Below, piece by piece: positions 1 to 64,000 of a DNA stretch of 64,000 nt. The first letter of the stretch is position 1; each line of letters opens with the position of its first letter. The notes beneath the pieces are model-generated. The model saw only the letters and a program-made list of their open reading frames with translations, did not search any database and had not been told where the DNA came from. The position numbers and the translations under genes are program-made. This DNA comes from Alteriqipengyuania halimionae (lineage in GTDB: Bacteria; Pseudomonadota; Alphaproteobacteria; Sphingomonadales; Sphingomonadaceae), in the NCBI RefSeq assembly GCF_009827575.1, contig NZ_WTYR01000001.1, positions 2,391,001 through 2,455,000 on the forward strand, given 5' to 3'.

Positions 1-504
1 GAATCGGCAGATCCCGATGGCGAACCCTGGCTCCACACGGGCGATATCGGCCATATCGACGAGAAGGGCCGGATCAAGATCACCGACCGCAAGAAGGACA
101 TGATCGTCAACGACAAGGGCGATAACGTCGCGCCCCAACGGGTCGAGGGCATGCTGACCCTTCAGCCCGAAATCGCGCAGGCGATGGTCTATGGCGATCG
201 CAAGCCGAACCTCGTCGCGCTGATCGTGCCCGATGCGGAATGGATGGCCGAATGGTGCAAGACGCAGGGCAAGAAATTCGATTGCGGCGAGCTTCCTCAC
301 CTGCCCGAATTCCAGCGTGCGATCCGCACTGCGATCGGCCGAGTGAACAAGGATGTCTCGGTGGTTGAGAAGGTCCGCAAATTCGTCTTCGCCGATGAGC
401 CGTTCTCGATCGAGAACGAGGAAATGACGCCGAGCATGAAAATCCGCCGCCACAAGCTCAAGGAACGTTACGGGGAGCGGTTGGACGGGTTGTATAGGAG
501 TTAG
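1..504 (+). CDS. AMP-dependent acyl-CoA synthetase, C-terminal part (partial)
   Basis: The reading frame is open from base 1, so the gene starts outside the window and about 167 C-terminal residues are seen. The first residues include WLHTGDIG followed by GRIKITDRKKDMI, the A7/A8 hinge motifs of the ANL adenylating superfamily. The later KIRRHKLKERYG stretch fits the C-terminal lid that carries the conserved catalytic lysine. The size and the KDMIVNDKGDNVAPQRVE segment suit a long-chain fatty acid CoA ligase, which makes acyl-CoA from fatty acid, ATP and CoA. The substrate cannot be read from this end. Its TAG stop overlaps the stop of the convergent minus-strand gene (shared TTAG at 501-504). 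Confidence 0.88.
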   Translation, partial: ESADPDGEPWLHTGDIGHIDEKGRIKITDRKKDMIVNDKGDNVAPQRVEGMLTLQPEIAQAMVYGDRKPNLVALIVPDAEWMAEWCKTQGKKFDCGELPHLPEFQRAIRTAIGRVNKDVSVVEKVRKFVFADEPFSIENEEMTPSMKIRRHKLKERYGERLDGLYRS

Positions 505-968
505 ACTTCGGCGAGCGCTTGCTTGAGTAAAGCTTCCAGGTTCTTTCGCTCAACTATAATCGATTTCAAGAATGCGTCAGCTTCAAGCTTGGTCCACGGT
601 GTCCGTGATGTCGTCGCGATATTCTTACGGACCTCTGTAACCTCATTGACGAACGCCCAATCCTGAGAACAGTGTGCTCGCACTGTAAAGCAGCCGTGTG
701 CAAGATGATTTCGCTGCTTTTCCCTGAGCGCCCAAGTCTCGAGCGAGGCAGCTGCTCTTGCTGCAGGCGGCGCTTTGGAAATCTGCTTTAGTGCTTGGCA
801 CAGCCCCCTTGTGCGATGGGCTGCCGCCTCGTGAATGCGCACGCCATCGTTTGATTTTGCCAATTCGCCAAGCGTAGCAATGATGGCCTTTTCAGCACGC
901 GCAAAATTGTCGAGGCATTGGCCACGCCAATGATTGACCGCAGCGATGGCCTCAACGTTCGCCGCCAT
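501..968 (-). CDS. Hypothetical protein with a HEPN-like RNxxxH motif
   Basis: This is a 155-residue, mostly helical protein that I do not recognise as a named family. Residues 86-91 read RNHLAH, which matches the R-[NDH]-x3-H signature of HEPN RNases and sits in a predicted helical stretch. An alkaline N-terminal half and an all-alpha appearance also fit HEPN, but one short motif is weak proof. Base composition differs from the neighbours: two 60-nt stretches I counted here are about 43% and 52% GC, against about 73% in a stretch of the next gene. This suggests recent acquisition. It starts 6 nt after the stop of the preceding minus-strand gene, so the two may be co-transcribed. No partner nucleotidyltransferase or antitoxin is seen beside it. 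Confidence 0.6.
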   Translation of the reverse strand: MAANVEAIAAVNHWRGQCLDNFARAEKAIIATLGELAKSNDGVRIHEAAAHRTRGLCQALKQISKAPPAARAAASLETWALREKQRNHLAHGCFTVRAHCSQDWAFVNEVTEVRKNIATTSRTPWTKLEADAFLKSIIVERKNLEALLKQALAEV

Positions 969-974
969 CTGTGT

Positions 975-1490
975 TTACGCCACTTCCTTCTCGACCCATT
1001 TGGGATAGAAGCACGGCGCCTTGGTTGACCACCCGGGCGCAGTCGCGGCGGCTTCGCTGAGCGACTGGAGCAGGACCTTGCGACGCTCTGGCTCGATCTG
1101 TGGGAGCGCGCTGGCGGCGCAGAAGGCCGCCGGAAGCCACGGGCGGATTTCCGCGCCGAGCAGGCGTTCGTAGAGAAAACGATAGGCCGAAAAGCCTGTC
1201 AGCGCGCCTTGCGACAGGTCGTACAGGGTCAGCTGCATCATCAGTCCCATGAAGCCGTCGAGCCCGGCCAGCGCCAGCGTCTCCGGGCTGGCGGCCCGCA
1301 ATACGTCGAGCCGTTCGTAAGCAAGCACATGCGAGGCAAGCGCAGCCTCGGCATCGTCGCGGCCGCCCCATTCGACCATCACATCGCAGCGTCCCAGCCC
1401 GATATCGAGCGCGCGTTCAATATAGCGCTGCTCGGCGGGGGTGAAGCTCGCGAATTCGCGCAGCTCGGCGATGGTCAACATTGCGTCCAT
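975..1490 (-). CDS. Conserved hypothetical protein (171 aa)
   Basis: Function is not recognised. The protein is soluble-looking and mostly helical, with no signal peptide or clear metal motif. The start is placed at the ATG at 1490 because a GGGAG ribosome-binding site lies about 6 nt upstream. An in-frame TTG at 1502 would place that site inside the gene. Its codon use and GC match the core genome, unlike the HEPN-like gene directly downstream. It could be a lineage-specific cytoplasmic protein of sphingomonads. Confidence 0.65.
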   Translation of the reverse strand: MDAMLTIAELREFASFTPAEQRYIERALDIGLGRCDVMVEWGGRDDAEAALASHVLAYERLDVLRAASPETLALAGLDGFMGLMMQLTLYDLSQGALTGFSAYRFLYERLLGAEIRPWLPAAFCAASALPQIEPERRKVLLQSLSEAAATAPGWSTKAPCFYPKWVEKEVA

Positions 1491-1558
1491 AACGGCTCCC
1501 AAGCGGGCGATTCGGATGCCCGGTGGAAGCGTTCTAGCCCGCTATGGTTAGCGAAAGC

Positions 1559-2341
1559 CTAAATGAGTCCGGCGAGCGGCGAACTGGGATCGGCATATTT
1601 GCGCATGGCCATCCGACCGGAGAGATAGGCATCGCGCCCCGACTCGACAGCCAGCTTCATCGCGCGTGCCATACGGATCGGATCCTTGGCTTCGGCAATC
1701 GCAGTGTTCATCAGCACACCGTCGCAGCCCAGTTCCATCGCGACGGCGGCATCGCTTGCCGTACCGACACCGGCATCGACCAGCACCGGCACGCTCGCCC
1801 CTTCGACGATCAGGCGGATGGTGACCCGGTTCTGGATGCCGAGGCCCGAACCGATCGGCGCGCCCAGTGGCATGATCGCAACCGCGCCCGCTTCCTCCAG
1901 CTGCTTCGCCGCGATAGGATCGTCGGCGCAATATACCATCGGGTGGAAGCCTTCGCTGGCCAGGACCTCGGTCGCCTTCAGCGTTTCGCGCATATCGGGA
2001 TAGAGCGTCTTCGCTTCGCCAAGCACTTCGAGCTTCACCAGATCCCAGCCGCCCGCCTCGCGCGCCAGGCGCAGCGTGCGGATCGCTTCGTCCGCGGTGA
2101 AGCATCCGGCCGTGTTGGGCAGATAGGTGGTCTGCCTGGGATCGATGAAATCGGTGAGCATCGGAGCGGAGGGATCGGACACGTTGACCCGGCGAACGGC
2201 GACGGTGACGATCTCGGCGCCGCTCGCCTCGAGTGCGGCGGCGTTCTGGGCGAAGTCCTTATACTTGCCCGTGCCCACGATCAGGCGCGACGTGAAGGTA
2301 CGGCCCGCAACGGACCACGTATCGGTGTTGGCGTCGGTCAA
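1559..2341 (-). CDS. thiG: Thiazole synthase ThiG
   Basis: ThiG makes the thiazole phosphate moiety of thiamine from 1-deoxy-D-xylulose 5-phosphate, dehydroglycine and the sulfur carried on ThiS thiocarboxylate. The 260-residue length is usual. The LVKLEVLG segment contains the catalytic Schiff-base lysine (about K103). GAPIGSGLG (about residues 170-178) and the following [11 protein letters not shown] stretch form the phosphate-binding end of the TIM barrel. The first codon appears to be TTG with GAGG 7 nt upstream, only 18 nt after the thiS stop. It is the last gene of a minus-strand MerC-thiS-thiG run. No thiamine riboswitch was found in front of this run. Confidence 0.95.
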
Positions 2342-2359
2342 ATCTCTAGCCTCAAAGTC

Positions 2360-2572
2360 TCATCCACCGCCCACAAAGTGGACGATTTCAATTTCGTCGC
2401 CCGCGGCGATGGCAGTGTCGGCGTGGGACGAGCGCGGCGCGATCTCGCGATTGCGTTCGACCGCGACGCGCGCGGGATCGAGCCCGAGTTCGCGCAGCAG
2501 GCCGAGCACGGTGCCCGGGGCCACGCGTTTGGTCTCGCCGTTGAGAGTGATGTCGATCCGCTCGTCCGTCAT
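2360..2572 (-). CDS. thiS: Sulfur carrier protein ThiS
   Basis: A 70-residue ubiquitin-like sulfur carrier. The sequence begins [13 protein letters not shown] and ends in the Gly-Gly tail (FVGGG) that is adenylated and thiocarboxylated before sulfur is passed to ThiG. An upstream in-frame extension from 2626 exists, but the family length and the beta-grasp start argue for the ATG at 2572. It lies between the MerC-domain gene (19-nt gap) and thiG and is almost certainly co-transcribed with both. Confidence 0.92.
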
Positions 2573-2591
2573 GGACGCGCGATGTGGGGTA

Positions 2592-2957
2592 TCAATGCGC
2601 GCGGCGCAAGTTGATCCAGTGCGCACCCGCCAAAAGCGCGACGCCGGCGATCGTCAGCACGGCTTCCAGTGGACCGTGGCCGACGCCCAAAGCTGCGGCC
2701 ATCAATGCGATGCCCACGCCTGCCAGCACCAGAACATCGACCGACCCCTTGCGGGCAAGTCCGATTCCAAAGGCGACCACACCAAGCGCCACCGCTGCGA
2801 CGAGGCCGATTTGATGAAACGCAGGGGAGAGCAGCAATCCGCCGAACACCCCTGCCATCAGCAACACGAACACGCAGTGCACCGCGCACAAAACCGAAAG
2901 CGCGATGCCCGCACGGTCGAGTCGCTTGCGCAGGGGAGAGGGCGGAACGGAGGCCAT
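2592..2957 (-). CDS. MerC-domain inner-membrane protein
   Basis: A 121-residue protein with about four hydrophobic segments and a CAVHC motif near residue 24 at the end of the first, typical of MerC-domain proteins. MerC itself takes up mercuric ions, but chromosomal homologues outside mer operons are not proven to transport mercury, and a role with another thiol-loving metal is possible. No other mer gene is nearby. An operator-like palindrome resembling Zur boxes lies 12-34 nt before the start codon, so zinc control is a reasonable inference. The gene is followed at 19 nt by thiS. Confidence 0.82.
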
Positions 2958-2968
2958 TACCGGCCCCA

Positions 2969-2991
2969 GATATGATACAATGTAACATTTC
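2969..2991 (-). promoter_or_regulatory. Zur-like operator before the MerC-domain gene
   Basis: On the plus strand this is an imperfect palindrome with core ATGATAC-AAT-GTAACAT flanked by GAT and TTC. It ends 12 nt before the MerC start codon. Compared by eye with the proteobacterial Zur consensus (arms GAAATGTTATA / TATAACATTTC, from memory), about 18 of 22 defined positions agree. A TTGCGA hexamer lies upstream on the minus strand, so the site would overlap the promoter or start point. It also lies about 85 nt upstream of ctaA. Confidence 0.5.
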
Positions 2992-3075
2992 GCAAGGGGT
3001 CAGGAACTTGGCGTGGTCTCGACGGGTGTCAGACCGGCCTTGCCTTCGGGCTTTGCCCGTTGCAATCAGCCACCC

Positions 3076-4122
3076 ATGCCTCGCAAACCTGCTTCTTCTT
3101 CGCACTCCCCCACTCGGCCGCAAGCGTTGGCGAACTGGCTGCTCTTCGTCGCCTTGATGGTGCTGGTCATGGTCACGATCGGCGGGATCACGCGCCTGAC
3201 CGAATCGGGCCTTTCGATCGTCGAGTGGGAACCGCTCAAGGGCGCCTTGCCGCCGATGTCGCAGGCGGCATGGGAAGCCGAGTTCGAAGCCTACAAGAAG
3301 ATTCCCGAATATATCGAGGTCAACGGTCCGGCCGGGATGGATCTGGCCGCGTTCAAGCAGATCTATTTCTGGGAGTGGTTTCACCGCTTGTGGGGCCGGC
3401 TGATCGGGCTCGCCTTCGCGCTCCCACTGGCGTGGTTCTGGATCAAGCGCGCGATTCCACAAGGCTACAAGCCGCGGTTGCTCGCGCTCCTGGCGCTAGG
3501 CGCGTTGCAGGGCTCGGCGGGCTGGTGGATGGTGACGTCGGGCCTGACCGAGCGCACCGATGTCAGCCATTTCCGGCTTGCGACCCACTTGCTCATCGCC
3601 TTGTTCACGCTGGGCGGCCTCGTCTGGACGGCGCTCGATCTGAAGGCGTTCGCACGACGACGCTCGGCGCGGCCCGCGCGGCTGACCGGGTTCGCAACGC
3701 TGGTGCTGGCGGGAGTCACGCTGCAATTGCTGCTCGGCGCATGGGTGGCTGGCCTCGATGCCGGCTACATTGCGCGCGACTGGCCCTTGATGAACGGCAC
3801 GTTCTTGCCGGCGGGGATCGACTGGTCGCGCGGGCCGTGGTTCGCCTTTACCCACGATCCGTTCCTGCTCCATTTTCTCCATCGCTGGTGGGCATGGGGC
3901 GTCGTCGTGCTGCTGGTGTTGCTGGCGCGGCGGGTGAAGGCCAAGGGTTCGCGCCCCGCGTCGATCGCGATCCATTCAAGCTTCGGAACCCAGATCCTGC
4001 TTGGCATCGCTACGGTGATGAGCGGAATGGCAATCACGTTTGCCGTGCTCCACCAGGCGGTCGGCGCGCTGGTCGTCGCGGCCACCGTTTGGGGCGCGCA
4101 TGTGATCGGTCGGAAGGCCTAG
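3076..4122 (+). CDS. ctaA: Haem A synthase CtaA/COX15
   Basis: An integral membrane protein of 348 residues that oxidises the C8 methyl group of haem O to give haem A for aa3-type cytochrome oxidase. It shows about eight hydrophobic segments, the GGITRLTESGLSIVEW motif after the first one, and the conserved haem-ligand histidines in FWEWFHRLWGR, SHFRLATHL, LLHFLHRWWAW and LHQAVGA. This matches the COX15-type alphaproteobacterial CtaA. The ATG at 3076 is preferred. An in-frame GTG at 3013 would add 21 unlikely residues. cutA follows after 3 nt. Confidence 0.95.
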   Translation: MPRKPASSSHSPTRPQALANWLLFVALMVLVMVTIGGITRLTESGLSIVEWEPLKGALPPMSQAAWEAEFEAYKKIPEYIEVNGPAGMDLAAFKQIYFWEWFHRLWGRLIGLAFALPLAWFWIKRAIPQGYKPRLLALLALGALQGSAGWWMVTSGLTERTDVSHFRLATHLLIALFTLGGLVWTALDLKAFARRRSARPARLTGFATLVLAGVTLQLLLGAWVAGLDAGYIARDWPLMNGTFLPAGIDWSRGPWFAFTHDPFLLHFLHRWWAWGVVVLLVLLARRVKAKGSRPASIAIHSSFGTQILLGIATVMSGMAITFAVLHQAVGALVVAATVWGAHVIGRKA

Positions 4123-4125
4123 GGC

Positions 4126-4437
4126 GTGTCGGCAGCGATGATCTGGTGCCCGTTCGCGGATGAGGAGAGCGCCGCCAAGGTGGCCGGTCGTTTGCTTGAC
4201 GAGGAACTCATCGCATGCGCCAACATCCTCGCGCCGATGCGGTCGCTCTATCGCTGGAACGGCGAGCGCGGCGAGGGGACAGAGACCGGCGTGATTTTCA
4301 AGACCGACACGAGCGTCCTCGATCGGGCGCAAACACGCTTGGCCGAATTGCATCCCTACGACGAGCCGGCGATCCTGTCGTGGCGCTGCGATGCCTCTCC
4401 AGGAACCGCCGCATGGCTAGCGAAGCTCGGCGGATGA
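4126..4437 (+). CDS. cutA: Divalent-cation tolerance protein CutA
   Basis: A 103-residue member of the CutA family, a small trimeric ferredoxin-like protein linked to copper and other divalent metal tolerance, whose molecular role is still unclear. The CANI turn, the HPYDEPAILSW strand and the total length are typical. The start is probably the GTG at 4126, 3 nt after ctaA with AAGG upstream. An ATG four codons later is an alternative. The end overlaps the next reading frame. Confidence 0.9.
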   Translation: MSAAMIWCPFADEESAAKVAGRLLDEELIACANILAPMRSLYRWNGERGEGTETGVIFKTDTSVLDRAQTRLAELHPYDEPAILSWRCDASPGTAAWLAKLGG

Positions 4438-5174
4438 GGGCGTACGGTTTCGGAGCGGCCTTGGCTCTCGCGGCCCTGGGGCTGACGCCCGCGCCGGTCA
4501 TGGCGCAGGAATTCGACACCAGTGAACAAGCACCGACAAGTTTTTACGAAGCGTTGCTGGCCGGGCCGTTCGAACTGACCCGATCGATTGAGCATGTCCT
4601 GAGTGACGGGGCGACGATTGTCGTCACCCGCACCTATCGCCTGCGTGTAGCGCCTTCGCGCGAGGGCTGGCTTATTGAGGGCGAGCCCATCGAAGTGACG
4701 GTCGAGTCGCCCCCGTCTTTAGCGGCACTCGCGCAGATCGAGCGGGAGCGCGACGACAGCGGGGTATTCCCGATGCGATTGTCGCGCGAAGGCAGCCTGC
4801 TCCCCTACGAAGCGCCGCGCTCCACCGACCGAGCGTCACTCGGTGCGGCTGAAAACGCTATTGTCCGGCGCATCGCGGATGAGCCGTTGTCGGCCGACGA
4901 TGCCGAACGGACCACTATCGCGTTGAGAGCCCTGTCGGCCCGCGCTGCTGGAGAGCGGACCGCCTGGCCCCGCGACCTGTTCCGGCCCAGTGCCGCCAGC
5001 AGGATCGAAAGCCGCGACGTGAGCGGCGGCAGCGTTACCGTCGCCCTCGAGGCCGAAGCCGACGAGCGAACGGGCTTGGTGCGATCCTACGAACGCCGGG
5101 TCACCACCCGCATCGGCAACGGCGAACGCATGGTCCGCGAACGCTGGGAATTGCAGCGCTCGGAAGGCGAATGA
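4413..5174 (+). CDS. Hypothetical exported protein
   Basis: A 253-residue protein of unknown function. Its N-terminus is an arginine-rich segment, a hydrophobic stretch and an APVMAQ cleavage region, so Sec export to the periplasm is likely. The mature part is rich in charged residues and beta-strand patterns, with no recognised domain. The ATG at 4413 has AGGA 8 nt upstream. The second ATG at 4434 overlaps the cutA stop as ATGA and is also plausible. The overlap with cutA implies one transcript with ctaA and cutA. Confidence 0.7.
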   Translation: MASEARRMRAYGFGAALALAALGLTPAPVMAQEFDTSEQAPTSFYEALLAGPFELTRSIEHVLSDGATIVVTRTYRLRVAPSREGWLIEGEPIEVTVESPPSLAALAQIERERDDSGVFPMRLSREGSLLPYEAPRSTDRASLGAAENAIVRRIADEPLSADDAERTTIALRALSARAAGERTAWPRDLFRPSAASRIESRDVSGGSVTVALEAEADERTGLVRSYERRVTTRIGNGERMVRERWELQRSEGE

Positions 5175-5231
5175 AGAACGACGAACCAGCTCACGGTATT
5201 ATTTTACCTCTCCGCTAACGCGCGGTTTCGC

Positions 5232-5260
5232 TTGACTTCGCGGCGATTTCGTCCAAATGG
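5232..5260 (+). promoter_or_regulatory. Putative promoter of rplM-rpsI
   Basis: TTGACT at 5232-5237 is a good -35 hexamer. A 17-nt spacer leads to a weak -10 at 5255-5260. It sits about 90 nt upstream of rplM in a 173-nt gap that otherwise shows no feature. Alphaproteobacterial housekeeping promoters often have a strong -35 and a weak -10. Confidence 0.4.
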
Positions 5261-5347
5261 GCCGCCTCTGCCGCATTGCAGCACGATCGGCCTCGCGCCC
5301 GTCTCCCTGCCCGCAGTTCCGGCAACGAATTTCGTCAAGGAAATATC

Positions 5348-5827
5348 ATGAAGACGCTCAGCAAGACCACCCGGTCGATCGCGCCGGCCGAGGTCGAAAA
5401 GAAATGGCACATCATCGACGCCGAGAATCTCGTCGTCGGTCGTGTCGCGGCGATCATCGCCAACATCCTGCGCGGCAAGCACAAGCCGAGCTACACTCCG
5501 CACGTCGATTGCGGCGACCACGTCATCGTCATCAATGCCGACAAGGTGAAGTTCACCGGCAAGAAGATGAACGACAAGGTCTATTACAAGCACACCGGCT
5601 ATGTCGGCGGCATCAAGGAAACGACCCCGGCCAAGGTGCTGGGCGGCCGCTTCCCCGAGCGCGTGCTCGAAAAGGCTGTCGAACGCATGATTCCGCGTGG
5701 CCCGCTGGGTCGCCAGCAGATGAAGGCGCTGCACCTCTACAACGGCACCGAGCACCCGCATGACGGCCAGAAGCCGGAAACGCTCGATGTCGCTTCGATG
5801 AATCGCAAGAACAAGGCTCTCGTGTGA
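5348..5827 (+). CDS. rplM: 50S ribosomal protein L13
   Basis: L13, 159 residues, an early-assembling protein of the large subunit that binds 23S rRNA. Recognisable segments are [43 protein letters not shown] and the conserved GMxPRxxLGR-type region, here [16 protein letters not shown]. The C-terminal tail is about 15 residues longer than in E. coli, as in other sphingomonads. The start at 5348 follows AAGGAAATATC. Its TGA overlaps the rpsI start (TGATG), the usual L13-S9 operon. Confidence 0.97.
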
Positions 5828-6465
5828 TGGCTGACGACAAGAAAACCGAAGATCAGGTCGAAAAGACCGAAGTCGAAACCACCGAAGCCGCGGCCGAACC
5901 GAAGGCCGAAGCCCAGGAAGAGACCAAGACCGAAGAGAAGTCGGAAGACAAGAAGGTCACCGACCTCGCCGATCTCAAGCAGGTCGCGGGCGATGCGCCC
6001 GAAGCCGACGCGGCAGCCGCTGCCGAAGGTGCCGCGAGCGTTTCCGAAACGCCGCTGCGCGAACAGGAAGTCGACGGTCAGGGCCGTGCCTATGCCACCG
6101 GTCGCCGCAAGGATGCCGTCGCGCGCGTCTGGCTCAAGCCGGGCACCGGCAAGATCACGATCAACGGTCGCGATCAGGAAACCTATTTCGCGCGTCCGAC
6201 GCTGCGCCTGATCATCAGCCAGCCGTTCCAGATCACCGATCGTGTCGGCCAGTACGACATCGTCGCCACCGTCAAGGGCGGCGGTCTTTCGGGCCAGGCC
6301 GGTGCGGTCAAGCACGGCATCAGCCAGGCACTGACCAAGTACGAACCCGCGCTGCGCAGCACGGTGAAGGCCGCTGGCTTCCTCACCCGCGACAGCCGCG
6401 TGGTCGAGCGTAAGAAGTACGGTCGCGCCAAGGCTCGCCGCAGCTTCCAGTTCTCGAAGCGCTAA
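5827..6465 (+). CDS. rpsI: 30S ribosomal protein S9 with a long acidic N-terminal extension
   Basis: The last 130 or so residues are canonical S9, from [18 protein letters not shown] to the RRSFQFSKR tail that reaches towards the P site. Before this lie about 80 residues rich in Glu, Lys and Ala, a low-complexity charged extension absent from E. coli S9 and longer than in most bacteria. It is in frame with no break, and no start codon with a ribosome-binding site is obvious at the S9 core. The whole length is therefore probably translated. It is coupled to rplM by a TGATG overlap and followed by a strong terminator. Confidence 0.96.
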
Positions 6466-6488
6466 GCTTTTTCGAACACCGAAACACG

Positions 6489-6518
6489 AAGGGCGGCTCC
6501 GCGAGGGGCCGCCCTTTT
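6489..6518 (+). terminator. Intrinsic terminator of rplM-rpsI
   Basis: A 12-bp stem, AAGGGCGGCTCC paired with GGGGCCGCCCTT, closes a GCGA tetraloop and runs into TTTT, 23 nt after the rpsI stop. The A-tract before and T-tract after suggest it can also stop the convergent phosphoesterase transcript. Confidence 0.88.
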
Positions 6519-6536
6519 CGTATGCCTCGTCGCTAT

Positions 6537-7394
6537 CTAGCGAACCGGCGGATCGGTTCGCGGCACATTGCCGACAGGGGCCACCGGATCGCCCGCATTG
6601 CGGGGAGGAGTCGCATCCTCAGGCACGTCTTCGATCTGCATTGCTTCGGTCGGGACATCCTGCAGATTGCGCACGCAGACGCACAGCTCTTTTCCATCCC
6701 AGGTCAATTCGTTGAAGCTGGGCGGGGAGGAGCGCAGGCGCTGCGACAATGTGCCCGCGCCGATCATGCGGACCGAACCGTGCGCGGTATCTTCCATGAT
6801 ATCGAACGCATCGTGGACATGGCCGCTGAGTACCGCGAGCACATTGCGCTTGGCCAGTTCGGCCAGTGCCTTGTTGCCGCCATGGGTGAGTGCGGTGCCT
6901 TGCGTGCCCGCTTCGCGCAACGGGTGGTGACAGGCGACAAGCACTTTGGTGTCCTTCGGCAGCGCATCGATCGCAGCGAGGCATTTCTCGAGCGCAGCGT
7001 CCGAAATCCAGCCCTTCGACCAGTTCAGGCGCGGCTGCATACGTGCCGCCGTCTTGAGCGAAACGATCGCGAGGCCCGGCAAATCGAGCTCGCGCTCCAC
7101 CAGCCGGCGCATGCCCTTGAAGCGGGCATAGGGATTGAAGAACCGCTCGATCGGATTGAAATACGGCATGTCGTGATTGCCGACTTCGACCGTGACCGGC
7201 GCGTCGAGCGAGAGGATCCAGTCCTTCGCCGCGGCGAATTCCTTGCGCCGGGCGCGCATCGTGAGGTCGCCGGTGATCGCCACCGCATCGGGTTTGCGGG
7301 CGGAAATCTCCGCCGCCACCCAATCGAGCGCGCGATTGTGTTCGAGCCCGAAATGAATATCGGACAGGTGGAATAACAGGGTCTTGTCAGCCAT
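6537..7394 (-). CDS. Calcineurin-like metallophosphoesterase
   Basis: A 285-residue cytoplasmic metallophosphoesterase with the full set of two-metal motifs: DIH (residues 12-14), GD (42-43), GNHD (72-75), HH (156-157) and GHVH (191-194). The layout resembles class III cyclic-nucleotide phosphodiesterases and Icc/CpdA relatives, but substrate cannot be assigned. The start overlaps the end of the lipid-kinase gene by 8 nt, so the two are co-translated. A phospholipid-related or nucleotide substrate would be guesswork. Confidence 0.87.
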   Translation of the reverse strand: MADKTLLFHLSDIHFGLEHNRALDWVAAEISARKPDAVAITGDLTMRARRKEFAAAKDWILSLDAPVTVEVGNHDMPYFNPIERFFNPYARFKGMRRLVERELDLPGLAIVSLKTAARMQPRLNWSKGWISDAALEKCLAAIDALPKDTKVLVACHHPLREAGTQGTALTHGGNKALAELAKRNVLAVLSGHVHDAFDIMEDTAHGSVRMIGAGTLSQRLRSSPPSFNELTWDGKELCVCVRNLQDVPTEAMQIEDVPEDATPPRNAGDPVAPVGNVPRTDPPVR

Positions 7395-8229
7395 TGGACA
7401 CGGTGGCTAGCAGATCGACCTCGCACGGGGCCACCGTCAATTCTTCGCGCGGTCCGGCCGGGACCGGCTCTCCATCGAGCATAAGGCCGATCGGCTCGCC
7501 ATCGTTGGCGACGAATTCGAGCGTTTCCACCGGCCCGTATTTGTCATGCGGCCCGTTGCGGAAATCGCGCGTGACGAGCGCGCCGAGCTGGACGAGGAAC
7601 TCTCCCGCATCGTCGGCGTGATAGCATTGCAGGTGCATGCCCTTGTCGGAGGGAAAGACCTCGATCATCGGATAGCCTTCGCGGCGACCGACCTCCGGAT
7701 TCTCGATGGCAATCCGTGCACCGCCAGTGGTTTCGCCGAATGCCGTCAAGGTGCCCGAGGCAACCCCTGCGACATCGATATCGCGCATCGCCTCACGCAC
7801 CTCGTTCCAGCTGGTTCCCGGACCGGCCATGACGCCGGCGAAAGCATCGCCGCAGGCCGTGCGCACGATGTTGGGTCGGGTCCGCTGCGCATCACCACGG
7901 GACACGCGTTCGAGGATCGTCTGCCAGTCGACATCGCCGTGAAGACGTTTCGACAGGAGGTTCATCGTGCCGCCGGGCAAGATCAGGATCGCGCCGTCCC
8001 AGCCATAGAGACCGGATATCGTCGCGTTGACCGTGCCATCTCCGGCGAACACCGCGAGCATCTCGTCCGTCTCGAGATCTTCGGGACTTGGGCAATCGTC
8101 TTCCGGGATGCGGATTTCGCGTGTTTCGCCGCAACCAAGCTCGCTGGCGCTGGCGAGGATCGCATCGATGACGTCGCGATCGTAACTGCCGCTGCGGCAG
8201 TTCACGACGAGGGTAAAGCTTCGGCTCAT
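7387..8229 (-). CDS. Diacylglycerol-kinase-family lipid kinase
   Basis: A 280-residue member of the DAGK catalytic family (YegS/LCB5 type), which phosphorylates lipid hydroxyls with ATP. The nucleotide-binding motif AGDGTVN (about 62-68, usually GGDGT) and LPGGTMNLLS (84-93) are present. A beta-sandwich C-terminal half follows. Substrate is unknown. The ATG at 8229 is chosen, although a TTG at 8247 with GAGGA upstream is possible. It overlaps the phosphoesterase gene, an arrangement suggesting a linked signalling or lipid-turnover role. Confidence 0.85.
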   Translation of the reverse strand: MSRSFTLVVNCRSGSYDRDVIDAILASASELGCGETREIRIPEDDCPSPEDLETDEMLAVFAGDGTVNATISGLYGWDGAILILPGGTMNLLSKRLHGDVDWQTILERVSRGDAQRTRPNIVRTACGDAFAGVMAGPGTSWNEVREAMRDIDVAGVASGTLTAFGETTGGARIAIENPEVGRREGYPMIEVFPSDKGMHLQCYHADDAGEFLVQLGALVTRDFRNGPHDKYGPVETLEFVANDGEPIGLMLDGEPVPAGPREELTVAPCEVDLLATVSNG

Positions 8230-8287
8230 GCAGGATGAACGCCGCAAACGCAGACTGTTTCCTCTGCGGCGCGTTTAAACACATCGT

Positions 8288-8551
8288 TCAGACCTTGCCC
8301 GTCACGATCATCCATGCCGCGAGGATGTTGAAGACACTGTAGACCATGTAGGCCAGCACCCAGCCGTGCGAACCATCGGCGGCGAGCAGCATCGCGCCCA
8401 AGAGAACGATGAATTCGAGCGCCAGGCTAAATCGCCCGTGCATAAGGTGGAACCAAGGCATCTGCTGGAGCGCGGGATGATTGCTTGCCAGCGCAGCCTT
8501 GTGCGCCGCGAAGTTCCCGACACCGAGGAGGAAGACGAGCAGGATGGCCAT
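8288..8551 (-). CDS. Small hypothetical membrane protein
   Basis: An 87-residue protein with three hydrophobic segments (about residues 1-15, 40-57 and 63-83) and a basic-histidine loop. The family is not recognised. It sits between the lipid-kinase gene and the LytTR two-component pair, and its upstream region holds repeated GGTCGA motifs. Regulation by the neighbouring response regulator is possible but unproven. Confidence 0.6.
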   Translation of the reverse strand: MAILLVFLLGVGNFAAHKAALASNHPALQQMPWFHLMHGRFSLALEFIVLLGAMLLAADGSHGWVLAYMVYSVFNILAAWMIVTGKV

Positions 8552-8581
8552 GGCCCTGCATTAGCACAAATGCGTCGTGGA

Positions 8582-8642
8582 TCGACCATGTCGCTCGACC
8601 GTTAGCGGCGACCTTTGGTCGACCCTGCGCGTCGTTGGTCGA
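8582..8642. repeat. Repeated GGTCGA/TCGACC motifs upstream of the small membrane gene
   Basis: Two direct copies of TTGGTCGA at 8615-8622 and 8635-8642 start 20 bp apart, about two helical turns. Two inverted copies of the core, TCGACC, lie at 8582-8587 and 8595-8600. They occupy the region 31-91 nt upstream of the small membrane gene's start (8551). The spacing of the direct pair resembles LytTR-type sites, whose repeats bind one face of DNA. The rest of the 8552-8820 gap shows only the inverted repeat listed next. Confidence 0.45.
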
Positions 8643-8747
8643 GCGAGGCTAAGGCCGATCGCACAGAGGCCTATATCGGTGGGCGACGGACAATCCCCCC
8701 AGACCCTCCGTCACGGCGCACTCCGCTCCCCGAAACGGGTGTGCCGG

Positions 8748-8783
8748 GCGGCCCGACGCCATTCAGTCCCGGCGTCGGGCCGC
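8748..8783. terminator. Strong inverted repeat after the response-regulator gene
   Basis: A perfect 13-bp stem, GCGGCCCGACGCC with GGCGTCGGGCCGC, around a 10-nt loop, 38 nt beyond the stop of the response-regulator gene. It lacks a clean U-tract on either strand, so it may be a weak terminator or an RNA-stabilising hairpin for the two-component transcript. Confidence 0.6.
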
Positions 8784-8820
8784 AACCATTCTTTCGTCTT
8801 GCGATCCCTCTGGAGGCCGC

Positions 8821-9546
8821 TCAGCGGCCGGCCATCGCCTTGACCTTCGAGAGATAGGTTCGCCCGATCCGCACTTCGTCGCCGTTTTCAAGCTCGACCA
8901 GCCAGACACCAAGGCCATCATGCCTCAATCCGTTAATGGCCGATTTGGCGAGAATGACCGAGCGATGCACCCGGATAAAGCGCGTGGGATCGAGACGCTC
9001 TTCGAGGCCGGACACCGTCTGCAGCAAAAGGTAGCTGCGATCCTCGACATGCAGGCGCACGTAATCGCGCTCGGCGTCGATGCGGTGCACGTCGTCGATT
9101 GGCACCCGAAGCAATTCCGAGCGATGCGGAACCCACAATTCTTCCAACCAGGGGCTGGCGCTCTCGCCATCGCTCACGCGGCGCGTAACGGCGCGAGCAA
9201 CGGCGCGTTCGAGACGATCGGCCGCGACCGGCTTGAGTACGTAATCGACCGCATCGAGATCGAACGCCTCGACCGCAAAATGTTCATGCGCGGTGACAAA
9301 GATGATGGCGGGCCGCTGATCGAGCTTCTCGATCGCCCTGGCGAGGCCAAGCCCGTCCATCCCCGGCATGGTCATATCGAGCAACAGAAGATCTGGTTTC
9401 AGCGTATCGACCAGCGAGAGACCGGTCTCACCGTCATTGGCGGTGCCGACGACTTCGACCTGGGGCAGTTTTGCACAGATGACCTGCAGGCGATCGATCG
9501 CCAGCGGTTCGTCGTCGATAAGAAGCGTGCGGAGTTTCTCAGCCAT
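8821..9546 (-). CDS. LytTR-family response regulator
   Basis: A 241-residue regulator. The receiver domain (about 1-120) has the acidic pocket DDE at 11-13, phosphoacceptor D57 in LLLLDMTMPG, T85 and K105. A LytTR DNA-binding domain (about 140-240) follows, with the family pattern IDAERDYVRLH, FIRVHRSVI and VRIGRTYL. It overlaps the end of the sensor kinase gene by 8 nt and is the cognate partner. Targets are unknown. The repeated sites just upstream of the small membrane gene are a candidate. Confidence 0.93.
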   Translation of the reverse strand: MAEKLRTLLIDDEPLAIDRLQVICAKLPQVEVVGTANDGETGLSLVDTLKPDLLLLDMTMPGMDGLGLARAIEKLDQRPAIIFVTAHEHFAVEAFDLDAVDYVLKPVAADRLERAVARAVTRRVSDGESASPWLEELWVPHRSELLRVPIDDVHRIDAERDYVRLHVEDRSYLLLQTVSGLEERLDPTRFIRVHRSVILAKSAINGLRHDGLGVWLVELENGDEVRIGRTYLSKVKAMAGR

Positions 9547-10771
9547 GCGGGCCTCCCGGAATGCGGATCATGCTCACCCAACCGCGGCTCCCGTCGGGTC
9601 CCGCGCTCAGCGTGGCGCCACGGCCGAATCGCGCTTTCAGGCGATCTCGGACATTTGCCAAGCCGATGCCGAAACCGGTCCCACCAAGAAATCCGGGCTC
9701 GCTCGCGCCGCTATCGGCAACGCGCAGGACAAGATCGCCATTCTCGCGCCGCGCGGAAATTGCGATGGTCACCGGCTCGGTGCTCGGCGCAACCCCGTAT
9801 TTGACCGCGTTTTCGACCAGCGGTTGCAGGATCATGCCCGGCACGCGCCTATCCTCGAGATCTGCGGGGACATCGATTTCGACCTTCAGCCGCTTGGGAA
9901 AGCGGACCGATTCGATTTCCAGATAATGCCGCTGCAGATCGATTTCGTCGGCCAGTTCGACATCGCCGGTCGGATCTTCAGACAGCGAATGGCGATAGAA
10001 GTTCGAGATCGTCTGGATCATCGTTTCAGCCCGCTCGCTGCGGCCTGTCATCACCAGCGCGGAGAGCGAGTTGAGCGTGTTGAACAGGAAATGCGGATTG
10101 ACCTGGTAGCGCAGACTTCGCAACTCGGCGGTGCGCGCCGCCTCGCGGAATTCGCCCGCTTGCCGCTCGGCCGACCGGGCAGCTTCAGAGCGCACGAGCG
10201 CGAAATAGAGCGCCGCCCAGGCGAGAAACACGAAATACCGGTTGAGTGCGAGATCGACCAGCGCGGCGATCTGCTGCCCCTGGGTGGCCGAACGGTCGAC
10301 CCGCACAGTCGTCCCCTCACCGTTTTCGGTCGAAACCCGGCGGCCGCCCTGTCCGTCATCGCGCCCCGGCACATCGATCAGGACATTGCCCGATTCGTCG
10401 CTGCGAATGGTCACGCCTTCGCGTTCGCCCAGCTTCTGCTGCACCTGCTTCGCGACCGGAGCGAAAACGATCTGGTTGACCCCGGCCACCACGAAAGCGA
10501 ACGGCACGAGCAGCAAGAGCGTGGCTACCACGCGCGTCGGCGTTGTAAATCGCTCGAGTGCGCGCAGGAGGGGCCACAGGCCGATGGTGGCGAGAATGGC
10601 GGCGGCGGTCACAGCCGCGCGACGCCACATCAATTGCCCAGTGACATCGAGCCCGAGCAGCGTACTGCGCAGAGTCACGAGGACAAAATACGTCGCCCAC
10701 ACGAGCGCAATCGAGACGATCACCGTTTTCGGCGAGACTCGCGGAGTGGAACGGGCAGTCGAAGAATCCAT
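9539..10771 (-). CDS. LytS/YehU-type sensor histidine kinase
   Basis: A 410-residue membrane kinase with hydrophobic segments at about 17-40, 52-70, 82-105 and 175-195. Between the last two lies an extracytoplasmic loop of about 70 residues. The His_kinase (PF06580) phosphoacceptor is H227 in NPHFLFNTLNSL. The N-box LQPLVENAVKYGV and the glycine motif GTGFGIGLANVRDRL form the ATPase domain. It pairs with the downstream LytTR regulator through overlapping genes. The ligand is unknown; the loop sequence is polar and low in cysteines. Confidence 0.92.
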   Translation of the reverse strand: MDSSTARSTPRVSPKTVIVSIALVWATYFVLVTLRSTLLGLDVTGQLMWRRAAVTAAAILATIGLWPLLRALERFTTPTRVVATLLLLVPFAFVVAGVNQIVFAPVAKQVQQKLGEREGVTIRSDESGNVLIDVPGRDDGQGGRRVSTENGEGTTVRVDRSATQGQQIAALVDLALNRYFVFLAWAALYFALVRSEAARSAERQAGEFREAARTAELRSLRYQVNPHFLFNTLNSLSALVMTGRSERAETMIQTISNFYRHSLSEDPTGDVELADEIDLQRHYLEIESVRFPKRLKVEIDVPADLEDRRVPGMILQPLVENAVKYGVAPSTEPVTIAISARRENGDLVLRVADSGASEPGFLGGTGFGIGLANVRDRLKARFGRGATLSAGPDGSRGWVSMIRIPGGPHG

Positions 10772-10850
10772 CGTTTAGCTTCTAGCCCAACTTCACCGCG
10801 TTGGCGCAGGCTTGGTCGAGAAGCGGTTGCCGTTCATCGACCAATCACGC

Positions 10851-12377
10851 CTATTTCGCCGACAGCAGGCCTTCTTCGGCGATCTTCCGGCTCCATTCGG
10901 CGGGTGCCTGCTTGTGGACGTTGGTGCCGTCGCTATCGACCGCGACCGTTACCGGCATATCCTTGACCGTGAATCCGTAGATCGCCTCCATGCCGAGGTC
11001 TTCGAACGCCACCACCTTCGATTCGCGAATGGCGCGGCTGACGAGATAGGCAGCCCCTCCGACGGCCATCAGATAGGCGACCTTGAAGCGGCTGATCACT
11101 TCCACCGCATCCTGCCCGCGTTCGGCCTTGCCGATCATGGCCAGCAGGCCGAGATCGAGCATTGTCTCGGTGAACTTGTCCATCCGGGTGGCGGTCGTCG
11201 GGCCGGCCGGGCCCACGACTTCGCCCATTACCGGATCGACCGGGCCGACATAATAGATCGCGCGGCCCTTGAACTCGACGGGCAGTTCCTCGCCCTTGTC
11301 GAGCATATCCTGGATCCGCTTGTGCGCGGCATCGCGCCCGGTGAGCATCGCGCCGTTCAGGAGCAGGCGATCGCCGGCTTTCCAGCTTGCGACTTCCTCG
11401 GGCGTGAGATTGTCGAGATCGACGCGTTTGGCCGAGCTGTCGGGCGCCCATTCGACCTTGGGCCATTCGTCGAGATCGGGCGGATCCATGAAGCTCGGCC
11501 CCGAACCGTCCAGCGTGAAATGCGCGTGGCGCGTGGCGGCGCAATTGGGGATCATGCCGACCGGCTTCCCTGCGGCATGGCACGGCCAGTCGAGAATCTT
11601 GACGTCGAGAATGGTCGAAAGGCCGCCAAGGCCCTGCGCTCCGACACCGGTCGCATTGACCGCGTCGAAAATCTCGATCCGCAGCCGTTCGATATCGGTC
11701 TGCGGCCCGCGCGCTTTCAATTGCGCCATGTCGATCGGATCCATCAGGCTCTTCTTCGCGAGCTTGACGCAGTGTTCGGCCGTACCGCCGATACCGATTC
11801 CCAGCATGCCCGGAGGACACCAGCCCGCGCCCATCGAGGGAATCTGCTCGAGCACCCAGTCGACGATATTGTCCGACGGGTTCATCATCTTGAACTTGGA
11901 CTTGTTCTCGCTGCCGCCACCCTTCGCGGCGACGTCGATCTCGACCGTATTGCCCGGGACCATTTCGACCGACAGCACGCACGGCGTGTTGTCCTTGGTG
12001 TTGCGGCGGGTGAAGGCAGGATCGGCGAGTATCGAGGCGCGCAGCTTGTTTTCGGGATGGGTATAAGCGCGACGGACGCCTTCATCGACGACCTCCTGCA
12101 GGCTCATGTCGGATTCGAGGCGGCAGTCCTGGCCCCATTTCACGAACACGTTGACGATTCCGGTGTCCTGACAAATCGGACGATGTCCCTCGGCGCACAT
12201 CCGGCTGTTGGTGAGGATCTGCGCGATCGCATCCTTGGCCGCCGGGCCCTGTTCGGCCTCGTAGGCCGCGCCCAGCGCCTTGATGTAATCCATCGGGTGA
12301 TAATAGGAGATGTATTGCAGCGCGTCGGCGACGCTGTCGATCAGGTCCTGCTCGCGGATCGTCGTCATTGCAGCCAT
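10851..12377 (-). CDS. Fumarate hydratase, class I
   Basis: An iron-sulfur fumarase of about 508 residues that interconverts fumarate and malate in the TCA cycle. It combines the alpha (Fumerase) and beta (Fumerase_C) halves. Candidate [4Fe-4S] cysteines occur in RPICQDTG, in GWCPPGMLGIG and in NCAATRH. The C-terminal half contains KAPAEWSRK-type residues (here KQAPAEWSRKIAEEG). The ATG at 12377 has AGGGA upstream. The ATG at 12368 is an alternative. It is transcribed alone, divergent from the Pcm-like gene. Confidence 0.95.
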   Translation of the reverse strand: MAAMTTIREQDLIDSVADALQYISYYHPMDYIKALGAAYEAEQGPAAKDAIAQILTNSRMCAEGHRPICQDTGIVNVFVKWGQDCRLESDMSLQEVVDEGVRRAYTHPENKLRASILADPAFTRRNTKDNTPCVLSVEMVPGNTVEIDVAAKGGGSENKSKFKMMNPSDNIVDWVLEQIPSMGAGWCPPGMLGIGIGGTAEHCVKLAKKSLMDPIDMAQLKARGPQTDIERLRIEIFDAVNATGVGAQGLGGLSTILDVKILDWPCHAAGKPVGMIPNCAATRHAHFTLDGSGPSFMDPPDLDEWPKVEWAPDSSAKRVDLDNLTPEEVASWKAGDRLLLNGAMLTGRDAAHKRIQDMLDKGEELPVEFKGRAIYYVGPVDPVMGEVVGPAGPTTATRMDKFTETMLDLGLLAMIGKAERGQDAVEVISRFKVAYLMAVGGAAYLVSRAIRESKVVAFEDLGMEAIYGFTVKDMPVTVAVDSDGTNVHKQAPAEWSRKIAEEGLLSAK

Positions 12378-12523
12378 TCGTCGAAATCCCTTTGCTGTCG
12401 GCGGATGCGCCATAGGCTTATCGACGGCCAAGCGTCAAAGCGCTTCACCTATTGCAGGCGACACCGTAAAGCGGGCATTGCCAATACTGTTTTGCTCGCG
12501 TAACACACCTGCAGAGAGAAACC

Positions 12524-13102
12524 ATGACCGACCAACCCGCCGCGCGCCGCGCCATGATCGACAGCCAGCTCCGCACCAGCGGGGTCAACGACCCGCGCAC
12601 GCTCGCCGCGATGTTGCAGGTCGCGCGGGAAGATCACTTGCCCGAAGCGCGCCGCGCCAACGCCTATGTCGATCGCGCTGTGCCGCTGGGTGACGGTCGC
12701 GCTCTTCCCGCACCACTGTTTCACGGACGATTGTTGCAGGATTCCGACATCCGCGCGGGCGAGAAGGTGTTGATCGTCGATAGCGGGGCCGGATATCTGC
12801 CCGCACTGGTCGAAGTGCTCGGCGCCGATGTCACGGCGATCGCGCCCGAAGACGTCAGCAAGCGCGGCAGCAAGGGCGATTTCGACGTCCTGCTGATCGA
12901 CGGCGCGGTGGAGCGCTTTCCGCAGCAGCTGGCCAAGCGCCTCGCCGAAGGGGCCCGCGTGTTTACCGGAACCGTCACCCGCGGCGTCACTCGCTTTGCG
13001 ATGGGCAAGGCGCATGGCGGCGAAGTTGCGCTGGTCCCGCTCGCCGAAATGGGCGTCCCGGTGCTGGCGGAATTCGCCGCTGAAGAGGAATGGAGTTTCT
13101 GA
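12524..13102 (+). CDS. Protein-L-isoaspartate O-methyltransferase-like protein
   Basis: A 192-residue PCMT-family protein. The N-terminus (RRAMIDSQLRTSGVNDPRTL) and the ARREHF-like segment (here AREDHLPEARR) match Pcm, the repair enzyme that methylates isoaspartyl residues. The SAM-binding motif is degenerate, VLIVDSGAGYLPAL instead of an acidic GxGxG loop, and the protein is shorter than the usual 215 or so residues. Catalytic activity is therefore uncertain. It is preceded by AGAGAGAAACC and overlaps or abuts the tolC gene, a pairing common in sphingomonads. Confidence 0.8.
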   Translation: MTDQPAARRAMIDSQLRTSGVNDPRTLAAMLQVAREDHLPEARRANAYVDRAVPLGDGRALPAPLFHGRLLQDSDIRAGEKVLIVDSGAGYLPALVEVLGADVTAIAPEDVSKRGSKGDFDVLLIDGAVERFPQQLAKRLAEGARVFTGTVTRGVTRFAMGKAHGGEVALVPLAEMGVPVLAEFAAEEEWSF

Positions 13103-13107
13103 GAATC

Positions 13108-14583
13108 ATGCGAAGTGGCTTTGCAACCATCCTGCTGATCGGCACCGCGCTTGCGGCCACGCCGGCGCATGCCGATACGTTGCGCGAAGCGCTCGCCAAG
13201 GCTTATTCCAACAACCCGACCCTGCTTGCCGCCCGTGCCGATCAGCGCGCGACCGACGAGAATGTCGCGATCCAGCGCGCCGAAACCCGGCCTTCGGCCA
13301 GCGCCTCGGTCGATTATTCCGAATTCCTGATCCCCCAGTCGGACAGTCCTTTCGCACCTTCGCGTTCGGTCCAGGGTTCGGTCCAGCTCGGCGTCCCGAT
13401 CTACACCGGTGGAGCGACGCGCAATGCGATCCGCGCTGCCGAAACGCGAGTCGATGCCGGCCAGGCCGATCTGCGGGGCACGGAAAGCGAGCTCTTCACC
13501 CAGGTGGTCGCCGCGTACATGGATGTGATCCAGAACGAAGCGATCACCTCGCTCTCGCTCAACAATGTCGATGTCCTGCAGGTCAATCTTGAGGCCACCA
13601 GCGATCGCTTCGAGATCGGCGACCTGACACGCACCGACGTCGCACAGTCGCAATCGCGGCTCGCGCTGGCTCGCGGCGACTTGCGCAGCGCGCAATCGAA
13701 CCTGATCGGCGCGCGCGAACGCTATATCCAGCTGGTCGGCGACGCGCCCGACGATCTCCAGCCGCCGCCGCCGCTGCCCAATCTACCCGAAGACGTGAAC
13801 GAAGCGGTCGATGTCGCCCTGCAAGCCAACCCAGACATCCTCGCGGCCAAGGAACGCGCCCGGGCTGCGGGGTTCGATATCGATGTCGCAGGTGCCGGAC
13901 GCCTTCCGACATTGAGCGCGTTCATCGGGCAAGGCTACAACAACTATCTCGGCTCGCTCGGCGGTGCGGTGGTGACCGATCCGACCGATCCGAACCCCGA
14001 TCTCGTGCCGCAGGCGCAGGTCCAAACATCGACCACGGTCGGCCTGCGCGCTTCGATCCCGATCTACAGCGGTGGACGCGTTGCCGCGCAGGAACGCCAG
14101 GCACAGGCTCGCGCTTCCGCGGCGCTCGAACGCGAGATCGCCGTCGAACGCGGCGTGGTGCAACAGGTCCGCGCGGCGTTTGCGAGCTGGCGTGCCGCGA
14201 GCGCGATCGTCGAGGAAACGCAAGTTGCGGTGGAAGCCGCCGAGCTGGGGCTCGAAGGCGTGCGGGCGGAAAACACGGTCGGCAATCGCACCATCCTCGA
14301 TATCCTTAACGCGCAGCAGGAATTGCTCAGCGCGCGCGTCCAGCTCGTCACCGCACGCCGTAACGAATATGTCGCCGGCTTCTCGTTGCTGGCTGCAATG
14401 GGCCGTGCCGAGGCCCGCGATCTCAACCTAGATATCGGCGGTCCGCTCTACGATCCCGAGCTCAATTTCGAGCGCGTTGGCGGCAAGTGGTGGGACTGGG
14501 ACCGCGATCCCGATCCCGAAGCCGAGGGGACGAGAACCGTTGACACACCGTCCCAAACTGGCGCAGTCTCGCCCGATATGTAA
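13108..14583 (+). CDS. tolC: TolC-family outer-membrane efflux protein
   Basis: A type I secretion/efflux outer-membrane channel of about 491 residues. A signal peptide ending at AHA-D is followed by two OEP repeats. Each has long coiled-coil helices and a YTGG/YSGG beta-hairpin turn (VPIYTGGATRNAI near residue 97 and IPIYSGGRVAAQE near 320). The C-terminal tail is Asp/Pro-rich. The start at 13108 gives a standard signal peptide. An ATG at 13090 would overlap the Pcm-like gene. Inner-membrane partners are not in the window. Confidence 0.93.
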   Translation: MRSGFATILLIGTALAATPAHADTLREALAKAYSNNPTLLAARADQRATDENVAIQRAETRPSASASVDYSEFLIPQSDSPFAPSRSVQGSVQLGVPIYTGGATRNAIRAAETRVDAGQADLRGTESELFTQVVAAYMDVIQNEAITSLSLNNVDVLQVNLEATSDRFEIGDLTRTDVAQSQSRLALARGDLRSAQSNLIGARERYIQLVGDAPDDLQPPPPLPNLPEDVNEAVDVALQANPDILAAKERARAAGFDIDVAGAGRLPTLSAFIGQGYNNYLGSLGGAVVTDPTDPNPDLVPQAQVQTSTTVGLRASIPIYSGGRVAAQERQAQARASAALEREIAVERGVVQQVRAAFASWRAASAIVEETQVAVEAAELGLEGVRAENTVGNRTILDILNAQQELLSARVQLVTARRNEYVAGFSLLAAMGRAEARDLNLDIGGPLYDPELNFERVGGKWWDWDRDPDPEAEGTRTVDTPSQTGAVSPDM

Positions 14584-14625
14584 TTCGGATGAGCTGTAAA
14601 CGGCTCGAAACGGGGGATCCGTATC

Positions 14626-15057
14626 ATGCGACAGGAAGGCGAGCCCTCGGTCGAGGACATCCTTGCCTCGATCAAGAAAGTGATCGCAAGCGACCAGCGA
14701 ACCGCTTCGCCTGCACGGTCGGCGCGGGCGCAACCTGCCGAGCCCGCCAGCACGGAAGAGGTCGAGGAAGTGCTCGATCTGGGCGAGGCCGGGGAATTCA
14801 TCGAGGAAACGCCCAGCGAATCGCTGATCGGTGACGCTGCGGTCGATTCGATGCGCGAATCGCTCGCCGCGCTGGCGATGATGAGCGAGCCGCGCGCCAA
14901 GCCGCAGATCGTTCGCCAGGGCGAAACCTCGATCGAATCGCTGGTCCGCGAAATGCTGCGCCCGATGCTGTCGCAGTGGCTCGACGACAATCTGCCCGGC
15001 ATGGTGGAGCGCCTCGTGACCGAAGAAATCCGGCGGATTGCCGGCAAGAAGGACTGA
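14626..15057 (+). CDS. PopZ-like pole-organising protein (DUF2497)
   Basis: A 143-residue protein with the PopZ/DUF2497 plan. A short conserved N-terminal helix ([15 protein letters not shown]) is followed by a Pro/Glu-rich acidic linker (about 30-85). A conserved C-terminal multimerisation region ([21 protein letters not shown] and [12 protein letters not shown]) completes it. In Caulobacter PopZ forms a polar hub that anchors ParB-parS and the chromosome origin. Here the gene lies about 9.5 kb left of the proposed origin. The ferredoxin gene follows directly. The function is inferred from the family. Confidence 0.87.
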
Positions 15058-15439
15058 GCACCCCATTCCCAAGCGCAAAGAGAATGCGAAAGCCCGCGCC
15101 GCCTACGCCAAGGCGGGTGGCGACGGGATTCGCCGCCATATCTTCCTGTGTTCGGTCAGCGAGAAGCAGAAATGCTGCGACAAGGCGACCGGCAAGGCCG
15201 CCTGGACCTATCTCAAGAAGCGCCTCAAGCAGTTGGGTCTGACCGGGTCCGGCGGGGTCATGCGCAGCAAGGCCGATTGCCTGACGATCTGTGCCGACGG
15301 CCCGATCGCGGTCGTCTGGCCCGACGGCGTCTGGTACCGCCACTGCATCGAAGAGGTGCTCGAGGACATCATCCAGCAACACCTGATCGGCGGCGTCCCG
15401 GTCGAAGAACACCGATTGCACGAACCAGAGGTGGCCTAG
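15038..15439 (+). CDS. Thioredoxin-like [2Fe-2S] ferredoxin
   Basis: A thioredoxin-fold (2Fe-2S) ferredoxin of 124-133 residues. The ligand pattern is two cysteines in [12 protein letters not shown] and a second pair spaced CLTIC, followed by [15 protein letters not shown]. This is typical of the alphaproteobacterial family whose electron partner is unknown. There is no ATG start. The choices are a TTG at 15038 that overlaps the popZ end by 20 nt, or an ATT at 15065 (PKRKENAK follows) with AAGGA at 15048-15052 upstream. Coordinates use the TTG. Confidence 0.85.
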
Positions 15440-15448
15440 AGACCAGCT

Positions 15449-15757
15449 TTAGGCGTGGTCGTCGTCTTCATCCCAGTGCGAATCGGTCGGATGGTGGATC
15501 GACTCGTCGTGGCCTGTGCCGTTCGACAGGAAGATGAGCCCCATCAGCGCGCCCGTCACGAGCATCACCCCGGAAATCGCGATCGCGGTGGCGATGTAGA
15601 AGTGGATCGACGCCGCTTCGCCCGTCTTCCACAGCGCGAACAACGCCACGACCACAATCGCGACGGTCAGCATACCGAGCCGCTTCATCATCAGGCGGTA
15701 TCGCGCCCATGCGTAAGCGGAGTTCTGGGTCTCATCGAGCGGGGAAGGCTTGTTCAT
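15449..15757 (-). CDS. Hypothetical membrane protein with acidic tail
   Basis: A 102-residue protein with two hydrophobic helices (about 25-45 and 52-75) and an acidic, His-rich C-terminus (HWDEDDDHA). The family is not recognised. The ATG at 15757 has AGGAAAGGG directly upstream and is chosen over the longer frame. It is convergent with the ferredoxin gene, 9 nt apart. Confidence 0.7.
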   Translation of the reverse strand: MNKPSPLDETQNSAYAWARYRLMMKRLGMLTVAIVVVALFALWKTGEAASIHFYIATAIAISGVMLVTGALMGLIFLSNGTGHDESIHHPTDSHWDEDDDHA

Positions 15758-15861
15758 ACCCTTTCCTGTGGAGATCGCGCGCACTTGGTGCAAGGGGCAA
15801 GCCGATTCGCCAATCTGGCCCGGTCGTGGCATCATACCCTCACATAAAAGGGGAGACGCCA

Positions 15862-16308
15862 ATGCAGATCAGTCACTTGCTTGCCGACCGATCGGTCGAC
15901 GACATCATCGCGTGCACCGCGCAGGACAGCGTTCGCGACGCGGTAGCGAGACTCGCCGGGAAACGGATCGGGGCGATGCCTGTGCTTGGTTCGGCCGAGG
16001 GGGAGGGTGTCGAGCTGCTCGGCGTGTTCTCCGAGCGCGATGTGATTTACCGTCTCGCCGAAGAAGGCTCGCCATGCCTCGATCGTCCGGTCGCCAGCGT
16101 GATGAGCGCACCGGCAATCACCGCGACGCCGGATATGACGGTCGACGAGGCGCAGGGCCTGATGACCCGTCGGCGGATCCGCCATCTTCCGGTCGTCGAT
16201 GGGCGCGAGCTCTCAGGCTTCATTTCGATCGGCGATCTCGTCAAATCGAAGATCGGCGAGGTAGAAAGCGAAGCCGAGGCCATGCGCAGCTACATCCAGT
16301 CTTCGTAG
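15862..16308 (+). CDS. CBS-domain protein
   Basis: A 148-residue protein made of two CBS motifs (about 10-65 and 80-140), which as a pair usually bind adenine nucleotides and act as energy sensors. The second shows RRIRHLPVVDGRELSGFISIGDLV. No effector domain is fused, so it is a stand-alone CBS protein with no assigned target. GGGGAGA lies 6 nt before the ATG. Confidence 0.85.
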   Translation: MQISHLLADRSVDDIIACTAQDSVRDAVARLAGKRIGAMPVLGSAEGEGVELLGVFSERDVIYRLAEEGSPCLDRPVASVMSAPAITATPDMTVDEAQGLMTRRRIRHLPVVDGRELSGFISIGDLVKSKIGEVESEAEAMRSYIQSS

Positions 16309-16365
16309 ACGCGCTTTATCGCAAGCGTTGCAAGGGCGGGCCACCCCGCCCATATCGAACCTGCC

Positions 16366-16689
16366 ATGGAAACACCGACTCTCACCGCCAGCGCCGCCGC
16401 GCGCGTCAAGCAGATCGCCGTCAAACAGGGCTGCGATCCGATGTTGCGCCTTTCGGTCGAAGGCGGAGGATGTTCGGGCTTCCAGTACACATTCGCACTG
16501 GGCACGCCCGAAGACGAGGATTCATCCTCGCAGACCGATGGCGTGACGCTGCTGATCGATCCGGTCAGCCTCGATCTGGTTGCAGGCAGCACCGTCGATT
16601 TCGTCGAGTCCCTGGGGGGCGCAGCATTCCAGGTCGAAAACCCGCAGGCCGCCGCCGGCTGCGGCTGCGGATCGAGTTTCGGCATTTGA
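16366..16689 (+). CDS. erpA: Iron-sulfur cluster insertion protein ErpA/HesB family
   Basis: A 107-residue A-type Fe-S carrier that passes clusters to apoproteins. The three ligand cysteines are in GGGCSGF (C36) and in the C-terminal CGCGSSF (C99, C101). The short acidic insert (PEDEDSSSQTDG) is normal for ErpA. Its TGA overlaps the TTG start of the exonuclease III gene, so both share a transcript. Confidence 0.9.
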   Translation: METPTLTASAAARVKQIAVKQGCDPMLRLSVEGGGCSGFQYTFALGTPEDEDSSSQTDGVTLLIDPVSLDLVAGSTVDFVESLGGAAFQVENPQAAAGCGCGSSFGI

Positions 16690-17459
16690 AAATCGCGACC
16701 TTCAATATCAACGGTATCCGTGCGCGGTTGCCACGGCTGCTCGAATGGCTCGAAGAGACCCAGCCCGATGTGGTCTGCCTCCAAGAGCTCAAGGCCGCCG
16801 ATGACATATTCCCCGAAAGCGATTTCCAGAAGATCGGCTACGAAGCGATCTGGCATGGCCAAAAAGGCTTCAACGGCGTCGCGATCCTGGGGAAGGGCGA
16901 AAAGCCGATCGAAGTGCGACGCGGGCTCGAAGGCGATCCCGAAGACGACCAGTCACGCTATATCGAAGCCGATTACAAGGGCGTGCGCATCGCGGGGCTC
17001 TATCTGCCCAATGGCAATCCGCATCCCGGCCCCAAATTCGACTACAAGCTGGCATGGATGGAGCGGCTGCGCGCGCGCATGACCGAAATCTGGGCCGAGG
17101 AAGTGCCCTGTGTGGTGTGCGGCGATTTCAACGTCATCCCACATGACGACGATGTGTTCGATCCGGTTCGCATGTCGGCCGACGCGCTGATGCAGCCCGA
17201 ATCGCGCGATGCCTATAACCGGCTGCTCGCCGATGGCTGGACCGACGCATTGCGCCGGATGAATCCGCGCGGAGGCGTGTGGACCTATTGGGATTATCAG
17301 GCCGGGGCCTGGCAGCGCGATCACGGCTTCCGGATCGACCACCTGTTGCTTTCACCCGAGACTGCCGACCGGCTCGAAGCTGCAGGCGTCGACAAGGCAT
17401 ATCGCGGCCGCGAGAAGGCCAGCGACCATACCCCGGTCTGGGTGCGACTGGCGGACTGA
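16686..17459 (+). CDS. xthA: Exodeoxyribonuclease III
   Basis: A 257-residue AP endonuclease/3'-5' exonuclease of the EEP superfamily for base-excision repair. Motifs are the N-terminal KIATFNINGIR, catalytic Glu in VCLQEL, GDFNVIPHDDDV, and the C-terminal SDHTPVWV with the catalytic histidine. The first codon is TTG at 16686 overlapping the erpA stop, since no ATG lies near the family N-terminus. The YkvA-type gene follows with an ATGA overlap. Confidence 0.95.
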   Translation: MKIATFNINGIRARLPRLLEWLEETQPDVVCLQELKAADDIFPESDFQKIGYEAIWHGQKGFNGVAILGKGEKPIEVRRGLEGDPEDDQSRYIEADYKGVRIAGLYLPNGNPHPGPKFDYKLAWMERLRARMTEIWAEEVPCVVCGDFNVIPHDDDVFDPVRMSADALMQPESRDAYNRLLADGWTDALRRMNPRGGVWTYWDYQAGAWQRDHGFRIDHLLLSPETADRLEAAGVDKAYRGREKASDHTPVWVRLAD

Positions 17460-17827
17460 TGCTGGCGCGCCTGCGCGTCTGGGCGAAAAGGCTGAGGCGC
17501 GAGGCTCTGATGCTCTGGCTCGCTGCCCGCGATCCACGCACGCCGACTCTGGCAAAAGCCATTGCGGCAGCCGCTGCCGCCTACGCCTTCAGCCCGATCG
17601 ACCTGATCCCGGATTTCCTCCCCGTCATCGGCTTGCAGGATGAACTCGTCATCCTGCCGCTGGCGATCGCATTGGCGCTCAAACGCCTTCCTCGCGCTCT
17701 CGCCGCGGAATTGCGCGAGCGTGCATCCACCATGGCCGAACGCCCGGTGAGCCGGACAACGGCAAATGCGGTGGTGACGGTATGGATCGCGCTGTTTGCC
17801 ATCGCGTGGATCCGGTTTTCGGGATAG
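17459..17827 (+). CDS. YkvA-family DUF1232 protein
   Basis: A 122-residue small membrane-associated protein of the DUF1232/YkvA family. The diagnostic SPIDLIPDFLPVIGLQDEL segment follows a first hydrophobic helix, and a second helix lies at the C-terminus. Function is not known. It overlaps the xthA stop by ATGA and ends the plus-strand run before the sleB terminator. Confidence 0.85.
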   Translation: MLARLRVWAKRLRREALMLWLAARDPRTPTLAKAIAAAAAAYAFSPIDLIPDFLPVIGLQDELVILPLAIALALKRLPRALAAELRERASTMAERPVSRTTANAVVTVWIALFAIAWIRFSG

Positions 17828-17840
17828 CGGCCGCGCAACG

Positions 17841-17871
17841 AAAAGGGCGCCGCCCTGCCGGACGACGCCCT
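17841..17871 (-). terminator. Intrinsic terminator of the cell-wall hydrolase gene
   Basis: Read on the minus strand, AGGGCGTCGTCC pairs with GGGCGGCGCCCT around a GGCA loop (12 bp with wobbles), then TTTT. It lies 23 nt past the sleB-like stop and also close to the convergent YkvA gene. Confidence 0.82.
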
Positions 17872-17893
17872 CGCTATTGGTTGGTTGCCGGGA

Positions 17894-18535
17894 TCACTTG
17901 TAGAAGACGTGATTTCCGACCTGCGCGAGGCGCGTCAGGCGCCAGCGCGGATTGACGTAACGGGCGTGGAAGAACAGCGCGCCATCGACTTCGCTTTTCC
18001 ATGTGCCTTCATGCGCGATCTGGGCGATCGCAACGGCGCGTTTCCAGGCATGCGAGCCATAGCGGATGGCAGGCATTCGGCCGCCACGCACGAAGCTGAA
18101 TTGCGAGCGCTGGTAGACCACCCCGCAATAGGAATTGGGGAAGCGCCCCGATTTGGCGCGGCCGACGATTACGCGGCCGACGGCCAGCTGTCCGTCGAGC
18201 GATTCGCCGCGCGATTCGAAGTAGATCGCGCCGGCAAGGCACTGCATTTCGCGCGAGAGTTCGGTGAGGTGGGGCTGCTGGGCAACCAGATCGCCAAGCG
18301 AGGAAGCATCGAAGACTTCGGCTTCCTCTTCCTCGTAATCGGCAGGAATTTCCTGCGTCACTTCGTTGGACACGAAGGCGACCGGTGCGGTCGGTTCGGT
18401 GGCTTTGACCGCGAGGGCGGCTTCTGCCAGTTCGTTATCCCGTGCAAAGGCGCTCGAACCGTCGGCGCCGAACAGGAGTGTCAGAGTCGATACCGCGGTC
18501 GCAATCGTCGCGGCTCGTTTCAGCTTGTGGGTCAT
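17894..18535 (-). CDS. SleB-type cell-wall hydrolase
   Basis: A 213-residue exported protein with a Hydrolase_2/SleB domain (about 95-213). The signature CLAGAIYFESRGES, with its catalytic glutamate, is followed by GQLAVGRVIVGR and FSFVRGG. Homologues cleave peptidoglycan between MurNAc and GlcNAc. The N-terminus has a basic region and hydrophobic segment, so export is likely, and an acidic linker (EEEEAEVF) follows. The ATG at 18535 is chosen with GGACGGG upstream. The 209-nt gap before DUF1491 probably holds its promoter; I see no distinct sites in it. Confidence 0.88.
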   Translation of the reverse strand: MTHKLKRAATIATAVSTLTLLFGADGSSAFARDNELAEAALAVKATEPTAPVAFVSNEVTQEIPADYEEEEAEVFDASSLGDLVAQQPHLTELSREMQCLAGAIYFESRGESLDGQLAVGRVIVGRAKSGRFPNSYCGVVYQRSQFSFVRGGRMPAIRYGSHAWKRAVAIAQIAHEGTWKSEVDGALFFHARYVNPRWRLTRLAQVGNHVFYK

Positions 18536-18744
18536 CCCGTCCAAACCAAGAGCGGTGGACATCCGAAGCAGGTTGCAAAAAGGCGGCGCGAGGGAGCGCG
18601 GGAAATGCCTGGTTGCGGCGGACCTGTCGGGTGGCCCCCGTCTGCGTGCTAGCTCGATCGACCGAATTGCCGACCACGCCGCCTACGCGTTTTGGGTGAG
18701 CGCCCTATTTACGCCGCAATCCGGCAAGTCAAGTAAAAGGTTCC

Positions 18745-19065
18745 TTATTCGTAGACGAACCGTTTGCCGTTTGCGATATCCAGTTCCACGATCCAGAGAT
18801 CGGGATCCTGCGCCCCACGACGCTCAAGATACGCCGCCGCATCATCCTGTTTTTGCAGGATTTCTTCCCATTTTCGCGTGCCGTCCATCTGAGGCATTCG
18901 CTCATGGAGACCGATTGTTGCGCCATTTTCCACGCAAACGACCAGAATAGTTCCCGCGTCGCGTTCTCCGCGATTAAGTATTGTCGCAAATCCACCGGCC
19001 GATTCCACACGACGACGTAATCCCGCGACTTCGAGATGCGCAGGAATACGAACGTCTCCGGCCAT
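18745..19065 (-). CDS. DUF1491 family protein
   Basis: A 106-residue DUF1491 protein, recognised from its length and the N-terminal LEVAGLRRRVESAGGFATIL and the WEEILQKQDDAAAYLERR segments. It is restricted to alphaproteobacteria and has no known function. Its start lies 2 nt after the thioesterase stop, with which it is co-transcribed. Confidence 0.8.
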   Translation of the reverse strand: MAGDVRIPAHLEVAGLRRRVESAGGFATILNRGERDAGTILVVCVENGATIGLHERMPQMDGTRKWEEILQKQDDAAAYLERRGAQDPDLWIVELDIANGKRFVYE

Positions 19066-19067
19066 GA

Positions 19068-19550
19068 TTATTTTTTTCCGTAGCCGTCGAGGCCGGACAG
19101 AGCGATCCGCGAACGCATGAATGTGCCCGTCCCGCGGCCGACTTCCTCGCCCGACGCGTCGATAATCCGCGATTCGGCCACCAGCACCCGCCGCCTACCG
19201 CTGACCCAGTGTCCTTCTGCGCGGGCCTCGCCTACACCGATCGGGCGGGTAAAGTGGAGGTTGAACGCGGTGGTCAGCAGGAAACGATCCGATACCATCG
19301 TGTTCGCCGCGTAGAAGGCGGCATCGTCGAGCATCTTGAAGTAGAGCGTGCCATGTGCAGCACCCGCCGCATGGAAATGGCGCTCCTCGATCCGGAAATG
19401 GATCGTTGCGCGCCCTTCGCCTTCGACTTCGAGCTGCGAATCGAACAGCGCGTTGACCGGCGCCGAGCGGTAAAGCGACTCGAGCGCGCGCCAATGGAGC
19501 GCACCAGGCGCCTCCGCGCCGGATTCAGGCGGCGTCGCGGTCTTGTCCAT
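19068..19550 (-). CDS. PaaI-type hotdog thioesterase
   Basis: A 160-residue hotdog-fold protein of the PaaI/4HBT family. HAAGAAHGTLYFKMLDDAAFYAAN is the active-site helix region and TRPIGVGEARAEGHWVSGRRR the following strands. Acyl-CoA is the likely substrate class, but specificity is unknown. The start at 19550 overlaps the ptsN 3' end by 26 nt. Confidence 0.82.
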   Translation of the reverse strand: MDKTATPPESGAEAPGALHWRALESLYRSAPVNALFDSQLEVEGEGRATIHFRIEERHFHAAGAAHGTLYFKMLDDAAFYAANTMVSDRFLLTTAFNLHFTRPIGVGEARAEGHWVSGRRRVLVAESRIIDASGEEVGRGTGTFMRSRIALSGLDGYGKK

Positions 19551-19986
19551 TGGTAACGATCCCGTAGATCGCTTCGACGTCGGTCGCAGCGGAAAGGCGC
19601 GCGCGCAATTGTTCGTCACGCATCATCCGCGACAGGGCGGCCAATGCGTGGAGATGGGTGGCGCCGGCATTTTCGGGTGAAAGCAGCGCGCAGGCGAGTT
19701 CGACCGGCAGTCCGTCGGCCGCTTCGAAATCGATCGGCCGTTCGATCCGCACCAGTGCAGCGAGCGGCTTCTGGATTCCCGCGAGACGCGCATGCGGCAG
19801 CGCAACCCCGTTTCCGAACCCGGTGCTCCCCAGCGCCTCACGCTCGAGCAGCGCCTGCTCGACCTGGTCGGCATCGAGCCCGTACGTCTCGCCACAGACC
19901 TGCGCGAGGAAGCGCAGCGCGGCGGACTTGTCGGCAATGTCCGCGACGCGCACGGCTTCGACTTCCAGGGTGAAATGGGGATCCAT
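19525..19986 (-). CDS. ptsN: PTS IIA-Ntr protein PtsN
   Basis: A 153-residue nitrogen-regulatory EIIA protein. The phosphorylated histidine is in GNGVALPHARL. The protein acts as a phosphorylation-dependent regulator rather than a sugar transporter. It lies after hpf, as in many proteobacteria, but a 113-nt gap and its own upstream GATATA element suggest separate transcription. No ribosome-binding site is visible, fitting a leaderless start. Confidence 0.9.
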   Translation of the reverse strand: MDPHFTLEVEAVRVADIADKSAALRFLAQVCGETYGLDADQVEQALLEREALGSTGFGNGVALPHARLAGIQKPLAALVRIERPIDFEAADGLPVELACALLSPENAGATHLHALAALSRMMRDEQLRARLSAATDVEAIYGIVTNGQDRDAA

Positions 19987-19999
19987 CGTTCGATATATC
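19987..19999 (-). promoter_or_regulatory. Putative leaderless -10 element of ptsN
   Basis: Minus-strand GATATATCGAACG directly abuts the ATG, identical to the 13 nt before dnaQ. With a -10 of GATATA, the transcript would start at or near the A of ATG. The -35 at 17-nt spacing (TTTCGA) is weak. Confidence 0.45.
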
Positions 20000-20099
20000 T
20001 TAGCTGCAAAACACGGTCGAAATGGGGCGCGAAGCCCGTTTCAGCTCAATGAAAGGCTAAGCCGCAACGGAACCTGAATGCGCGGGCCTTCGGTCGGGC

Positions 20100-20672
20100 C
20101 TAGGACGGTTCGACCCATCCGATCGTCCCGTCGTGGCGGCGATAGACCATATTATGCCGCCCGGTGCCAGCGTTTTTGAACATCAGCGCATTGGTGTCGC
20201 GCAGGTCGAGCATCATCACCGCATCGGACACGCTCGCTTCGGGAACGTCGATCCGGGTTTCTGCGACGACCGGAGGAGAGTCTCCGAGTTCCTCGATCTC
20301 GGTGTCTTCGTCCTCGGCACCTTCGAACACCCTGTACGAAGCTTCTTCCACCTCGGCAGCATGTTCGGCCTGGTTGTGGCGATCCTGCAAGCGGCGCTTG
20401 TAGCGGCGCAACTGTTTCTCGATCTTTTCCGCCGCACCATCGAACGCGACATGCGCGTCGCCGGCTTCGGACGAGGCCTTGACGGTCAGACCGTGCATCA
20501 CATGCATGACGATGTCGCAGCGCAGGCTGTGCGAGGACGCCTTGCCGAACGTGGCATGGGCCGAAATCGCCTTGGAGAAGAACTTGTCGGCAATCGCATT
20601 GAGGCGATCCTCGACATGAGATTGCAGCGCTTCACCGGTATCGACCTGGTGCCCTGACACGCGAATATCCAT
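20100..20672 (-). CDS. hpf: Long-form ribosome hibernation promoting factor
   Basis: A 190-residue long HPF. The N-terminal S30AE domain (about 1-105) binds between the 30S head and body. An acidic linker (FEGAEDEDTEIEELGD) leads to the C-terminal dimerisation domain (about 130-190) with DLRDTNALMFKN and the HDGTIGWVEP end. Such proteins join two 70S ribosomes into inactive 100S dimers. AAGGAGAGAAC lies 5 nt upstream of the ATG. No stress promoter could be recognised in the 86-nt gap to dnaQ. Confidence 0.95.
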   Translation of the reverse strand: MDIRVSGHQVDTGEALQSHVEDRLNAIADKFFSKAISAHATFGKASSHSLRCDIVMHVMHGLTVKASSEAGDAHVAFDGAAEKIEKQLRRYKRRLQDRHNQAEHAAEVEEASYRVFEGAEDEDTEIEELGDSPPVVAETRIDVPEASVSDAVMMLDLRDTNALMFKNAGTGRHNMVYRRHDGTIGWVEPS

Positions 20673-20758
20673 TTTCGTTCTCTCCTTGTCTGCCCGGCTT
20701 CATCGTGAGGGGATGCGACGTTCCGGGAATTCAATGGCCCGTTCTGTGCGCCGCGCCT

Positions 20759-21448
20759 TCATTGCCCCCAAAGGGGGGAATTGAGCGTTTCGACGAAAGC
20801 CTTGTGCGCAGCGAGTTCGTGTTCGCTTGCATGGTGGGGTCGCGGTTCGCGGCGCGGGCCGCGAGGGGCGGGGCGATGCGTCTCTGCCGTAACCTGCGTT
20901 TCGATTGTCTGCTCGGCAGCGAGTTCGAGTCCGATCTGTCGTCCACCGGTGAGCTCGACATAAACTTGGGCGAGCAATTCGGCATCGAGCAGCGCGCCGT
21001 GTTTCACCCGGTGGCTACGATCGATTCCGTAGCGGGTGCACAGCGCATCGAGCGAAAGCTTGGCACCGGGGTGCTTCTTGCGTGCAATCGCAATCGTATC
21101 GACCATGCGCGAGCGCGGGATCGGCTCGAAACCGCACAGACCCATTTCGCAATCGAGGAATCCCATGTCGAACCCGGCATTGTGCGCCACCAGCGGCGCA
21201 TCGCCGAGGAATTCGAGCAATTCGTCGATCCTGTCCCGGAACAACGGCTTGTCGGAAAGGAAGGTGGCCGAGAGTCCGTGCACGCGCTCGGCCTCTTCGG
21301 GCATGTCGCGTTCGGGATTGAAATAGCCATGCCACGTCGCTCCGGTGGCGACCTTATTGACCATCTCGACACAGCCGATCTCGACCATGCGATCCCCCGT
21401 CTTGGGGTCGAGGCCAGTGGTTTCGGTATCGAACACGATTTCACGCAT
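20759..21448 (-). CDS. dnaQ: DNA polymerase III epsilon subunit (proofreading exonuclease)
   Basis: A 229-residue DEDDh 3'-5' exonuclease of the replicative polymerase. Exo I is DTETTGLD (D7, E9), Exo II HNAGFDMGFLD, and Exo III RVKHGALLDAELLA. The C-terminal tail (HRPAPRGPRREPRPHH and beyond) is the flexible region that reaches the alpha subunit. The ATG at 21448 fits the family N-terminus and abuts a GATATATCGAACG element, so the message may be leaderless. It is followed by hpf. Confidence 0.94.
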   Translation of the reverse strand: MREIVFDTETTGLDPKTGDRMVEIGCVEMVNKVATGATWHGYFNPERDMPEEAERVHGLSATFLSDKPLFRDRIDELLEFLGDAPLVAHNAGFDMGFLDCEMGLCGFEPIPRSRMVDTIAIARKKHPGAKLSLDALCTRYGIDRSHRVKHGALLDAELLAQVYVELTGGRQIGLELAAEQTIETQVTAETHRPAPRGPRREPRPHHASEHELAAHKAFVETLNSPLWGQ

Positions 21449-21484
21449 CGTTCGATATATCGGCCTGCACCCCCGCGCTGGCAA
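21449..21484 (-). promoter_or_regulatory. Putative leaderless promoter of dnaQ
   Basis: On the minus strand TTGCCA (21479-21484), a 17-nt spacer and GATATA (21456-21461) form a good promoter. The start point expected 6-8 nt downstream coincides with the ATG at 21448. No Shine-Dalgarno sequence is present. The promoter lies within the end of coaE's intergenic join. Confidence 0.5.
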
Positions 21485-21504
21485 GGGGCGATCGTGACTT
21501 CGGA

Positions 21505-22104
21505 TCAATCGCCCGCCGCGCGCAAACGGGAGGCGAGATCGGCGACTTGCCTGCGCGTCTCCGTGAGCGGGACACCGGTATCGATCACGTGATCGGCGCG
21601 GGCACGCTTTTCGGTGTCGGGCATCTGGAGCGCGAGGATTCGTTCGAACTTCTCCGCATCCATCCCAGGGCGCGAGAGCACACGCTCGCGCTGTTGCTCG
21701 AATGGGGCAGACACAACGACGATCGTATCGACCGCTTCATGCCCCCCTTTTTCGAAGAGAAGAGGAATGTCGAACACCACCATCGGTGCATCGGCATGCC
21801 GCTCAAGGAATCGCACCCGTTCACTGGCGACTGCCGGATGGATAATCGCCTCCAGGCGCGCGAGCGCGTCCGGGTCTCCGAATACCAGTTTGCCCAGCCG
21901 ATCGCGATCGACGCCATCAGGCCCGGTCGATCCGGGAAAGGCATCTTCGATGGCGGGGAGCATCGCGCCGCCCGCCCCCTGCATGGCACGCACCTGCGCA
22001 TCCGCATCGAACACAGGCACGCCTTCGTCGACGAACATCGCCGCGACCGTGCTCTTGCCCATCCCGATCGAACCCGTGAGGCCGATGATCTTCGGCGTCT
22101 TCAT
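21505..22104 (-). CDS. coaE: Dephospho-CoA kinase
   Basis: A 199-residue P-loop kinase for the last step of coenzyme A synthesis, phosphorylating the 3' hydroxyl of dephospho-CoA. The Walker A motif is GLTGSIGMGKST near the N-terminus. The DADAQVR substrate loop and the HPAVASER and DIPLLFEKGG segments are typical. The start overlaps the aroE stop by ATGA. Confidence 0.94.
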   Translation of the reverse strand: MKTPKIIGLTGSIGMGKSTVAAMFVDEGVPVFDADAQVRAMQGAGGAMLPAIEDAFPGSTGPDGVDRDRLGKLVFGDPDALARLEAIIHPAVASERVRFLERHADAPMVVFDIPLLFEKGGHEAVDTIVVVSAPFEQQRERVLSRPGMDAEKFERILALQMPDTEKRARADHVIDTGVPLTETRRQVADLASRLRAAGD

Positions 22105-22949
22105 ACCAGGCTTTCCAGCAGCGCTTGGTCCGCTCTGCGATCCGGGGCCTGACCGAACATTTTCTCGAACGAGACCGCAGCCTGGCCAAGCAGCATCGCG
22201 CGCCCGTCGATCGTTTCGAATCCCGCCGCACGGGCCGCTTCGAGAAAGGGCGTGTCGATCGGGTCGGTGACGATATCGTAAAATATGCTGCCCGGGGGAG
22301 CATGGCTGATATCGAACGGAAGCGGATCGTGCCCACGCATGCCGAGCGGGGTTGCATTGACCACCAGGTCGCAACATCCTTCGCGCTCGTCGAAGGGAAA
22401 ATCGGTTGGCCCGGCGAATTGGGCGATGGCCGCCGTATGATGGTCACCGGGCAGTCCGAGGGCTTCGATCATGCGGTTTGCCCGACCCGGATCGCGGCCC
22501 GCAACCACCAGCACGAACCCCTTGTCGGCCAGCGCCGAGCAGATCGCCCGCGCCGCGCCGCCCGTCCCCATGACCCGCGCCATTCGAAAGAGATGACGCT
22601 CGCTCAAGCGATCGCGCAACGGCTCAAGAAAACCTTCCCCGTCGGTGTTGTAGCCGACCAGATCGGCTCCCTCGCGGACGACGAGATTGACCGCATCGAG
22701 CTTTTCCGCCCCTGGATCGAGCCTGTCGCAATAGGCTGGTGCCGACATCTTGAGCGGCATGGTAATATTGCAGCCGCACCAGTTCGGATCGTCGCGGCGT
22801 TCGTCGAGATAAGGCTTCAGCAGCGGCTCGATGACGGTCTGATAGCGGTATTCAGCGTCAATTCCTGCGCGCGCCAGCCAGTGTGAGTGAATGGCGGGCG
22901 ATTTCGACTGCGCTACCGGTTGGCCGATGACCTCGCCATAACGGGTCAC
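22101..22949 (-). CDS. aroE: Shikimate dehydrogenase
   Basis: A 282-residue NADP-dependent enzyme reducing 3-dehydroshikimate. The shikimate-binding SKSPAIHSHW, the catalytic lysine in CNITMPLKM, NTDGEGFL, and the Rossmann motif VMGTGGAARAI are all intact. It is flanked by maf and coaE with ATGA overlaps in the common alphaproteobacterial maf-aroE-coaE-dnaQ order. Confidence 0.95.
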   Translation of the reverse strand: MTRYGEVIGQPVAQSKSPAIHSHWLARAGIDAEYRYQTVIEPLLKPYLDERRDDPNWCGCNITMPLKMSAPAYCDRLDPGAEKLDAVNLVVREGADLVGYNTDGEGFLEPLRDRLSERHLFRMARVMGTGGAARAICSALADKGFVLVVAGRDPGRANRMIEALGLPGDHHTAAIAQFAGPTDFPFDEREGCCDLVVNATPLGMRGHDPLPFDISHAPPGSIFYDIVTDPIDTPFLEAARAAGFETIDGRAMLLGQAAVSFEKMFGQAPDRRADQALLESLV

Positions 22950-23533
22950 GAAGCGATCACCCCGCGACCGCGCAACGCGCTGAGCACGCCGATGAGCGGC
23001 ATACCGAGGATCGTAAAATAGTCTCCCCGTACCGCTTCGAACAGCGTCGGGCCGAGCGCTTCGATCCGGAATACACCTACGCTATGGCCAACTTCGGGCC
23101 ATTCCCTGTCCAGGTAATCGGCGATAAAATCCTCCGACAATGTGCGGACCCGGAGTTCAGCTCTGTCGATTACGCGTTCGACCACATCGTGTCGATCCGC
23201 CAATACCGCCGCGCTGCATAAGTCTATTGTCTTACCAGAGAAAAATCTAAGATGGCTCGCGGCGTCTTCACGATCTTCCGGCTTGTCGAACCGTCGCCCC
23301 GCAACCGTCACCACCGAATCGCCCCCGAGCACAAGCGCGTCGGGGCGGGTAGCGGACACGGCCAATGCCTTAGCCTCTGCTAGGGCCAGCGCGATGTCCT
23401 CGGGAGCGGCATTGCCCAGTCGTGCCTCGAGCGCACGCTCGTCGACATCCGCCCCGACCGCCTCGTGCGCGATCCCGCATTGGTCGAGCATCGCCCGGCG
23501 TGTCGCGCTGTTGGAAGCGAGAATGAGCTTCAT
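22946..23533 (-). CDS. maf: Maf-family nucleoside triphosphate pyrophosphatase
   Basis: A 195-residue house-cleaning nucleotide pyrophosphatase that hydrolyses non-canonical NTPs. It has LASNSATRRAML at the start, the conserved acidic GGDSVV loop (about 70) and SVGVFRIEALGPTLFEAVRGDYFTILGMPL near the end in pieces typical of Maf. The position just upstream of aroE is canonical. Confidence 0.92.
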   Translation of the reverse strand: MKLILASNSATRRAMLDQCGIAHEAVGADVDERALEARLGNAAPEDIALALAEAKALAVSATRPDALVLGGDSVVTVAGRRFDKPEDREDAASHLRFFSGKTIDLCSAAVLADRHDVVERVIDRAELRVRTLSEDFIADYLDREWPEVGHSVGVFRIEALGPTLFEAVRGDYFTILGMPLIGVLSALRGRGVIAS

Positions 23534-23543
23534 CGTCCGCGTT

Positions 23544-24395
23544 TCACGAGGACAGCGGGGCGTTCATGTCCCCTTGCTCCCGCTTTTCCCGACGCTGTTG
23601 GAGCAGCCGGATCACCGCCGCGGCGGTTTCCTCGATCGAGCGGCGAGTCACATCGATCACCGGCCAGTCATTATCGGCGAAGATCCGGCGCGCGAATTTA
23701 AGTTCCTCCGAAACATGGTCTTCGTCTGTATAAGAAGTCTCGTCGCGCTCCCCTACGGTCAGCAAGCGATTGCGACGGATCTCGATCAATCGCTTGGGCG
23801 CCGTCGTCAGGCCCACCACCATCGGCGATTTCAGCCGGAACAGGATATCGGGCGGTGGGCTTTCCAGGACCAACGGAATGTTGGCCGTCTTGTAACCGCG
23901 ATTGGCAAGGTAGATCGAGGTTGGGGTCTTCGAACTGCGGGACACGCCGGCCAGCACGATATCGGCCTCTTCCCATTCCTCGCTCAGCAAGCCGTCATCA
24001 TGCGCGATGGTGTAATGAATCGCATCCACGCGATCGAAATAGGCTTCGTCCATCGTGTGCTGGCGCCCGGGCCGGGCGCGCGCCTGACGGCCGAGCGCTT
24101 CCTCGAGCGCGGTCAGCACCGGGTCGAGCGGGGACACCGCAGGTATGTCGAGCGACCGACAGCGATCTTCCAGCGCCGAGCGGATTTCTCCGCTCGCCAT
24201 GGTAAAGAGCACGATGCCCGGATGCTTCGCGACATCGGCTATAATCCGTTCCAGTCCTTGCTTGGAGCGAACCAGGGGCCAGAAATGGCGCTTGATATCG
24301 GCGCCTTCGAATTGCGCGACCGCGGCCTTCGCCAGCATGTCGAGCGTTTCTCCGGTCGAATCGGAAATGAGGTGGAGGTTGAGGAGCTGGGTCAT
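23544..24395 (-). CDS. ppsR: Pyruvate,phosphate dikinase / PEP synthase regulatory protein
   Basis: A 283-residue DUF299 bifunctional kinase/phosphorylase that switches pyruvate phosphate dikinase or PEP synthase by Thr phosphorylation. The N-terminal LHLISDSTGET and the P-loop GVSRSSKTPTSIYLAN (about 150) are diagnostic. It is the first gene left of the proposed origin. A near-consensus DnaA box overlaps its start codon. No strong ribosome-binding site is evident. Confidence 0.94.
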   Translation of the reverse strand: MTQLLNLHLISDSTGETLDMLAKAAVAQFEGADIKRHFWPLVRSKQGLERIIADVAKHPGIVLFTMASGEIRSALEDRCRSLDIPAVSPLDPVLTALEEALGRQARARPGRQHTMDEAYFDRVDAIHYTIAHDDGLLSEEWEEADIVLAGVSRSSKTPTSIYLANRGYKTANIPLVLESPPPDILFRLKSPMVVGLTTAPKRLIEIRRNRLLTVGERDETSYTDEDHVSEELKFARRIFADNDWPVIDVTRRSIEETAAAVIRLLQQRREKREQGDMNAPLSS

Positions 24396-24403
24396 GTGGA
24401 TAC
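24395..24403 (-). promoter_or_regulatory. DnaA box-like site 1
   Basis: TGTGGATAC, one mismatch to the reverse DnaA box TGTGGATAA. It overlaps the first base of the ppsR start codon and lies 3 nt from site 2. Confidence 0.5.
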
Positions 24404-24406
24404 GCC

Positions 24407-24415
24407 TGCGGATAA
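24407..24415 (-). promoter_or_regulatory. DnaA box-like site 2
   Basis: TGCGGATAA, one mismatch to the reverse DnaA box. It is in tandem with site 1, 12 bp start to start. Confidence 0.5.
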
Positions 24416-24627
24416 ACCACGGGAGAGGCCCGGTGACAATTCCGGCATACCGTTTTGCCGCCGCTGCGAGTCATTTTCTTTGGCGATTTCTGGACAGGGA
24501 CAGAGTCCGCCCACAGCCTGTGGAGAGTGGGGACGAGATTCCGATTGACGCGGGGCGAGGCGGAGTCGCTCCTGTCAATCAAGGCTGGAACAGGACTCGC
24601 AAATCGGGCAGGGCGGCGCCGTCCCCG

Positions 24628-24636
24628 CTATCCACA
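24628..24636 (+). promoter_or_regulatory. DnaA box-like site 3 beside the AT-rich tract
   Basis: CTATCCACA, one mismatch to TTATCCACA, 23 nt before the AT-rich tract that starts near 24660. The position beside a likely unwinding element is what an origin requires. Confidence 0.55.
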
Positions 24637-24695
24637 GGACAACAGACTACAGCACCCTCTTTATTCCTTTAATTATTTTTGGTCTTTTCTCTTCC

Positions 24696-25736
24696 ATGAC
24701 GAGCGCTCTGATCCGAACCCTGCGTGGCGAAAACGTGGTGCCGCGCCCCCTCTGGCTAATGCGGCAGGCGGGGCGTTATCTCCCGGAATACCGTGCCTTA
24801 CGCGCCGAAAAGGGCGGGTTCCTCGACCTCGTCTACGATCACGAAGCCGCGGCGGAGATCACGTTGCAGCCGCTGCAACGGTTCGATTTCGACGGGGCAA
24901 TCCTGTTTTCCGACATCCTGATCGTGCCGCATGCGCTGGGCCAGGGGCTGACCTTCGTTGCCGGCGAGGGGCCGCGCCTTTCGCCGCCGCTCACCGAGGC
25001 GGAACTCGATTCCTTCGATCCGGCGCCAGAGCATTACGAGGCCGTGTGGCGTACGGTCGCATTGTTGGCGAAAGAGCTGGGACCCGAGAAGACATTGATC
25101 GGCTTTTCGGGCGCGCCGTGGACCGTCGCGACCTACATGGTCGCCGGGCAGGGCAGCAAGGAACAGGCCCCGGCACGCCAGCTTGCCTATCGCGATCCGG
25201 CGCGCTTCCAGGCGATCATCGACCGGATCGTCGAAAGCACGATCAATTACCTCGACGGGCAGGTCGAAGCCGGTGCACAGGCGCTGCAAGTGTTCGATTC
25301 GTGGAGCGGCAGCCTCGCCCCCGACGAATTCGAACGCTGGGTGATCGCGCCGACGGCGCAGATCGTTTCGGAAATGAAGCGCCGTCGCCCCGATACCCCG
25401 ATCATCGGGTTTCCCAAGGGCGCGGGTGCCAAGCTTCCGGCCTATGTTCGCGAAACCGGCGTCGATGCGGTCGGGCTCGACGAAACGGTCGATCCGCGCT
25501 GGGCGCATGACGTGCTGCCCGACGGTTTGCCGGTGCAGGGCAATTTCGATCCGCAATTGCTGCTGTCCGGCAGCGGCCGGATCGAGAGCAGGTCGCGCGA
25601 AATCCTCGATGCGCTGGCCGGGCGCCCGCACATCTTCAACCTCGGTCACGGCATCGATCGCTTTACGCCGATCGAAAATGTGGAACGGCTCGTCGCTGCG
25701 GTGAAGGGCTGGACCCCCGGTAATGGGGAGGGCTAA
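24696..25736 (+). CDS. hemE: Uroporphyrinogen decarboxylase
   Basis: HemE, 346 residues, converts uroporphyrinogen III to coproporphyrinogen III in haem synthesis. The N-terminal PLWLMRQAGRYLPEYR and the GFSGAPWTVATYM segment are diagnostic, with active-site Arg and Asp residues present (FDFDGAILFSDIL). It is the first gene right of the proposed origin. Its leader is a pyrimidine-rich, AT-rich tract with no Shine-Dalgarno sequence, so initiation is unusual. hemJ follows. Confidence 0.97.
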   Translation: MTSALIRTLRGENVVPRPLWLMRQAGRYLPEYRALRAEKGGFLDLVYDHEAAAEITLQPLQRFDFDGAILFSDILIVPHALGQGLTFVAGEGPRLSPPLTEAELDSFDPAPEHYEAVWRTVALLAKELGPEKTLIGFSGAPWTVATYMVAGQGSKEQAPARQLAYRDPARFQAIIDRIVESTINYLDGQVEAGAQALQVFDSWSGSLAPDEFERWVIAPTAQIVSEMKRRRPDTPIIGFPKGAGAKLPAYVRETGVDAVGLDETVDPRWAHDVLPDGLPVQGNFDPQLLLSGSGRIESRSREILDALAGRPHIFNLGHGIDRFTPIENVERLVAAVKGWTPGNGEG

Positions 25737-25813
25737 CCGATCCGGTCCGAAAATAGCCCCATGACGCGCCCGTCCGGGCCGTCTATTGCGAATCCATGCA
25801 GGAAGCTCTGGCG

Positions 25814-26248
25814 ATGATCTATCTGTGGCTGAAGGCGGGACATATCGCGTTCGTCATCTTCTGGATGGCGGGGCTGTTCATGCTTCCGCGCTACTTCGTC
25901 TACCACCAGGAAGCGGCGCCGGATTCGGCCGAGAACGCGCAATGGATCGAGCGCGAGCAGAAGCTGCTCAAGATCATCCTGATGCCCTCGATCATCGTGG
26001 TCTGGATCCTCGGTCTCTCGCTCGCCTGGGTAACCGGCGCGTTCACGCAAGGCTGGTTCCACATCAAGCTGATGCTGGTGATCCTGCTGTCGGGCTATCA
26101 CGGCTGGCTGGTGAGCTATGCGAAAAAGCTCGCTCGCGGCGAACGGCCGATCGACGGGAAGAAACTGCGGCTGCTCAACGAGGTGCCCGGAATTGCCGCG
26201 ATCCTGATCGTGATCGCAGTCGTGGTCCTGCCGAGCGTCCTGGCCTGA
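25814..26248 (+). CDS. hemJ: Protoporphyrinogen oxidase HemJ
   Basis: A 144-residue, four-helix membrane protein of the HemJ/UPF0093 family, the protoporphyrinogen IX oxidase of most alphaproteobacteria. The conserved histidine is in KAGHIAFVIFWMAG near the start, with WFHIKLMLV and GYHGWL later. The ATG at 25814 has AGGA 8 nt upstream and is preferred over 25796. Position between hemE and rho is typical and matches a haem role. Confidence 0.9.
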   Translation: MIYLWLKAGHIAFVIFWMAGLFMLPRYFVYHQEAAPDSAENAQWIEREQKLLKIILMPSIIVVWILGLSLAWVTGAFTQGWFHIKLMLVILLSGYHGWLVSYAKKLARGERPIDGKKLRLLNEVPGIAAILIVIAVVVLPSVLA

Positions 26249-26262
26249 CAGCGCGGAATTCG

Positions 26263-26291
26263 TTGACGCTGCCGCAGCTGCGTCATACATC
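26263..26291 (+). promoter_or_regulatory. Possible rho promoter
   Basis: TTGACG (26263-26268), 17-nt spacer and TACATC (26286-26291), 108 nt before the rho start. The -10 is poor. rho itself has no clear ribosome-binding site, and its long leader may serve autoregulation. Confidence 0.35.
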
Positions 26292-26398
26292 CGTCGAACC
26301 GACCGGTGCGGCCGCAGGGACTTCCTGCCGCCAGGTCCGCGTTCTCCACGCCCACAGACCTTCCGGCTATCAAATATTTTACTGAAAAGACACGATAC

Positions 26399-27664
26399 AT
26401 GCATCTCAAAGACTTGAAACTCAAAGCACCGGCCGATCTGGTCTCGATGGCCGAGGAACTCGGTGTCGAAGGCGCGTCGACCATGCGCCGACAGGACCTG
26501 ATGTTCTGCATCCTGCGCGAGCTCGCAGAGGATGAGGAATACGAAGACAAGATCATGGGCATCGGCACGATCGAAGTGCTGCAGGACGGCTTCGGCTTCC
26601 TCCGTTCGCCCGAAGCGAACTATCTCGCCGGCCCGGACGATATTTACGTGTCGCCCAATCAGGTCCGCAAATGGGGCCTGCGCACCGGCGATACGGTCGA
26701 AGGCGAAATTCGCGCGCCGCAGGAAGGCGAGCGTTATTTCGCGCTGACTAAGCTCACCGAGGTCAATTTCGAAGACCCCGACCAGGTTCGCCACCGCACC
26801 AATTTCGACAATCTGACGCCGCTCTATCCCGACCAGAAACTGTCGCTCGATACGCTCGATCCGACCGTGGTCGACAAGAGCGCGCGGGTGATCGACATCA
26901 TCTCGCCGCAGGGCAAGGGTCAGCGCGCGCTGATCGTCGCTCCGCCGCGCACCGGTAAGACGGTGCTGCTGCAGAACATCGCCAAGGCGATCACCGACAA
27001 CCACCCCGAAGTGTTCCTGCTGGTCCTGCTCGTCGACGAGCGTCCCGAGGAAGTCACCGACATGCAGCGCTCGGTCAATGGCGAGGTCATTTCCTCGACA
27101 TTCGACGAGCCGGCCAACCGCCATGTGCAGGTCGCCGAAATGGTGATCGAGAAGGCGAAGCGCCTGGTCGAGCACAAGAAAGACGTCGTGATCCTGCTCG
27201 ACTCGATCACGCGTCTCGGCCGCGCCTACAACACCGTGGTACCTAGCTCGGGCAAGGTGCTGACCGGCGGTGTCGACGCCAATGCGCTCCAGCGTCCGAA
27301 GCGTTTCTTCGGCGCGGCCCGCAACATCGAAGAAGGCGGCTCGCTCTCGATCATCGCCACTGCGCTGATCGACACCGGCAGCCGGATGGACGAGGTTATC
27401 TTCGAAGAGTTCAAGGGCACCGGTAACAGCGAAATCGTGCTCGACCGCAAGGTCGCCGACAAGCGCATCTTCCCGGCGCTCGATGTTGGCAAGTCCGGCA
27501 CCCGCAAGGAAGAGCTGTTGGTCGAGAAGGACAAGCTTTCGAAGATGTGGGTCCTGCGCCGGATTCTCATGCAGATGGGCACGATCGACGCGATGGAATT
27601 CCTCCTCGACAAGATGAAGGATTCCAAGACCAACGAAGACTTCTTCGACACGATGAATCAGTAA
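26399..27664 (+). CDS. rho: Transcription termination factor Rho
   Basis: A 421-residue hexameric RNA helicase. The N-terminal RNA-binding domain includes [18 protein letters not shown] with the cold-shock-like fold. The ATPase has the Walker [12 protein letters not shown], the [12 protein letters not shown] segment, and the Q-loop/R-loop region [27 protein letters not shown] in sections. The family N-terminus begins [15 protein letters not shown], so the ATG at 26399 is used. The AAA-type ATPase gene follows immediately. Confidence 0.98.
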
Positions 27665-27665
27665 C

Positions 27666-28193
27666 GTGGTTTCGCGTCTGGTCGTCACCGGCGCGCCAGG
27701 TGCGGGCAAATCTACCCTGCTGGAAACTCTGGCGGCGCGAGGCATGGCGGTCGAACGCGAGGTTGCGCGCAGCATTCTGCAAGCGCCGGGCGGCATGGAG
27801 ATGCGTGCCCGGCGTCCGCAGGATTTCGCGCGCGCCATGCTCGAGGCCGAAAGCGCTGCTTATGCACGGGCTGCGATGAATTGCGGCGCGACGCTATTCG
27901 ATCGGGGCTTTCCGGACATCGCCGGTTTCCTGAAGGTCGAAGGTTTGCCGGTGATCGATGCTGTGGAACGAGCATGCCGCGACAGGCGCTACACCGGCCC
28001 GATCTTCCGCGCGCCACCCTGGCGCGAGATCTATTGGCAGGATGAGGAGCGGATTCAGGACTGGGATGGGGCCGTGGCCAGCGATGCAGCGATTTGCGCC
28101 GCTTGGCGGATGTACGGTTACGAATTGATCGACCTGCCGCTCGCCTCAGCCGATGAGCGTGCCGATTTCGTGCTCAGGCAGCAGTCGAACTAG
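27666..28193 (+). CDS. AAA-family ATP/GTP-binding protein
   Basis: A 175-residue small P-loop protein with Walker A GAPGAGKST at about residue 9-17 and a DRGFPDIAGFLK segment (about 78-89). The family resembles AAA_28/adenylate-kinase-like uncharacterised ATPases. Target and substrate are unknown. It starts with GTG one nucleotide after rho and shares a CTAG stop overlap with the convergent GltS-like gene. Confidence 0.75.
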   Translation: MVSRLVVTGAPGAGKSTLLETLAARGMAVEREVARSILQAPGGMEMRARRPQDFARAMLEAESAAYARAAMNCGATLFDRGFPDIAGFLKVEGLPVIDAVERACRDRRYTGPIFRAPPWREIYWQDEERIQDWDGAVASDAAICAAWRMYGYELIDLPLASADERADFVLRQQSN

Positions 28194-29764
28194 CTCCCGC
28201 AGTCAAAACTCTCTGCACTGGCGGCATTCCAGGCCGGGCCGAGCAGTGTGCTGTCGGCATCGTCGAGCAATTGGCCTTCCTCGACGAAGGAATAAATCCG
28301 GTCGATCGGCAGTGATTTCGCGCCGTTCAAACGTTCGCGCATATCGCCAGGACGAATCTCCCACGGGCTTTCGAGACCCATGGCGACGGTGATTTCGCGC
28401 AGCGAATGGAGAGTCTGGCGCTGGAACCGGGCGATGCGCGGCGCCTTGTCCTCGACCACGAGGCCGCGCTGGCGCCATGGGGTCTGGGTCGCGATGCCGG
28501 TCGGGCAATTCCCGGTATGACACTGCATAGACTGGATGCATCCGGTCGCGAACATGAAGGGACGGGCTGCGTTGCAATAGTCGGTGCCGAGAGCGAAGCT
28601 GACGGCCATCTGGGCACCCGAATGGATCTTCCCCGCAGATGCGATCTTCACGCGCGATTTCAGCCCGGTTCCGACCAGCATGTTGCGCACCCAGATCGTC
28701 CCTTCGCGCAGCGGCATGCCGACGCGGTTGGACAATTCCAGCGGCGCGGCACCGGTGCCACCTTCGGCGCCGTCGACGGTGATGAAATCGGGCGTGATGC
28801 CGGTTTCCATCATCGCCTTGCCCAGCGCCATCACTTCATGCGGTTTGCCGACGCAAAGCTTGAATCCGACCGGCTTTCCGCCGCTCAATTCGCGCAATTG
28901 CGCGACCCATTCAAGCAGTCCGATCGGAGTGGAGAAGGTCGAATGGGCGGCAGGGGAGGTCACCGTCTCACCCACGGGCACGCCGCGCGCCTCCGCGATC
29001 TCTTCGGTCACCTTTTCGCCTGGCAGCACACCGCCATGACCCGGCTTGGCGCCCTGGCTTAGCTTGATCTCGATCATCTTGACCTGTTCGCCGGTCGCAT
29101 TGTCGGCGAACTTGTCGGGATCGAACTGGCCGTTGAAACCGCGACAGCCGAAATAACCGCTGCCGATTTCCCAGATCAGGTCGCCACCATGCCTGCGATG
29201 ATATTTCGAGATGCTGCCTTCGCCCGTATTGTGGGCGAAGCTGCCGATCTTGGCGCCGAGATTGAGTGCTTCGATCGCACGCGCCGATAGCGAACCGAAG
29301 CTCATGGCCGAAATGTTGAGCAGGGCGGCATCGTAGGGTTGTCTGCAATCGGGTCCGCCGATTTTCACGCGCCAGAATTCGGGCGCATCCTCGCGCGGAA
29401 CGATCGAATGGCTGAGCCACTCGTATTCTTCCGAATAGACGTCGAGTTCGGTGCCCATCGGGTGCGCATCGAGATCGCCCTTGGCCCGGGCATAGACGAG
29501 CGCGCGTTCCTGATGACTGAACGGGCGGCCCTCCAGATCGTCCTCGACGATATAGGCCTGCGCGAACGGGCGGATATCTTCCATCAGCCAGCGAATTCGG
29601 GAGACCAGCGGATAGTTGCGACGCAACGTGTGTTCGGACTGAAAGAAATCGATCCATGCCAGCACAGCCAGCGGGACGAGCAGGATCAGTGTGGGCCACC
29701 ACAGCAGCGCCAGCCCGAAGGCAAGGGCGGTGACGAGCAGCGGAAGGATATAGCGCCAGGGCAT
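28190..29764 (-). CDS. FMN-binding glutamate-synthase-family protein (membrane-anchored)
   Basis: A 524-residue protein. Two N-terminal hydrophobic segments (about 5-40) precede a GltS FMN-binding domain with GTGAAPLE (about 330) and the iron-sulfur ligands of GltS, spaced C-x5-C-x4-C in CIQSMQCHTGNCPTG. The glutaminase domain of true glutamate synthase is missing, so it is a relative of unclear substrate, probably reduced by a separate donor. Such proteins are often annotated FMN-binding glutamate synthase. It is followed at 6 nt by the dienelactone-hydrolase gene start on the same strand. Confidence 0.85.
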   Translation of the reverse strand: MPWRYILPLLVTALAFGLALLWWPTLILLVPLAVLAWIDFFQSEHTLRRNYPLVSRIRWLMEDIRPFAQAYIVEDDLEGRPFSHQERALVYARAKGDLDAHPMGTELDVYSEEYEWLSHSIVPREDAPEFWRVKIGGPDCRQPYDAALLNISAMSFGSLSARAIEALNLGAKIGSFAHNTGEGSISKYHRRHGGDLIWEIGSGYFGCRGFNGQFDPDKFADNATGEQVKMIEIKLSQGAKPGHGGVLPGEKVTEEIAEARGVPVGETVTSPAAHSTFSTPIGLLEWVAQLRELSGGKPVGFKLCVGKPHEVMALGKAMMETGITPDFITVDGAEGGTGAAPLELSNRVGMPLREGTIWVRNMLVGTGLKSRVKIASAGKIHSGAQMAVSFALGTDYCNAARPFMFATGCIQSMQCHTGNCPTGIATQTPWRQRGLVVEDKAPRIARFQRQTLHSLREITVAMGLESPWEIRPGDMRERLNGAKSLPIDRIYSFVEEGQLLDDADSTLLGPAWNAASAESFDCGS

Positions 29765-29770
29765 TCGCGT

Positions 29771-30466
29771 TCAGCCGAGGTGCTCGGCGAAGAATTCCTT
29801 CGTGCGGCCATCGGCGAGGTTGGCGCATTCCGCGTTGCGGCGTTCGCCGAACTGGGTTGCGAAACCGTGGTCCATGCCTTCGTAATCGTGCAGCGTGACC
29901 TTGGGATGGTCGTCGAGACCATCGTGCATGGCCTTCTGCGTTTCCTTGTCGACGAACCCGTCGTCGGTGGGGATATGCAGCATCAGCGGGCGGGCGATCG
30001 CGTTCTTCTCGCGCAGGAGGTTGTCGACCCCGACCGCATAATAACCGACCGTCGCGTCGCTGTCGGTGCGCGCCGCGGTCATGTAAGCGAGCCGTCCACC
30101 GAGGCAGTAGCCCACCGCACCGACCTTGCCGCAGCCTTGCGAGCGCGCCCATTTAATCGTCGCCTCGATATCGCGTACGCCTTGGTCCTGGTCGAACTTG
30201 TTCATGAGCTCGAGAGCCTTCTGGAATTCGGGTTCGATATCGGGATCGAGTTCGACCTCGGGTTCGAGGGGCCAAAAGAGATCGGGGGCGACCGCCAGAT
30301 AACCGTCTTCGGCTAGCAGGTCGCACTTGCGACGGATCCCGGCATTTACACCGAAAATCTCCTGAATCACCACGATCGCTGCTTTCGCTTCGCCTTCGGG
30401 GCGGGCGACATAGGCGGCGAAATCCTTGTCGCCATTGATCTGCTGGATGCGAATGTTCTCGCTCAT
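29771..30466 (-). CDS. Dienelactone hydrolase family protein
   Basis: A 231-residue alpha/beta hydrolase of the DLH family. The nucleophile is cysteine in GYCLGGRLAY (about 120), with Asp in DDGFVD and His in DHGFATQF completing the triad. AGGGAGAA lies upstream of the ATG at 30466, which fits the family N-terminus. Substrate is unknown. It is divergent from the DUF6489 gene across 93 nt with no clear operator. Confidence 0.88.
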   Translation of the reverse strand: MSENIRIQQINGDKDFAAYVARPEGEAKAAIVVIQEIFGVNAGIRRKCDLLAEDGYLAVAPDLFWPLEPEVELDPDIEPEFQKALELMNKFDQDQGVRDIEATIKWARSQGCGKVGAVGYCLGGRLAYMTAARTDSDATVGYYAVGVDNLLREKNAIARPLMLHIPTDDGFVDKETQKAMHDGLDDHPKVTLHDYEGMDHGFATQFGERRNAECANLADGRTKEFFAEHLG

Positions 30467-30559
30467 GGAATTCTCCCTGCTGTTCTCGCCGCGACGGGCA
30501 TACATTGCAAAATGCGTCTCGCACGCCACATTGTTCCCGACAACAGAGGGAATTGACCC

Positions 30560-30820
30560 ATGAAAATGAATATCGAAATCGATTGCACGCCCGAGGAGGC
30601 GCGGACCTTCATGGGGCTGCCCGATGTGACGCCCGCGAACGACGTCTATGTCGATGCCGTCACCAAGGCGATGAAGGGCATGGGCAATGTGGATCAGCTG
30701 CAGGAATATGCCACCAAGCTCGCCCCGATGGGTCAGATGGGGCTGAAGATGTTCCAACAATTCGTCGAAGCGGGTGCTGCGGGTGCCAAGCCGGCCAAGC
30801 CGCCGAAGAAAGACGACTGA
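30560..30820 (+). CDS. DUF6489 family protein
   Basis: An 86-residue cytoplasmic protein of the alphaproteobacterial DUF6489 family (MKMNIEIDCTPEEARTF and the KPAKPPKKDD tail). It has no known function. AGAGGGAATTGACCC lies just upstream of the ATG. mnmE starts 13 nt downstream. Confidence 0.7.
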   Translation: MKMNIEIDCTPEEARTFMGLPDVTPANDVYVDAVTKAMKGMGNVDQLQEYATKLAPMGQMGLKMFQQFVEAGAAGAKPAKPPKKDD

Positions 30821-30833
30821 GCTTCTTCCATCG

Positions 30834-32108
30834 ATGGATGACACGATTTTCGCGCTGTCGAGCGGTGCGCCGCCTGCGGCGATAGCGATCGTGCGCGTCA
30901 GCGGATCGCGCGCGGGCGAAATCGCCGAAGGTCTTTCGGGCCGCAAGCCCGAGCCGCGTAGAGCCGCGCTCGCCCGCTTGCGCAATCGTGAGGGCGAAAC
31001 GCTCGATGATGCGCTCATTCTCTGGTTTCCCGGACCCGATACGGCGACGGGAGAGGATCTGCTCGAGTTGCATTGCCATGGCGGACGTGCGGTGGTGAGG
31101 GCGGTCGAACATGCGCTTCAACATGCTTGGGACTGTCGACCCGCGGAGGCTGGGGAGTTTACTCGCCGCGCCTTCGCCAACGGAAGGATCGATCTTGCCC
31201 AGGCCGAGGCCTTGGGCGATCTTCTTTCCGCAGAAAGCGAGTTGCAGCGGCGCGTCGCGGTGCGGATGGCGGGTGGCGCAGCCTCAGCGCGCGTGGAGGA
31301 TTGGCGCGAACGCTTGCTCATTTTGGCGGCACAGATCGAAGCAGCGCTCGATTTCAGCGATGAGGACGATGTGGCGGATCTTTCTCCTGCGTTCTCGGCC
31401 GGGGTTGCAACACTGGCAGCCGAAATTGGCGAATGGCTCGCGCGGCCAGCGGCAGAACGGCTTCGTGAAGGGATCAGGATTGCGCTGGCTGGACCCCCGA
31501 ATTCTGGAAAATCGAGTTTGTTCAACAGGTTGCTTGACGAAGAAGCGGCAATCGCCACGCCTATCGAAGGTACGACGCGGGATCTTCTTGAGCGACCTAT
31601 TGCGTGGGGCGGCGTACCTTTCACGCTCATTGATACCGCCGGCCTGCGCGATACGACCGACGATGCGATCGAAGCGATCGGGATCGAGCGAGCGCGGAGT
31701 GCCTTGGCGGATGCCGATATCGTTCTCTGGCTTGGACCGAAAGGCGAAGGACCCCGAGGCGCCTGGGAAATCGAAACCAAATCCGACCTTGATGGCCCAG
31801 GCAAACACGCGGCGCGACACCGTGTCTCGGCCGTGAATGGGGAAGGGGTGTTGGGGCTCCAGACCGATCTCGTCGCGTCCGCTCGCGACATCCTTCCCAA
31901 GCCAGGTGAGACCGCACTGAATGCGCGTCAGCGCGCGGCGCTCATGCCAGCGGAGGATGCGTTGCTGTCGATCGAAAACGAAGGCGATCATTTGCTCATC
32001 GCCGAGAACCTGCGGCGTGCCCGCGTAGCGTTCGATGCCTTCACGGGACGCGCGGCGAGCGAGGACGTGCTCGATCGTCTATTCGGGCAATTTTGTATCG
32101 GGAAATGA
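30834..32108 (+). CDS. mnmE: tRNA U34 modification GTPase MnmE
   Basis: MnmE, 424 residues, builds cmnm5U34 on tRNA with MnmG. The N-terminal THF-binding domain begins FALSSGAPPAAIAIVRVSG. The G domain (about 215-370) has G1 AGPPNSGKSS and G3 DTAGLRDTTD, with TKSD as a G4-like element. The C-terminus ends with the conserved catalytic FCIGK. The protein is slightly shorter than the usual 440-455 residues. A perfect parS lies 9 nt after the stop. Confidence 0.95.
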   Translation: MDDTIFALSSGAPPAAIAIVRVSGSRAGEIAEGLSGRKPEPRRAALARLRNREGETLDDALILWFPGPDTATGEDLLELHCHGGRAVVRAVEHALQHAWDCRPAEAGEFTRRAFANGRIDLAQAEALGDLLSAESELQRRVAVRMAGGAASARVEDWRERLLILAAQIEAALDFSDEDDVADLSPAFSAGVATLAAEIGEWLARPAAERLREGIRIALAGPPNSGKSSLFNRLLDEEAAIATPIEGTTRDLLERPIAWGGVPFTLIDTAGLRDTTDDAIEAIGIERARSALADADIVLWLGPKGEGPRGAWEIETKSDLDGPGKHAARHRVSAVNGEGVLGLQTDLVASARDILPKPGETALNARQRAALMPAEDALLSIENEGDHLLIAENLRRARVAFDAFTGRAASEDVLDRLFGQFCIGK

Positions 32109-32117
32109 AGGCGCGAA

Positions 32118-32133
32118 TGTTCCACGTGGAACA
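32118..32133. other. parS: parS site 1 (ParB-binding centromere site)
   Basis: TGTTCCACGTGGAACA, a perfect 16-bp palindrome matching alphaproteobacterial parS, in the 66-nt mnmE-mnmG gap. It lies about 7.5 kb from the proposed origin. Confidence 0.9.
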
Positions 32134-32174
32134 TCGACTTTGATTTCCGGCCCGGGCAGGACTATCTCCCGGCT

Positions 32175-34022
32175 GTGAGCACTTTCGACATCATCGTGGT
32201 AGGTGGCGGCCATGCGGGCTGTGAGGCAGCGGCCGTTGCCGCGCGAATGGGTGCGCGTGTGGCTTTGGTGAACTTCTCGCGCGAGACCATCGGTGCGATG
32301 AGCTGCAATCCGGCGATCGGCGGCCTCGGCAAGGGGCATCTGGTGCGCGAAGTCGACGCGTTCGATGGCATCATAGGGCGTGCTGCAGACGCCGCTGCGG
32401 TTCATTACCGGATGCTCAATCGGTCCAAGGGCAGTGCGGTCCAAGGCCCCAGAGTTCAGGCCGACCGCAAGCTGTTCCGCAACGCGGTCCAGCAAATGAT
32501 GGCGCGTCAGGGTGACTTGACGATCATCGAAGGCGAAGTGGCGGCACTCTGGATCGAACGCGGTCGAGCGACCGGAGTGGTGCTCGCCGATGGTTCGAAG
32601 CTCGGGGGAAGGGCTGTCGTCCTGTGCACCGGAACCTTCCTCGGTGGGAAGTTGTATCGGGGCGAGGAGGTGCAGGAAGGAGGGCGCGTCGGCGAAGCCG
32701 CAGCGACCCGGCTTGCCGAGCAAATGAACGACACGGCGATCCCGCTGTCACGCATGAAAACCGGAACGCCGCCGCGTCTCGACGGACGCACAATTGACTG
32801 GGCGGTGCTGCAGGAGCAGCCATCCGATACCGAGTTCTGGACGATGTCGCCGATGTCTGCGGAGCGTCTCAACCCGCAGGTATTCTGCGCCATCACGCGC
32901 ACCAATGAGCGCGCGCACGACATCATCCGCGCCAATCTCGATCGTTCCCCGATTTTCTCGGGTGCGCTCGGCGCGCAGGGGCCGCGCTATTGCCCTTCGA
33001 TCGAAGACAAGATTCATCGTTTTGCCGATCGTGACGGCCACCAGGTCTTTCTGGAACCCGAGGGTCTTGATACGCATCTGGTCTATCCGAACGGAATCAG
33101 CACCTCTCTGCCTACCGATGTCCAGCTCGCCATGCTGCGCGAGATGGATGGGCTGGCCGATGTCGTGATGGAAGTGCCGGGCTATGCCGTCGAATATGTT
33201 CATATCGACCCGCGCGCTTTGCGTCCTACGCTCGAACTGCGCGATCTGCGGGGGGTGTACTGCGCCGGCCAGATCAACGGCACGACTGGCTATGAAGAAG
33301 CCGCCGCACAGGGACTCATGGCGGGGGCGAGCGCAGCGAGTGCGATCCTGGAGCGTGACCCACCCGCGCTCGACAGGGCGAATTCGTATATTGCCGTGAT
33401 GATCGATGACCTGACCCTGCACGGGGTGAGCGAGCCCTACCGCATGCTGACGGCGCGGGCCGAATATCGACTTCGTCTCCGTGCGAACAATGCGTCGGCG
33501 AGGCTGACTCCCATCGCCATCGAATCGGGCTGCGTGGGCGACGAGCGAAAAGATTGGTTCGTTCGACGGGCAGAGCAACGCGAAGCGTTCGAAGCGGCGC
33601 TGGAGCAAGAAATCGGCTCGAAGGCTTTGGCAGATGCCGGTCTGCCCGTACGTGCCGACACGGGTCGCTTGGCTGCGCGCGAATGGGTACGTTTCAATGG
33701 CGTCGAGATCGAAGATTTGCGGGCTTTTGCTCGATTCCCTGCGGTCGATCCGACGCTCGAGGATGAAGTGATCGAAGACGCCGTTTACGAGCCGTATTTG
33801 GCTCGACAAGAGACCGAGCTGCGTGATCTGCGCGCGGCAGAAGACCTTCGTCTGGACGATGACTTCCCCTACGGCAGTGTGCCAGGTCTTTCACGTGAAA
33901 TGGTAGAGCGGTTGAGCAATTCTCGCCCTCCCACTCTTGCCGCGGCGGGACGAATACCGGGCATTACACCCGCAGCGCTCGCTGCGTTGATGGTCCACGC
34001 GAAGAGGCGTGTAGCGGCATGA
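32175..34022 (+). CDS. mnmG: tRNA U34 modification enzyme MnmG (GidA)
   Basis: MnmG, 615 residues, the FAD partner of MnmE. The N-terminal FAD motif is [12 protein letters not shown], followed by [23 protein letters not shown] in segments. The substrate region with [10 protein letters not shown] and [13 protein letters not shown], and the C-terminal TIPGIxPxAL-like [13 protein letters not shown], are present. It starts with GTG after a weak ribosome-binding site, and its 3' end contains a degenerate parS. rsmG overlaps it by 4 nt. Confidence 0.97.
33887..33902. other. parS: parS-like site 2 (degenerate, inside mnmG)
   Basis: TCTTTCACGTGAAATG keeps the central 12-bp palindrome TTTCACGTGAAA of parS but differs at three outer bases of TGTTTCACGTGAAACA. 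It is coding, in the 3' end of mnmG, so binding strength is uncertain. Confidence 0.5.
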
Positions 34023-34660
34023 TCGAGAATGAAGACCAGGCTCGCGCCTGGGTTGAGGCTTTGCCGGAGTGCGACCCCTCGATGATCGCGCGGTTTGAGC
34101 GCTTCGAAGCGCTCCTCCGCGATGAGAACGACCGACAAAATCTGGTCTCCGCAAAATCGCTCGATCACACGTGGTCCCGGCACTTCGCCGATAGCCTGCA
34201 GCTACTTCAAGATGTTCCACGTGAAACATCCGATTGGCTCGATCTCGGTACAGGGGCGGGGTTTCCGGGAATCGCGATAGCGATCGCGCGCCCTGATCAG
34301 GAAACCGTATGCGTCGAATCGCGCGCACTTCGCACCAAGTTTCTCGATTACATTGTTGACGAGCTCGAGCTCACGCAGTGTCGTATCTTGCACTGCCGGT
34401 TGCAGGACGTAGAAACGCGTCCGTTCGACGCTGTTTCAGCTCGCGCGTTCGCGCCATTGCCCAAGCTCCTCGAATTGTCCTCTCGGTTTTCCACTCGGGA
34501 CACGCTATGGAGGTTGCCCAAGGGGCGCTCTGCGGCGCGGGAATTGGAAAACCTCCGGGGATGGGACCACATGTTCCACGTGGAACAATCCCTAACCGAC
34601 GCAGATTCCGGGATCATTTGCGGCACACTGGCTGGTCGCAAGAAAGGGAAGCGGGCATGA
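34019..34660 (+). CDS. rsmG: 16S rRNA m7G527 methyltransferase RsmG
   Basis: RsmG (GidB), 213 residues, methylates G527 in 16S rRNA. The SAM motif is [20 protein letters not shown], and the N-terminal basic segment (about 15-60) and [11 protein letters not shown] are typical. It overlaps mnmG by 4 nt and its stop overlaps the parA start. Two parS sites are embedded in its coding sequence, so natural selection acts on both codons and ParB binding. Confidence 0.93.
34213..34228. other. parS: parS site 3 (inside rsmG)
   Basis: TGTTCCACGTGAAACA, one base short of a perfect palindrome and mixing the two common parS half-sites. It encodes residues in the N-terminal half of RsmG. Confidence 0.88.
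34572..34587. other. parS: parS site 4 (inside rsmG, near parA)
   Basis: TGTTCCACGTGGAACA, identical to site 1, 70 nt before the parA start. Together the sites span about 2.5 kb directly upstream of parAB. Confidence 0.9.
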
Positions 34661-35433
34661 TCGTCATAGCTGTGGCCAATCAGAAGGGCGGTGTGGGGAA
34701 AACCACCACAGCCATCAACATGGCAACCGCGATGGCCGCGATCGGGTGGAAAACGCTGCTGATCGATCTCGACCCCCAGGGAAATGCATCGACCGGGCTG
34801 GGGATCACCGCCGAGCAACGCTCGATGTCGATTTACGACCTGCTCGTCGAGGACGCGGATCTGGAGGATTGTCTCGTGGCGAGCTCAATCCCCGGTCTCG
34901 ATGTCCTTCCGGCTACACAGGATCTTTCCGGCGCCGAAGTGCAGCTTGTTTCGCGCGAAAACCGCAATACGGGCCTGAAGGATGCCCTTGCCAGGCAGTC
35001 TCGCCATGAGATCGCGTTTATCGATTGCCCGCCTTCATTGGGTCTCCTGACGCTCAATGCGCTGACCGCTGCGGACACATTGCTAGTCCCTCTCCAATGC
35101 GAATTCTTCGCGCTGGAAGGGCTCAGTCAGCTTTTGCAAACGGTGGAGCAAGTGCAGGGTCACCTGAACCCCGATTTGGGAATCATCGGCATCGCACTGA
35201 CGATGTTCGACCGGCGAAATCGCCTGACCGACCAGGTTGCCGACGACGTGCGCGAATGTTTGGGCCAACTGGTCTTCGAAACGGTCGTCCCGCGTAACGT
35301 GCGGCTGTCGGAGGCGCCAAGTCATGGCCTTCCCGCGCTGGTCTATGATCAGAATTGTACGGGCAGCCGAGCCTATATGGCGCTCGCGCGCGAGCTGATC
35401 GGCCGACTGCCTGAAAAAAGGAAAGCCGCATGA
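34657..35433 (+). CDS. parA: Chromosome-partitioning ATPase ParA
   Basis: A 258-residue Walker-type ATPase that drives ParB-parS movement. It starts [18 protein letters not shown], the deviant Walker A, then LIDLDPQGNAST (A'), FIDCPPSLGLL (Walker B) and VPRNVRLSEAPSHGLP near the C-terminus. It lacks the N-terminal helix-turn-helix of plasmid ParA, so it is the chromosomal (Soj-like) type. AAGGGAAG precedes the ATG, which overlaps the rsmG stop as ATGA. parB overlaps its stop. Confidence 0.96.
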   Translation: MIVIAVANQKGGVGKTTTAINMATAMAAIGWKTLLIDLDPQGNASTGLGITAEQRSMSIYDLLVEDADLEDCLVASSIPGLDVLPATQDLSGAEVQLVSRENRNTGLKDALARQSRHEIAFIDCPPSLGLLTLNALTAADTLLVPLQCEFFALEGLSQLLQTVEQVQGHLNPDLGIIGIALTMFDRRNRLTDQVADDVRECLGQLVFETVVPRNVRLSEAPSHGLPALVYDQNCTGSRAYMALARELIGRLPEKRKAA

Positions 35434-36410
35434 GCGATTCGAAAGCGAAACCGGCACAGAAGAAGCGCCAGGCGCTCGGCCGCGGGCTCGGGGCTCTGAT
35501 CGGGGAGACCAAGCGCGAACAGGTCGTGCGTCCTGCCCGAAGCACCGGATCGCAGGAAGCAAGTTCGTCAGCAGCTTCATCTCCGGTCGATGCCGTACAG
35601 GGAGAAGGGCTCGCAACGATTCCGATCGCGCAGATTTCGCCCCATCCCGGCCAGCCCCGCAAACATTTCGATGACGACGCACTTGGCGAACTCGCGGCTT
35701 CGATTTCGGCGCGTGGGGTGATCCAGCCGGTTATCGTCACGCGCGAAGCGGCCCGCAAATTTCGCCTTGTCGCTGGCGAACGCCGCTGGCGCGCCGCCCA
35801 GAAGGCGCAACTGCATGAAATCCCTGCAATAATAAGGGATTTGACCGAGCGTGAAGTGACCGCGCTGGCGCTGATAGAGAATCTGCAGCGCGAAGATCTC
35901 AATCCGGTCGACGAAGCTCGTGCGTATCAGAGGCTCGCCGACGACGAAGGCATGACCCAGGCAGAGATTGCCCAGATGGTCGACAAGTCACGCAGCCACG
36001 TCGCCAATTTTCAACGCCTGCTGGCTCTGCCGGCCAAGGTGCTCGATGCCCTGGCCGCAGACAAGCTCACCATGGGTCATGCGCGTGCGATGATCGGATT
36101 CGACGGAGCCGAGGCGCTGGCCAAGAAAGCGATCGCCAAGGGCATGTCGGTCCGCGATGTCGAACGGGCGGTGCGTCGGTCCCATGCCGACGCGGCAGGC
36201 GAGGGCAAGCCGAAGGACGAATTCAAGAGCGCGTCGGGTGCGCCCGATTCGGATATCCGGACCGTCGAGCGGCATCTCGAGGAGTTTCTCGGCATGAAGG
36301 TGCGAATCACGGGAGAAAGCGATCCGCGTAAAGGCACGCTCGCGATTCGCTACACCACACTCGACCAGCTCGATACGCTCTGCCAGCGCCTGTCGGGCGG
36401 CGATATCTAG
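35430..36410 (+). CDS. parB: Chromosome-partitioning protein ParB
   Basis: A 326-residue CTP-dependent DNA clamp that loads at parS. The N-terminal LGRGLGALIG contacts ParA, HPGQPRKHF begins the ParB/Sulfiredoxin domain, and GERRWRAAQKA is the CTP-binding motif. The helix-turn-helix region AQMVDKSRSHVANF follows, and a C-terminal dimerisation segment ends the protein. It is coupled to parA by ATGA. The four parS-like sites upstream are its likely loading sites. Confidence 0.96.
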   Translation: MSDSKAKPAQKKRQALGRGLGALIGETKREQVVRPARSTGSQEASSSAASSPVDAVQGEGLATIPIAQISPHPGQPRKHFDDDALGELAASISARGVIQPVIVTREAARKFRLVAGERRWRAAQKAQLHEIPAIIRDLTEREVTALALIENLQREDLNPVDEARAYQRLADDEGMTQAEIAQMVDKSRSHVANFQRLLALPAKVLDALAADKLTMGHARAMIGFDGAEALAKKAIAKGMSVRDVERAVRRSHADAAGEGKPKDEFKSASGAPDSDIRTVERHLEEFLGMKVRITGESDPRKGTLAIRYTTLDQLDTLCQRLSGGDI

Positions 36411-36486
36411 AACCGCGTCGATTCGTTCACGCGCGCGTGGGTGCAAGGCACCTGCGGGAGGGGTACGCCCTTCCAGCAGGGGAATC

Positions 36487-36494
36487 TTAACCAT
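36487..36494 (+). promoter_or_regulatory. CtrA half-site-like sequence upstream of the pilin gene
   Basis: TTAACCAT, the 8-mer described as a CtrA half site in alphaproteobacteria, 134 nt upstream of the DUF4402 start, in a 217-nt gap after parB. No second TTAA at the full-site spacing is present, so it is only suggestive. The gap shows nothing else clear. Confidence 0.3.
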
Positions 36495-36627
36495 AAACCG
36501 TAGGCCGGGCTGAACCATGTTCCGCTAGCTGTCCTTATCGCGGTCGGGGCTAGAAGGCCTCATCGCCGCTCCGGGTGGGTCGGGGCGACGAAAACATAAA
36601 GACTGCTTTCAAGGGACGGAAACAACC

Positions 36628-37134
36628 ATGCGTAAACTCATTGCTATTGCGGCTGCCGGTGCGGCGCTTGCTACTGCCCCCGCCTATGCTGCGGACACCG
36701 AGACGGCCACGGCCTCGGTCGAAATTCTGCCAACCATCACGCTGACCAAAGCCAGCGATCTCGATTTCGGCACGATCGCCGTGAACGGCGCGGGCTCCGC
36801 GACGATCGCCGCTTCGGTCGGTGCGAGCGCTTCGTGTTCGGCCAATCTCGTGTGCCCGGGATCGGGCAGCGCGGTCGCCTCCTTCAACGCCGCCGGGACG
36901 GACGGCGTGGCGTTCACCGCCTCGGTCGATGAAAGCTCGATCGACCTCGTGGGCCAGACGGATGCCTCCGAGTCGCTCGAACTCGACAATTTCACGGTCG
37001 GCTATGATGCGACCAAGGGCCAAACGCTAGATGGCGACACCCCGGTCTATGTCGGCGCTACCCTGAACTTCAATGGCGGCGAATCGGCACAGGTCTACTC
37101 GGGCGACTTCAACGTCACCGCCGAGTATCAGTAA
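36628..37134 (+). CDS. DUF4402 fimbrial-type structural subunit
   Basis: A 168-residue exported protein with signal peptide MRKLIAIAAAGAALATAPAYA. The rest is a beta-rich DUF4402 domain that starts ATASVEILPTITL and has two cysteines (SCSANLVC, about 70 and 76). DUF4402 proteins lie next to chaperone-usher genes and are regarded as pilus subunits. No separate adhesin is seen in the locus. It has its own strong terminator, so it is probably made in excess over the downstream chaperone and usher. The upstream leader shares a 10-nt CAAGGGACGG element with the chaperone gene. Confidence 0.85.
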   Translation: MRKLIAIAAAGAALATAPAYAADTETATASVEILPTITLTKASDLDFGTIAVNGAGSATIAASVGASASCSANLVCPGSGSAVASFNAAGTDGVAFTASVDESSIDLVGQTDASESLELDNFTVGYDATKGQTLDGDTPVYVGATLNFNGGESAQVYSGDFNVTAEYQ

Positions 37135-37183
37135 TTCGTATGACGGAATGAGCCACGGCACCCAGTGGCTCTGTCCGAAATTC

Positions 37184-37216
37184 AGGCCGCTCCGCATCGT
37201 CGGAGCGGCCTTTTTC
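37184..37216 (+). terminator. Intrinsic terminator after the DUF4402 gene
   Basis: A perfect 11-bp stem AGGCCGCTCCG/CGGAGCGGCCT around a CATCGT loop, followed by TTTTT, 50 nt after the stop. It separates the pilin from the chaperone-usher genes. Confidence 0.9.
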
Positions 37217-37332
37217 GTGCCGACACGCCAAAGCGCACCCGTCACCAGGTAGCTGAAAATTAACCCTGTCTGCTTACCACGTTTGTCCGAAGGCGCTCTG
37301 CGCCGGACATTCCAAGGGACGGGAAAACATCG

Positions 37333-38154
37333 ATGATCTTCACGCGAATTCTGCGGACACTGGCCGCGTTTCTTGCTGTCGCAAGCGCACACCCTGCCAT
37401 GGCTCAAGGCGACTTGCTCGTTGCGCCCACGCGCGTTGTTATCGAGGGATCGGGTTCGGACGAAGTGATCCTCAACAATATCGGCGACGAACCGGCGACC
37501 TATCGGATCAGTCTGGTTCTTCGCCGAATGACCGAGGAGGGCGAACTGGTCGATGTCGAGGAGGCTGACGCGAGCGAGGCCGAGACGGCGGCTCTTTCGA
37601 TGTTCCGCTACGCCCCGCGCCGGGTCACCTTGCCCCCGAACCAGCCACAGTCGATCCGCATTGCGGCGCGTCCCGGTCAGGCTCCCGACGGCGAATACCG
37701 GGTCCACATGTTGTTCCGTGCCATACCCAAAGCCGTGCGGGTCGAAGACGAGGCCGCCGAACGGGCGCAGGGCATCGCGATCCAGCTGCGCCCCGTTTAC
37801 GGCATCACGATCCCGCTGATCGTTCGCAAGGGACGGCTCGCTAGCGAAGTGTCGCTCGACAATGTGCGTGTTGTCGGTGAACCCGGCAGCGAAGCCATCG
37901 CTCTCGATGTCGCGCGAACGGGCGATCGCTCGGTCTATGGCGAGTTTCTGGTGTTTTCACAGGGCGGCGATGAACCGATCGCGCTTGTCCGTGGTATTGG
38001 CGTCTATCCCGAGATTGGCACGAGGCCGGTGGCGATTCCGCTGCGCGGTGATGCGGCGGCCCAAGCGCGCAATGGCCCGGTTCGCATCGAGTACCGCGAA
38101 TTCGCTGCCAATGGCGGTGGCCTGATCGCCGAGATCGAAGCGAGCCTGCCCTAA
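37333..38154 (+). CDS. PapD-like periplasmic pilus chaperone
   Basis: A 273-residue exported chaperone. A signal peptide ends at PAMAQ, and an N-terminal immunoglobulin-like domain carries LLVAPTRVVIEG and RYAPRRVTLPPNQPQSIRIAARPG, the PapD-type signature. A second domain follows and the C-terminal strand ends with IAEIEASLP. It probably folds the DUF4402 subunit in the periplasm by donor-strand complementation. The ATG at 37333 has AAGGGACGGG upstream. The usher starts 33 nt downstream. Confidence 0.88.
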   Translation: MIFTRILRTLAAFLAVASAHPAMAQGDLLVAPTRVVIEGSGSDEVILNNIGDEPATYRISLVLRRMTEEGELVDVEEADASEAETAALSMFRYAPRRVTLPPNQPQSIRIAARPGQAPDGEYRVHMLFRAIPKAVRVEDEAAERAQGIAIQLRPVYGITIPLIVRKGRLASEVSLDNVRVVGEPGSEAIALDVARTGDRSVYGEFLVFSQGGDEPIALVRGIGVYPEIGTRPVAIPLRGDAAAQARNGPVRIEYREFAANGGGLIAEIEASLP

Positions 38155-38187
38155 ATTCGCCGTATCCGCGACTTCGGTATCCGAGCC

Positions 38188-40893
38188 GTGTTCTCCATCC
38201 ACCGTCTGGGCAGGAAAGCCGCTGCGACACTCGCTGCGGCTTTGCTGCTCGGCACGGGCCAGGTCGCGGCGCAGGAGTGGGAGCCGACCGAAGACGATTC
38301 GCTGATCGTCGAAATTCGGGCGGGCAGTTACACGCTTGGCGGCATGGTCCGCGGCTACCAGACGGCCGACGGTGTCTGCATCGATCTGGCCGATACCGTG
38401 CAGGCGCTCGATGTCGCGCTCCGTGTCGACCCGAAGTCGCGCCGCGCAACTGGCTGGATATTTTCCGAAGACAATACCGTTACGATCGATCGAGACTCGT
38501 CCACCGCACGTACCAGGAACGGGACGCGCAAACTTTGGCCCGACGAGATCTATGACACGCCCGAGGGCTGGTGCGTCGATACGCGGACGCTCTCGGAATG
38601 GTTCGGCGCCACGGTTCGCTTCGATATGTCGAGCCTGTCGGTCGTGATCGAAAGCGACAAGCCGCTTCCCTTTCTGGAAGCGCTCGAGCGCAAAAGTCGC
38701 GCAGCACGACTTCGACCGAAGCCGAAATTCGACATCTCCCAGCTCCCACATGCCGAATTGCCCTATCGTGATTGGCGGACCCCTGCGGTCGATGTGCTCG
38801 CGCGGGCCAAGCTCAATGGCGCGGCCAATGGCAGCACGTCGACCGAGTTCCGCTATGAAGCCTATGCCAGCGGTGAAATCCTGGGCGCGAGCTTCAATGC
38901 CCGCCTTGCTTCGGATCGCCAGGGCGTGCCCGACAGCTTGCGCCTGCGCGCGTTCCGGACCGATCCCGACGGTGGCTTGCTGGGCCCGCTAGGTGCCACG
39001 CAAGTCGCGGTAGGCGATGTGCAGCTCAATGCCGGCCAACTTACCGCGCAGACCGCGGTCGGTCGCGGGGCCTTCGTCTCGAACCGCCCGATCGAACGTC
39101 CGTCGCAATTCGGCACCACCGCGCTAACCGGCGCGCTGCCCGCGGGATGGGATGCAGAGCTCTACCGCAACGGACAATTGATCGCGTGGCAACAATCGCG
39201 TGCTGATGGCCGCTACGAATTCCTCGATGTCGCGCTTCTGTTCGGGCAGAACCTCCTCGAAGTCGTGCTGTACGGTCCACAAGGGCAGGTCCGGCGCGAG
39301 ACGAGTACGATTCCCGTCGGGCAGGAGAGTATCCCCGAGGGCAAGACATATTACTGGGCTGGCGTGGTCGAAAAGGATCGCGACCTGATCCGGATTGGCG
39401 ATGATGCTCCGGGTGTGGGCGTCGGCGGCGGCTGGCGCTGGGGCGTGGGTGTCGAGCGCGGGATCGACAAACGCACCGTGGTCGGCTTGGGGGCCTATAG
39501 CCTGTCCACCTTGGGCGAGCGCCGTAACTTTATCGAAGGCAATGTTCAGCGCACACTCGGCCCAGCGGTGCTTTCGATAACGGCCGCGCAGCAATTCGGC
39601 GGTGGTCGTGCTTACTCGGCGCAGGCGCTCGGACAGATCGGGAAGCTCAATTTCCAGGCCCAGACGCTGTGGCTCGACGGCGAGTATCAGAGCGAAGTCA
39701 TCGATACGAACACGCGCCGCGAGCATTCGGTGCTGTTCGACTATTTGATGCCGACAGGCGCGCGCAGTTCGCTCCCGCTTCAAGCCGGCTATCGTCGCGC
39801 GTCGCTGCGTGACGGAACCACCGTGAACGAATGGACCGGGCGTGCGTCGCTGATGATGCGCGGGATCTCATTGACCGCAGGCGTAACGCAACGCTCGTCC
39901 AGCGGGCCGAGCGAGCGGCGCTATCGCAACGGGACGATTCTCGATCTGCTCGGGAACACGTCGGTCGGGCGGGTACGGTTGCGCGGAGCGGGCAAGTGGC
40001 GTGTCTCCGGTGCGGAGGCCGGATTCGAGGAGGCGGAACTGAGTGCCGAAACTAGGCTCACCGACCGGTCGGACCTGCGCGCCAGCGTTGGCTACGACAA
40101 CCTGCTGGGCCGCACCGCGTTCAGCGCCGGCTATGTTCACCAGTTCGATCGCTTCGCCGTGCGTGCCGATGCGACCTATCGCACAGACAAGTCATTCGGC
40201 TTCGGCGTGTCGCTCGCCTTCAGCCTCGGCCGCGATCCGGTTGGTGGCGGGCTACGGGTCTCGAACGAGAAACTCGCTCGCAAGGGGAGCGCGGCCGTGA
40301 CCGTATTTTTGGACGAGAACGGTGACGGAAAGCGCCAGGCGAACGAGAAACCCCTGGAAGGCGTCGGTGTGGAAGCAGGAATATTGCACTCGCTCGCTCC
40401 GACCGATGCCCAGGGACGCACCGTGATCGACGGGCTTCCGCCTTATCGCCCGGTCACGGTCAGTATCGACATGGCGACCTTGCCCGATCCGCTGATGCAG
40501 CCGACAGTACAGGGGGTGGTGGTCTCGCCGCGCCCCGGCGTCGAAGCGGAAATCCAGCTCGCGCTGGCACCTTCGGGCGAGATCGAAGGCACGCTGCTAT
40601 CTGCCGACGGCACGCCGCGCGGCGGGGTGACGCTCGAACTGGTCGATGGGCGAGGGCTGGTGATCAAAAGCATCGTCAGCGAGTTCGACGGGTTCTTCCT
40701 GTTCGATCAGGTCGCCTACGGCCGCTACGCGATCCGCCTGGCCGAAAGCTCGGCCGAAGCGCTCGACGTGCCACGCGATCTCGGGATCGTGACCGAACTG
40801 TCGCAAGGTAGGGACCTCGTCGTGCTCGGCTTCGTGCGACTTGGCGAGCGCGCCGAGAAGCGCACTCCGGCGCTCAAGAGCACGGGTTCTTAA
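38188..40893 (+). CDS. Outer-membrane usher-like protein with a C-terminal carboxypeptidase-regulatory-like domain
   Basis: A 901-residue protein. After a signal peptide (ending near VAAQ), an N-terminal periplasmic region has cysteines 67 and 131 or so. A long beta-rich middle (about 220-690) is the likely barrel, with NGQLIAWQQSRADGRYEFLDVALLFGQN as a plug-like segment in parts. The C-terminal part (about 700-880) has a SdrD/prealbumin-like fold with VTVFLDENGDGKRQ and a repeat PSGEIEGTLLSADG. Typical fimbrial ushers lack such extension details. It starts with GTG. Together with the chaperone and DUF4402 subunit it forms a minimal pilus assembly set. Confidence 0.82.
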   Translation: MFSIHRLGRKAAATLAAALLLGTGQVAAQEWEPTEDDSLIVEIRAGSYTLGGMVRGYQTADGVCIDLADTVQALDVALRVDPKSRRATGWIFSEDNTVTIDRDSSTARTRNGTRKLWPDEIYDTPEGWCVDTRTLSEWFGATVRFDMSSLSVVIESDKPLPFLEALERKSRAARLRPKPKFDISQLPHAELPYRDWRTPAVDVLARAKLNGAANGSTSTEFRYEAYASGEILGASFNARLASDRQGVPDSLRLRAFRTDPDGGLLGPLGATQVAVGDVQLNAGQLTAQTAVGRGAFVSNRPIERPSQFGTTALTGALPAGWDAELYRNGQLIAWQQSRADGRYEFLDVALLFGQNLLEVVLYGPQGQVRRETSTIPVGQESIPEGKTYYWAGVVEKDRDLIRIGDDAPGVGVGGGWRWGVGVERGIDKRTVVGLGAYSLSTLGERRNFIEGNVQRTLGPAVLSITAAQQFGGGRAYSAQALGQIGKLNFQAQTLWLDGEYQSEVIDTNTRREHSVLFDYLMPTGARSSLPLQAGYRRASLRDGTTVNEWTGRASLMMRGISLTAGVTQRSSSGPSERRYRNGTILDLLGNTSVGRVRLRGAGKWRVSGAEAGFEEAELSAETRLTDRSDLRASVGYDNLLGRTAFSAGYVHQFDRFAVRADATYRTDKSFGFGVSLAFSLGRDPVGGGLRVSNEKLARKGSAAVTVFLDENGDGKRQANEKPLEGVGVEAGILHSLAPTDAQGRTVIDGLPPYRPVTVSIDMATLPDPLMQPTVQGVVVSPRPGVEAEIQLALAPSGEIEGTLLSADGTPRGGVTLELVDGRGLVIKSIVSEFDGFFLFDQVAYGRYAIRLAESSAEALDVPRDLGIVTELSQGRDLVVLGFVRLGERAEKRTPALKSTGS

Positions 40894-40905
40894 TCGCGCG
40901 ATTAA
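40890..40905. promoter_or_regulatory. Perfect palindrome upstream of the acyl-CoA dehydrogenase gene
   Basis: TTAATCGCGCGATTAA, a perfect 16-bp palindrome overlapping the usher's TAA stop, 61 nt before the dehydrogenase ATG. The size suits an operator for a TetR-type repressor of fatty-acid genes. No regulator gene is adjacent, so the identity is unknown. Confidence 0.45.
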
Positions 40906-40965
40906 ATTTTGCTTGGAAGCCTTTGGTCGGCGCGGCATAACGCTGCCATACCAAGGGAGAAAACG

Positions 40966-42120
40966 ATGCCGCTCGATCAGATTCCGCGCACTGCCTATAA
41001 CGAAGATCACGAGGCGTTTCGCGAAACCGTCCGCCGTTTCATGAAGGAAGAGATCGCGCCGCACCGGCAGCAATGGGCCGAGGACAAGATCGTGCCCAAG
41101 GAAATCTGGCCCAAGGCCGGCGAGCTCGGCATGCTGTGCCCCACCGTGCCCGAGGAGTATGGCGGGCTCGGGCTCGATTTCGGTTACAATGCGATCGTCG
41201 ACGAAGAGAGCTCGTACAATGGCGGGGTCGCGACCGGCTTCTCGCTCCAGTCCGATATCGTGTGCAACTATCTCGTCGCTTACGGTTCGGAGGAGCAGAA
41301 GAAGAAATGGCTTCCGCGCATGGTTTCGGGCGAGACGATCACCGCGATCGCGATGACCGAGCCGGGCGTCGGTTCCGATCTCCAGTCGATCACCACCACC
41401 GCGAAGAAGGATGGCAATCACTACGTCATCAACGGATCGAAGACCTATATCACCAACGGCCAGAACGCCGATCTGGTGCTGGTCTGCGCGAAGACCGATC
41501 CCGATGCCGATCCGGCCTGGCAGGGCGTTTCGATCATTCTCGTCGAAGCCGATCGCGAAGGGTTCGAGCGGGGGCGCAATCTCGACAAGATCGGGATGGA
41601 CGAAGCCGACACCTCCGAACTGTTCTTCCACGATGTTCGCGTGCCGATCACCAATTGCCTTGGCGAAGAGGGGAAAGGCTTCATCTACCTGATGAGCGAA
41701 TTGCCCCAGGAACGCCTCTCGATCGCAATCAGCGCGCAGGCGAGCGCGCAACGCGTGTTCGAGGATACGGTGGAATTCACCCGAGACCGCAAGGCCTTCG
41801 GCAAGCCGGTGCTCGGCTTTCAGAACACCCGCTTCGTCCTCGCCGATCTCAAGGCGAAGCTGCAGGTCGGCTGGGCGCATCTCGACTGGGCGCTGGCCCG
41901 TCACCTGAAGCGCGAGCTGACACCCGAAGAGGGCGCGGCGGCCAAGCTCTGGCACACCGAGCTGCAATGGGAAGTCGTCGACAAGTGCCTGCAGCTGCAC
42001 GGCGGTGCGGGCTACATGAACGAATATCCGGTAGCCCGGGCCTGGCGCGCAGCCCGCGTCACCCGCATCTTCGGCGGAACCAACGAGATCATGAAGGAAC
42101 TGATCGGGCGGGGACTGTAA
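40966..42120 (+). CDS. Acyl-CoA dehydrogenase
   Basis: A 384-residue FAD enzyme catalysing the first step of beta-oxidation or branched-chain acyl-CoA degradation. The flavin-site motifs AMTEPGVGSDL (about 126) and ISAQASAQRVFED, the GGAGYMNEYPVARAWR end and GTNEIM are intact. The ATG at 40966 has AAGGGAGA upstream, in a 72-nt gap with a perfect palindrome. Its substrate chain length is not readable. A bidirectional terminator follows. Confidence 0.92.
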   Translation: MPLDQIPRTAYNEDHEAFRETVRRFMKEEIAPHRQQWAEDKIVPKEIWPKAGELGMLCPTVPEEYGGLGLDFGYNAIVDEESSYNGGVATGFSLQSDIVCNYLVAYGSEEQKKKWLPRMVSGETITAIAMTEPGVGSDLQSITTTAKKDGNHYVINGSKTYITNGQNADLVLVCAKTDPDADPAWQGVSIILVEADREGFERGRNLDKIGMDEADTSELFFHDVRVPITNCLGEEGKGFIYLMSELPQERLSIAISAQASAQRVFEDTVEFTRDRKAFGKPVLGFQNTRFVLADLKAKLQVGWAHLDWALARHLKRELTPEEGAAAKLWHTELQWEVVDKCLQLHGGAGYMNEYPVARAWRAARVTRIFGGTNEIMKELIGRGL

Positions 42121-42122
42121 GC

Positions 42123-42156
42123 GATACTCCCCTCCCTCACGCGGTAGGGGAGTATC
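42123..42156. terminator. Hairpin terminator between convergent genes
   Basis: An 11-bp perfect stem GATACTCCCCT/AGGGGAGTATC around a 12-nt loop in the 39-nt gap between the acyl-CoA dehydrogenase and the fRMsr gene. The T-tracts are short, so efficiency is uncertain, but it can serve both strands. Confidence 0.7.
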
Positions 42157-42159
42157 TTC

Positions 42160-42642
42160 CTAGATCGCTCCGGCGATGGCCTCGGCCAGTCGCTCGATAC
42201 CCGTGCGGTCGTCTTCATCGAAGCGCGCCGGGCTGGGACTGTCGAGATCGATCACACCGATCACCGCGCCGTCGCGTGATACCGGCACCACCAGTTCGGA
42301 CTGGGTGTCCCCGTCGCAGGCGATATGGCCGGGGAAGGCGTGGACGTCTTCCACCAGCTGGGTTTGGCCCGTTCTCGCCGCCGTGCCGCATACGCCCTGG
42401 CCCACCGGGATGCGGATGCAGGCAGGCTTGCCAACGAACGGGCCGAGCACCAGCTCGTTCTCGACCATGCGATAGAACCCGGTCCAGTTCACATCGGGCA
42501 GGAACTGCCACAATAGGGCGGCGACATTGGCCATATTGGCAACGACATCGGGTTCGCCATCGACCAGCGCGGTCGCAGCCGAAACGAGATCGTCGTAAAG
42601 AATCGCCTTGGGCGCATCGGGGCTGGTTCGGAAATCGTACAT
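42160..42642 (-). CDS. Free methionine-(R)-sulfoxide reductase (GAF domain)
   Basis: A 160-residue GAF-domain enzyme that reduces free Met-R-sulfoxide. The three catalytic/resolving cysteines, at about 75, 85 and 109, have the same spacing as E. coli Cys84/94/118. They occur in KPACIRIPVGQGVCGTA and HIACDGDTQSELVVP. The ATG at 42642 is used. A TTG at 42678 would add 12 residues. It is likely monocistronic. Confidence 0.9.
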   Translation of the reverse strand: MYDFRTSPDAPKAILYDDLVSAATALVDGEPDVVANMANVAALLWQFLPDVNWTGFYRMVENELVLGPFVGKPACIRIPVGQGVCGTAARTGQTQLVEDVHAFPGHIACDGDTQSELVVPVSRDGAVIGVIDLDSPSPARFDEDDRTGIERLAEAIAGAI

Positions 42643-42704
42643 GGCGCGCGAGGTAGGTGCGGTTTCCGTTGCCGCCAAGGGGCAGGGGCATTATCCGTTA
42701 GTGC

Positions 42705-44162
42705 ATGCTTAAGAAAATCGGCATCGGCCTGCTCGTCATCCTCCTGATCCTCGTCGCGGTGGGCGCCTATCTGTGGCGTGGAAATCCGGCCGATCTTCCG
42801 ATCACCGCTACTGAAGGTCTCGATCCGACCATCGTCGAGCCCGAAGCCGAAAGCTTCCCGACAGTCGGCATTGCCGAGCCGGTCGGCTGGCCCGATGACG
42901 CCGCGCCCGAGGCTCCCGACGGGCTGACCGTGCAGCGCTTCGCCACCGGTCTCGACCATCCGCGCACGATTTTAACCTTGCCCAATGGCGATGTGCTGGT
43001 CGCCGAAACCAATTCGCCGCCGCGCGAAATGGGCGGGATCGAAGGCTTCGTTGCCAAACTGCTGTTCAGCAAGGCGGGGGCGGGCGTGTCCAGCGCCAAT
43101 CGCATCAGCCTGTTGCGTGATGGCGATGGCGACGGGGTGGCCGAATCGAAGTCTGTGCTGCTCGAATACGGGCTCGATTCACCCTCGGGCATGGCGTGGC
43201 GCGACGGAGTTTTGTTCGTCGCCAATCACGATGAGCTGTTGGCTTTCCCGATGGCCGAAGGCGCGACCAAGGTTACCGGCGAGCCGACCAAGCTGATGGA
43301 CCTGCCGCCGGCGGGCAATCACTGGATGCGCAACATCCTGCTCTCGCCCGACGGATCGAAGATTTACGTCGCGGTCGGCTCCGCCTCCAACATCGGCGAG
43401 AACGGCATGGAAGCCGAACAAGGCCGCGCGACGATCTGGGAATACAATCTCGAAACCGAGACCCAGCGGATGTGGGCCGGGGGCTTGCGCAATCCCAACG
43501 GGATGGCGTGGAACCCTTCGTCGGGCGAGTTGTGGACCGTGGTCAATGAGCGCGACATGCTCGGCGGAGACCTCGTGCCCGACTACCTCACCAATGTGCC
43601 GATCGGCGTGCAGTATGGCTGGCCGTGGCTCTATTGGGGCGACAACGTCGATGATCGCGTCGAAGCACCGCGACCGCAATTCATCGCCGAATACACGCGC
43701 ACGCCAGAATACGCGCTGGGCGCACACACCGCGCCGCTCGGCCTTGTCTTTGCAGGCGAAGGCAACCGGCTCGGCTCGACCTTTGCCAATGGCGCCTTCG
43801 TGGCGCGGCATGGCTCGTGGAACCGTAAGCCGCCGTCGGGCTACGATGTGGTGTTCGTGCGCTTCGACTCGCGCGGCAACCCCACCGGCGATCCCATACC
43901 GGTGTTGACCGGTTTCCTCACCGGCGACGGCAACACCTACGGCCGCCCGACCTGGCTTGCCTTCGATGCCAATGGCGCGTTGTTGGTCACCGATGACACG
44001 GCGGGGATCGTCTGGCGCGTGATCGATCGCGCTGCCGCACCCGCCGCAACGATCGAGCGCAACGAGCGCGCGCCCGTGCCGAAGAATCTCCCCGGCCGGC
44101 CCAAGAACGGTGCGTTCGGAACCGATGTGATCCGCGAAGACACGGTGCGAAAGGGCAATTAG
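42705..44162 (+). CDS. PQQ-dependent sugar/aldose dehydrogenase-like protein
   Basis: A 485-residue membrane-anchored or exported protein. An N-terminal hydrophobic helix (about 5-25) precedes a six-bladed beta-propeller of the glucose/sorbosone dehydrogenase (GSDH) type, with motifs ATGLDHPRTILTLPNGDVLVAETNSP, GLRNPNGMAWNPSSGELWTVVNERD and QYGWPWLYWGD in sections. PQQ and calcium ligands were not traced. The physiological sugar is unknown. Its TAG overlaps the stop of the convergent dehydrogenase gene. Confidence 0.85.
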   Translation: MLKKIGIGLLVILLILVAVGAYLWRGNPADLPITATEGLDPTIVEPEAESFPTVGIAEPVGWPDDAAPEAPDGLTVQRFATGLDHPRTILTLPNGDVLVAETNSPPREMGGIEGFVAKLLFSKAGAGVSSANRISLLRDGDGDGVAESKSVLLEYGLDSPSGMAWRDGVLFVANHDELLAFPMAEGATKVTGEPTKLMDLPPAGNHWMRNILLSPDGSKIYVAVGSASNIGENGMEAEQGRATIWEYNLETETQRMWAGGLRNPNGMAWNPSSGELWTVVNERDMLGGDLVPDYLTNVPIGVQYGWPWLYWGDNVDDRVEAPRPQFIAEYTRTPEYALGAHTAPLGLVFAGEGNRLGSTFANGAFVARHGSWNRKPPSGYDVVFVRFDSRGNPTGDPIPVLTGFLTGDGNTYGRPTWLAFDANGALLVTDDTAGIVWRVIDRAAAPAATIERNERAPVPKNLPGRPKNGAFGTDVIREDTVRKGN

Positions 44163-45895
44163 CCCAGCAACGTATCGGTCTCGAGGGAATAGAGATCCTC
44201 GGCGCCGGCCTTTGCCGATGCGCTGAGGCCGCTCGCTTCGGGAGCGATGCGATTGAGGAAGAACCGCACCGTCGCGCGCTTGCGGTTGGCAAAGCCGGTG
44301 CCTTCCTGCGCGAGCGCTTCGCGCTGCCGCACTAGCTGCCAGCCCGCGACAGCGACCGCGCACATGGCGGTGAAAGGCACGCTGCCAGCCAAACGGTCGT
44401 CGAGACTCGCTTCGGAGACCATCCAGCGACCGGTCTCTACACATGCCTTGGCGAGGTCGGCCAGCGTCGATTCCTCGCCAGCGTCGCGGACAATCTCCTG
44501 CATCAGCCCGAACAGGACCTCGCCGCTTTCCATGCCAAGCTTGCGGGTCACGAGATCGGCTGCCTGGATGCCGTTGGTGCCTTCGTAGATCGGCGCTATC
44601 CGCGCATCGCGATAATGCTGCGCCGCTCCGGTCTCCTCGACGAAGCCCATTCCGCCATGCACTTGCACGCCGATGCTGGCGACTTCGACTCCGATATCCG
44701 TGCCCCAGGCCTTGAGCATGGGCACGCAGAGATCGGCGCGCGCCTGCGCAGCGGCATCGCCCAGCGTGCCGCGATCGACTTGGCCGGCAGTGTAATAGAG
44801 CAGGGCGCGCGCGCCTTCGGTCAGCGCCCGCATCCGCAGTAGCATGCGCCGCACATCGGGGTGTTCGACGATCGCGACCGGCGATTTGTCCGCGCCGCCC
44901 GCGCGAGCCGACTGGACGCGCTCGGCGGCATAGCCGCTCGCTTGCTGAAGCGCGCGTTCGCCGATCTGCACGCCCTGGTTGCCGACATTGATCCGTGCAT
45001 TGTTCATCATCGTGAACATCGCCGCGAGGCCGCGGTTCTCCGCACCCACCAACTCTCCGATACATTCATCGTTGTCGCCATAGCTCATCACGCAGGTGGG
45101 CGAGGCGTTGATGCCGAGCTTGTGCTCAAGGCTGACCGCGCGCAGGTCGTTGCGCGGGCCCAGCGAACCATCGTCCTTCACATGATATTTGGGTACCACG
45201 AACAGCGAGATGCCACGACTGCCTTCGGGCGCATCGGGCGTCCGTGCGAGAACGAGGTGGACGATGTTCTCCGCCAGCTCGTGATCGCCCCAGGTGATGT
45301 AGATCTTCTGGCCCTTGATCCGCCATTTGCTCGCGTGCTCGCCATCCGCGATGGGATGCGCGGTCGTGCGCAGCGCGCCGACATCGCTGCCCGCCTGCGG
45401 CTCGGTCAGGTTCATCGTGCCCGACCACGCCCCACTTACGAGCTTCGGGAGATAGCGATCCTTCTGCTCCTGCGATCCATGCGCTTCGAGCGCTTCGATC
45501 GACCCGACCGACAGCATCGGCAGCAGATTGAACGCCATGTTCGCGGCGCCGAGATTCTCAAGCACGTTGCAAGACAGCGTGAACGGCAGTCCTTGTCCAC
45601 CATATGCCGCCGGTCCGTCGATGCTGTTCCAACCCTGTTCGACGTAGTGATCATACGCCTCTTTGTACCCGTCGGGCAGGCGCACGACGCCGTTTTCGAG
45701 TTTTGCGCCCTCCAGATCGCCCACCCGGTTGAGCGGCGCCCATTCGCCCGCAGCGAACTGCCCAATACCTTCGGCGATCGCTTCGACCATGTCGGGCGTC
45801 GCGGCTTCGAAGCGCTCGCTTTCGGCAAGCTGCTCAATTCCCGCGCAGACGCGCATGGCGAGGACCTGTTCCTGGGTGGGCGGGGAGTAGTTCAT
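44159..45895 (-). CDS. Large acyl-CoA dehydrogenase family protein (DmdC-like)
   Basis: A 578-residue acyl-CoA dehydrogenase of the large subfamily that includes DmdC, the 3-methylmercaptopropionyl-CoA dehydrogenase, and FadE-like enzymes. It has an N-terminal DUF-like extension, NLTEPQAGSDVGALRT (FAD/substrate region), GGMGFVEETGAAQHYRDARIAPIYEGTNGIQAADL in parts, and a C-terminal extension. Substrate is not assigned. The start ATG has an adequate AGAGGAAACC ribosome-binding site, and the gene diverges from sua5 with only 47 nt between them. Confidence 0.86.
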   Translation of the reverse strand: MNYSPPTQEQVLAMRVCAGIEQLAESERFEAATPDMVEAIAEGIGQFAAGEWAPLNRVGDLEGAKLENGVVRLPDGYKEAYDHYVEQGWNSIDGPAAYGGQGLPFTLSCNVLENLGAANMAFNLLPMLSVGSIEALEAHGSQEQKDRYLPKLVSGAWSGTMNLTEPQAGSDVGALRTTAHPIADGEHASKWRIKGQKIYITWGDHELAENIVHLVLARTPDAPEGSRGISLFVVPKYHVKDDGSLGPRNDLRAVSLEHKLGINASPTCVMSYGDNDECIGELVGAENRGLAAMFTMMNNARINVGNQGVQIGERALQQASGYAAERVQSARAGGADKSPVAIVEHPDVRRMLLRMRALTEGARALLYYTAGQVDRGTLGDAAAQARADLCVPMLKAWGTDIGVEVASIGVQVHGGMGFVEETGAAQHYRDARIAPIYEGTNGIQAADLVTRKLGMESGEVLFGLMQEIVRDAGEESTLADLAKACVETGRWMVSEASLDDRLAGSVPFTAMCAVAVAGWQLVRQREALAQEGTGFANRKRATVRFFLNRIAPEASGLSASAKAGAEDLYSLETDTLLG

Positions 45896-45942
45896 GACGG
45901 TTTCCTCTGGCTTTCGTAGGCGAGCGAATATAGCGGCTGGGC

Positions 45943-46884
45943 ATGGGCAGCAAGGACGCTACGGAAATGCTGGCGGCGAACGCCGCAGGAATCGCCCGTG
46001 CCGCCGAAATCCTGCGCAATGGCGGCCTAGTCGCGTTGCCAACCGAGACGGTTTACGGTCTCGCAGCCCGCGCCGACAGCGCCGAGGCGGTGGCGAAGAT
46101 CTACGAGGCCAAGGGCCGACCGAGCAACAATCCACTGATCGTCCATTGCGCCGATTTGCGCCAAGCCGAGGAACTCGGCCAATTCGCTCCGGCTACGCGC
46201 GCCGCGGCGCAGCTCTGGCCGGGGCCGCTCACCCTAGTGGTCCCACTGATGCAGGGCGCCGACATTGCCGCGCGCGTGACCGCCGGCTTGCCGACGATCG
46301 CTCTGCGCGTTCCGGCCCATCCGATCATGCATGCCGTCATCGAAGCCGCCGGGGTGCCGGTAGCGGCTCCCTCTGCCAATCGCAGCGAGACGGTCAGCCC
46401 GACCACCGCTGACCACGTCGTCGCAACTCTGAATGGTCGGATCGACGCGGTGCTCGATGGCGGCGCAACGGCCTGCGGGCTCGAATCGACGATTCTCGCC
46501 ATTCGTGAAGACGGGGTGGGGGAAATCCTGCGACCCGGCCCGATCGCGGCGGAGGACCTTTTACGGATAGGGGTCGCCTTGCGCGAGGGCCGGTCGACGA
46601 CGATCGAAGCGCCAGGCCAGCTCTCGCGGCATTATTCGCCGGGCAAGCCGGTGCGCTTGAACGCGCAGGAAGCGGAGGCGGATGAATTCCTCATCGGCTA
46701 TGGCGACGTGGAAGGCGATTTTTGCCTCTCGAGCGGCAACCTCGAGGAAGCGGCGTCGCGTCTTTATGCAGCGCTGCACGATGCCGCGCGGTCGCCCGAG
46801 CCGCGGATAGCAGTCGCCCCGATCCCGCATGAGGGAATCGGGGCAGCCATCAACGATCGGCTCCGCCGCGCGGCAACAGAATAG
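45943..46884 (+). CDS. L-threonylcarbamoyladenylate synthase (Sua5/TsaC)
   Basis: A 313-residue enzyme that makes threonylcarbamoyl-AMP from threonine, bicarbonate and ATP for tRNA t6A37. YrdC domain (about 10-200): GGLVALPTETVYGLAA and KGRPSNNPLIVH, with SANRSETVSPT later. The C-terminal Sua5 domain (about 215-313) includes PGQLSRHYSPGKP. The extra domain makes it the Sua5 rather than short TsaC type. It converges with the DUF2807 gene 3 nt away. Confidence 0.92.
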   Translation: MGSKDATEMLAANAAGIARAAEILRNGGLVALPTETVYGLAARADSAEAVAKIYEAKGRPSNNPLIVHCADLRQAEELGQFAPATRAAAQLWPGPLTLVVPLMQGADIAARVTAGLPTIALRVPAHPIMHAVIEAAGVPVAAPSANRSETVSPTTADHVVATLNGRIDAVLDGGATACGLESTILAIREDGVGEILRPGPIAAEDLLRIGVALREGRSTTIEAPGQLSRHYSPGKPVRLNAQEAEADEFLIGYGDVEGDFCLSSGNLEEAASRLYAALHDAARSPEPRIAVAPIPHEGIGAAINDRLRRAATE

Positions 46885-46887
46885 CGA

Positions 46888-47679
46888 TTACTCGCCCGCT
46901 TGCGGTGCCTCGGGAGCGGCAGGCGCCTCAGCGGCCTTCGTCGCGGCACCCGGTTTGCATGTGAGAGAGCCGGAACCGACCGCCTTGATCGTGCACTTGG
47001 CCGAACCGCGCACCGTCACGTCGCCCGAGCCTACGGCCTTGGCTTTTACCGTACCGTCGGAGGCGAACGTCGCATTGCCGGAACCGACGATATCGACGTC
47101 GGCATTTTCGACCTTTAGCCCGGCCATCTTGCCGCTGCCCGAACCGGCGATCTTGAGTTCAAGTTCGCGCGCGGTGCCCTCGGCTTCGATCTGCCCGCTG
47201 CCCGCGATCGCGATCTCCAGCTCGTCGCTATCGATTCCCTGGAGGTGAGCCTTGCCGCTGCCTGCAATCTTGACCTCGGCTTCCTTGGCCACGCGGCCGG
47301 TTGTAACCGAGCCCGACCCCGCGATGGTGATCTTTTCAGGCGCAGGCATGGTCACGGCGATCGAGACCGGGGTGGCGACGCTGGTTGCGTTGTCGCGGTG
47401 GATGGCGAGTTTGCCGTCCTCGAGCACGAAGCGCAGTTTAGCGACTTCCTCGGCATCGCCGCTCGGTTCGATCACTAGCGTATCGCCTTCGCTCAGGCTC
47501 ACACGGTCGGGCCCGGCTAGCACGATCTCGGTCGGTGCATTACCGCTGGTATCGAGTTCGGCCAGTGGAACACCGTCATCGTCGCCGAACGAGATGCTCG
47601 AAGTGCACCCGCCCAGCCCTCCGGCCGCCACCATGGCCGCGATCGGCCCCAGCATTTTTGCAAATTTTCCCAGACGCAT
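46888..47679 (-). CDS. DUF2807 (head-GIN) lipoprotein with seven GSG turns
   Basis: A 263-residue predicted lipoprotein. A signal peptide ends in LGGC (lipobox cysteine about 26), and the rest is a DUF2807 right-handed beta-solenoid. IAGSG, IVGSG or AVGSG recurs seven times from residue 117 on, about every 18-22 residues, each a turn of the coil. The tail is Ala/Pro-rich. Its function is not known; DUF2807 proteins are thought to be adhesin-like. An exceptionally strong ribosome-binding site (AAGGAGGTGA) lies 4 nt before the ATG at 47679. A palindrome overlaps its likely promoter. Confidence 0.82.
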   Translation of the reverse strand: MRLGKFAKMLGPIAAMVAAGGLGGCTSSISFGDDDGVPLAELDTSGNAPTEIVLAGPDRVSLSEGDTLVIEPSGDAEEVAKLRFVLEDGKLAIHRDNATSVATPVSIAVTMPAPEKITIAGSGSVTTGRVAKEAEVKIAGSGKAHLQGIDSDELEIAIAGSGQIEAEGTARELELKIAGSGSGKMAGLKVENADVDIVGSGNATFASDGTVKAKAVGSGDVTVRGSAKCTIKAVGSGSLTCKPGAATKAAEAPAAPEAPQAGE

Positions 47680-47697
47680 CACGTCACCTCCTTCATT

Positions 47698-47721
47698 TGT
47701 GTATTGCTGAGGTAATACACA
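47698..47721. promoter_or_regulatory. Inverted repeat before the DUF2807 gene, overlapping a putative promoter
   Basis: TGTGTATT and AATACACA, perfect 8-bp arms 8 nt apart, 18 nt before the start codon. On the minus strand TTGTTG, a 17-nt spacer and TATTAC give a weak promoter whose -10 overlaps the repeat. This layout fits repression. Confidence 0.5.
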
Positions 47722-47740
47722 TTGGATTCAGATACAACAA

Positions 47741-47766
47741 GGCCGCGCCGATCGCTCGACGCGGCC
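47741..47766 (-). terminator. Intrinsic terminator of carD
   Basis: On the minus strand GGCCGCGTCGA pairs with TCGGCGCGGCC around a GCGA loop (11 bp with one wobble), followed by TTGTTGT, 31 nt after the carD stop. Its T-rich end overlaps the -35 of the DUF2807 promoter. Confidence 0.75.
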
Positions 47767-47797
47767 CTGAATCTGGTCGACGAACGACGCGATGCGC

Positions 47798-48334
47798 TTA
47801 CGCGTCTTCCTCGTCATTGTTGTAATATTGCGGCGCATGTTCGCGCAGCACGTCGAGGATCTTTTCCAGCGCCGTCGGCTCGTCGGTCTTTTCCATCGCC
47901 GCGAGTTCGCGGGCGAGGCGGCTCGATGCCGCTTCGAAGATCTGGCGTTCGGAATAGCTCTGTTCGGGCTGATCGTCAGGGCGGAACAGATCGCGGGTCA
48001 CCTCGGCAATCAGCACGATTTCGCCCGAATTGATCTTTGCTTCGTATTCCTGCGCGCGGCGCGACCACATGGTACGCTTGACCTTGGGCTTGCCCTTGAG
48101 CGTTTCCATCGCTTCCTTCAGCGACTTGTCGCTCGACAGCTTGCGCATGCCGATCGCTTCGACCTTGTTGGTCGGAACGCGGAGCGTCATGCGTTCCTTT
48201 TCGAAGCGAAGAACGTAGAGTTCGAGCTGCATGCCGGCGATTTCCTCGCTCTGCAGTTCGATCACACGGCCAACACCGTGCTTGGGATAGACGACATAAT
48301 CGCCGACATCGAAGGCGAGCGCCTCATTGGCCAT
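47798..48334 (-). CDS. carD: CarD/CdnL family RNA-polymerase-binding regulator
   Basis: A 178-residue CarD protein. The N-terminal RNA-polymerase-interacting domain (about 5-65) begins FDVGDYVVYPKHGVGRV, and the C-terminal helical domain (about 70-178) contacts promoter DNA upstream edge. In alphaproteobacteria CdnL stabilises open complexes at rRNA and growth promoters. It follows fdxA in a conserved S4-fdxA-CarD order but with a 211-nt gap and its own promoter. Confidence 0.92.
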   Translation of the reverse strand: MANEALAFDVGDYVVYPKHGVGRVIELQSEEIAGMQLELYVLRFEKERMTLRVPTNKVEAIGMRKLSSDKSLKEAMETLKGKPKVKRTMWSRRAQEYEAKINSGEIVLIAEVTRDLFRPDDQPEQSYSERQIFEAASSRLARELAAMEKTDEPTALEKILDVLREHAPQYYNNDEEDA

Positions 48335-48471
48335 TCGGTAATCCTTTCACGTGCGGGCGGAGGGGAAGGGGCAAGCCTGCGCCACGGCGCAGTCGGCCAC
48401 CGTCCCAAATCGGCGCCCAATTAAGCGAAACCGCCTGGCAAACGGGGGAGGCCGCGGGCGGGATGCTGCGC

Positions 48472-48477
48472 ATTATA
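48472..48477 (-). promoter_or_regulatory. Perfect TATAAT -10 upstream of carD
   Basis: TATAAT on the minus strand about 138 nt upstream of the carD ATG. A TTGACG lies only 10 nt upstream, too near for a normal -35. At the usual spacing the sequence is TCGCTT. The region 48335-48545 holds no other clear site. Confidence 0.45.
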
Positions 48478-48545
48478 ACGAATTTTCCGTCAAAAAGCGA
48501 GTCTGTTGCGCGTGGGCGCACATTCGCATCGCGAAGGAGGCGAGA

Positions 48546-48884
48546 TCAGTCGCCCTCGCCGGGCTCGGTCGAGAAATACTTCTCGAACTTGCCTTCCTCG
48601 TCCTTATGCTCGTCGGCATCGGCCGGCGCTTCGCGCGAGACGGTGATATTCGGCCATTCTGCGGAATATTTGGTATTGATCTCGAGCATCTTCTCGAGCC
48701 CTTCCTCGGTATCGGGAAGGATCGCCTCGGCCGGGCATTCCGGCTCGCACACACCGCAATCGATGCACTCGCTGGGATTGATGACCAGCATGTTCTCGCC
48801 CTCGTAGAAACAGTCGACCGGACACACGTCGACGCAATCCGTGTACTTGCACTTGATGCACGCTTCGGTGACGACGTAAGTCAT
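48546..48884 (-). CDS. fdxA: 7Fe/8Fe ferredoxin FdxA
   Basis: A 112-residue ferredoxin. The N-terminal cluster ligands are in [18 protein letters not shown], and the second motif is [12 protein letters not shown]. The long C-terminal tail after residue 60 ([13 protein letters not shown]) is usual in alphaproteobacterial FdxA, which carries one [3Fe-4S] and one [4Fe-4S] cluster. Its partner is unknown. It starts 1 nt after the S4 gene ends, so they are co-transcribed. Confidence 0.93.
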
Positions 48885-48885
48885 T

Positions 48886-49197
48886 TCAGTCTTGCTCCCT
48901 GGGGGCGTAATGCGCTGTTTCGTCGCCCGCTATGGCGGAAAGGGTCGACTCGTCAAGGTCGCGATAGCATGCGCGTGCTTCGCCGGGCGGTCCGCGCCGC
49001 TTCGGAAGACACAGGATTTCGACGATCCGTACGCCGTCGTCCGTCGGCAGCGTCAGCACATCGCCGATCGAGACCTGGCGATGCGCCCGGATCACTCGTT
49101 CGCCGTTCAAGCGCAGAATACCGCTTCCGACAAGCGCCTGCGCCGCGCGGCGCGTCTTCGAGAGGCGCAGCACGTGCAGAAGCTTGTCGATTCGCAT
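48886..49197 (-). CDS. S4-domain RNA-binding protein (Hsp15-like)
   Basis: A 103-residue S4-domain protein ([23 protein letters not shown]) with an Hsp15-like basic tail. Hsp15 binds 50S subunits with stalled nascent chains, so a ribosome-recycling role is possible. Its ATG shares one base with the stop of the helicase gene (TGATG), a coupled pair. FdxA follows. Confidence 0.85.
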
Positions 49198-51755
49198 CAG
49201 GAAATAAGCTTGCCCAGCTCGGCAAAGGGGTTGCCGGGAACGGGACCCTTGTCGCGGCGGGGTGGCTTACCGCCCTTATGACTCTTGCCGCGCGCCTGCC
49301 CCTGTCCAGAACGGGCGGGGGCGGAGCCCCGTCGAGGCTGCCAACGCCACCGCGGCTGGGCCGGCGGCCCGAACTCGCCTTCGGCCAGCGGCTTGACATC
49401 CTTCGCCTTGAACCCCCCAGCGCGCATCAATTGCAGGATCGTCTCTGGCGTCATCCCGGTGCTGATCGCGAGCGAGGGGTCTAGTATGAATTGCCGGGCC
49501 TTGCCTTCGACGCGGGTCTTGTGCGCTTCGCGGAGAATCTTTTCGGCGCTGTCGAGCCTCAGCGCCTGCTTGCCGAACACGCGATACGCCAGCGGGACAG
49601 GCTTGGTTGCCTCAAGCACCGGCTGCATCTCGTCGGCCAGCGGCGGAAGGCGGCGGCCTGAAATTACCGCTAGCGCGCGCCATATCGCAAGCGCCTTGCG
49701 CTTGAGCATGGCCGGATGGAAAATATCCAGCGCCCCCACCGTCACGCCGAGGCGCGAGAGCATCTTGCGCTGATCGGGATCGAGCGCGTCGAGACCCGAA
49801 CTGGTCCGCGGCACCATTCCGCCGCGTTCGGAGAGGCTGACGAGCAGCGCGCGCAATTCCGATCCGGCATCGAAATCCTTTGCCGCCGCAGCGAGCTTGC
49901 GCAGCGGAACGAGCGGCTCCAGTGCTGTGGCGAGCCACGCTTCGAGTGCGCTGATCAGTTCGGATTTCGCATCGTCGGGCAGCAGCACCAGATTGCGATG
50001 CGGCGCCAGGCGAGGTGCAAGCAGATCGTTGTGCACCTCGATCAGCGCGAGCGGCCGGCCCTCATGGACCAGTTGGCTTTCGTCCAGTGTGACGATCGCA
50101 GGCGTTTCGCCGATCGCCTTGGCCAGCGTGCGCGCCTTGTCCGCGAGGAGGCGCGGCAAATGCTTTTCCGCTGCGGCATGGAGCATTCGGCTGTCCTCGG
50201 CGCTCGCATCGCTATCGGCGCGGAAGGCGAAGCCCTCCAGCGTGCCCAGACGCTCTTCGTCGACGAGTACGATATCGTCGGCCACGGTTACGGGCAGGCT
50301 GCTGCCGTCTTCGCCCATCTTCTTCATCAGTAAACTCGTCCTTCGATTGACGAAACGTTCGGTCAGCCGCTCATGTAGCGCATCGGATAGGCGGTCTTCC
50401 ACCTCTCGCGCGCGGGCCGACAAAGCTTCGCGCTGTTCGACCCAGTCGGGCCGTTCGGCAATATAGGTCCAGCTGCGGATCGCGGCGATGCGTTGCTGAA
50501 GCGTGTCGATATCGCCGCCAGTGCGATTGAGCTCGTCGATCGCCTTGGCGGCCTGCGCTGCGGGTATCGCCCCTTCACGCAATTGTCGCCACAAGCGCGC
50601 GACGAAGCGGGCATGATTGTCGATCCCGTAATTGCGGAAATCCGGCAGCGAGCAGGCGTGCCAGAAGCGTTCGACCTGCCGAGAGCCCGTGATCAGCCCG
50701 GCAATTGCAGGATCTCCGGCAAGCTTTCGCAGCACGGCAAGGTCGGTCGCCTCGGGCGGTTTCATCAGCCCGGCTTCGCGCGGCGGGGCGTCGAGATCTT
50801 CGATCAACACGGCAAGATTGTCGTAACGCGGGTCGGGTTCGCGCCAATAGAGGCCGGTTAGCGGGGGGAAACGATGTTCCTCGATCGCGAAGACCTCCTC
50901 GTCCTCGAATTCGAGTTCGCGCTTGCCGGTCCCGGCAATCGTGCCGAAGGTCCCGTCGCGTTGATGACGGCCCGCGCGCCCGGCGATCTGCGCCATTTCC
51001 GAAGTGGTCAGCCGGCGTCGACGGACACCATCGAACTTGCTGAGCCCGGCAAAGGCGACGTGATCGAGATCGAGATTGAGGCCCATCCCGATCGCATCGG
51101 TGGCGACGAGGTAATCGACCTCGCCCGACTGGAATAGGTCGACCTGCGCGTTCCGGGTCCGCGGCGACAAAGCGCCGGTCACCACCGCGGCGCCGCCACG
51201 CAGGCGCCGCAGCATTTCCGCAGCGGCGTAAACCTCCTCGGCCGAGAAGGCCACTACGGCGGACCGCGAGGGCAGGCGCGAAACCTTGCGCGCAGGCGCG
51301 TGGCTTAAAGTCGAAAACCGCGGGCGGGCGGTGATTTCGCTTCCTGGCAAGAGCGACCGGACGAGCGGCGCAAGGGTGTCCGAGCCGAGCATCATCGTCT
51401 CCTCGCGTCCCCGCGTGTCGAGCAAATGCTTGGTGAAAGTATGCCCGCGTTCGCGGTCGGCGCCCAATTGCGCTTCGTCCAGAGCGAAAAAGGCCCAATC
51501 TGCGTTCCGCGGCAGGGCTTCGGCGGTGCAGAGGAAGTAGCGAGCGCCTTGGGGCACGATCCGCTCTTCCCCGGTGATCAGCGCGACTTCTTTAGGAGGC
51601 TTGAGTTTGCAAACCCGATCGTAGACTTCGCGGGCGAGCAACCGCAGCGGAAAGCCGATTGCGCCGCTCGAATGCGCGCACATCCGCTCGATCGCGAGAT
51701 GCGTCTTGCCGGTATTGGTGGGTCCGAGGACCGCGTGGACCTTGTGCGCGACCAT
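49197..51755 (-). CDS. SUV3-like DNA/RNA helicase
   Basis: An 852-residue superfamily 2 helicase. The Walker A is GPTNTGKTHLA at the N-terminus, and Walker B is DEAQLGADRERGH. TDAIGMGLNLDLDHVAFAG and QIAGRAGRHQRDGTFG form motifs V and VI. The long C-terminal region (about 400-800) is helical, and the last 60 residues are Lys/Arg/Gly-rich and probably unstructured. Family members act in RNA metabolism, as mitochondrial SUV3 does, but the bacterial role is not established. The ATG at 51755 has AGGGTG upstream. Confidence 0.88.
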   Translation of the reverse strand: MVAHKVHAVLGPTNTGKTHLAIERMCAHSSGAIGFPLRLLAREVYDRVCKLKPPKEVALITGEERIVPQGARYFLCTAEALPRNADWAFFALDEAQLGADRERGHTFTKHLLDTRGREETMMLGSDTLAPLVRSLLPGSEITARPRFSTLSHAPARKVSRLPSRSAVVAFSAEEVYAAAEMLRRLRGGAAVVTGALSPRTRNAQVDLFQSGEVDYLVATDAIGMGLNLDLDHVAFAGLSKFDGVRRRRLTTSEMAQIAGRAGRHQRDGTFGTIAGTGKRELEFEDEEVFAIEEHRFPPLTGLYWREPDPRYDNLAVLIEDLDAPPREAGLMKPPEATDLAVLRKLAGDPAIAGLITGSRQVERFWHACSLPDFRNYGIDNHARFVARLWRQLREGAIPAAQAAKAIDELNRTGGDIDTLQQRIAAIRSWTYIAERPDWVEQREALSARAREVEDRLSDALHERLTERFVNRRTSLLMKKMGEDGSSLPVTVADDIVLVDEERLGTLEGFAFRADSDASAEDSRMLHAAAEKHLPRLLADKARTLAKAIGETPAIVTLDESQLVHEGRPLALIEVHNDLLAPRLAPHRNLVLLPDDAKSELISALEAWLATALEPLVPLRKLAAAAKDFDAGSELRALLVSLSERGGMVPRTSSGLDALDPDQRKMLSRLGVTVGALDIFHPAMLKRKALAIWRALAVISGRRLPPLADEMQPVLEATKPVPLAYRVFGKQALRLDSAEKILREAHKTRVEGKARQFILDPSLAISTGMTPETILQLMRAGGFKAKDVKPLAEGEFGPPAQPRWRWQPRRGSAPARSGQGQARGKSHKGGKPPRRDKGPVPGNPFAELGKLIS

Positions 51756-51834
51756 GTCGACACCCTGCTTAGGGGGCCTGCCCGCCTTCGGGCAAGCGCG
51801 CGCGCGACTCGGTTCACCGCACACAGGATTCGCT

Positions 51835-51862
51835 TAGCCGAAGATTAACTTTGTTTCGGCTA
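51835..51862. promoter_or_regulatory. Inverted repeat in the M23/helicase intergenic region
   Basis: TAGCCGAA and TTCGGCTA, perfect 8-bp arms 12 nt apart (loop AAGATTAACTTTG with small overlap). It lies about 80 nt upstream of the M23 start and 80 nt from the divergent helicase start. It may be an operator or a transcript hairpin. Confidence 0.35.
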
Positions 51863-51940
51863 GCTTTCGTCGCAGAAATCGGCGCTGGTGGCGACGCGCG
51901 AGCCTTGCCCGCCATGTGCGCGAATTGAGGAATTCGATCA

Positions 51941-53560
51941 GTGTACAAACCCGTTCCCGAGCATGAGACGGCCGGCACCGCGAAAGACGGTGCCCCCAAG
52001 CTCGCGCTCGGAATGGCTTTGAATAGCGACGAATCCGATACCGCACGCGCCGGAGACCTCTCTGGATTTGACTTACGCACGCTAGCGGCGCGCTACGAGA
52101 ACTGGCGCATCGCGACCGGAGAAAAACTCAAGGCGATGGAAATTGCGCCCGATCTGGGCCGGAACATTGGTAGTCGCCGCTGGCTACGCGGCGCAGCAAC
52201 TTTCATCGGGTTGACCGTGCTGGCGTTCGCTCTCGGGCCCAGTTTCGATCCGATCCATGCGGCACCTCCGGCAGCGATCGACGATACCGCGCGTGACGAA
52301 TACCGCTCGATGATGATCATGCCGCTGGCCGAAGGCGGCGAAAGCGGACGGATTACCGGGGCAAGCCTGGCCGTCACTCCGCTGAAGAACACGCCCGAAC
52401 GGCCGACGATCGAGCGCAGCCTGTCGCTGCCGCGCGGCGGATCTTTCGCCGGCCTTCTCCGCCGCGCCGGGCTCCAGAGTGCCGATGCAAGCGCCGCCGA
52501 AGAGCTGGTGGGCGGGGTGGTGCCACTGTCCGAGATCGACGCCGGAACCCAAATCGACCTCACGCTGGGCCGCCGCCCGCAGGCCGGAGCGCCGCGACCG
52601 CTGGAGAACCTGAGCTTCCGTGCACGGTTCGATCTGGTGCTCGAATTGCAGCGCGGGCCGGATGGGAAGCTGGCTGCGATCAAGCGCCCTATCACGGTCG
52701 ACGACACGCCGCTGCGCATACGCGGCAATGTCGGCGAAGGTCTGTATCGCTCTGCTCGTGCCGCAGGAGCTCCCGCGCGTGCGATCCGCGATTATCTGCG
52801 TCTGATGGGCGGTAGAGTCAGCCTCAATAGCGAGGTCGGTTCGGACGATACGTTCGACATGGTGTTCGAATATGCGCGCGCGGCGACGGGCGAGGTCAAA
52901 CTGGGCAAGCTGCTCTATGCCGGGCTCGAGCGTTCGGACAAATCCGACATCGAACTCACGCGCTTTGGCGACAAGGGCAAGTTCTTCGATGCCAAAGGCA
53001 AGGGCGAGCTGAGCGGCGGGCTCTCGCGCCCCACCTCTGGCCGCATGACGTCAGGCTATGGAATGCGCAAGCACCCGATCCTCGGCTATCGCCGGATGCA
53101 TGGCGGGCTCGATTTCGGTGGCGGATACGGCGCGCCGATCTATGCAGTGACCGATGGCGTTGTCTCCAGCGCAGGCCGCGCAGGTGGCTGTGGGAACGCG
53201 GTGCGATTGAACCACTCCGGCGGGCTGCAATCGCGCTATTGCCATATGAGCCGTATGGTGGTGCGCAGTGGTCAGCGGGTCAAACGTGGCCAGGTGATCG
53301 GCTATATCGGATCGACCGGGCTCTCGACCGGCCCGCACCTTCATTACGAACTCTACCAGAGCGGTCGGCGCGTCGATCCGCGCTCGGTCAAATATGTCGA
53401 ACAGGAAACGCTCGGCGGGCGGCAACTGGCAGCGATGCGCGCGACGATGGCGCGACTGCGGGATGTCCAGCCGGGCGCCGCACTGGACAGCCTGGTCGAT
53501 ACCGGGCCGGCTGCTGACGAGCCGGTGCGTGAAATCGATCGGATCGGCCCGGACGAGTGA
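51941..53560 (+). CDS. M23-family peptidoglycan metallopeptidase
   Basis: A 539-residue predicted periplasmic or membrane-anchored endopeptidase. A cytoplasmic N-terminus of about 75 residues precedes a hydrophobic segment (FIGLTVLAFALG). The M23/LytM domain (about 365-470) has zinc ligands in MHGGLDFGGGYG and GPHLHYEL. An alpha/beta linker with OPA-like domains occupies 130-350. It starts with GTG. It probably cleaves peptide cross-links during growth or division. Confidence 0.9.
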   Translation: MYKPVPEHETAGTAKDGAPKLALGMALNSDESDTARAGDLSGFDLRTLAARYENWRIATGEKLKAMEIAPDLGRNIGSRRWLRGAATFIGLTVLAFALGPSFDPIHAAPPAAIDDTARDEYRSMMIMPLAEGGESGRITGASLAVTPLKNTPERPTIERSLSLPRGGSFAGLLRRAGLQSADASAAEELVGGVVPLSEIDAGTQIDLTLGRRPQAGAPRPLENLSFRARFDLVLELQRGPDGKLAAIKRPITVDDTPLRIRGNVGEGLYRSARAAGAPARAIRDYLRLMGGRVSLNSEVGSDDTFDMVFEYARAATGEVKLGKLLYAGLERSDKSDIELTRFGDKGKFFDAKGKGELSGGLSRPTSGRMTSGYGMRKHPILGYRRMHGGLDFGGGYGAPIYAVTDGVVSSAGRAGGCGNAVRLNHSGGLQSRYCHMSRMVVRSGQRVKRGQVIGYIGSTGLSTGPHLHYELYQSGRRVDPRSVKYVEQETLGGRQLAAMRATMARLRDVQPGAALDSLVDTGPAADEPVREIDRIGPDE

Positions 53561-53601
53561 GGATAAGGAAAGGGCTGACAGCGGTCGCGCAATGCGGCTA
53601 G

Positions 53602-55176
<1,575 letters not shown>

Positions 55177-55180
<4 letters not shown>

Positions 55181-57372
55181 CCGGACGCCTTCCCTTTCTG
55201 GTGACGATCTTGGCGGGCAGTTTCCTGCTGTTCATGGTGCAGCCGATGGTTGCGCGGCTGGCGCTGCCCAGCTTGGGCGGCGCGCCCAATGTCTGGAACA
55301 GCGCGATGCTCGTCTATCAGGCGCTGTTGCTGGGCGGTTACGCTTATGCCCATTTCATCGGGCGTTTCGCCTATCGCACGCAAGTGATCGGCCATGTCGC
55401 GTTGCTCGTCCTGGCGGCCCTGACGCTGCCGATCGCGCTTGCCGATATCGGCGAACAACGGCAGGATCTCGCCACGTTCTGGGTCCCGCTGCTTTTCCTA
55501 GCCAGTATCGGGCCGCTGTTCTTTGCTGTGTCGGCGCAGGCGCCGCTGATTCAGCGCTGGTTTGGCGCGGTGCCCGATGCGGGCGACCCCTATCCGCTCT
55601 ACGCCGCGTCCAATTTTGGCAGTTTCGCAGGGCTGTTCGCCTATCCGCTGCTGCTCGAGCCCTATTGGCGGCTCGAAACGCAAACACTTGCGTGGGCGCT
55701 CGGCTACGGCACCCTGGTGTTGCTGACGGCATTTACGGGCTGGACCATGATACGCGCGCGACGGGCCGATGGCGCAACTGCCGCGGTTACCACAGCCGTG
55801 CCTCCGACCAGCGAGAAGCCTTCTACCCGTACGATCCTCCTGTGGCTTGCCCTGTCTGCCGTGCCATCGGGCCTGATGCTCTCGACCACCGCGCATCTCA
55901 CCACCGATATCGTCGCGATGCCGCTAATCTGGGCCATCCCGCTAGGGTTGTATCTGCTCAGCTTCACGATCGCCTTTGCGGACAACAGGACACTGGCATT
56001 CGTGTTCTGCCGTTTGGCTCCGTCCTTCGTAATGCTGGCGGGTGGATTGTCGTTGACTGGCGCGAGCAAACTGCCGCTGATGGCAGGCCTGGCCTCGGTC
56101 GCGATGCTGTTCGTGATTGCGGTGGCGCTGCATTCGCGGCTGTTCGCTTTACGGCCCGCTCCCGATCGGCTGACTTTCTTCTACCTGATCATGTCGGCCG
56201 GCGGCGCGCTGGGCGGAGTTTTCGCCGCACTGGTTGCGCCGACTTTGTTCGACTGGGTGTGGGAACATCCGATCCTCGTTCTCGCCTCGGCGGCGCTCCT
56301 CCCTTCGCTTGCATGGTTCGACTGGCCCAGTGCACGCGGGCTCGATGAACGTACGAAGCGAATTGTCGCGCTAGGTATTGTGCTGGCGGCGGCGATCGCC
56401 GCAGCGGTGCTGTTTCGGCTCGATCCGGAAAGCGACAGCCTGCTACGGGCGATTCTTTACAGCGGGATCGCGTTGTGCGGGGTACTGCTGGCCTTCCACC
56501 GTTGGTATTTCGTGGCAGTCCTGGCGATCCTGATGGCGGCGATGGGCGGCCTGCCAGCGATCGACGCAAGCTTGAAGGGCATGCGCGAGCGGTCGTATTT
56601 CGGGGTCTACACCGTTCGGACCGATGACTATCAGAAAACGCTTGCACACGGCACGACGCTGCATGGCGCGCAATTGCTCGGAAAGGACCGACGCAACGAT
56701 CCGACGACCTATTATGGTCCCAACTCGGGCGTAGGTCTTGCCATGCGCCATGCAGGTGACGATGCGAATATCGGGGTTGTCGGGCTCGGAGTGGGCACGC
56801 TGGCTTGCTATAAAAGGCCGAACCAGCATTGGACGTTTTTCGAGATCGATCCGCTGGTGGTCGGGTATTCGCGCGACGGCGCCTTCACCTTCGTTCGCGA
56901 TTGCGCACCCGATGCCGAAATGGTGATCGGCGACGCGCGGATCGAACTCGCCGAAGGCCCGGCCCACCGTTACGACGTGCTCGCGGTCGATGCGTTTTCA
57001 TCGGACTCGATCCCGCTTCATTTGCTGACCCGCGAGGCGCTGCAAACCTATATGCGCTCGCTCGCACCGGGCGGTGTTCTCGCGGTCCATATTTCGAACC
57101 GCTATATCGACCTCGAACCGTCGCTCGCGGCTCTGGCCGATGCCGAAGGACTCCAGGCGATGGTTCGGCGAGACAATCCGCCCGGCGGATGGCCGCTGAC
57201 CTCGTCGTGGTGGGTGGTACTGGCGAAAGACAAGGCGACGCTCGATGCGCTTGCCACGTTCGATGACCAGAGATGGCTGCAAATTCGCCGCGATGGCCGC
57301 CCGGTATGGACCGATTCACATGCTTCGGTGCTTCCGTTTATTGATTGGGGCGGCATATTTTCGGGCCCGTGA
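55177..57372 (+). CDS. Fused membrane/spermidine-synthase-like protein
   Basis: A 731-residue protein. The N-terminal half (about 1-470) has about 12 hydrophobic segments, and the C-terminal part (about 480-730) is a spermidine-synthase-like Rossmann domain with GLGVGTLACY and EIDPLVV. Unlike polyamine synthases it shows VIGDARIELAEGP in place of the usual aminopropyl site. Such fused-MFS proteins are common and uncharacterised, and true spermidine synthesis is doubtful. The start overlaps the GNAT stop as ATGA. Confidence 0.82.
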
Positions 57373-57400
57373 GGGCAAGGTTCTCGCAAGGAGGTGCGCC

Positions 57401-57970
57401 ATGGACGGCGTTTCGATTATTTCCATCCACGGCAAGACGCCGCGCATCCACGACAGCGCTTTCGTCGCCCCCGGCTGCCGGATCATCGGCGATGTCGAGA
57501 TCGGACCGGACAGCTCGATCTGGTACAATTGCGTGTTGCGCGCCGATGTTAGTCGGATCGTGATCGGCGAACGGACCAATGTGCAGGATGGCAGCGTGCT
57601 GCATTGCGATCCCGAAAAGCCCGGCGATCCCGAAGGCTCTCCCCTGATCATCGGCGATGACGTGCTGATCGGCCACATGGCGATGGTGCATGGCTGCATC
57701 ATCGAGGACCGCGGCTTCGTCGGGCTCGGAGCGATCGCAATGAACAAGGCGGTGATCGGCTCCGATGCCATGCTCGCGGCGGGCGCGATGCTGACCGAGA
57801 ACAAGGTTATGGGCGCACGCGAATTGTGGGCCGGCCGCCCGGCCAAGAAATTGCGCGACCTGCCCGACCAGGCGATTGCCGGCATGCGCGCAGGCGTGGT
57901 CCATTATGCCGAGAATGCACGCCATCACGCAGCTGCGATCGAGCAGGGCCTTGGCGCGTCCGAAGGTTGA
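57401..57970 (+). CDS. Gamma-carbonic anhydrase family protein
   Basis: A 189-residue left-handed beta-helix protein with hexapeptide repeats (ISIHGKTPRIHDSAFVAPGCRI). The three zinc-ligand histidines fall in SVLHCD and GHMAMVHGC, the gamma-CA pattern. Catalytic activity is uncertain in this subfamily (YrdA/PaaY-like). AAGGAGGTG 6 nt before the ATG is very strong. The DUF167 gene overlaps its end. Confidence 0.88.
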   Translation: MDGVSIISIHGKTPRIHDSAFVAPGCRIIGDVEIGPDSSIWYNCVLRADVSRIVIGERTNVQDGSVLHCDPEKPGDPEGSPLIIGDDVLIGHMAMVHGCIIEDRGFVGLGAIAMNKAVIGSDAMLAAGAMLTENKVMGARELWAGRPAKKLRDLPDQAIAGMRAGVVHYAENARHHAAAIEQGLGASEG

Positions 57971-58232
57971 TCTTCCACCGCGCGATGCCGTCCGCGCATT
58001 GTGCGATCCGCAAGGAAGGGTGGCGGTGCGGGTAACGCCCGGCGCGCGCCAGCAAGCGCTCGAGATTGCCGATGGTCAGTTGCGGGCAAAAGTGCGCGCC
58101 AAACCGACCGACGGGGCCGCCAACGATGCGGTTCTCGCCCTGGTCGCTCAAGCTTTCGGCGTGGCGACGTCACGATGCCAAATCTTGCGCGGCGCAACTT
58201 CTCGCGAAAAACTGATCGGCGTCGACTTCTAG
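57915..58232 (+). CDS. DUF167 (YggU-like) protein
   Basis: A 105-residue DUF167 protein with the diagnostic VRVTPGARQQALE and KVRAKPTDGAANDAVLALVA segments, and the ILRGATSREKLIGVD end. Its function is not known. The start is uncertain: an ATG at 57915 or 57876 lies within the carbonic anhydrase gene, 56 or 95 nt before its stop. It shares a CTAG stop overlap with the YoaK gene. Confidence 0.82.
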   Translation: MHAITQLRSSRALARPKVDLPPRDAVRALCDPQGRVAVRVTPGARQQALEIADGQLRAKVRAKPTDGAANDAVLALVAQAFGVATSRCQILRGATSREKLIGVDF

Positions 58233-58894
58233 CTGAATGCCGCGTTCCGGCTGACGGCCGAGTGTCGTTGGACATAGGCAGCGAAGATCGCGAGCAGCAC
58301 GGCAAGCCCAGATGCGACCCAGAGCGCAATCGCCGGGTAATGCACGGTGGTCAGCGCCCCGCCAATTGCCCCGATCAGCAGGCTTCCCCACAGCAAGAGG
58401 AAAGGCAGTGGCGAAACGCTCGCCTTCCCGACGATTCGTTCCGCCACCAACTGCCCGACCCGCACCAATGCGCCGGTCATGTATGTAAGGCCGACGGGGC
58501 TCCCGCGATTGGCGCTCAACACCGTGTTCAACGCCCCCATCGTCAGCACCAGTAGCGCGAGTGAGACCGGCACCTGTCCCGCCGCGCGTGCAAAGGCGGC
58601 GAGCACCAGACCTCCCAGGACCAGCAGCGTCACCACCGATTTGCGCCGGTGTGGAAACCGGTCGCCCAACATAGTGCCGCCGGTCACGCCGATCACGAAT
58701 CCGGCAATCAGGAGGGCGGGGACAAGCACGCGGTGGCCTCCGGTCGCAAGGTCGCGCGCGAGCAGGGTGGTGTTACCTGTCATGAACGACACGAAATAAC
58801 CGTCGAGCTGAAGAAAGCCGGTCACATCGACGAATCCGGCCAGCGCGGCGACGGAATAGGCGAACCGTCTTTGCAAAGGGGAGAATCGCTGCAT
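58229..58894 (-). CDS. YoaK/DUF1275 membrane protein
   Basis: A 221-residue integral membrane protein with six hydrophobic segments and the DUF1275 motif ALAGFVDVTGFLQLDGYFVSFMTGNTT in parts near the start, and GALNTVLSANRGSPVGLTYMTG later. Its function is not established. It is convergent with the DUF167 gene (shared stop) and lies downstream of the ligase operon. Confidence 0.85.
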   Translation of the reverse strand: MQRFSPLQRRFAYSVAALAGFVDVTGFLQLDGYFVSFMTGNTTLLARDLATGGHRVLVPALLIAGFVIGVTGGTMLGDRFPHRRKSVVTLLVLGGLVLAAFARAAGQVPVSLALLVLTMGALNTVLSANRGSPVGLTYMTGALVRVGQLVAERIVGKASVSPLPFLLLWGSLLIGAIGGALTTVHYPAIALWVASGLAVLLAIFAAYVQRHSAVSRNAAFS

Positions 58895-58952
58895 AGGTTT
58901 CGGCTAAGCGATCCACCGCAGGTTGAGAAGGCGAAATAACCCGCGCTTAGGC

Positions 58953-60572
58953 TCAATCGCGGATCAGCGCGCGCAAGCTCTCGATCCGGTCGGCTTCGTG
59001 TGGCGGTTTGTCCCAGCGGATCCGGTGGATGCGGGGAAAGCGCATGGCGAGGCCGGACTTATGGCGTTTGCTCTCGTGCACCGAATCAAATGCGACTTCG
59101 AACACGAGGCTTTTGTCGGTCTCGCGCACCGGGCCGAAGCGGTTGACCGTTTTCTGTCGCACATGGCGATCGAGCTTCTTCAGTTCGTCATCGGTGAAGC
59201 CAGAATAGGCCTTCCCAACCGGCAACAGATCTGACCCCTGGTCGGGGTCGCCATTCCAGCAGCCGAAGGTGTAATCGGAGTAGAAACTCGATCGCCTGCC
59301 GCTGCCACGCTGGGCATACATCAGCACGCAATCGATCAGCAGCGGATCGCGCTTCCATTTGTACCACAGGCCAGTCTTGCGCCCGGCCAGATAGGGCGCG
59401 TCGCGGCGCTTGAGCATCAGCCCCTCGATCGCATCGTCGCGGGCGCCTTCGCGGATTTGGGCGAGGTGTTCGAAATCGCGCGCTTCGACGAGCGCCGACA
59501 GGTCGAAATGCGAAGCGGGTAGGCGAGACATCATCTTCTCAAGTCGCTTGCGGCGCTCGGTCCAGCCAAGCGCGCGCAGGTCCTCGCCTTCCACGATCAG
59601 CGCATCGTATAGCCGCACGAAGGCAGGCGCCTCTTTCAGCATCTTCTTGCTGACGGTCTTGCGCCCCAGGCGCTGCTGAAGCGCATTGAAGCTCGCCGCT
59701 CCGCCTTCCTCTCCGCCCTGCTGATTGCCGCGGACCAGCAATTCGCCGTCAAGTACGGCGTTGACCGGCAGCACATCGAGCAGTTCGGGGAAAGTGGCCG
59801 AGATGTCGTCGCCGGAGCGGGAGTAGAGCTTGGTCTGTTCCTCTCCCGGCAGTCCGGCGCGCACCAGCTGAACTCGAATGCCGTCCCATTTCCATTCGGC
59901 TGCATATTCGTCGAGCGAGACGACGGTCTCCTCGAGGGGATGGGCGAGCATGAAAGGACGGAAGGTCGGCAGGTTCTCGGTGTCTGGCGGGTCGGTCCCG
60001 TCCGCCGCCCACGCGAACAATTCGGGATAGGGTGGCTCAAGCCCGTGCCAGTATTCCTCGACGTCGTCGATCGACACATCGAACGCTTGGGCAAAGGCCG
60101 TCTTCGCCAATCGGGAAGACACCCCGACTCGCATGCCGCCGGTCGCAAGCTTGAGGAGTGCGTAGCGCCCGTTCACATCGAGCGTGTCGAGCAGCCTGGG
60201 TAGTTCGCTCATCACGGACGCGCGCGTCATCTGCGAAAGCCGATCCACGACGTCGTTCACCGAAAGCGACGCCATGACGTCAGCTCCTTTGCCGATTTGC
60301 CCTGTTTCCCAGAGAAGGCTGGCGGTTTCCGCCGTGTCTCCGACGAAATCCCGGCTCAGCGTCCACAGGACCGGGTCGATCCGTTCCTTGAGCAGATTGC
60401 GGATGGTCGACGATTTGACCGCCGGGAAGTCGAGCTCGTCGGTCAGCGCCGCGAGTGCCCAACCTCGATCGGGATCCGGCGTCGCGCGAAGGTATTCGGC
60501 GATCAGGCGCAGTTTTTCGTTGCGGCTGCGTGTGTAGATCAGCGCATCGATCAAGGCGGCGAACTCGTCCAC
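58953..60572 (-). CDS. ATP-dependent DNA ligase (cisplatin damage response type)
   Basis: A 539-residue ATP-dependent ligase. The N-terminal region (about 1-190) is a DNA-binding helical domain. The adenylation motif is EWKWDGIRVQLV (lysine nucleophile about K228), with motif III/IIIa and the C-terminal OB domain (about 410-530). It belongs to the ligase family always next to an MBL exonuclease, and is different from NAD-dependent LigA. A role in repair is inferred from that family. The exonuclease gene ends 3 nt before it. Confidence 0.92.
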   Translation of the reverse strand: MDEFAALIDALIYTRSRNEKLRLIAEYLRATPDPDRGWALAALTDELDFPAVKSSTIRNLLKERIDPVLWTLSRDFVGDTAETASLLWETGQIGKGADVMASLSVNDVVDRLSQMTRASVMSELPRLLDTLDVNGRYALLKLATGGMRVGVSSRLAKTAFAQAFDVSIDDVEEYWHGLEPPYPELFAWAADGTDPPDTENLPTFRPFMLAHPLEETVVSLDEYAAEWKWDGIRVQLVRAGLPGEEQTKLYSRSGDDISATFPELLDVLPVNAVLDGELLVRGNQQGGEEGGAASFNALQQRLGRKTVSKKMLKEAPAFVRLYDALIVEGEDLRALGWTERRKRLEKMMSRLPASHFDLSALVEARDFEHLAQIREGARDDAIEGLMLKRRDAPYLAGRKTGLWYKWKRDPLLIDCVLMYAQRGSGRRSSFYSDYTFGCWNGDPDQGSDLLPVGKAYSGFTDDELKKLDRHVRQKTVNRFGPVRETDKSLVFEVAFDSVHESKRHKSGLAMRFPRIHRIRWDKPPHEADRIESLRALIRD

Positions 60573-60575
60573 CCC

Positions 60576-61607
60576 TCAATCGTCCTCGTCTTCATAGCCG
60601 ACCAGCGCGAGCGCGCGCGCGCGGCGTTGATGGAGCTGGCACCAGCGCAGCAGCGCGTCTTCGCGGCCATGCGTGATCCAGGTTTCCTGCGCGTCGACTT
60701 CCTCGATCGTGCGCGTCAGCTCGCCCCAATCGGCATGATCGGAAATCACCAGCGGCAGCTCGACATTTCTCTGGCGGGCGCGTTGGCGGACGCGCATCCA
60801 TCCGCTGGCCATGGCGGTGATCGGATCCGGCAGGCGACGACTCCAGCGATCGTTGAGCGCTGATGGCGGACTGATCACGATGCTGCCGCGCATATCGTCT
60901 TTCGAATGATCGGCGACGAGCCGCAATTCGCCCAACTCGACGCCGTGCTCTTCGTAGAGCCGGCACATCTTCTCCATTGCCCCATGAAGATATATCGGTT
61001 CGGTATGCCCGGCGGCGCGCAACTCGGCGATCACCCGCTGCGCCTTGCCGAGTGCATAGGCGCCGACAAGCACGCAGCGGTCGGGATGGGCGGCCAAGCG
61101 ATCGGTCAGCTTGGCCATTTCCTCGGCGATCGGCGGATGGGTGAACAGCGGTAGGCCGAACGTGGCTTCGGTGATGAAGACATCGCACGGCACGACTTCG
61201 AAAGGTGGGCAGGTGGGATCGGCGCGGCGTTTGTAATCGCCGGTGCAGACGATCCGCTCGCCTGCATGCTCGAGCAGGATTTGCGCGCTGCCCAGCACAT
61301 GTCCTGCCGGGATGTAGGTCGCGTCGACAGCACCCGGAAGTCGGATCGTCTCGCCATATTCGACCGGGGTCGCCTTGGAAGGCATCGTCCCGTCGCCTTC
61401 TTCCACCCCGGTGCGATAGCGCAGTGCCATGATCGCCAGTGTTTCGGGCGTGGCAATGGTTTCCCCATGGCCACCGCGGGCATGATCGGCGTGGCCGTGC
61501 GTCACCAGCGCGCGATCGACCGGACGACCGGGATCGACCCACGCATCGGCGGGCACGACGTGGATGCCCCACGGTTCGGCTCTGATCCAGGAAAAGGGTG
61601 CGGCCAT
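60576..61607 (-). CDS. Ligase-associated DNA exonuclease (MBL fold)
   Basis: A 343-residue metallo-beta-lactamase/beta-CASP-type nuclease of the ligase-associated family. The metal motif is THGHADHARGG (about 44-54), with AGHVLGSAQILLE and GDYKRR as further ligands. The C-terminal half carries SDHADWGEL. It is coupled to the ligase gene 3 nt downstream. The ATG at 61607 (MAAPFSW) fits the family N-terminus; an ATG at 61634 is an alternative. The other two usual partners, a helicase and a phosphoesterase, are not adjacent. Confidence 0.9.
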   Translation of the reverse strand: MAAPFSWIRAEPWGIHVVPADAWVDPGRPVDRALVTHGHADHARGGHGETIATPETLAIMALRYRTGVEEGDGTMPSKATPVEYGETIRLPGAVDATYIPAGHVLGSAQILLEHAGERIVCTGDYKRRADPTCPPFEVVPCDVFITEATFGLPLFTHPPIAEEMAKLTDRLAAHPDRCVLVGAYALGKAQRVIAELRAAGHTEPIYLHGAMEKMCRLYEEHGVELGELRLVADHSKDDMRGSIVISPPSALNDRWSRRLPDPITAMASGWMRVRQRARQRNVELPLVISDHADWGELTRTIEEVDAQETWITHGREDALLRWCQLHQRRARALALVGYEDEDD

Positions 61608-61641
61608 CGGGTCATTAAGTCCCCGGGCCGTCATGCGGTTC

Positions 61642-63330
61642 CTAGTTCCGGCGCGGTGGTGGCGGTGTCAGCACGGGTTCGGGCAGGCCGCGTAGCATCT
61701 TCGCGTCCGGATCGACCGTGAACGGCGCCGTCGCGCTGCCAAGATCGACTCGTGCACGATTGTTTTCGAATTCGGCGACGATCGTCCGTTCGCCGATCTT
61801 CACCTCGACCGGCATCTGGAAAGTGCGATTGCCGGGCACTTCCCATTCGAGGGTGAGGGTCGCGCCATCGCGTGTACCCTTGAGCAACGGCATGGCGGGC
61901 TGGCGCACATAGACGTCGAAGAACCACTCGAGGTCGCGCCCGGTTTCCTCTTCTACGATCTGCCGGAATTCGTCGGTGTCGCGGTAAATCGGGGTGATCG
62001 CGCCGGGCTTGGGCTCGGCGGTGCCGTAAACCAGGCGCGTCAGGCTGCGGAAGAATGCCTCGTCGCCGATCAGTTCGCGCAGCGTGTGGAGTATCCAGCT
62101 ACCCTTGAAATAGATGTCGCCCCCCCAACCCGAACTGTCGAGATAGCTGCCCGAATCAATCCCCGCACCTGGTGCGACGGGCACCTTGCTGACGATGCGC
62201 GGCAAATACTCGTCGAGCTTCGCGCGATAGGCATCCTCGCCCGCCACATCGCGCAGGTAGAGCGCTTCCATGTAGCTCGCGGCTGCCTCGTGCAGCCACA
62301 TGTCCGCGTTCGAGCGGTTGGTCATCTGGTTGGCGAACCATTCATGCGCAAACTCGTGGAACAGCAGCCAATCATACGGCTCATCGGATTCCCGGAAGCC
62401 ATTGCCGTAGGCGTTGATCGTCTGGTGCTCCATGCCGAGGTGCGGCGTCTGCGCAATGCCCGCCTTCTCGTCGGCAAAGGGATAGGGGCCGATCCGGCGT
62501 TCGAACCAGTCGAGATATTTCGCCAACTCGTCGAGCATGCGCGCGGCACCGGCTTCGTCTCCGCGCAGGTGGTAGAACGCGAGCGGCACATCCTGGCCCG
62601 AAGGTGCGCGATGGGTGCGCTCTATCACGCCGTAGGGCGCGATGTTGAGCGCGATGGCATAGGTATTTGGCTGGCGCGCCGACCATTTGTAGCCGCGCCA
62701 ATCGCCTTTGTCCTCGATCCCCAGCAGCTTGCCGTTACCGGCAGCATAGAGGCGCGATTCGGCGGGGACCCAGATCGTGCTGTCGACCCTTCCGATTTCC
62801 TTGGTGGGGTAATCGATGCAGGGGAACAGCAGGTCGCAGCCCTGGCCCTGCATCGCGGTGGCGATCCACGGTTCGCCATCGGAGGTCTGAGACCAGACGA
62901 ATCCGCCATCCCATGGCGCATTGGGCGCGGTGCGCGGTTCGCCTTCAAAGTCGACCCGCAGCGCGATCCGGCCGTTGGCGCTGCGTGCGCCCTCAAGCGG
63001 CACAGTGAGCAGGCCATCGGTGTGCCGGAAACCTTCCGCCGGGAGCTCGATCTTGCCCAGGCTAACGCGGGTGACGCGAAAACGCTGGTCGAGCTCCATC
63101 TCGATCTTCGATGCCGGATCGGCGATTTCCAGAGCGTATTCGGCGCGGCCCTTGATCGACTGCGCTTCGGGATCGACCCAGATATCGAGCCACAGATGCT
63201 CGGGCGTGATCGCCTGCTGGTCGGCGGTTAGCGGCAGCCCCGAAACGGTGGTGCGGCGTTCGCCGAAATCCTGGGCGGTGGCAGGGACGGCAATAGCTGC
63301 CCCAAGCGCGATCACGGCAGTTGCGAACTT
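61642..63330 (-). CDS. M1-family metallopeptidase (exported)
   Basis: A 562-residue aminopeptidase N-like enzyme. The exopeptidase motif is GMEHQ (about 320, variant of GxMEN), and the zinc motif is HEFAHEW followed 18 residues on by Glu in LHEAAASYMEALY. A signal peptide (KFATAVIALGAAIAVPATAQ) indicates export. The start is chosen as TTG at 63330 because AGGGAG lies 6 nt upstream and gives a normal signal peptide. The ATG at 63372 would add 14 residues. It precedes the ligase-exonuclease genes on the same strand. Confidence 0.88.
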   Translation of the reverse strand, partial: KFATAVIALGAAIAVPATAQDFGERRTTVSGLPLTADQQAITPEHLWLDIWVDPEAQSIKGRAEYALEIADPASKIEMELDQRFRVTRVSLGKIELPAEGFRHTDGLLTVPLEGARSANGRIALRVDFEGEPRTAPNAPWDGGFVWSQTSDGEPWIATAMQGQGCDLLFPCIDYPTKEIGRVDSTIWVPAESRLYAAGNGKLLGIEDKGDWRGYKWSARQPNTYAIALNIAPYGVIERTHRAPSGQDVPLAFYHLRGDEAGAARMLDELAKYLDWFERRIGPYPFADEKAGIAQTPHLGMEHQTINAYGNGFRESDEPYDWLLFHEFAHEWFANQMTNRSNADMWLHEAAASYMEALYLRDVAGEDAYRAKLDEYLPRIVSKVPVAPGAGIDSGSYLDSSGWGGDIYFKGSWILHTLRELIGDEAFFRSLTRLVYGTAEPKPGAITPIYRDTDEFRQIVEEETGRDLEWFFDVYVRQPAMPLLKGTRDGATLTLEWEVPGNRTFQMPVEVKIGERTIVAEFENNRARVDLGSATAPFTVDPDAKMLRGLPEPVLTPPPPRRN

Positions 63331-63405
63331 CAACGCTCTCTCCCTCGTGCAAACGGGCGGACGCTTTCGCATCCGCCCGCTGACTGTCTTCGTATGTTGC
63401 GCGGC

Positions 63406-64000
63406 TTAGCCTTCGCCGTCCGATTCGTCGGTGGCCTTCGCTCCGTCCTCGGGCGTTGCCTTCTTGGCCGGCGCCTTGCGCTTCTTCTTGGGCGAGGGCT
63501 TGGGCGCGGCCGAGCTGATGGCGAAATGCAGCGCATCGTCCTTCACGCTCACATCGACTTCGCCGCCGTTGGCCAGCTTGCCGAACAGCAGTTCTTCGGC
63601 CAGCGGCTGTTTGACCTTTTCCTGGATCAGGCGACCCATCGGGCGCGCGCCGTAGAGCTTGTCGTAGCCGCGCTTGCCGAGCCAGGCCTTGGCATCGTCG
63701 TCGAGCTGGATGTGCACGTTCTGGTCGGCCAGCTGCAATTCGAGCTGGATCACGAATTTTTCGACCACGCGGGCGATGGTATCTTGCCCAAGATAGCCGA
63801 ACGGCACGACCGCATCGAGGCGATTGCGGAATTCGGGCGTGAACATGCGCTTCACCGCTTCCTCGCTCGCATCTTCCTTCGAGACGTCGCCGAAGCCGAT
63901 GCCCTGACGCGCCATGTCGGAAGCGCCGGCATTGGTGGTCATGATCAGCACCACGTTGCGGAAATCGACCGTTTTCCCGTGATGATCGGTCAGTCGGCCG
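63406..64000 (-). CDS. clpA: ATP-dependent Clp protease ATP-binding subunit ClpA, C-terminal part (partial)
   Basis: The frame is open to the window's right edge, so only about the last 198 residues of a gene near 750-780 residues are seen. LTDHHGKTVDFRNVVLIMTTNAG, read across the edge, and NRLDAVVPFGYL, GYDKLYGARPMGRLIQ are the second AAA+ domain, with the arginine-finger region and the sensor-2 GAR motif. A Lys/Ala/Pro-rich tail ends the protein, unusually basic for ClpA. ClpA feeds substrates to ClpP. Confidence 0.93.
   Translation of the reverse strand, partial: GRLTDHHGKTVDFRNVVLIMTTNAGASDMARQGIGFGDVSKEDASEEAVKRMFTPEFRNRLDAVVPFGYLGQDTIARVVEKFVIQLELQLADQNVHIQLDDDAKAWLGKRGYDKLYGARPMGRLIQEKVKQPLAEELLFGKLANGGEVDVSVKDDALHFAISSAAPKPSPKKKRKAPAKKATPEDGAKATDESDGEG

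Follow-up and report, generated by a model that had tools for sequence, protein, structure and literature searches.

Gene setting of the ppsR-hemE gap

The window, the whole stretch of 64,000 nucleotides analysed here, covers positions 2,391,001-2,455,000 of a 2,797,261-bp contig, the chromosome being 2.797 Mb long. It contains a 300-bp intergenic gap (24396-24695) between the divergent genes ppsR (23544-24395, minus strand) and hemE (24696-25736, plus strand). The genes on the left, ppsR, maf, aroE, coaE, a dnaQ-like gene, hpf, ptsN and the genes of a thioesterase and a cell-wall hydrolase, were largely confirmed as a minus-strand run that reaches back to ~17.9 kb. The right side carries hemE, hemJ, rho, mnmE, mnmG, rsmG, parA and parB. 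The reversal of gene orientation at the gap noted in the preliminary description therefore holds for the left side, whereas the plus-strand right side is interrupted between rho and mnmE by two minus-strand genes (28190-29764 and 29771-31018). This pair shows Pfam Glu_synthase and dienelactone hydrolase domains. The partition genes placed near the gap by the same description were confirmed as an open frame for a ParA-type ATPase (34378-35433, plus strand), matched from residue ~94, and parB (35430-36410, plus strand), with parS-like sites at 32118-32133, 34213-34228 (TGTTCCACGTGAAACA) and 34572-34587.

The gene arrangement is conserved. HemE was present in all 40 genomes searched, and ppsR lies upstream of hemE in 29 of the 30 loci fetched, the exception being a shorter locus. 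A divergent ppsR was found in 23/23 same-family loci fetched and, separated from hemE by 277-433 bp, in 75 of 80 named hemE loci from sphingomonads. The gap thus has the location, within a conserved gene order, of a hemE-type alphaproteobacterial oriC.

Strand asymmetry of the chromosome

GC skew and the polarity of the FtsK-orienting KOPS motif (GGGNAGGG) were followed in 20-kb stretches that sample about half of the chromosome. The skew is positive from 0 to ~990 kb. From ~1.0 Mb to the ppsR-hemE site it is negative, apart from a few stretches in which it is positive or close to zero, and past the site it is mostly positive. KOPS polarity tracks this pattern, and both signs switch between the stretches centred at 2,401 and 2,421 kb, with the ppsR-hemE site at 2,415.4 kb. 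In the contiguous 115 kb from 2,360 to 2,475 kb, the cumulative GC-skew minimum falls at window position 23,823, ~0.6 kb from the gap. The skew minimum proposed as a check of the origin, approximated on about half of the chromosome, thus lies beside the gap together with the sign change. In another genome of the same family, complete in a single contig, KOPS likewise switches at its own ppsR-hemE gap, with 2 plus and 9 minus motifs on the left (three stretches summed, with a 4-kb overlap between two of them) and 12 plus and 0 minus on the right (three stretches).

The opposite KOPS flip is located at 986.6-989.3 kb, almost diametrically across from the gap. At this convergence point lies a dif-like palindrome, ATTTTACATAATATATATTATCATCCTA (chromosome 988312-988339), which matches 19/28 positions of a generic dif string, against 15-16 for the best matches found in each of five other stretches, and 20/28 of E. 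coli dif. The ori/dif pair gives replichores of 1.370 and 1.427 Mb, and 229 KOPS agree with it in orientation and 28 disagree. This assigns both an ori and a dif site to this genome. Among the sampled stretches, chromosome positions 1880001-1900000 have a GC content of 0.394 compared with ~0.63 elsewhere, and are therefore likely a horizontally acquired island.

The skew profile also bears on an origin at dnaA. Such an arrangement is common elsewhere, and a GANTC cluster, described below, probably lies upstream of dnaA. However, dnaA, located by PF00308, is at 214 kb, ~0.6 Mb from the skew minimum, and an origin there is contradicted by the skew profile. In Sphingomonadales, moreover, dnaA is reported not to be conserved near ori (PMC8116508). 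An origin at dnaA can be practically dismissed.

A step fit on the skew did not separate 23.5 kb from 27.5 kb (window coordinates). Thus, the skew alone locates the origin to a few kilobases, and it is the motifs that pick the ppsR-hemE gap.

DnaA boxes in the gap

The three one-mismatch DnaA boxes claimed for the gap were all found. Box 1 (GTATCCACA, 24395-24403, minus strand) shares one base with the ppsR start codon, and its TGTGGA position is conserved in the family. Box 2 (TTATCCGCA, 24407-24415, minus strand) completes the pair described at the left end. Both are one-mismatch matches; of the two, only box 1 is retained as a DnaA box in the family alignment. The relatives mostly read GGCATAA there, so box 2 probably belongs to a different conserved element, ATAAACCACGGGA ... 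GACAAG. This element spans 24408-24445 in the window and is shared by Erythrobacter-like relatives. Its TTGTC-N17-TTTAT-like spacing suggests that it is possibly the minus-strand promoter of ppsR; a search of the gap for sigma-70 promoters and terminators found none, so that this assignment stays unproven. The third one-mismatch box (CTATCCACA, 24628-24636, plus strand) opens a module at the right end. The weaker fourth box is present with two mismatches (CTCTCCACA, 24519-24527, minus strand); it is degenerate in this strain, whereas several relatives carry a perfect TTATCCACA at the aligned position. In the alignment, box positions are conserved at both ends of the gap (24628-24636 on the right) and at its middle (24519-24527). 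Perfect TTATCCACA is absent from the gap and occurs six times elsewhere in the genome.

Single boxes are unremarkable, as the window contains five one-mismatch boxes compared with 3.9 expected. The signal is the clustering. Three one-mismatch boxes lie within 242 bp, and nowhere else in the 1.46 Mb sampled does a 300-bp segment hold more than two; on this sample, the gap has the DnaA-box cluster of a DnaA-dependent bacterial oriC. Across the named hemE loci, one-mismatch boxes number 2.27 per gap compared with 0.04 in the flanks, ~50x background.

These motifs weigh on a further alternative, that the origin lies in another nearby gap (for example at rho/mnmE or parAB) and that the ppsR-hemE gap serves only as a divergent promoter under DnaA control. 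The tolerance of the step fit (~23.5-27.5 kb) and the chance that part of the left conserved element is a promoter speak for it. However, the only other one-mismatch boxes in the window are singles at 30688 and 53558, whereas the box cluster and the AT-rich tract are both in the ppsR-hemE gap, where the boxes are conserved in relatives, and the published sphingomonad oriC described in PMC4741004 is at hemE. An origin in a neighbouring gap is very improbable.

The AT-rich tract and the right-hand module

An AT-rich tract occupies 24660-24695. The ~80% AT content described beside the right-end box was borne out exactly (80% at 24661-24690), and the 40-mers with the highest AT content in the window include this segment. 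The tract adjoins the DnaA box as in an oriC, and from base composition it is presumed to be the duplex unwinding element. From 24628, the conserved right-hand module reads box-GG(G)C-CAACAGACTCC-AT tract, and across relatives roughly TCCACA-GGGC-CAACAGACTCCATCATCC-AT tract. Some relatives have an CTACTACTT-like sequence at the CAACAGACTCCATCATCC position, as in DnaA-trios. In this genome, the trio position between the box and the AT tract is taken by a G-poor stretch (24637-24659, plus strand).

The strict BUS pattern (PMC8287927; a DnaA box with up to 2 mismatches, a spacer of 0-16 nt and at least 3 NAN trios) had no match in the gap of this strain. It was found in 40/104 gaps compared with 15/200 shuffles of this strain's gap, a rough yardstick since the shuffles were built on this strain's composition only.

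Clustering of GANTC sites

Five GANTC sites, the target of CcrM methylation, lie at 24468-24598 (starts 24468, 24503, 24537, 24563 and 24594). With the end of ppsR included, six GANTC fall in 300 bp, among the five densest places in the sampled DNA. The named hemE loci have 4.6 GANTC per gap, compared with 1.24 after shuffling and 0.60 in the flanks. In 98 gaps, GANTC is enriched 3.9-fold (466 vs. 120), and it alone is strongly enriched among the 16 palindromic NN-N-NN pentamers, the next reaching 1.7-fold. GANTC falls within the box/AT-tract module in 46 of the 49 such modules found. The genome encodes GcrA and a protein with a RAMA domain as in CcrM.

Another of the five densest places holds seven GANTC in ~460 bp at chromosome ~215.1-215.5 kb (2433-2889 of stretch L115). 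It probably sits upstream of dnaA, as a second cluster of CcrM sites at a replication gene.

The enrichment and its position in the modules suggest that methylation of the origin by CcrM could gate DnaA in sphingomonads, a speculative and rather unlikely reading which, if true, would parallel SeqA/Dam control. The weight of the enrichment itself is tempered by the intergenic GANTC enrichment already reported for alphaproteobacteria (in the text of PMC8116508 that cites Gonzalez 2014). A limited literature search found no account of GANTC clustering at sphingomonad origins. A paper on CcrM in Agrobacterium was set aside as a precedent; it concerns ori2 through repABC and not a DnaA origin.

The origin and its proposed operation

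In this relative of Sphingomonas and Erythrobacter, the ppsR-hemE gap is almost certainly the chromosomal oriC. Its position at the skew and KOPS switch, the strand asymmetry, the top cluster of DnaA boxes and the conservation of the boxes and of divergent ppsR-hemE in sphingomonads are observed here, and they support the earlier reading of the gap as a replication origin. The ppsR-hemE pair is likewise supported as a reliable origin marker across sphingomonads.

From these features we infer DnaA binding, melting and an effect of methylation at the gap. DnaA would bind the boxes at both ends of the gap and the one between them, and the complex formed on the 24628-24636 box would melt the adjoining AT-rich tract before hemE. 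Helicases would load at the melted tract, and two forks would depart in opposite directions. ParB on parS, 8-10 kb away, would then segregate the new origins. In this genome with CcrM-like and GcrA genes, the clustered GANTC would probably become hemimethylated upon firing, and this might adjust re-initiation or the promoters on either side.

Comparison with known origins

The Cori of Caulobacter crescentus is a DnaA-dependent AT-rich origin. Cori adjoins hemE (Brassinga et al. 2001, as cited in PMC4741004), as does the present gap, which by its motifs would likewise be a DnaA-dependent AT-rich origin. In contrast to Cori, dnaA is not near ori, and no CtrA site (TTAA-N7-TTAA) was found anywhere in the window, a difference that concerns the Caulobacter subtype only. 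In comparison with the BUS (PMC8287927), the gap has a box, a short GC-rich spacer, a strand-asymmetric stretch and an AT tract in the same order, but differs in the strict trio pattern, unmatched in this genome.

The closest likeness is within the family. PMC4741004 places the oriC of Sphingopyxis granuli TFA by hemE, in line with the DoriC predictions for most Sphingomonadaceae, and describes a conserved gene order, a putative DUE and several DnaA boxes that are conserved. The present gap shares the intergenic location by hemE, the gene order, several boxes and a putative DUE, and differs in having no perfect DnaA box. The preliminary description had taken the organism-specific origin as unrecorded; with a hemE-adjacent Sphingomonadaceae oriC already published there, only the record of this genome is new. 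Together with the report that dnaA is not near ori in Sphingomonadales (PMC8116508), this makes the origin finding correct but ordinary. The less ordinary aspect is the conserved GANTC clustering, a feature of the present gap that the passages of PMC4741004 consulted do not mention; it hints, in a way that can be tested across the family, that sites of CcrM methylation are concentrated at the sphingomonad origin.
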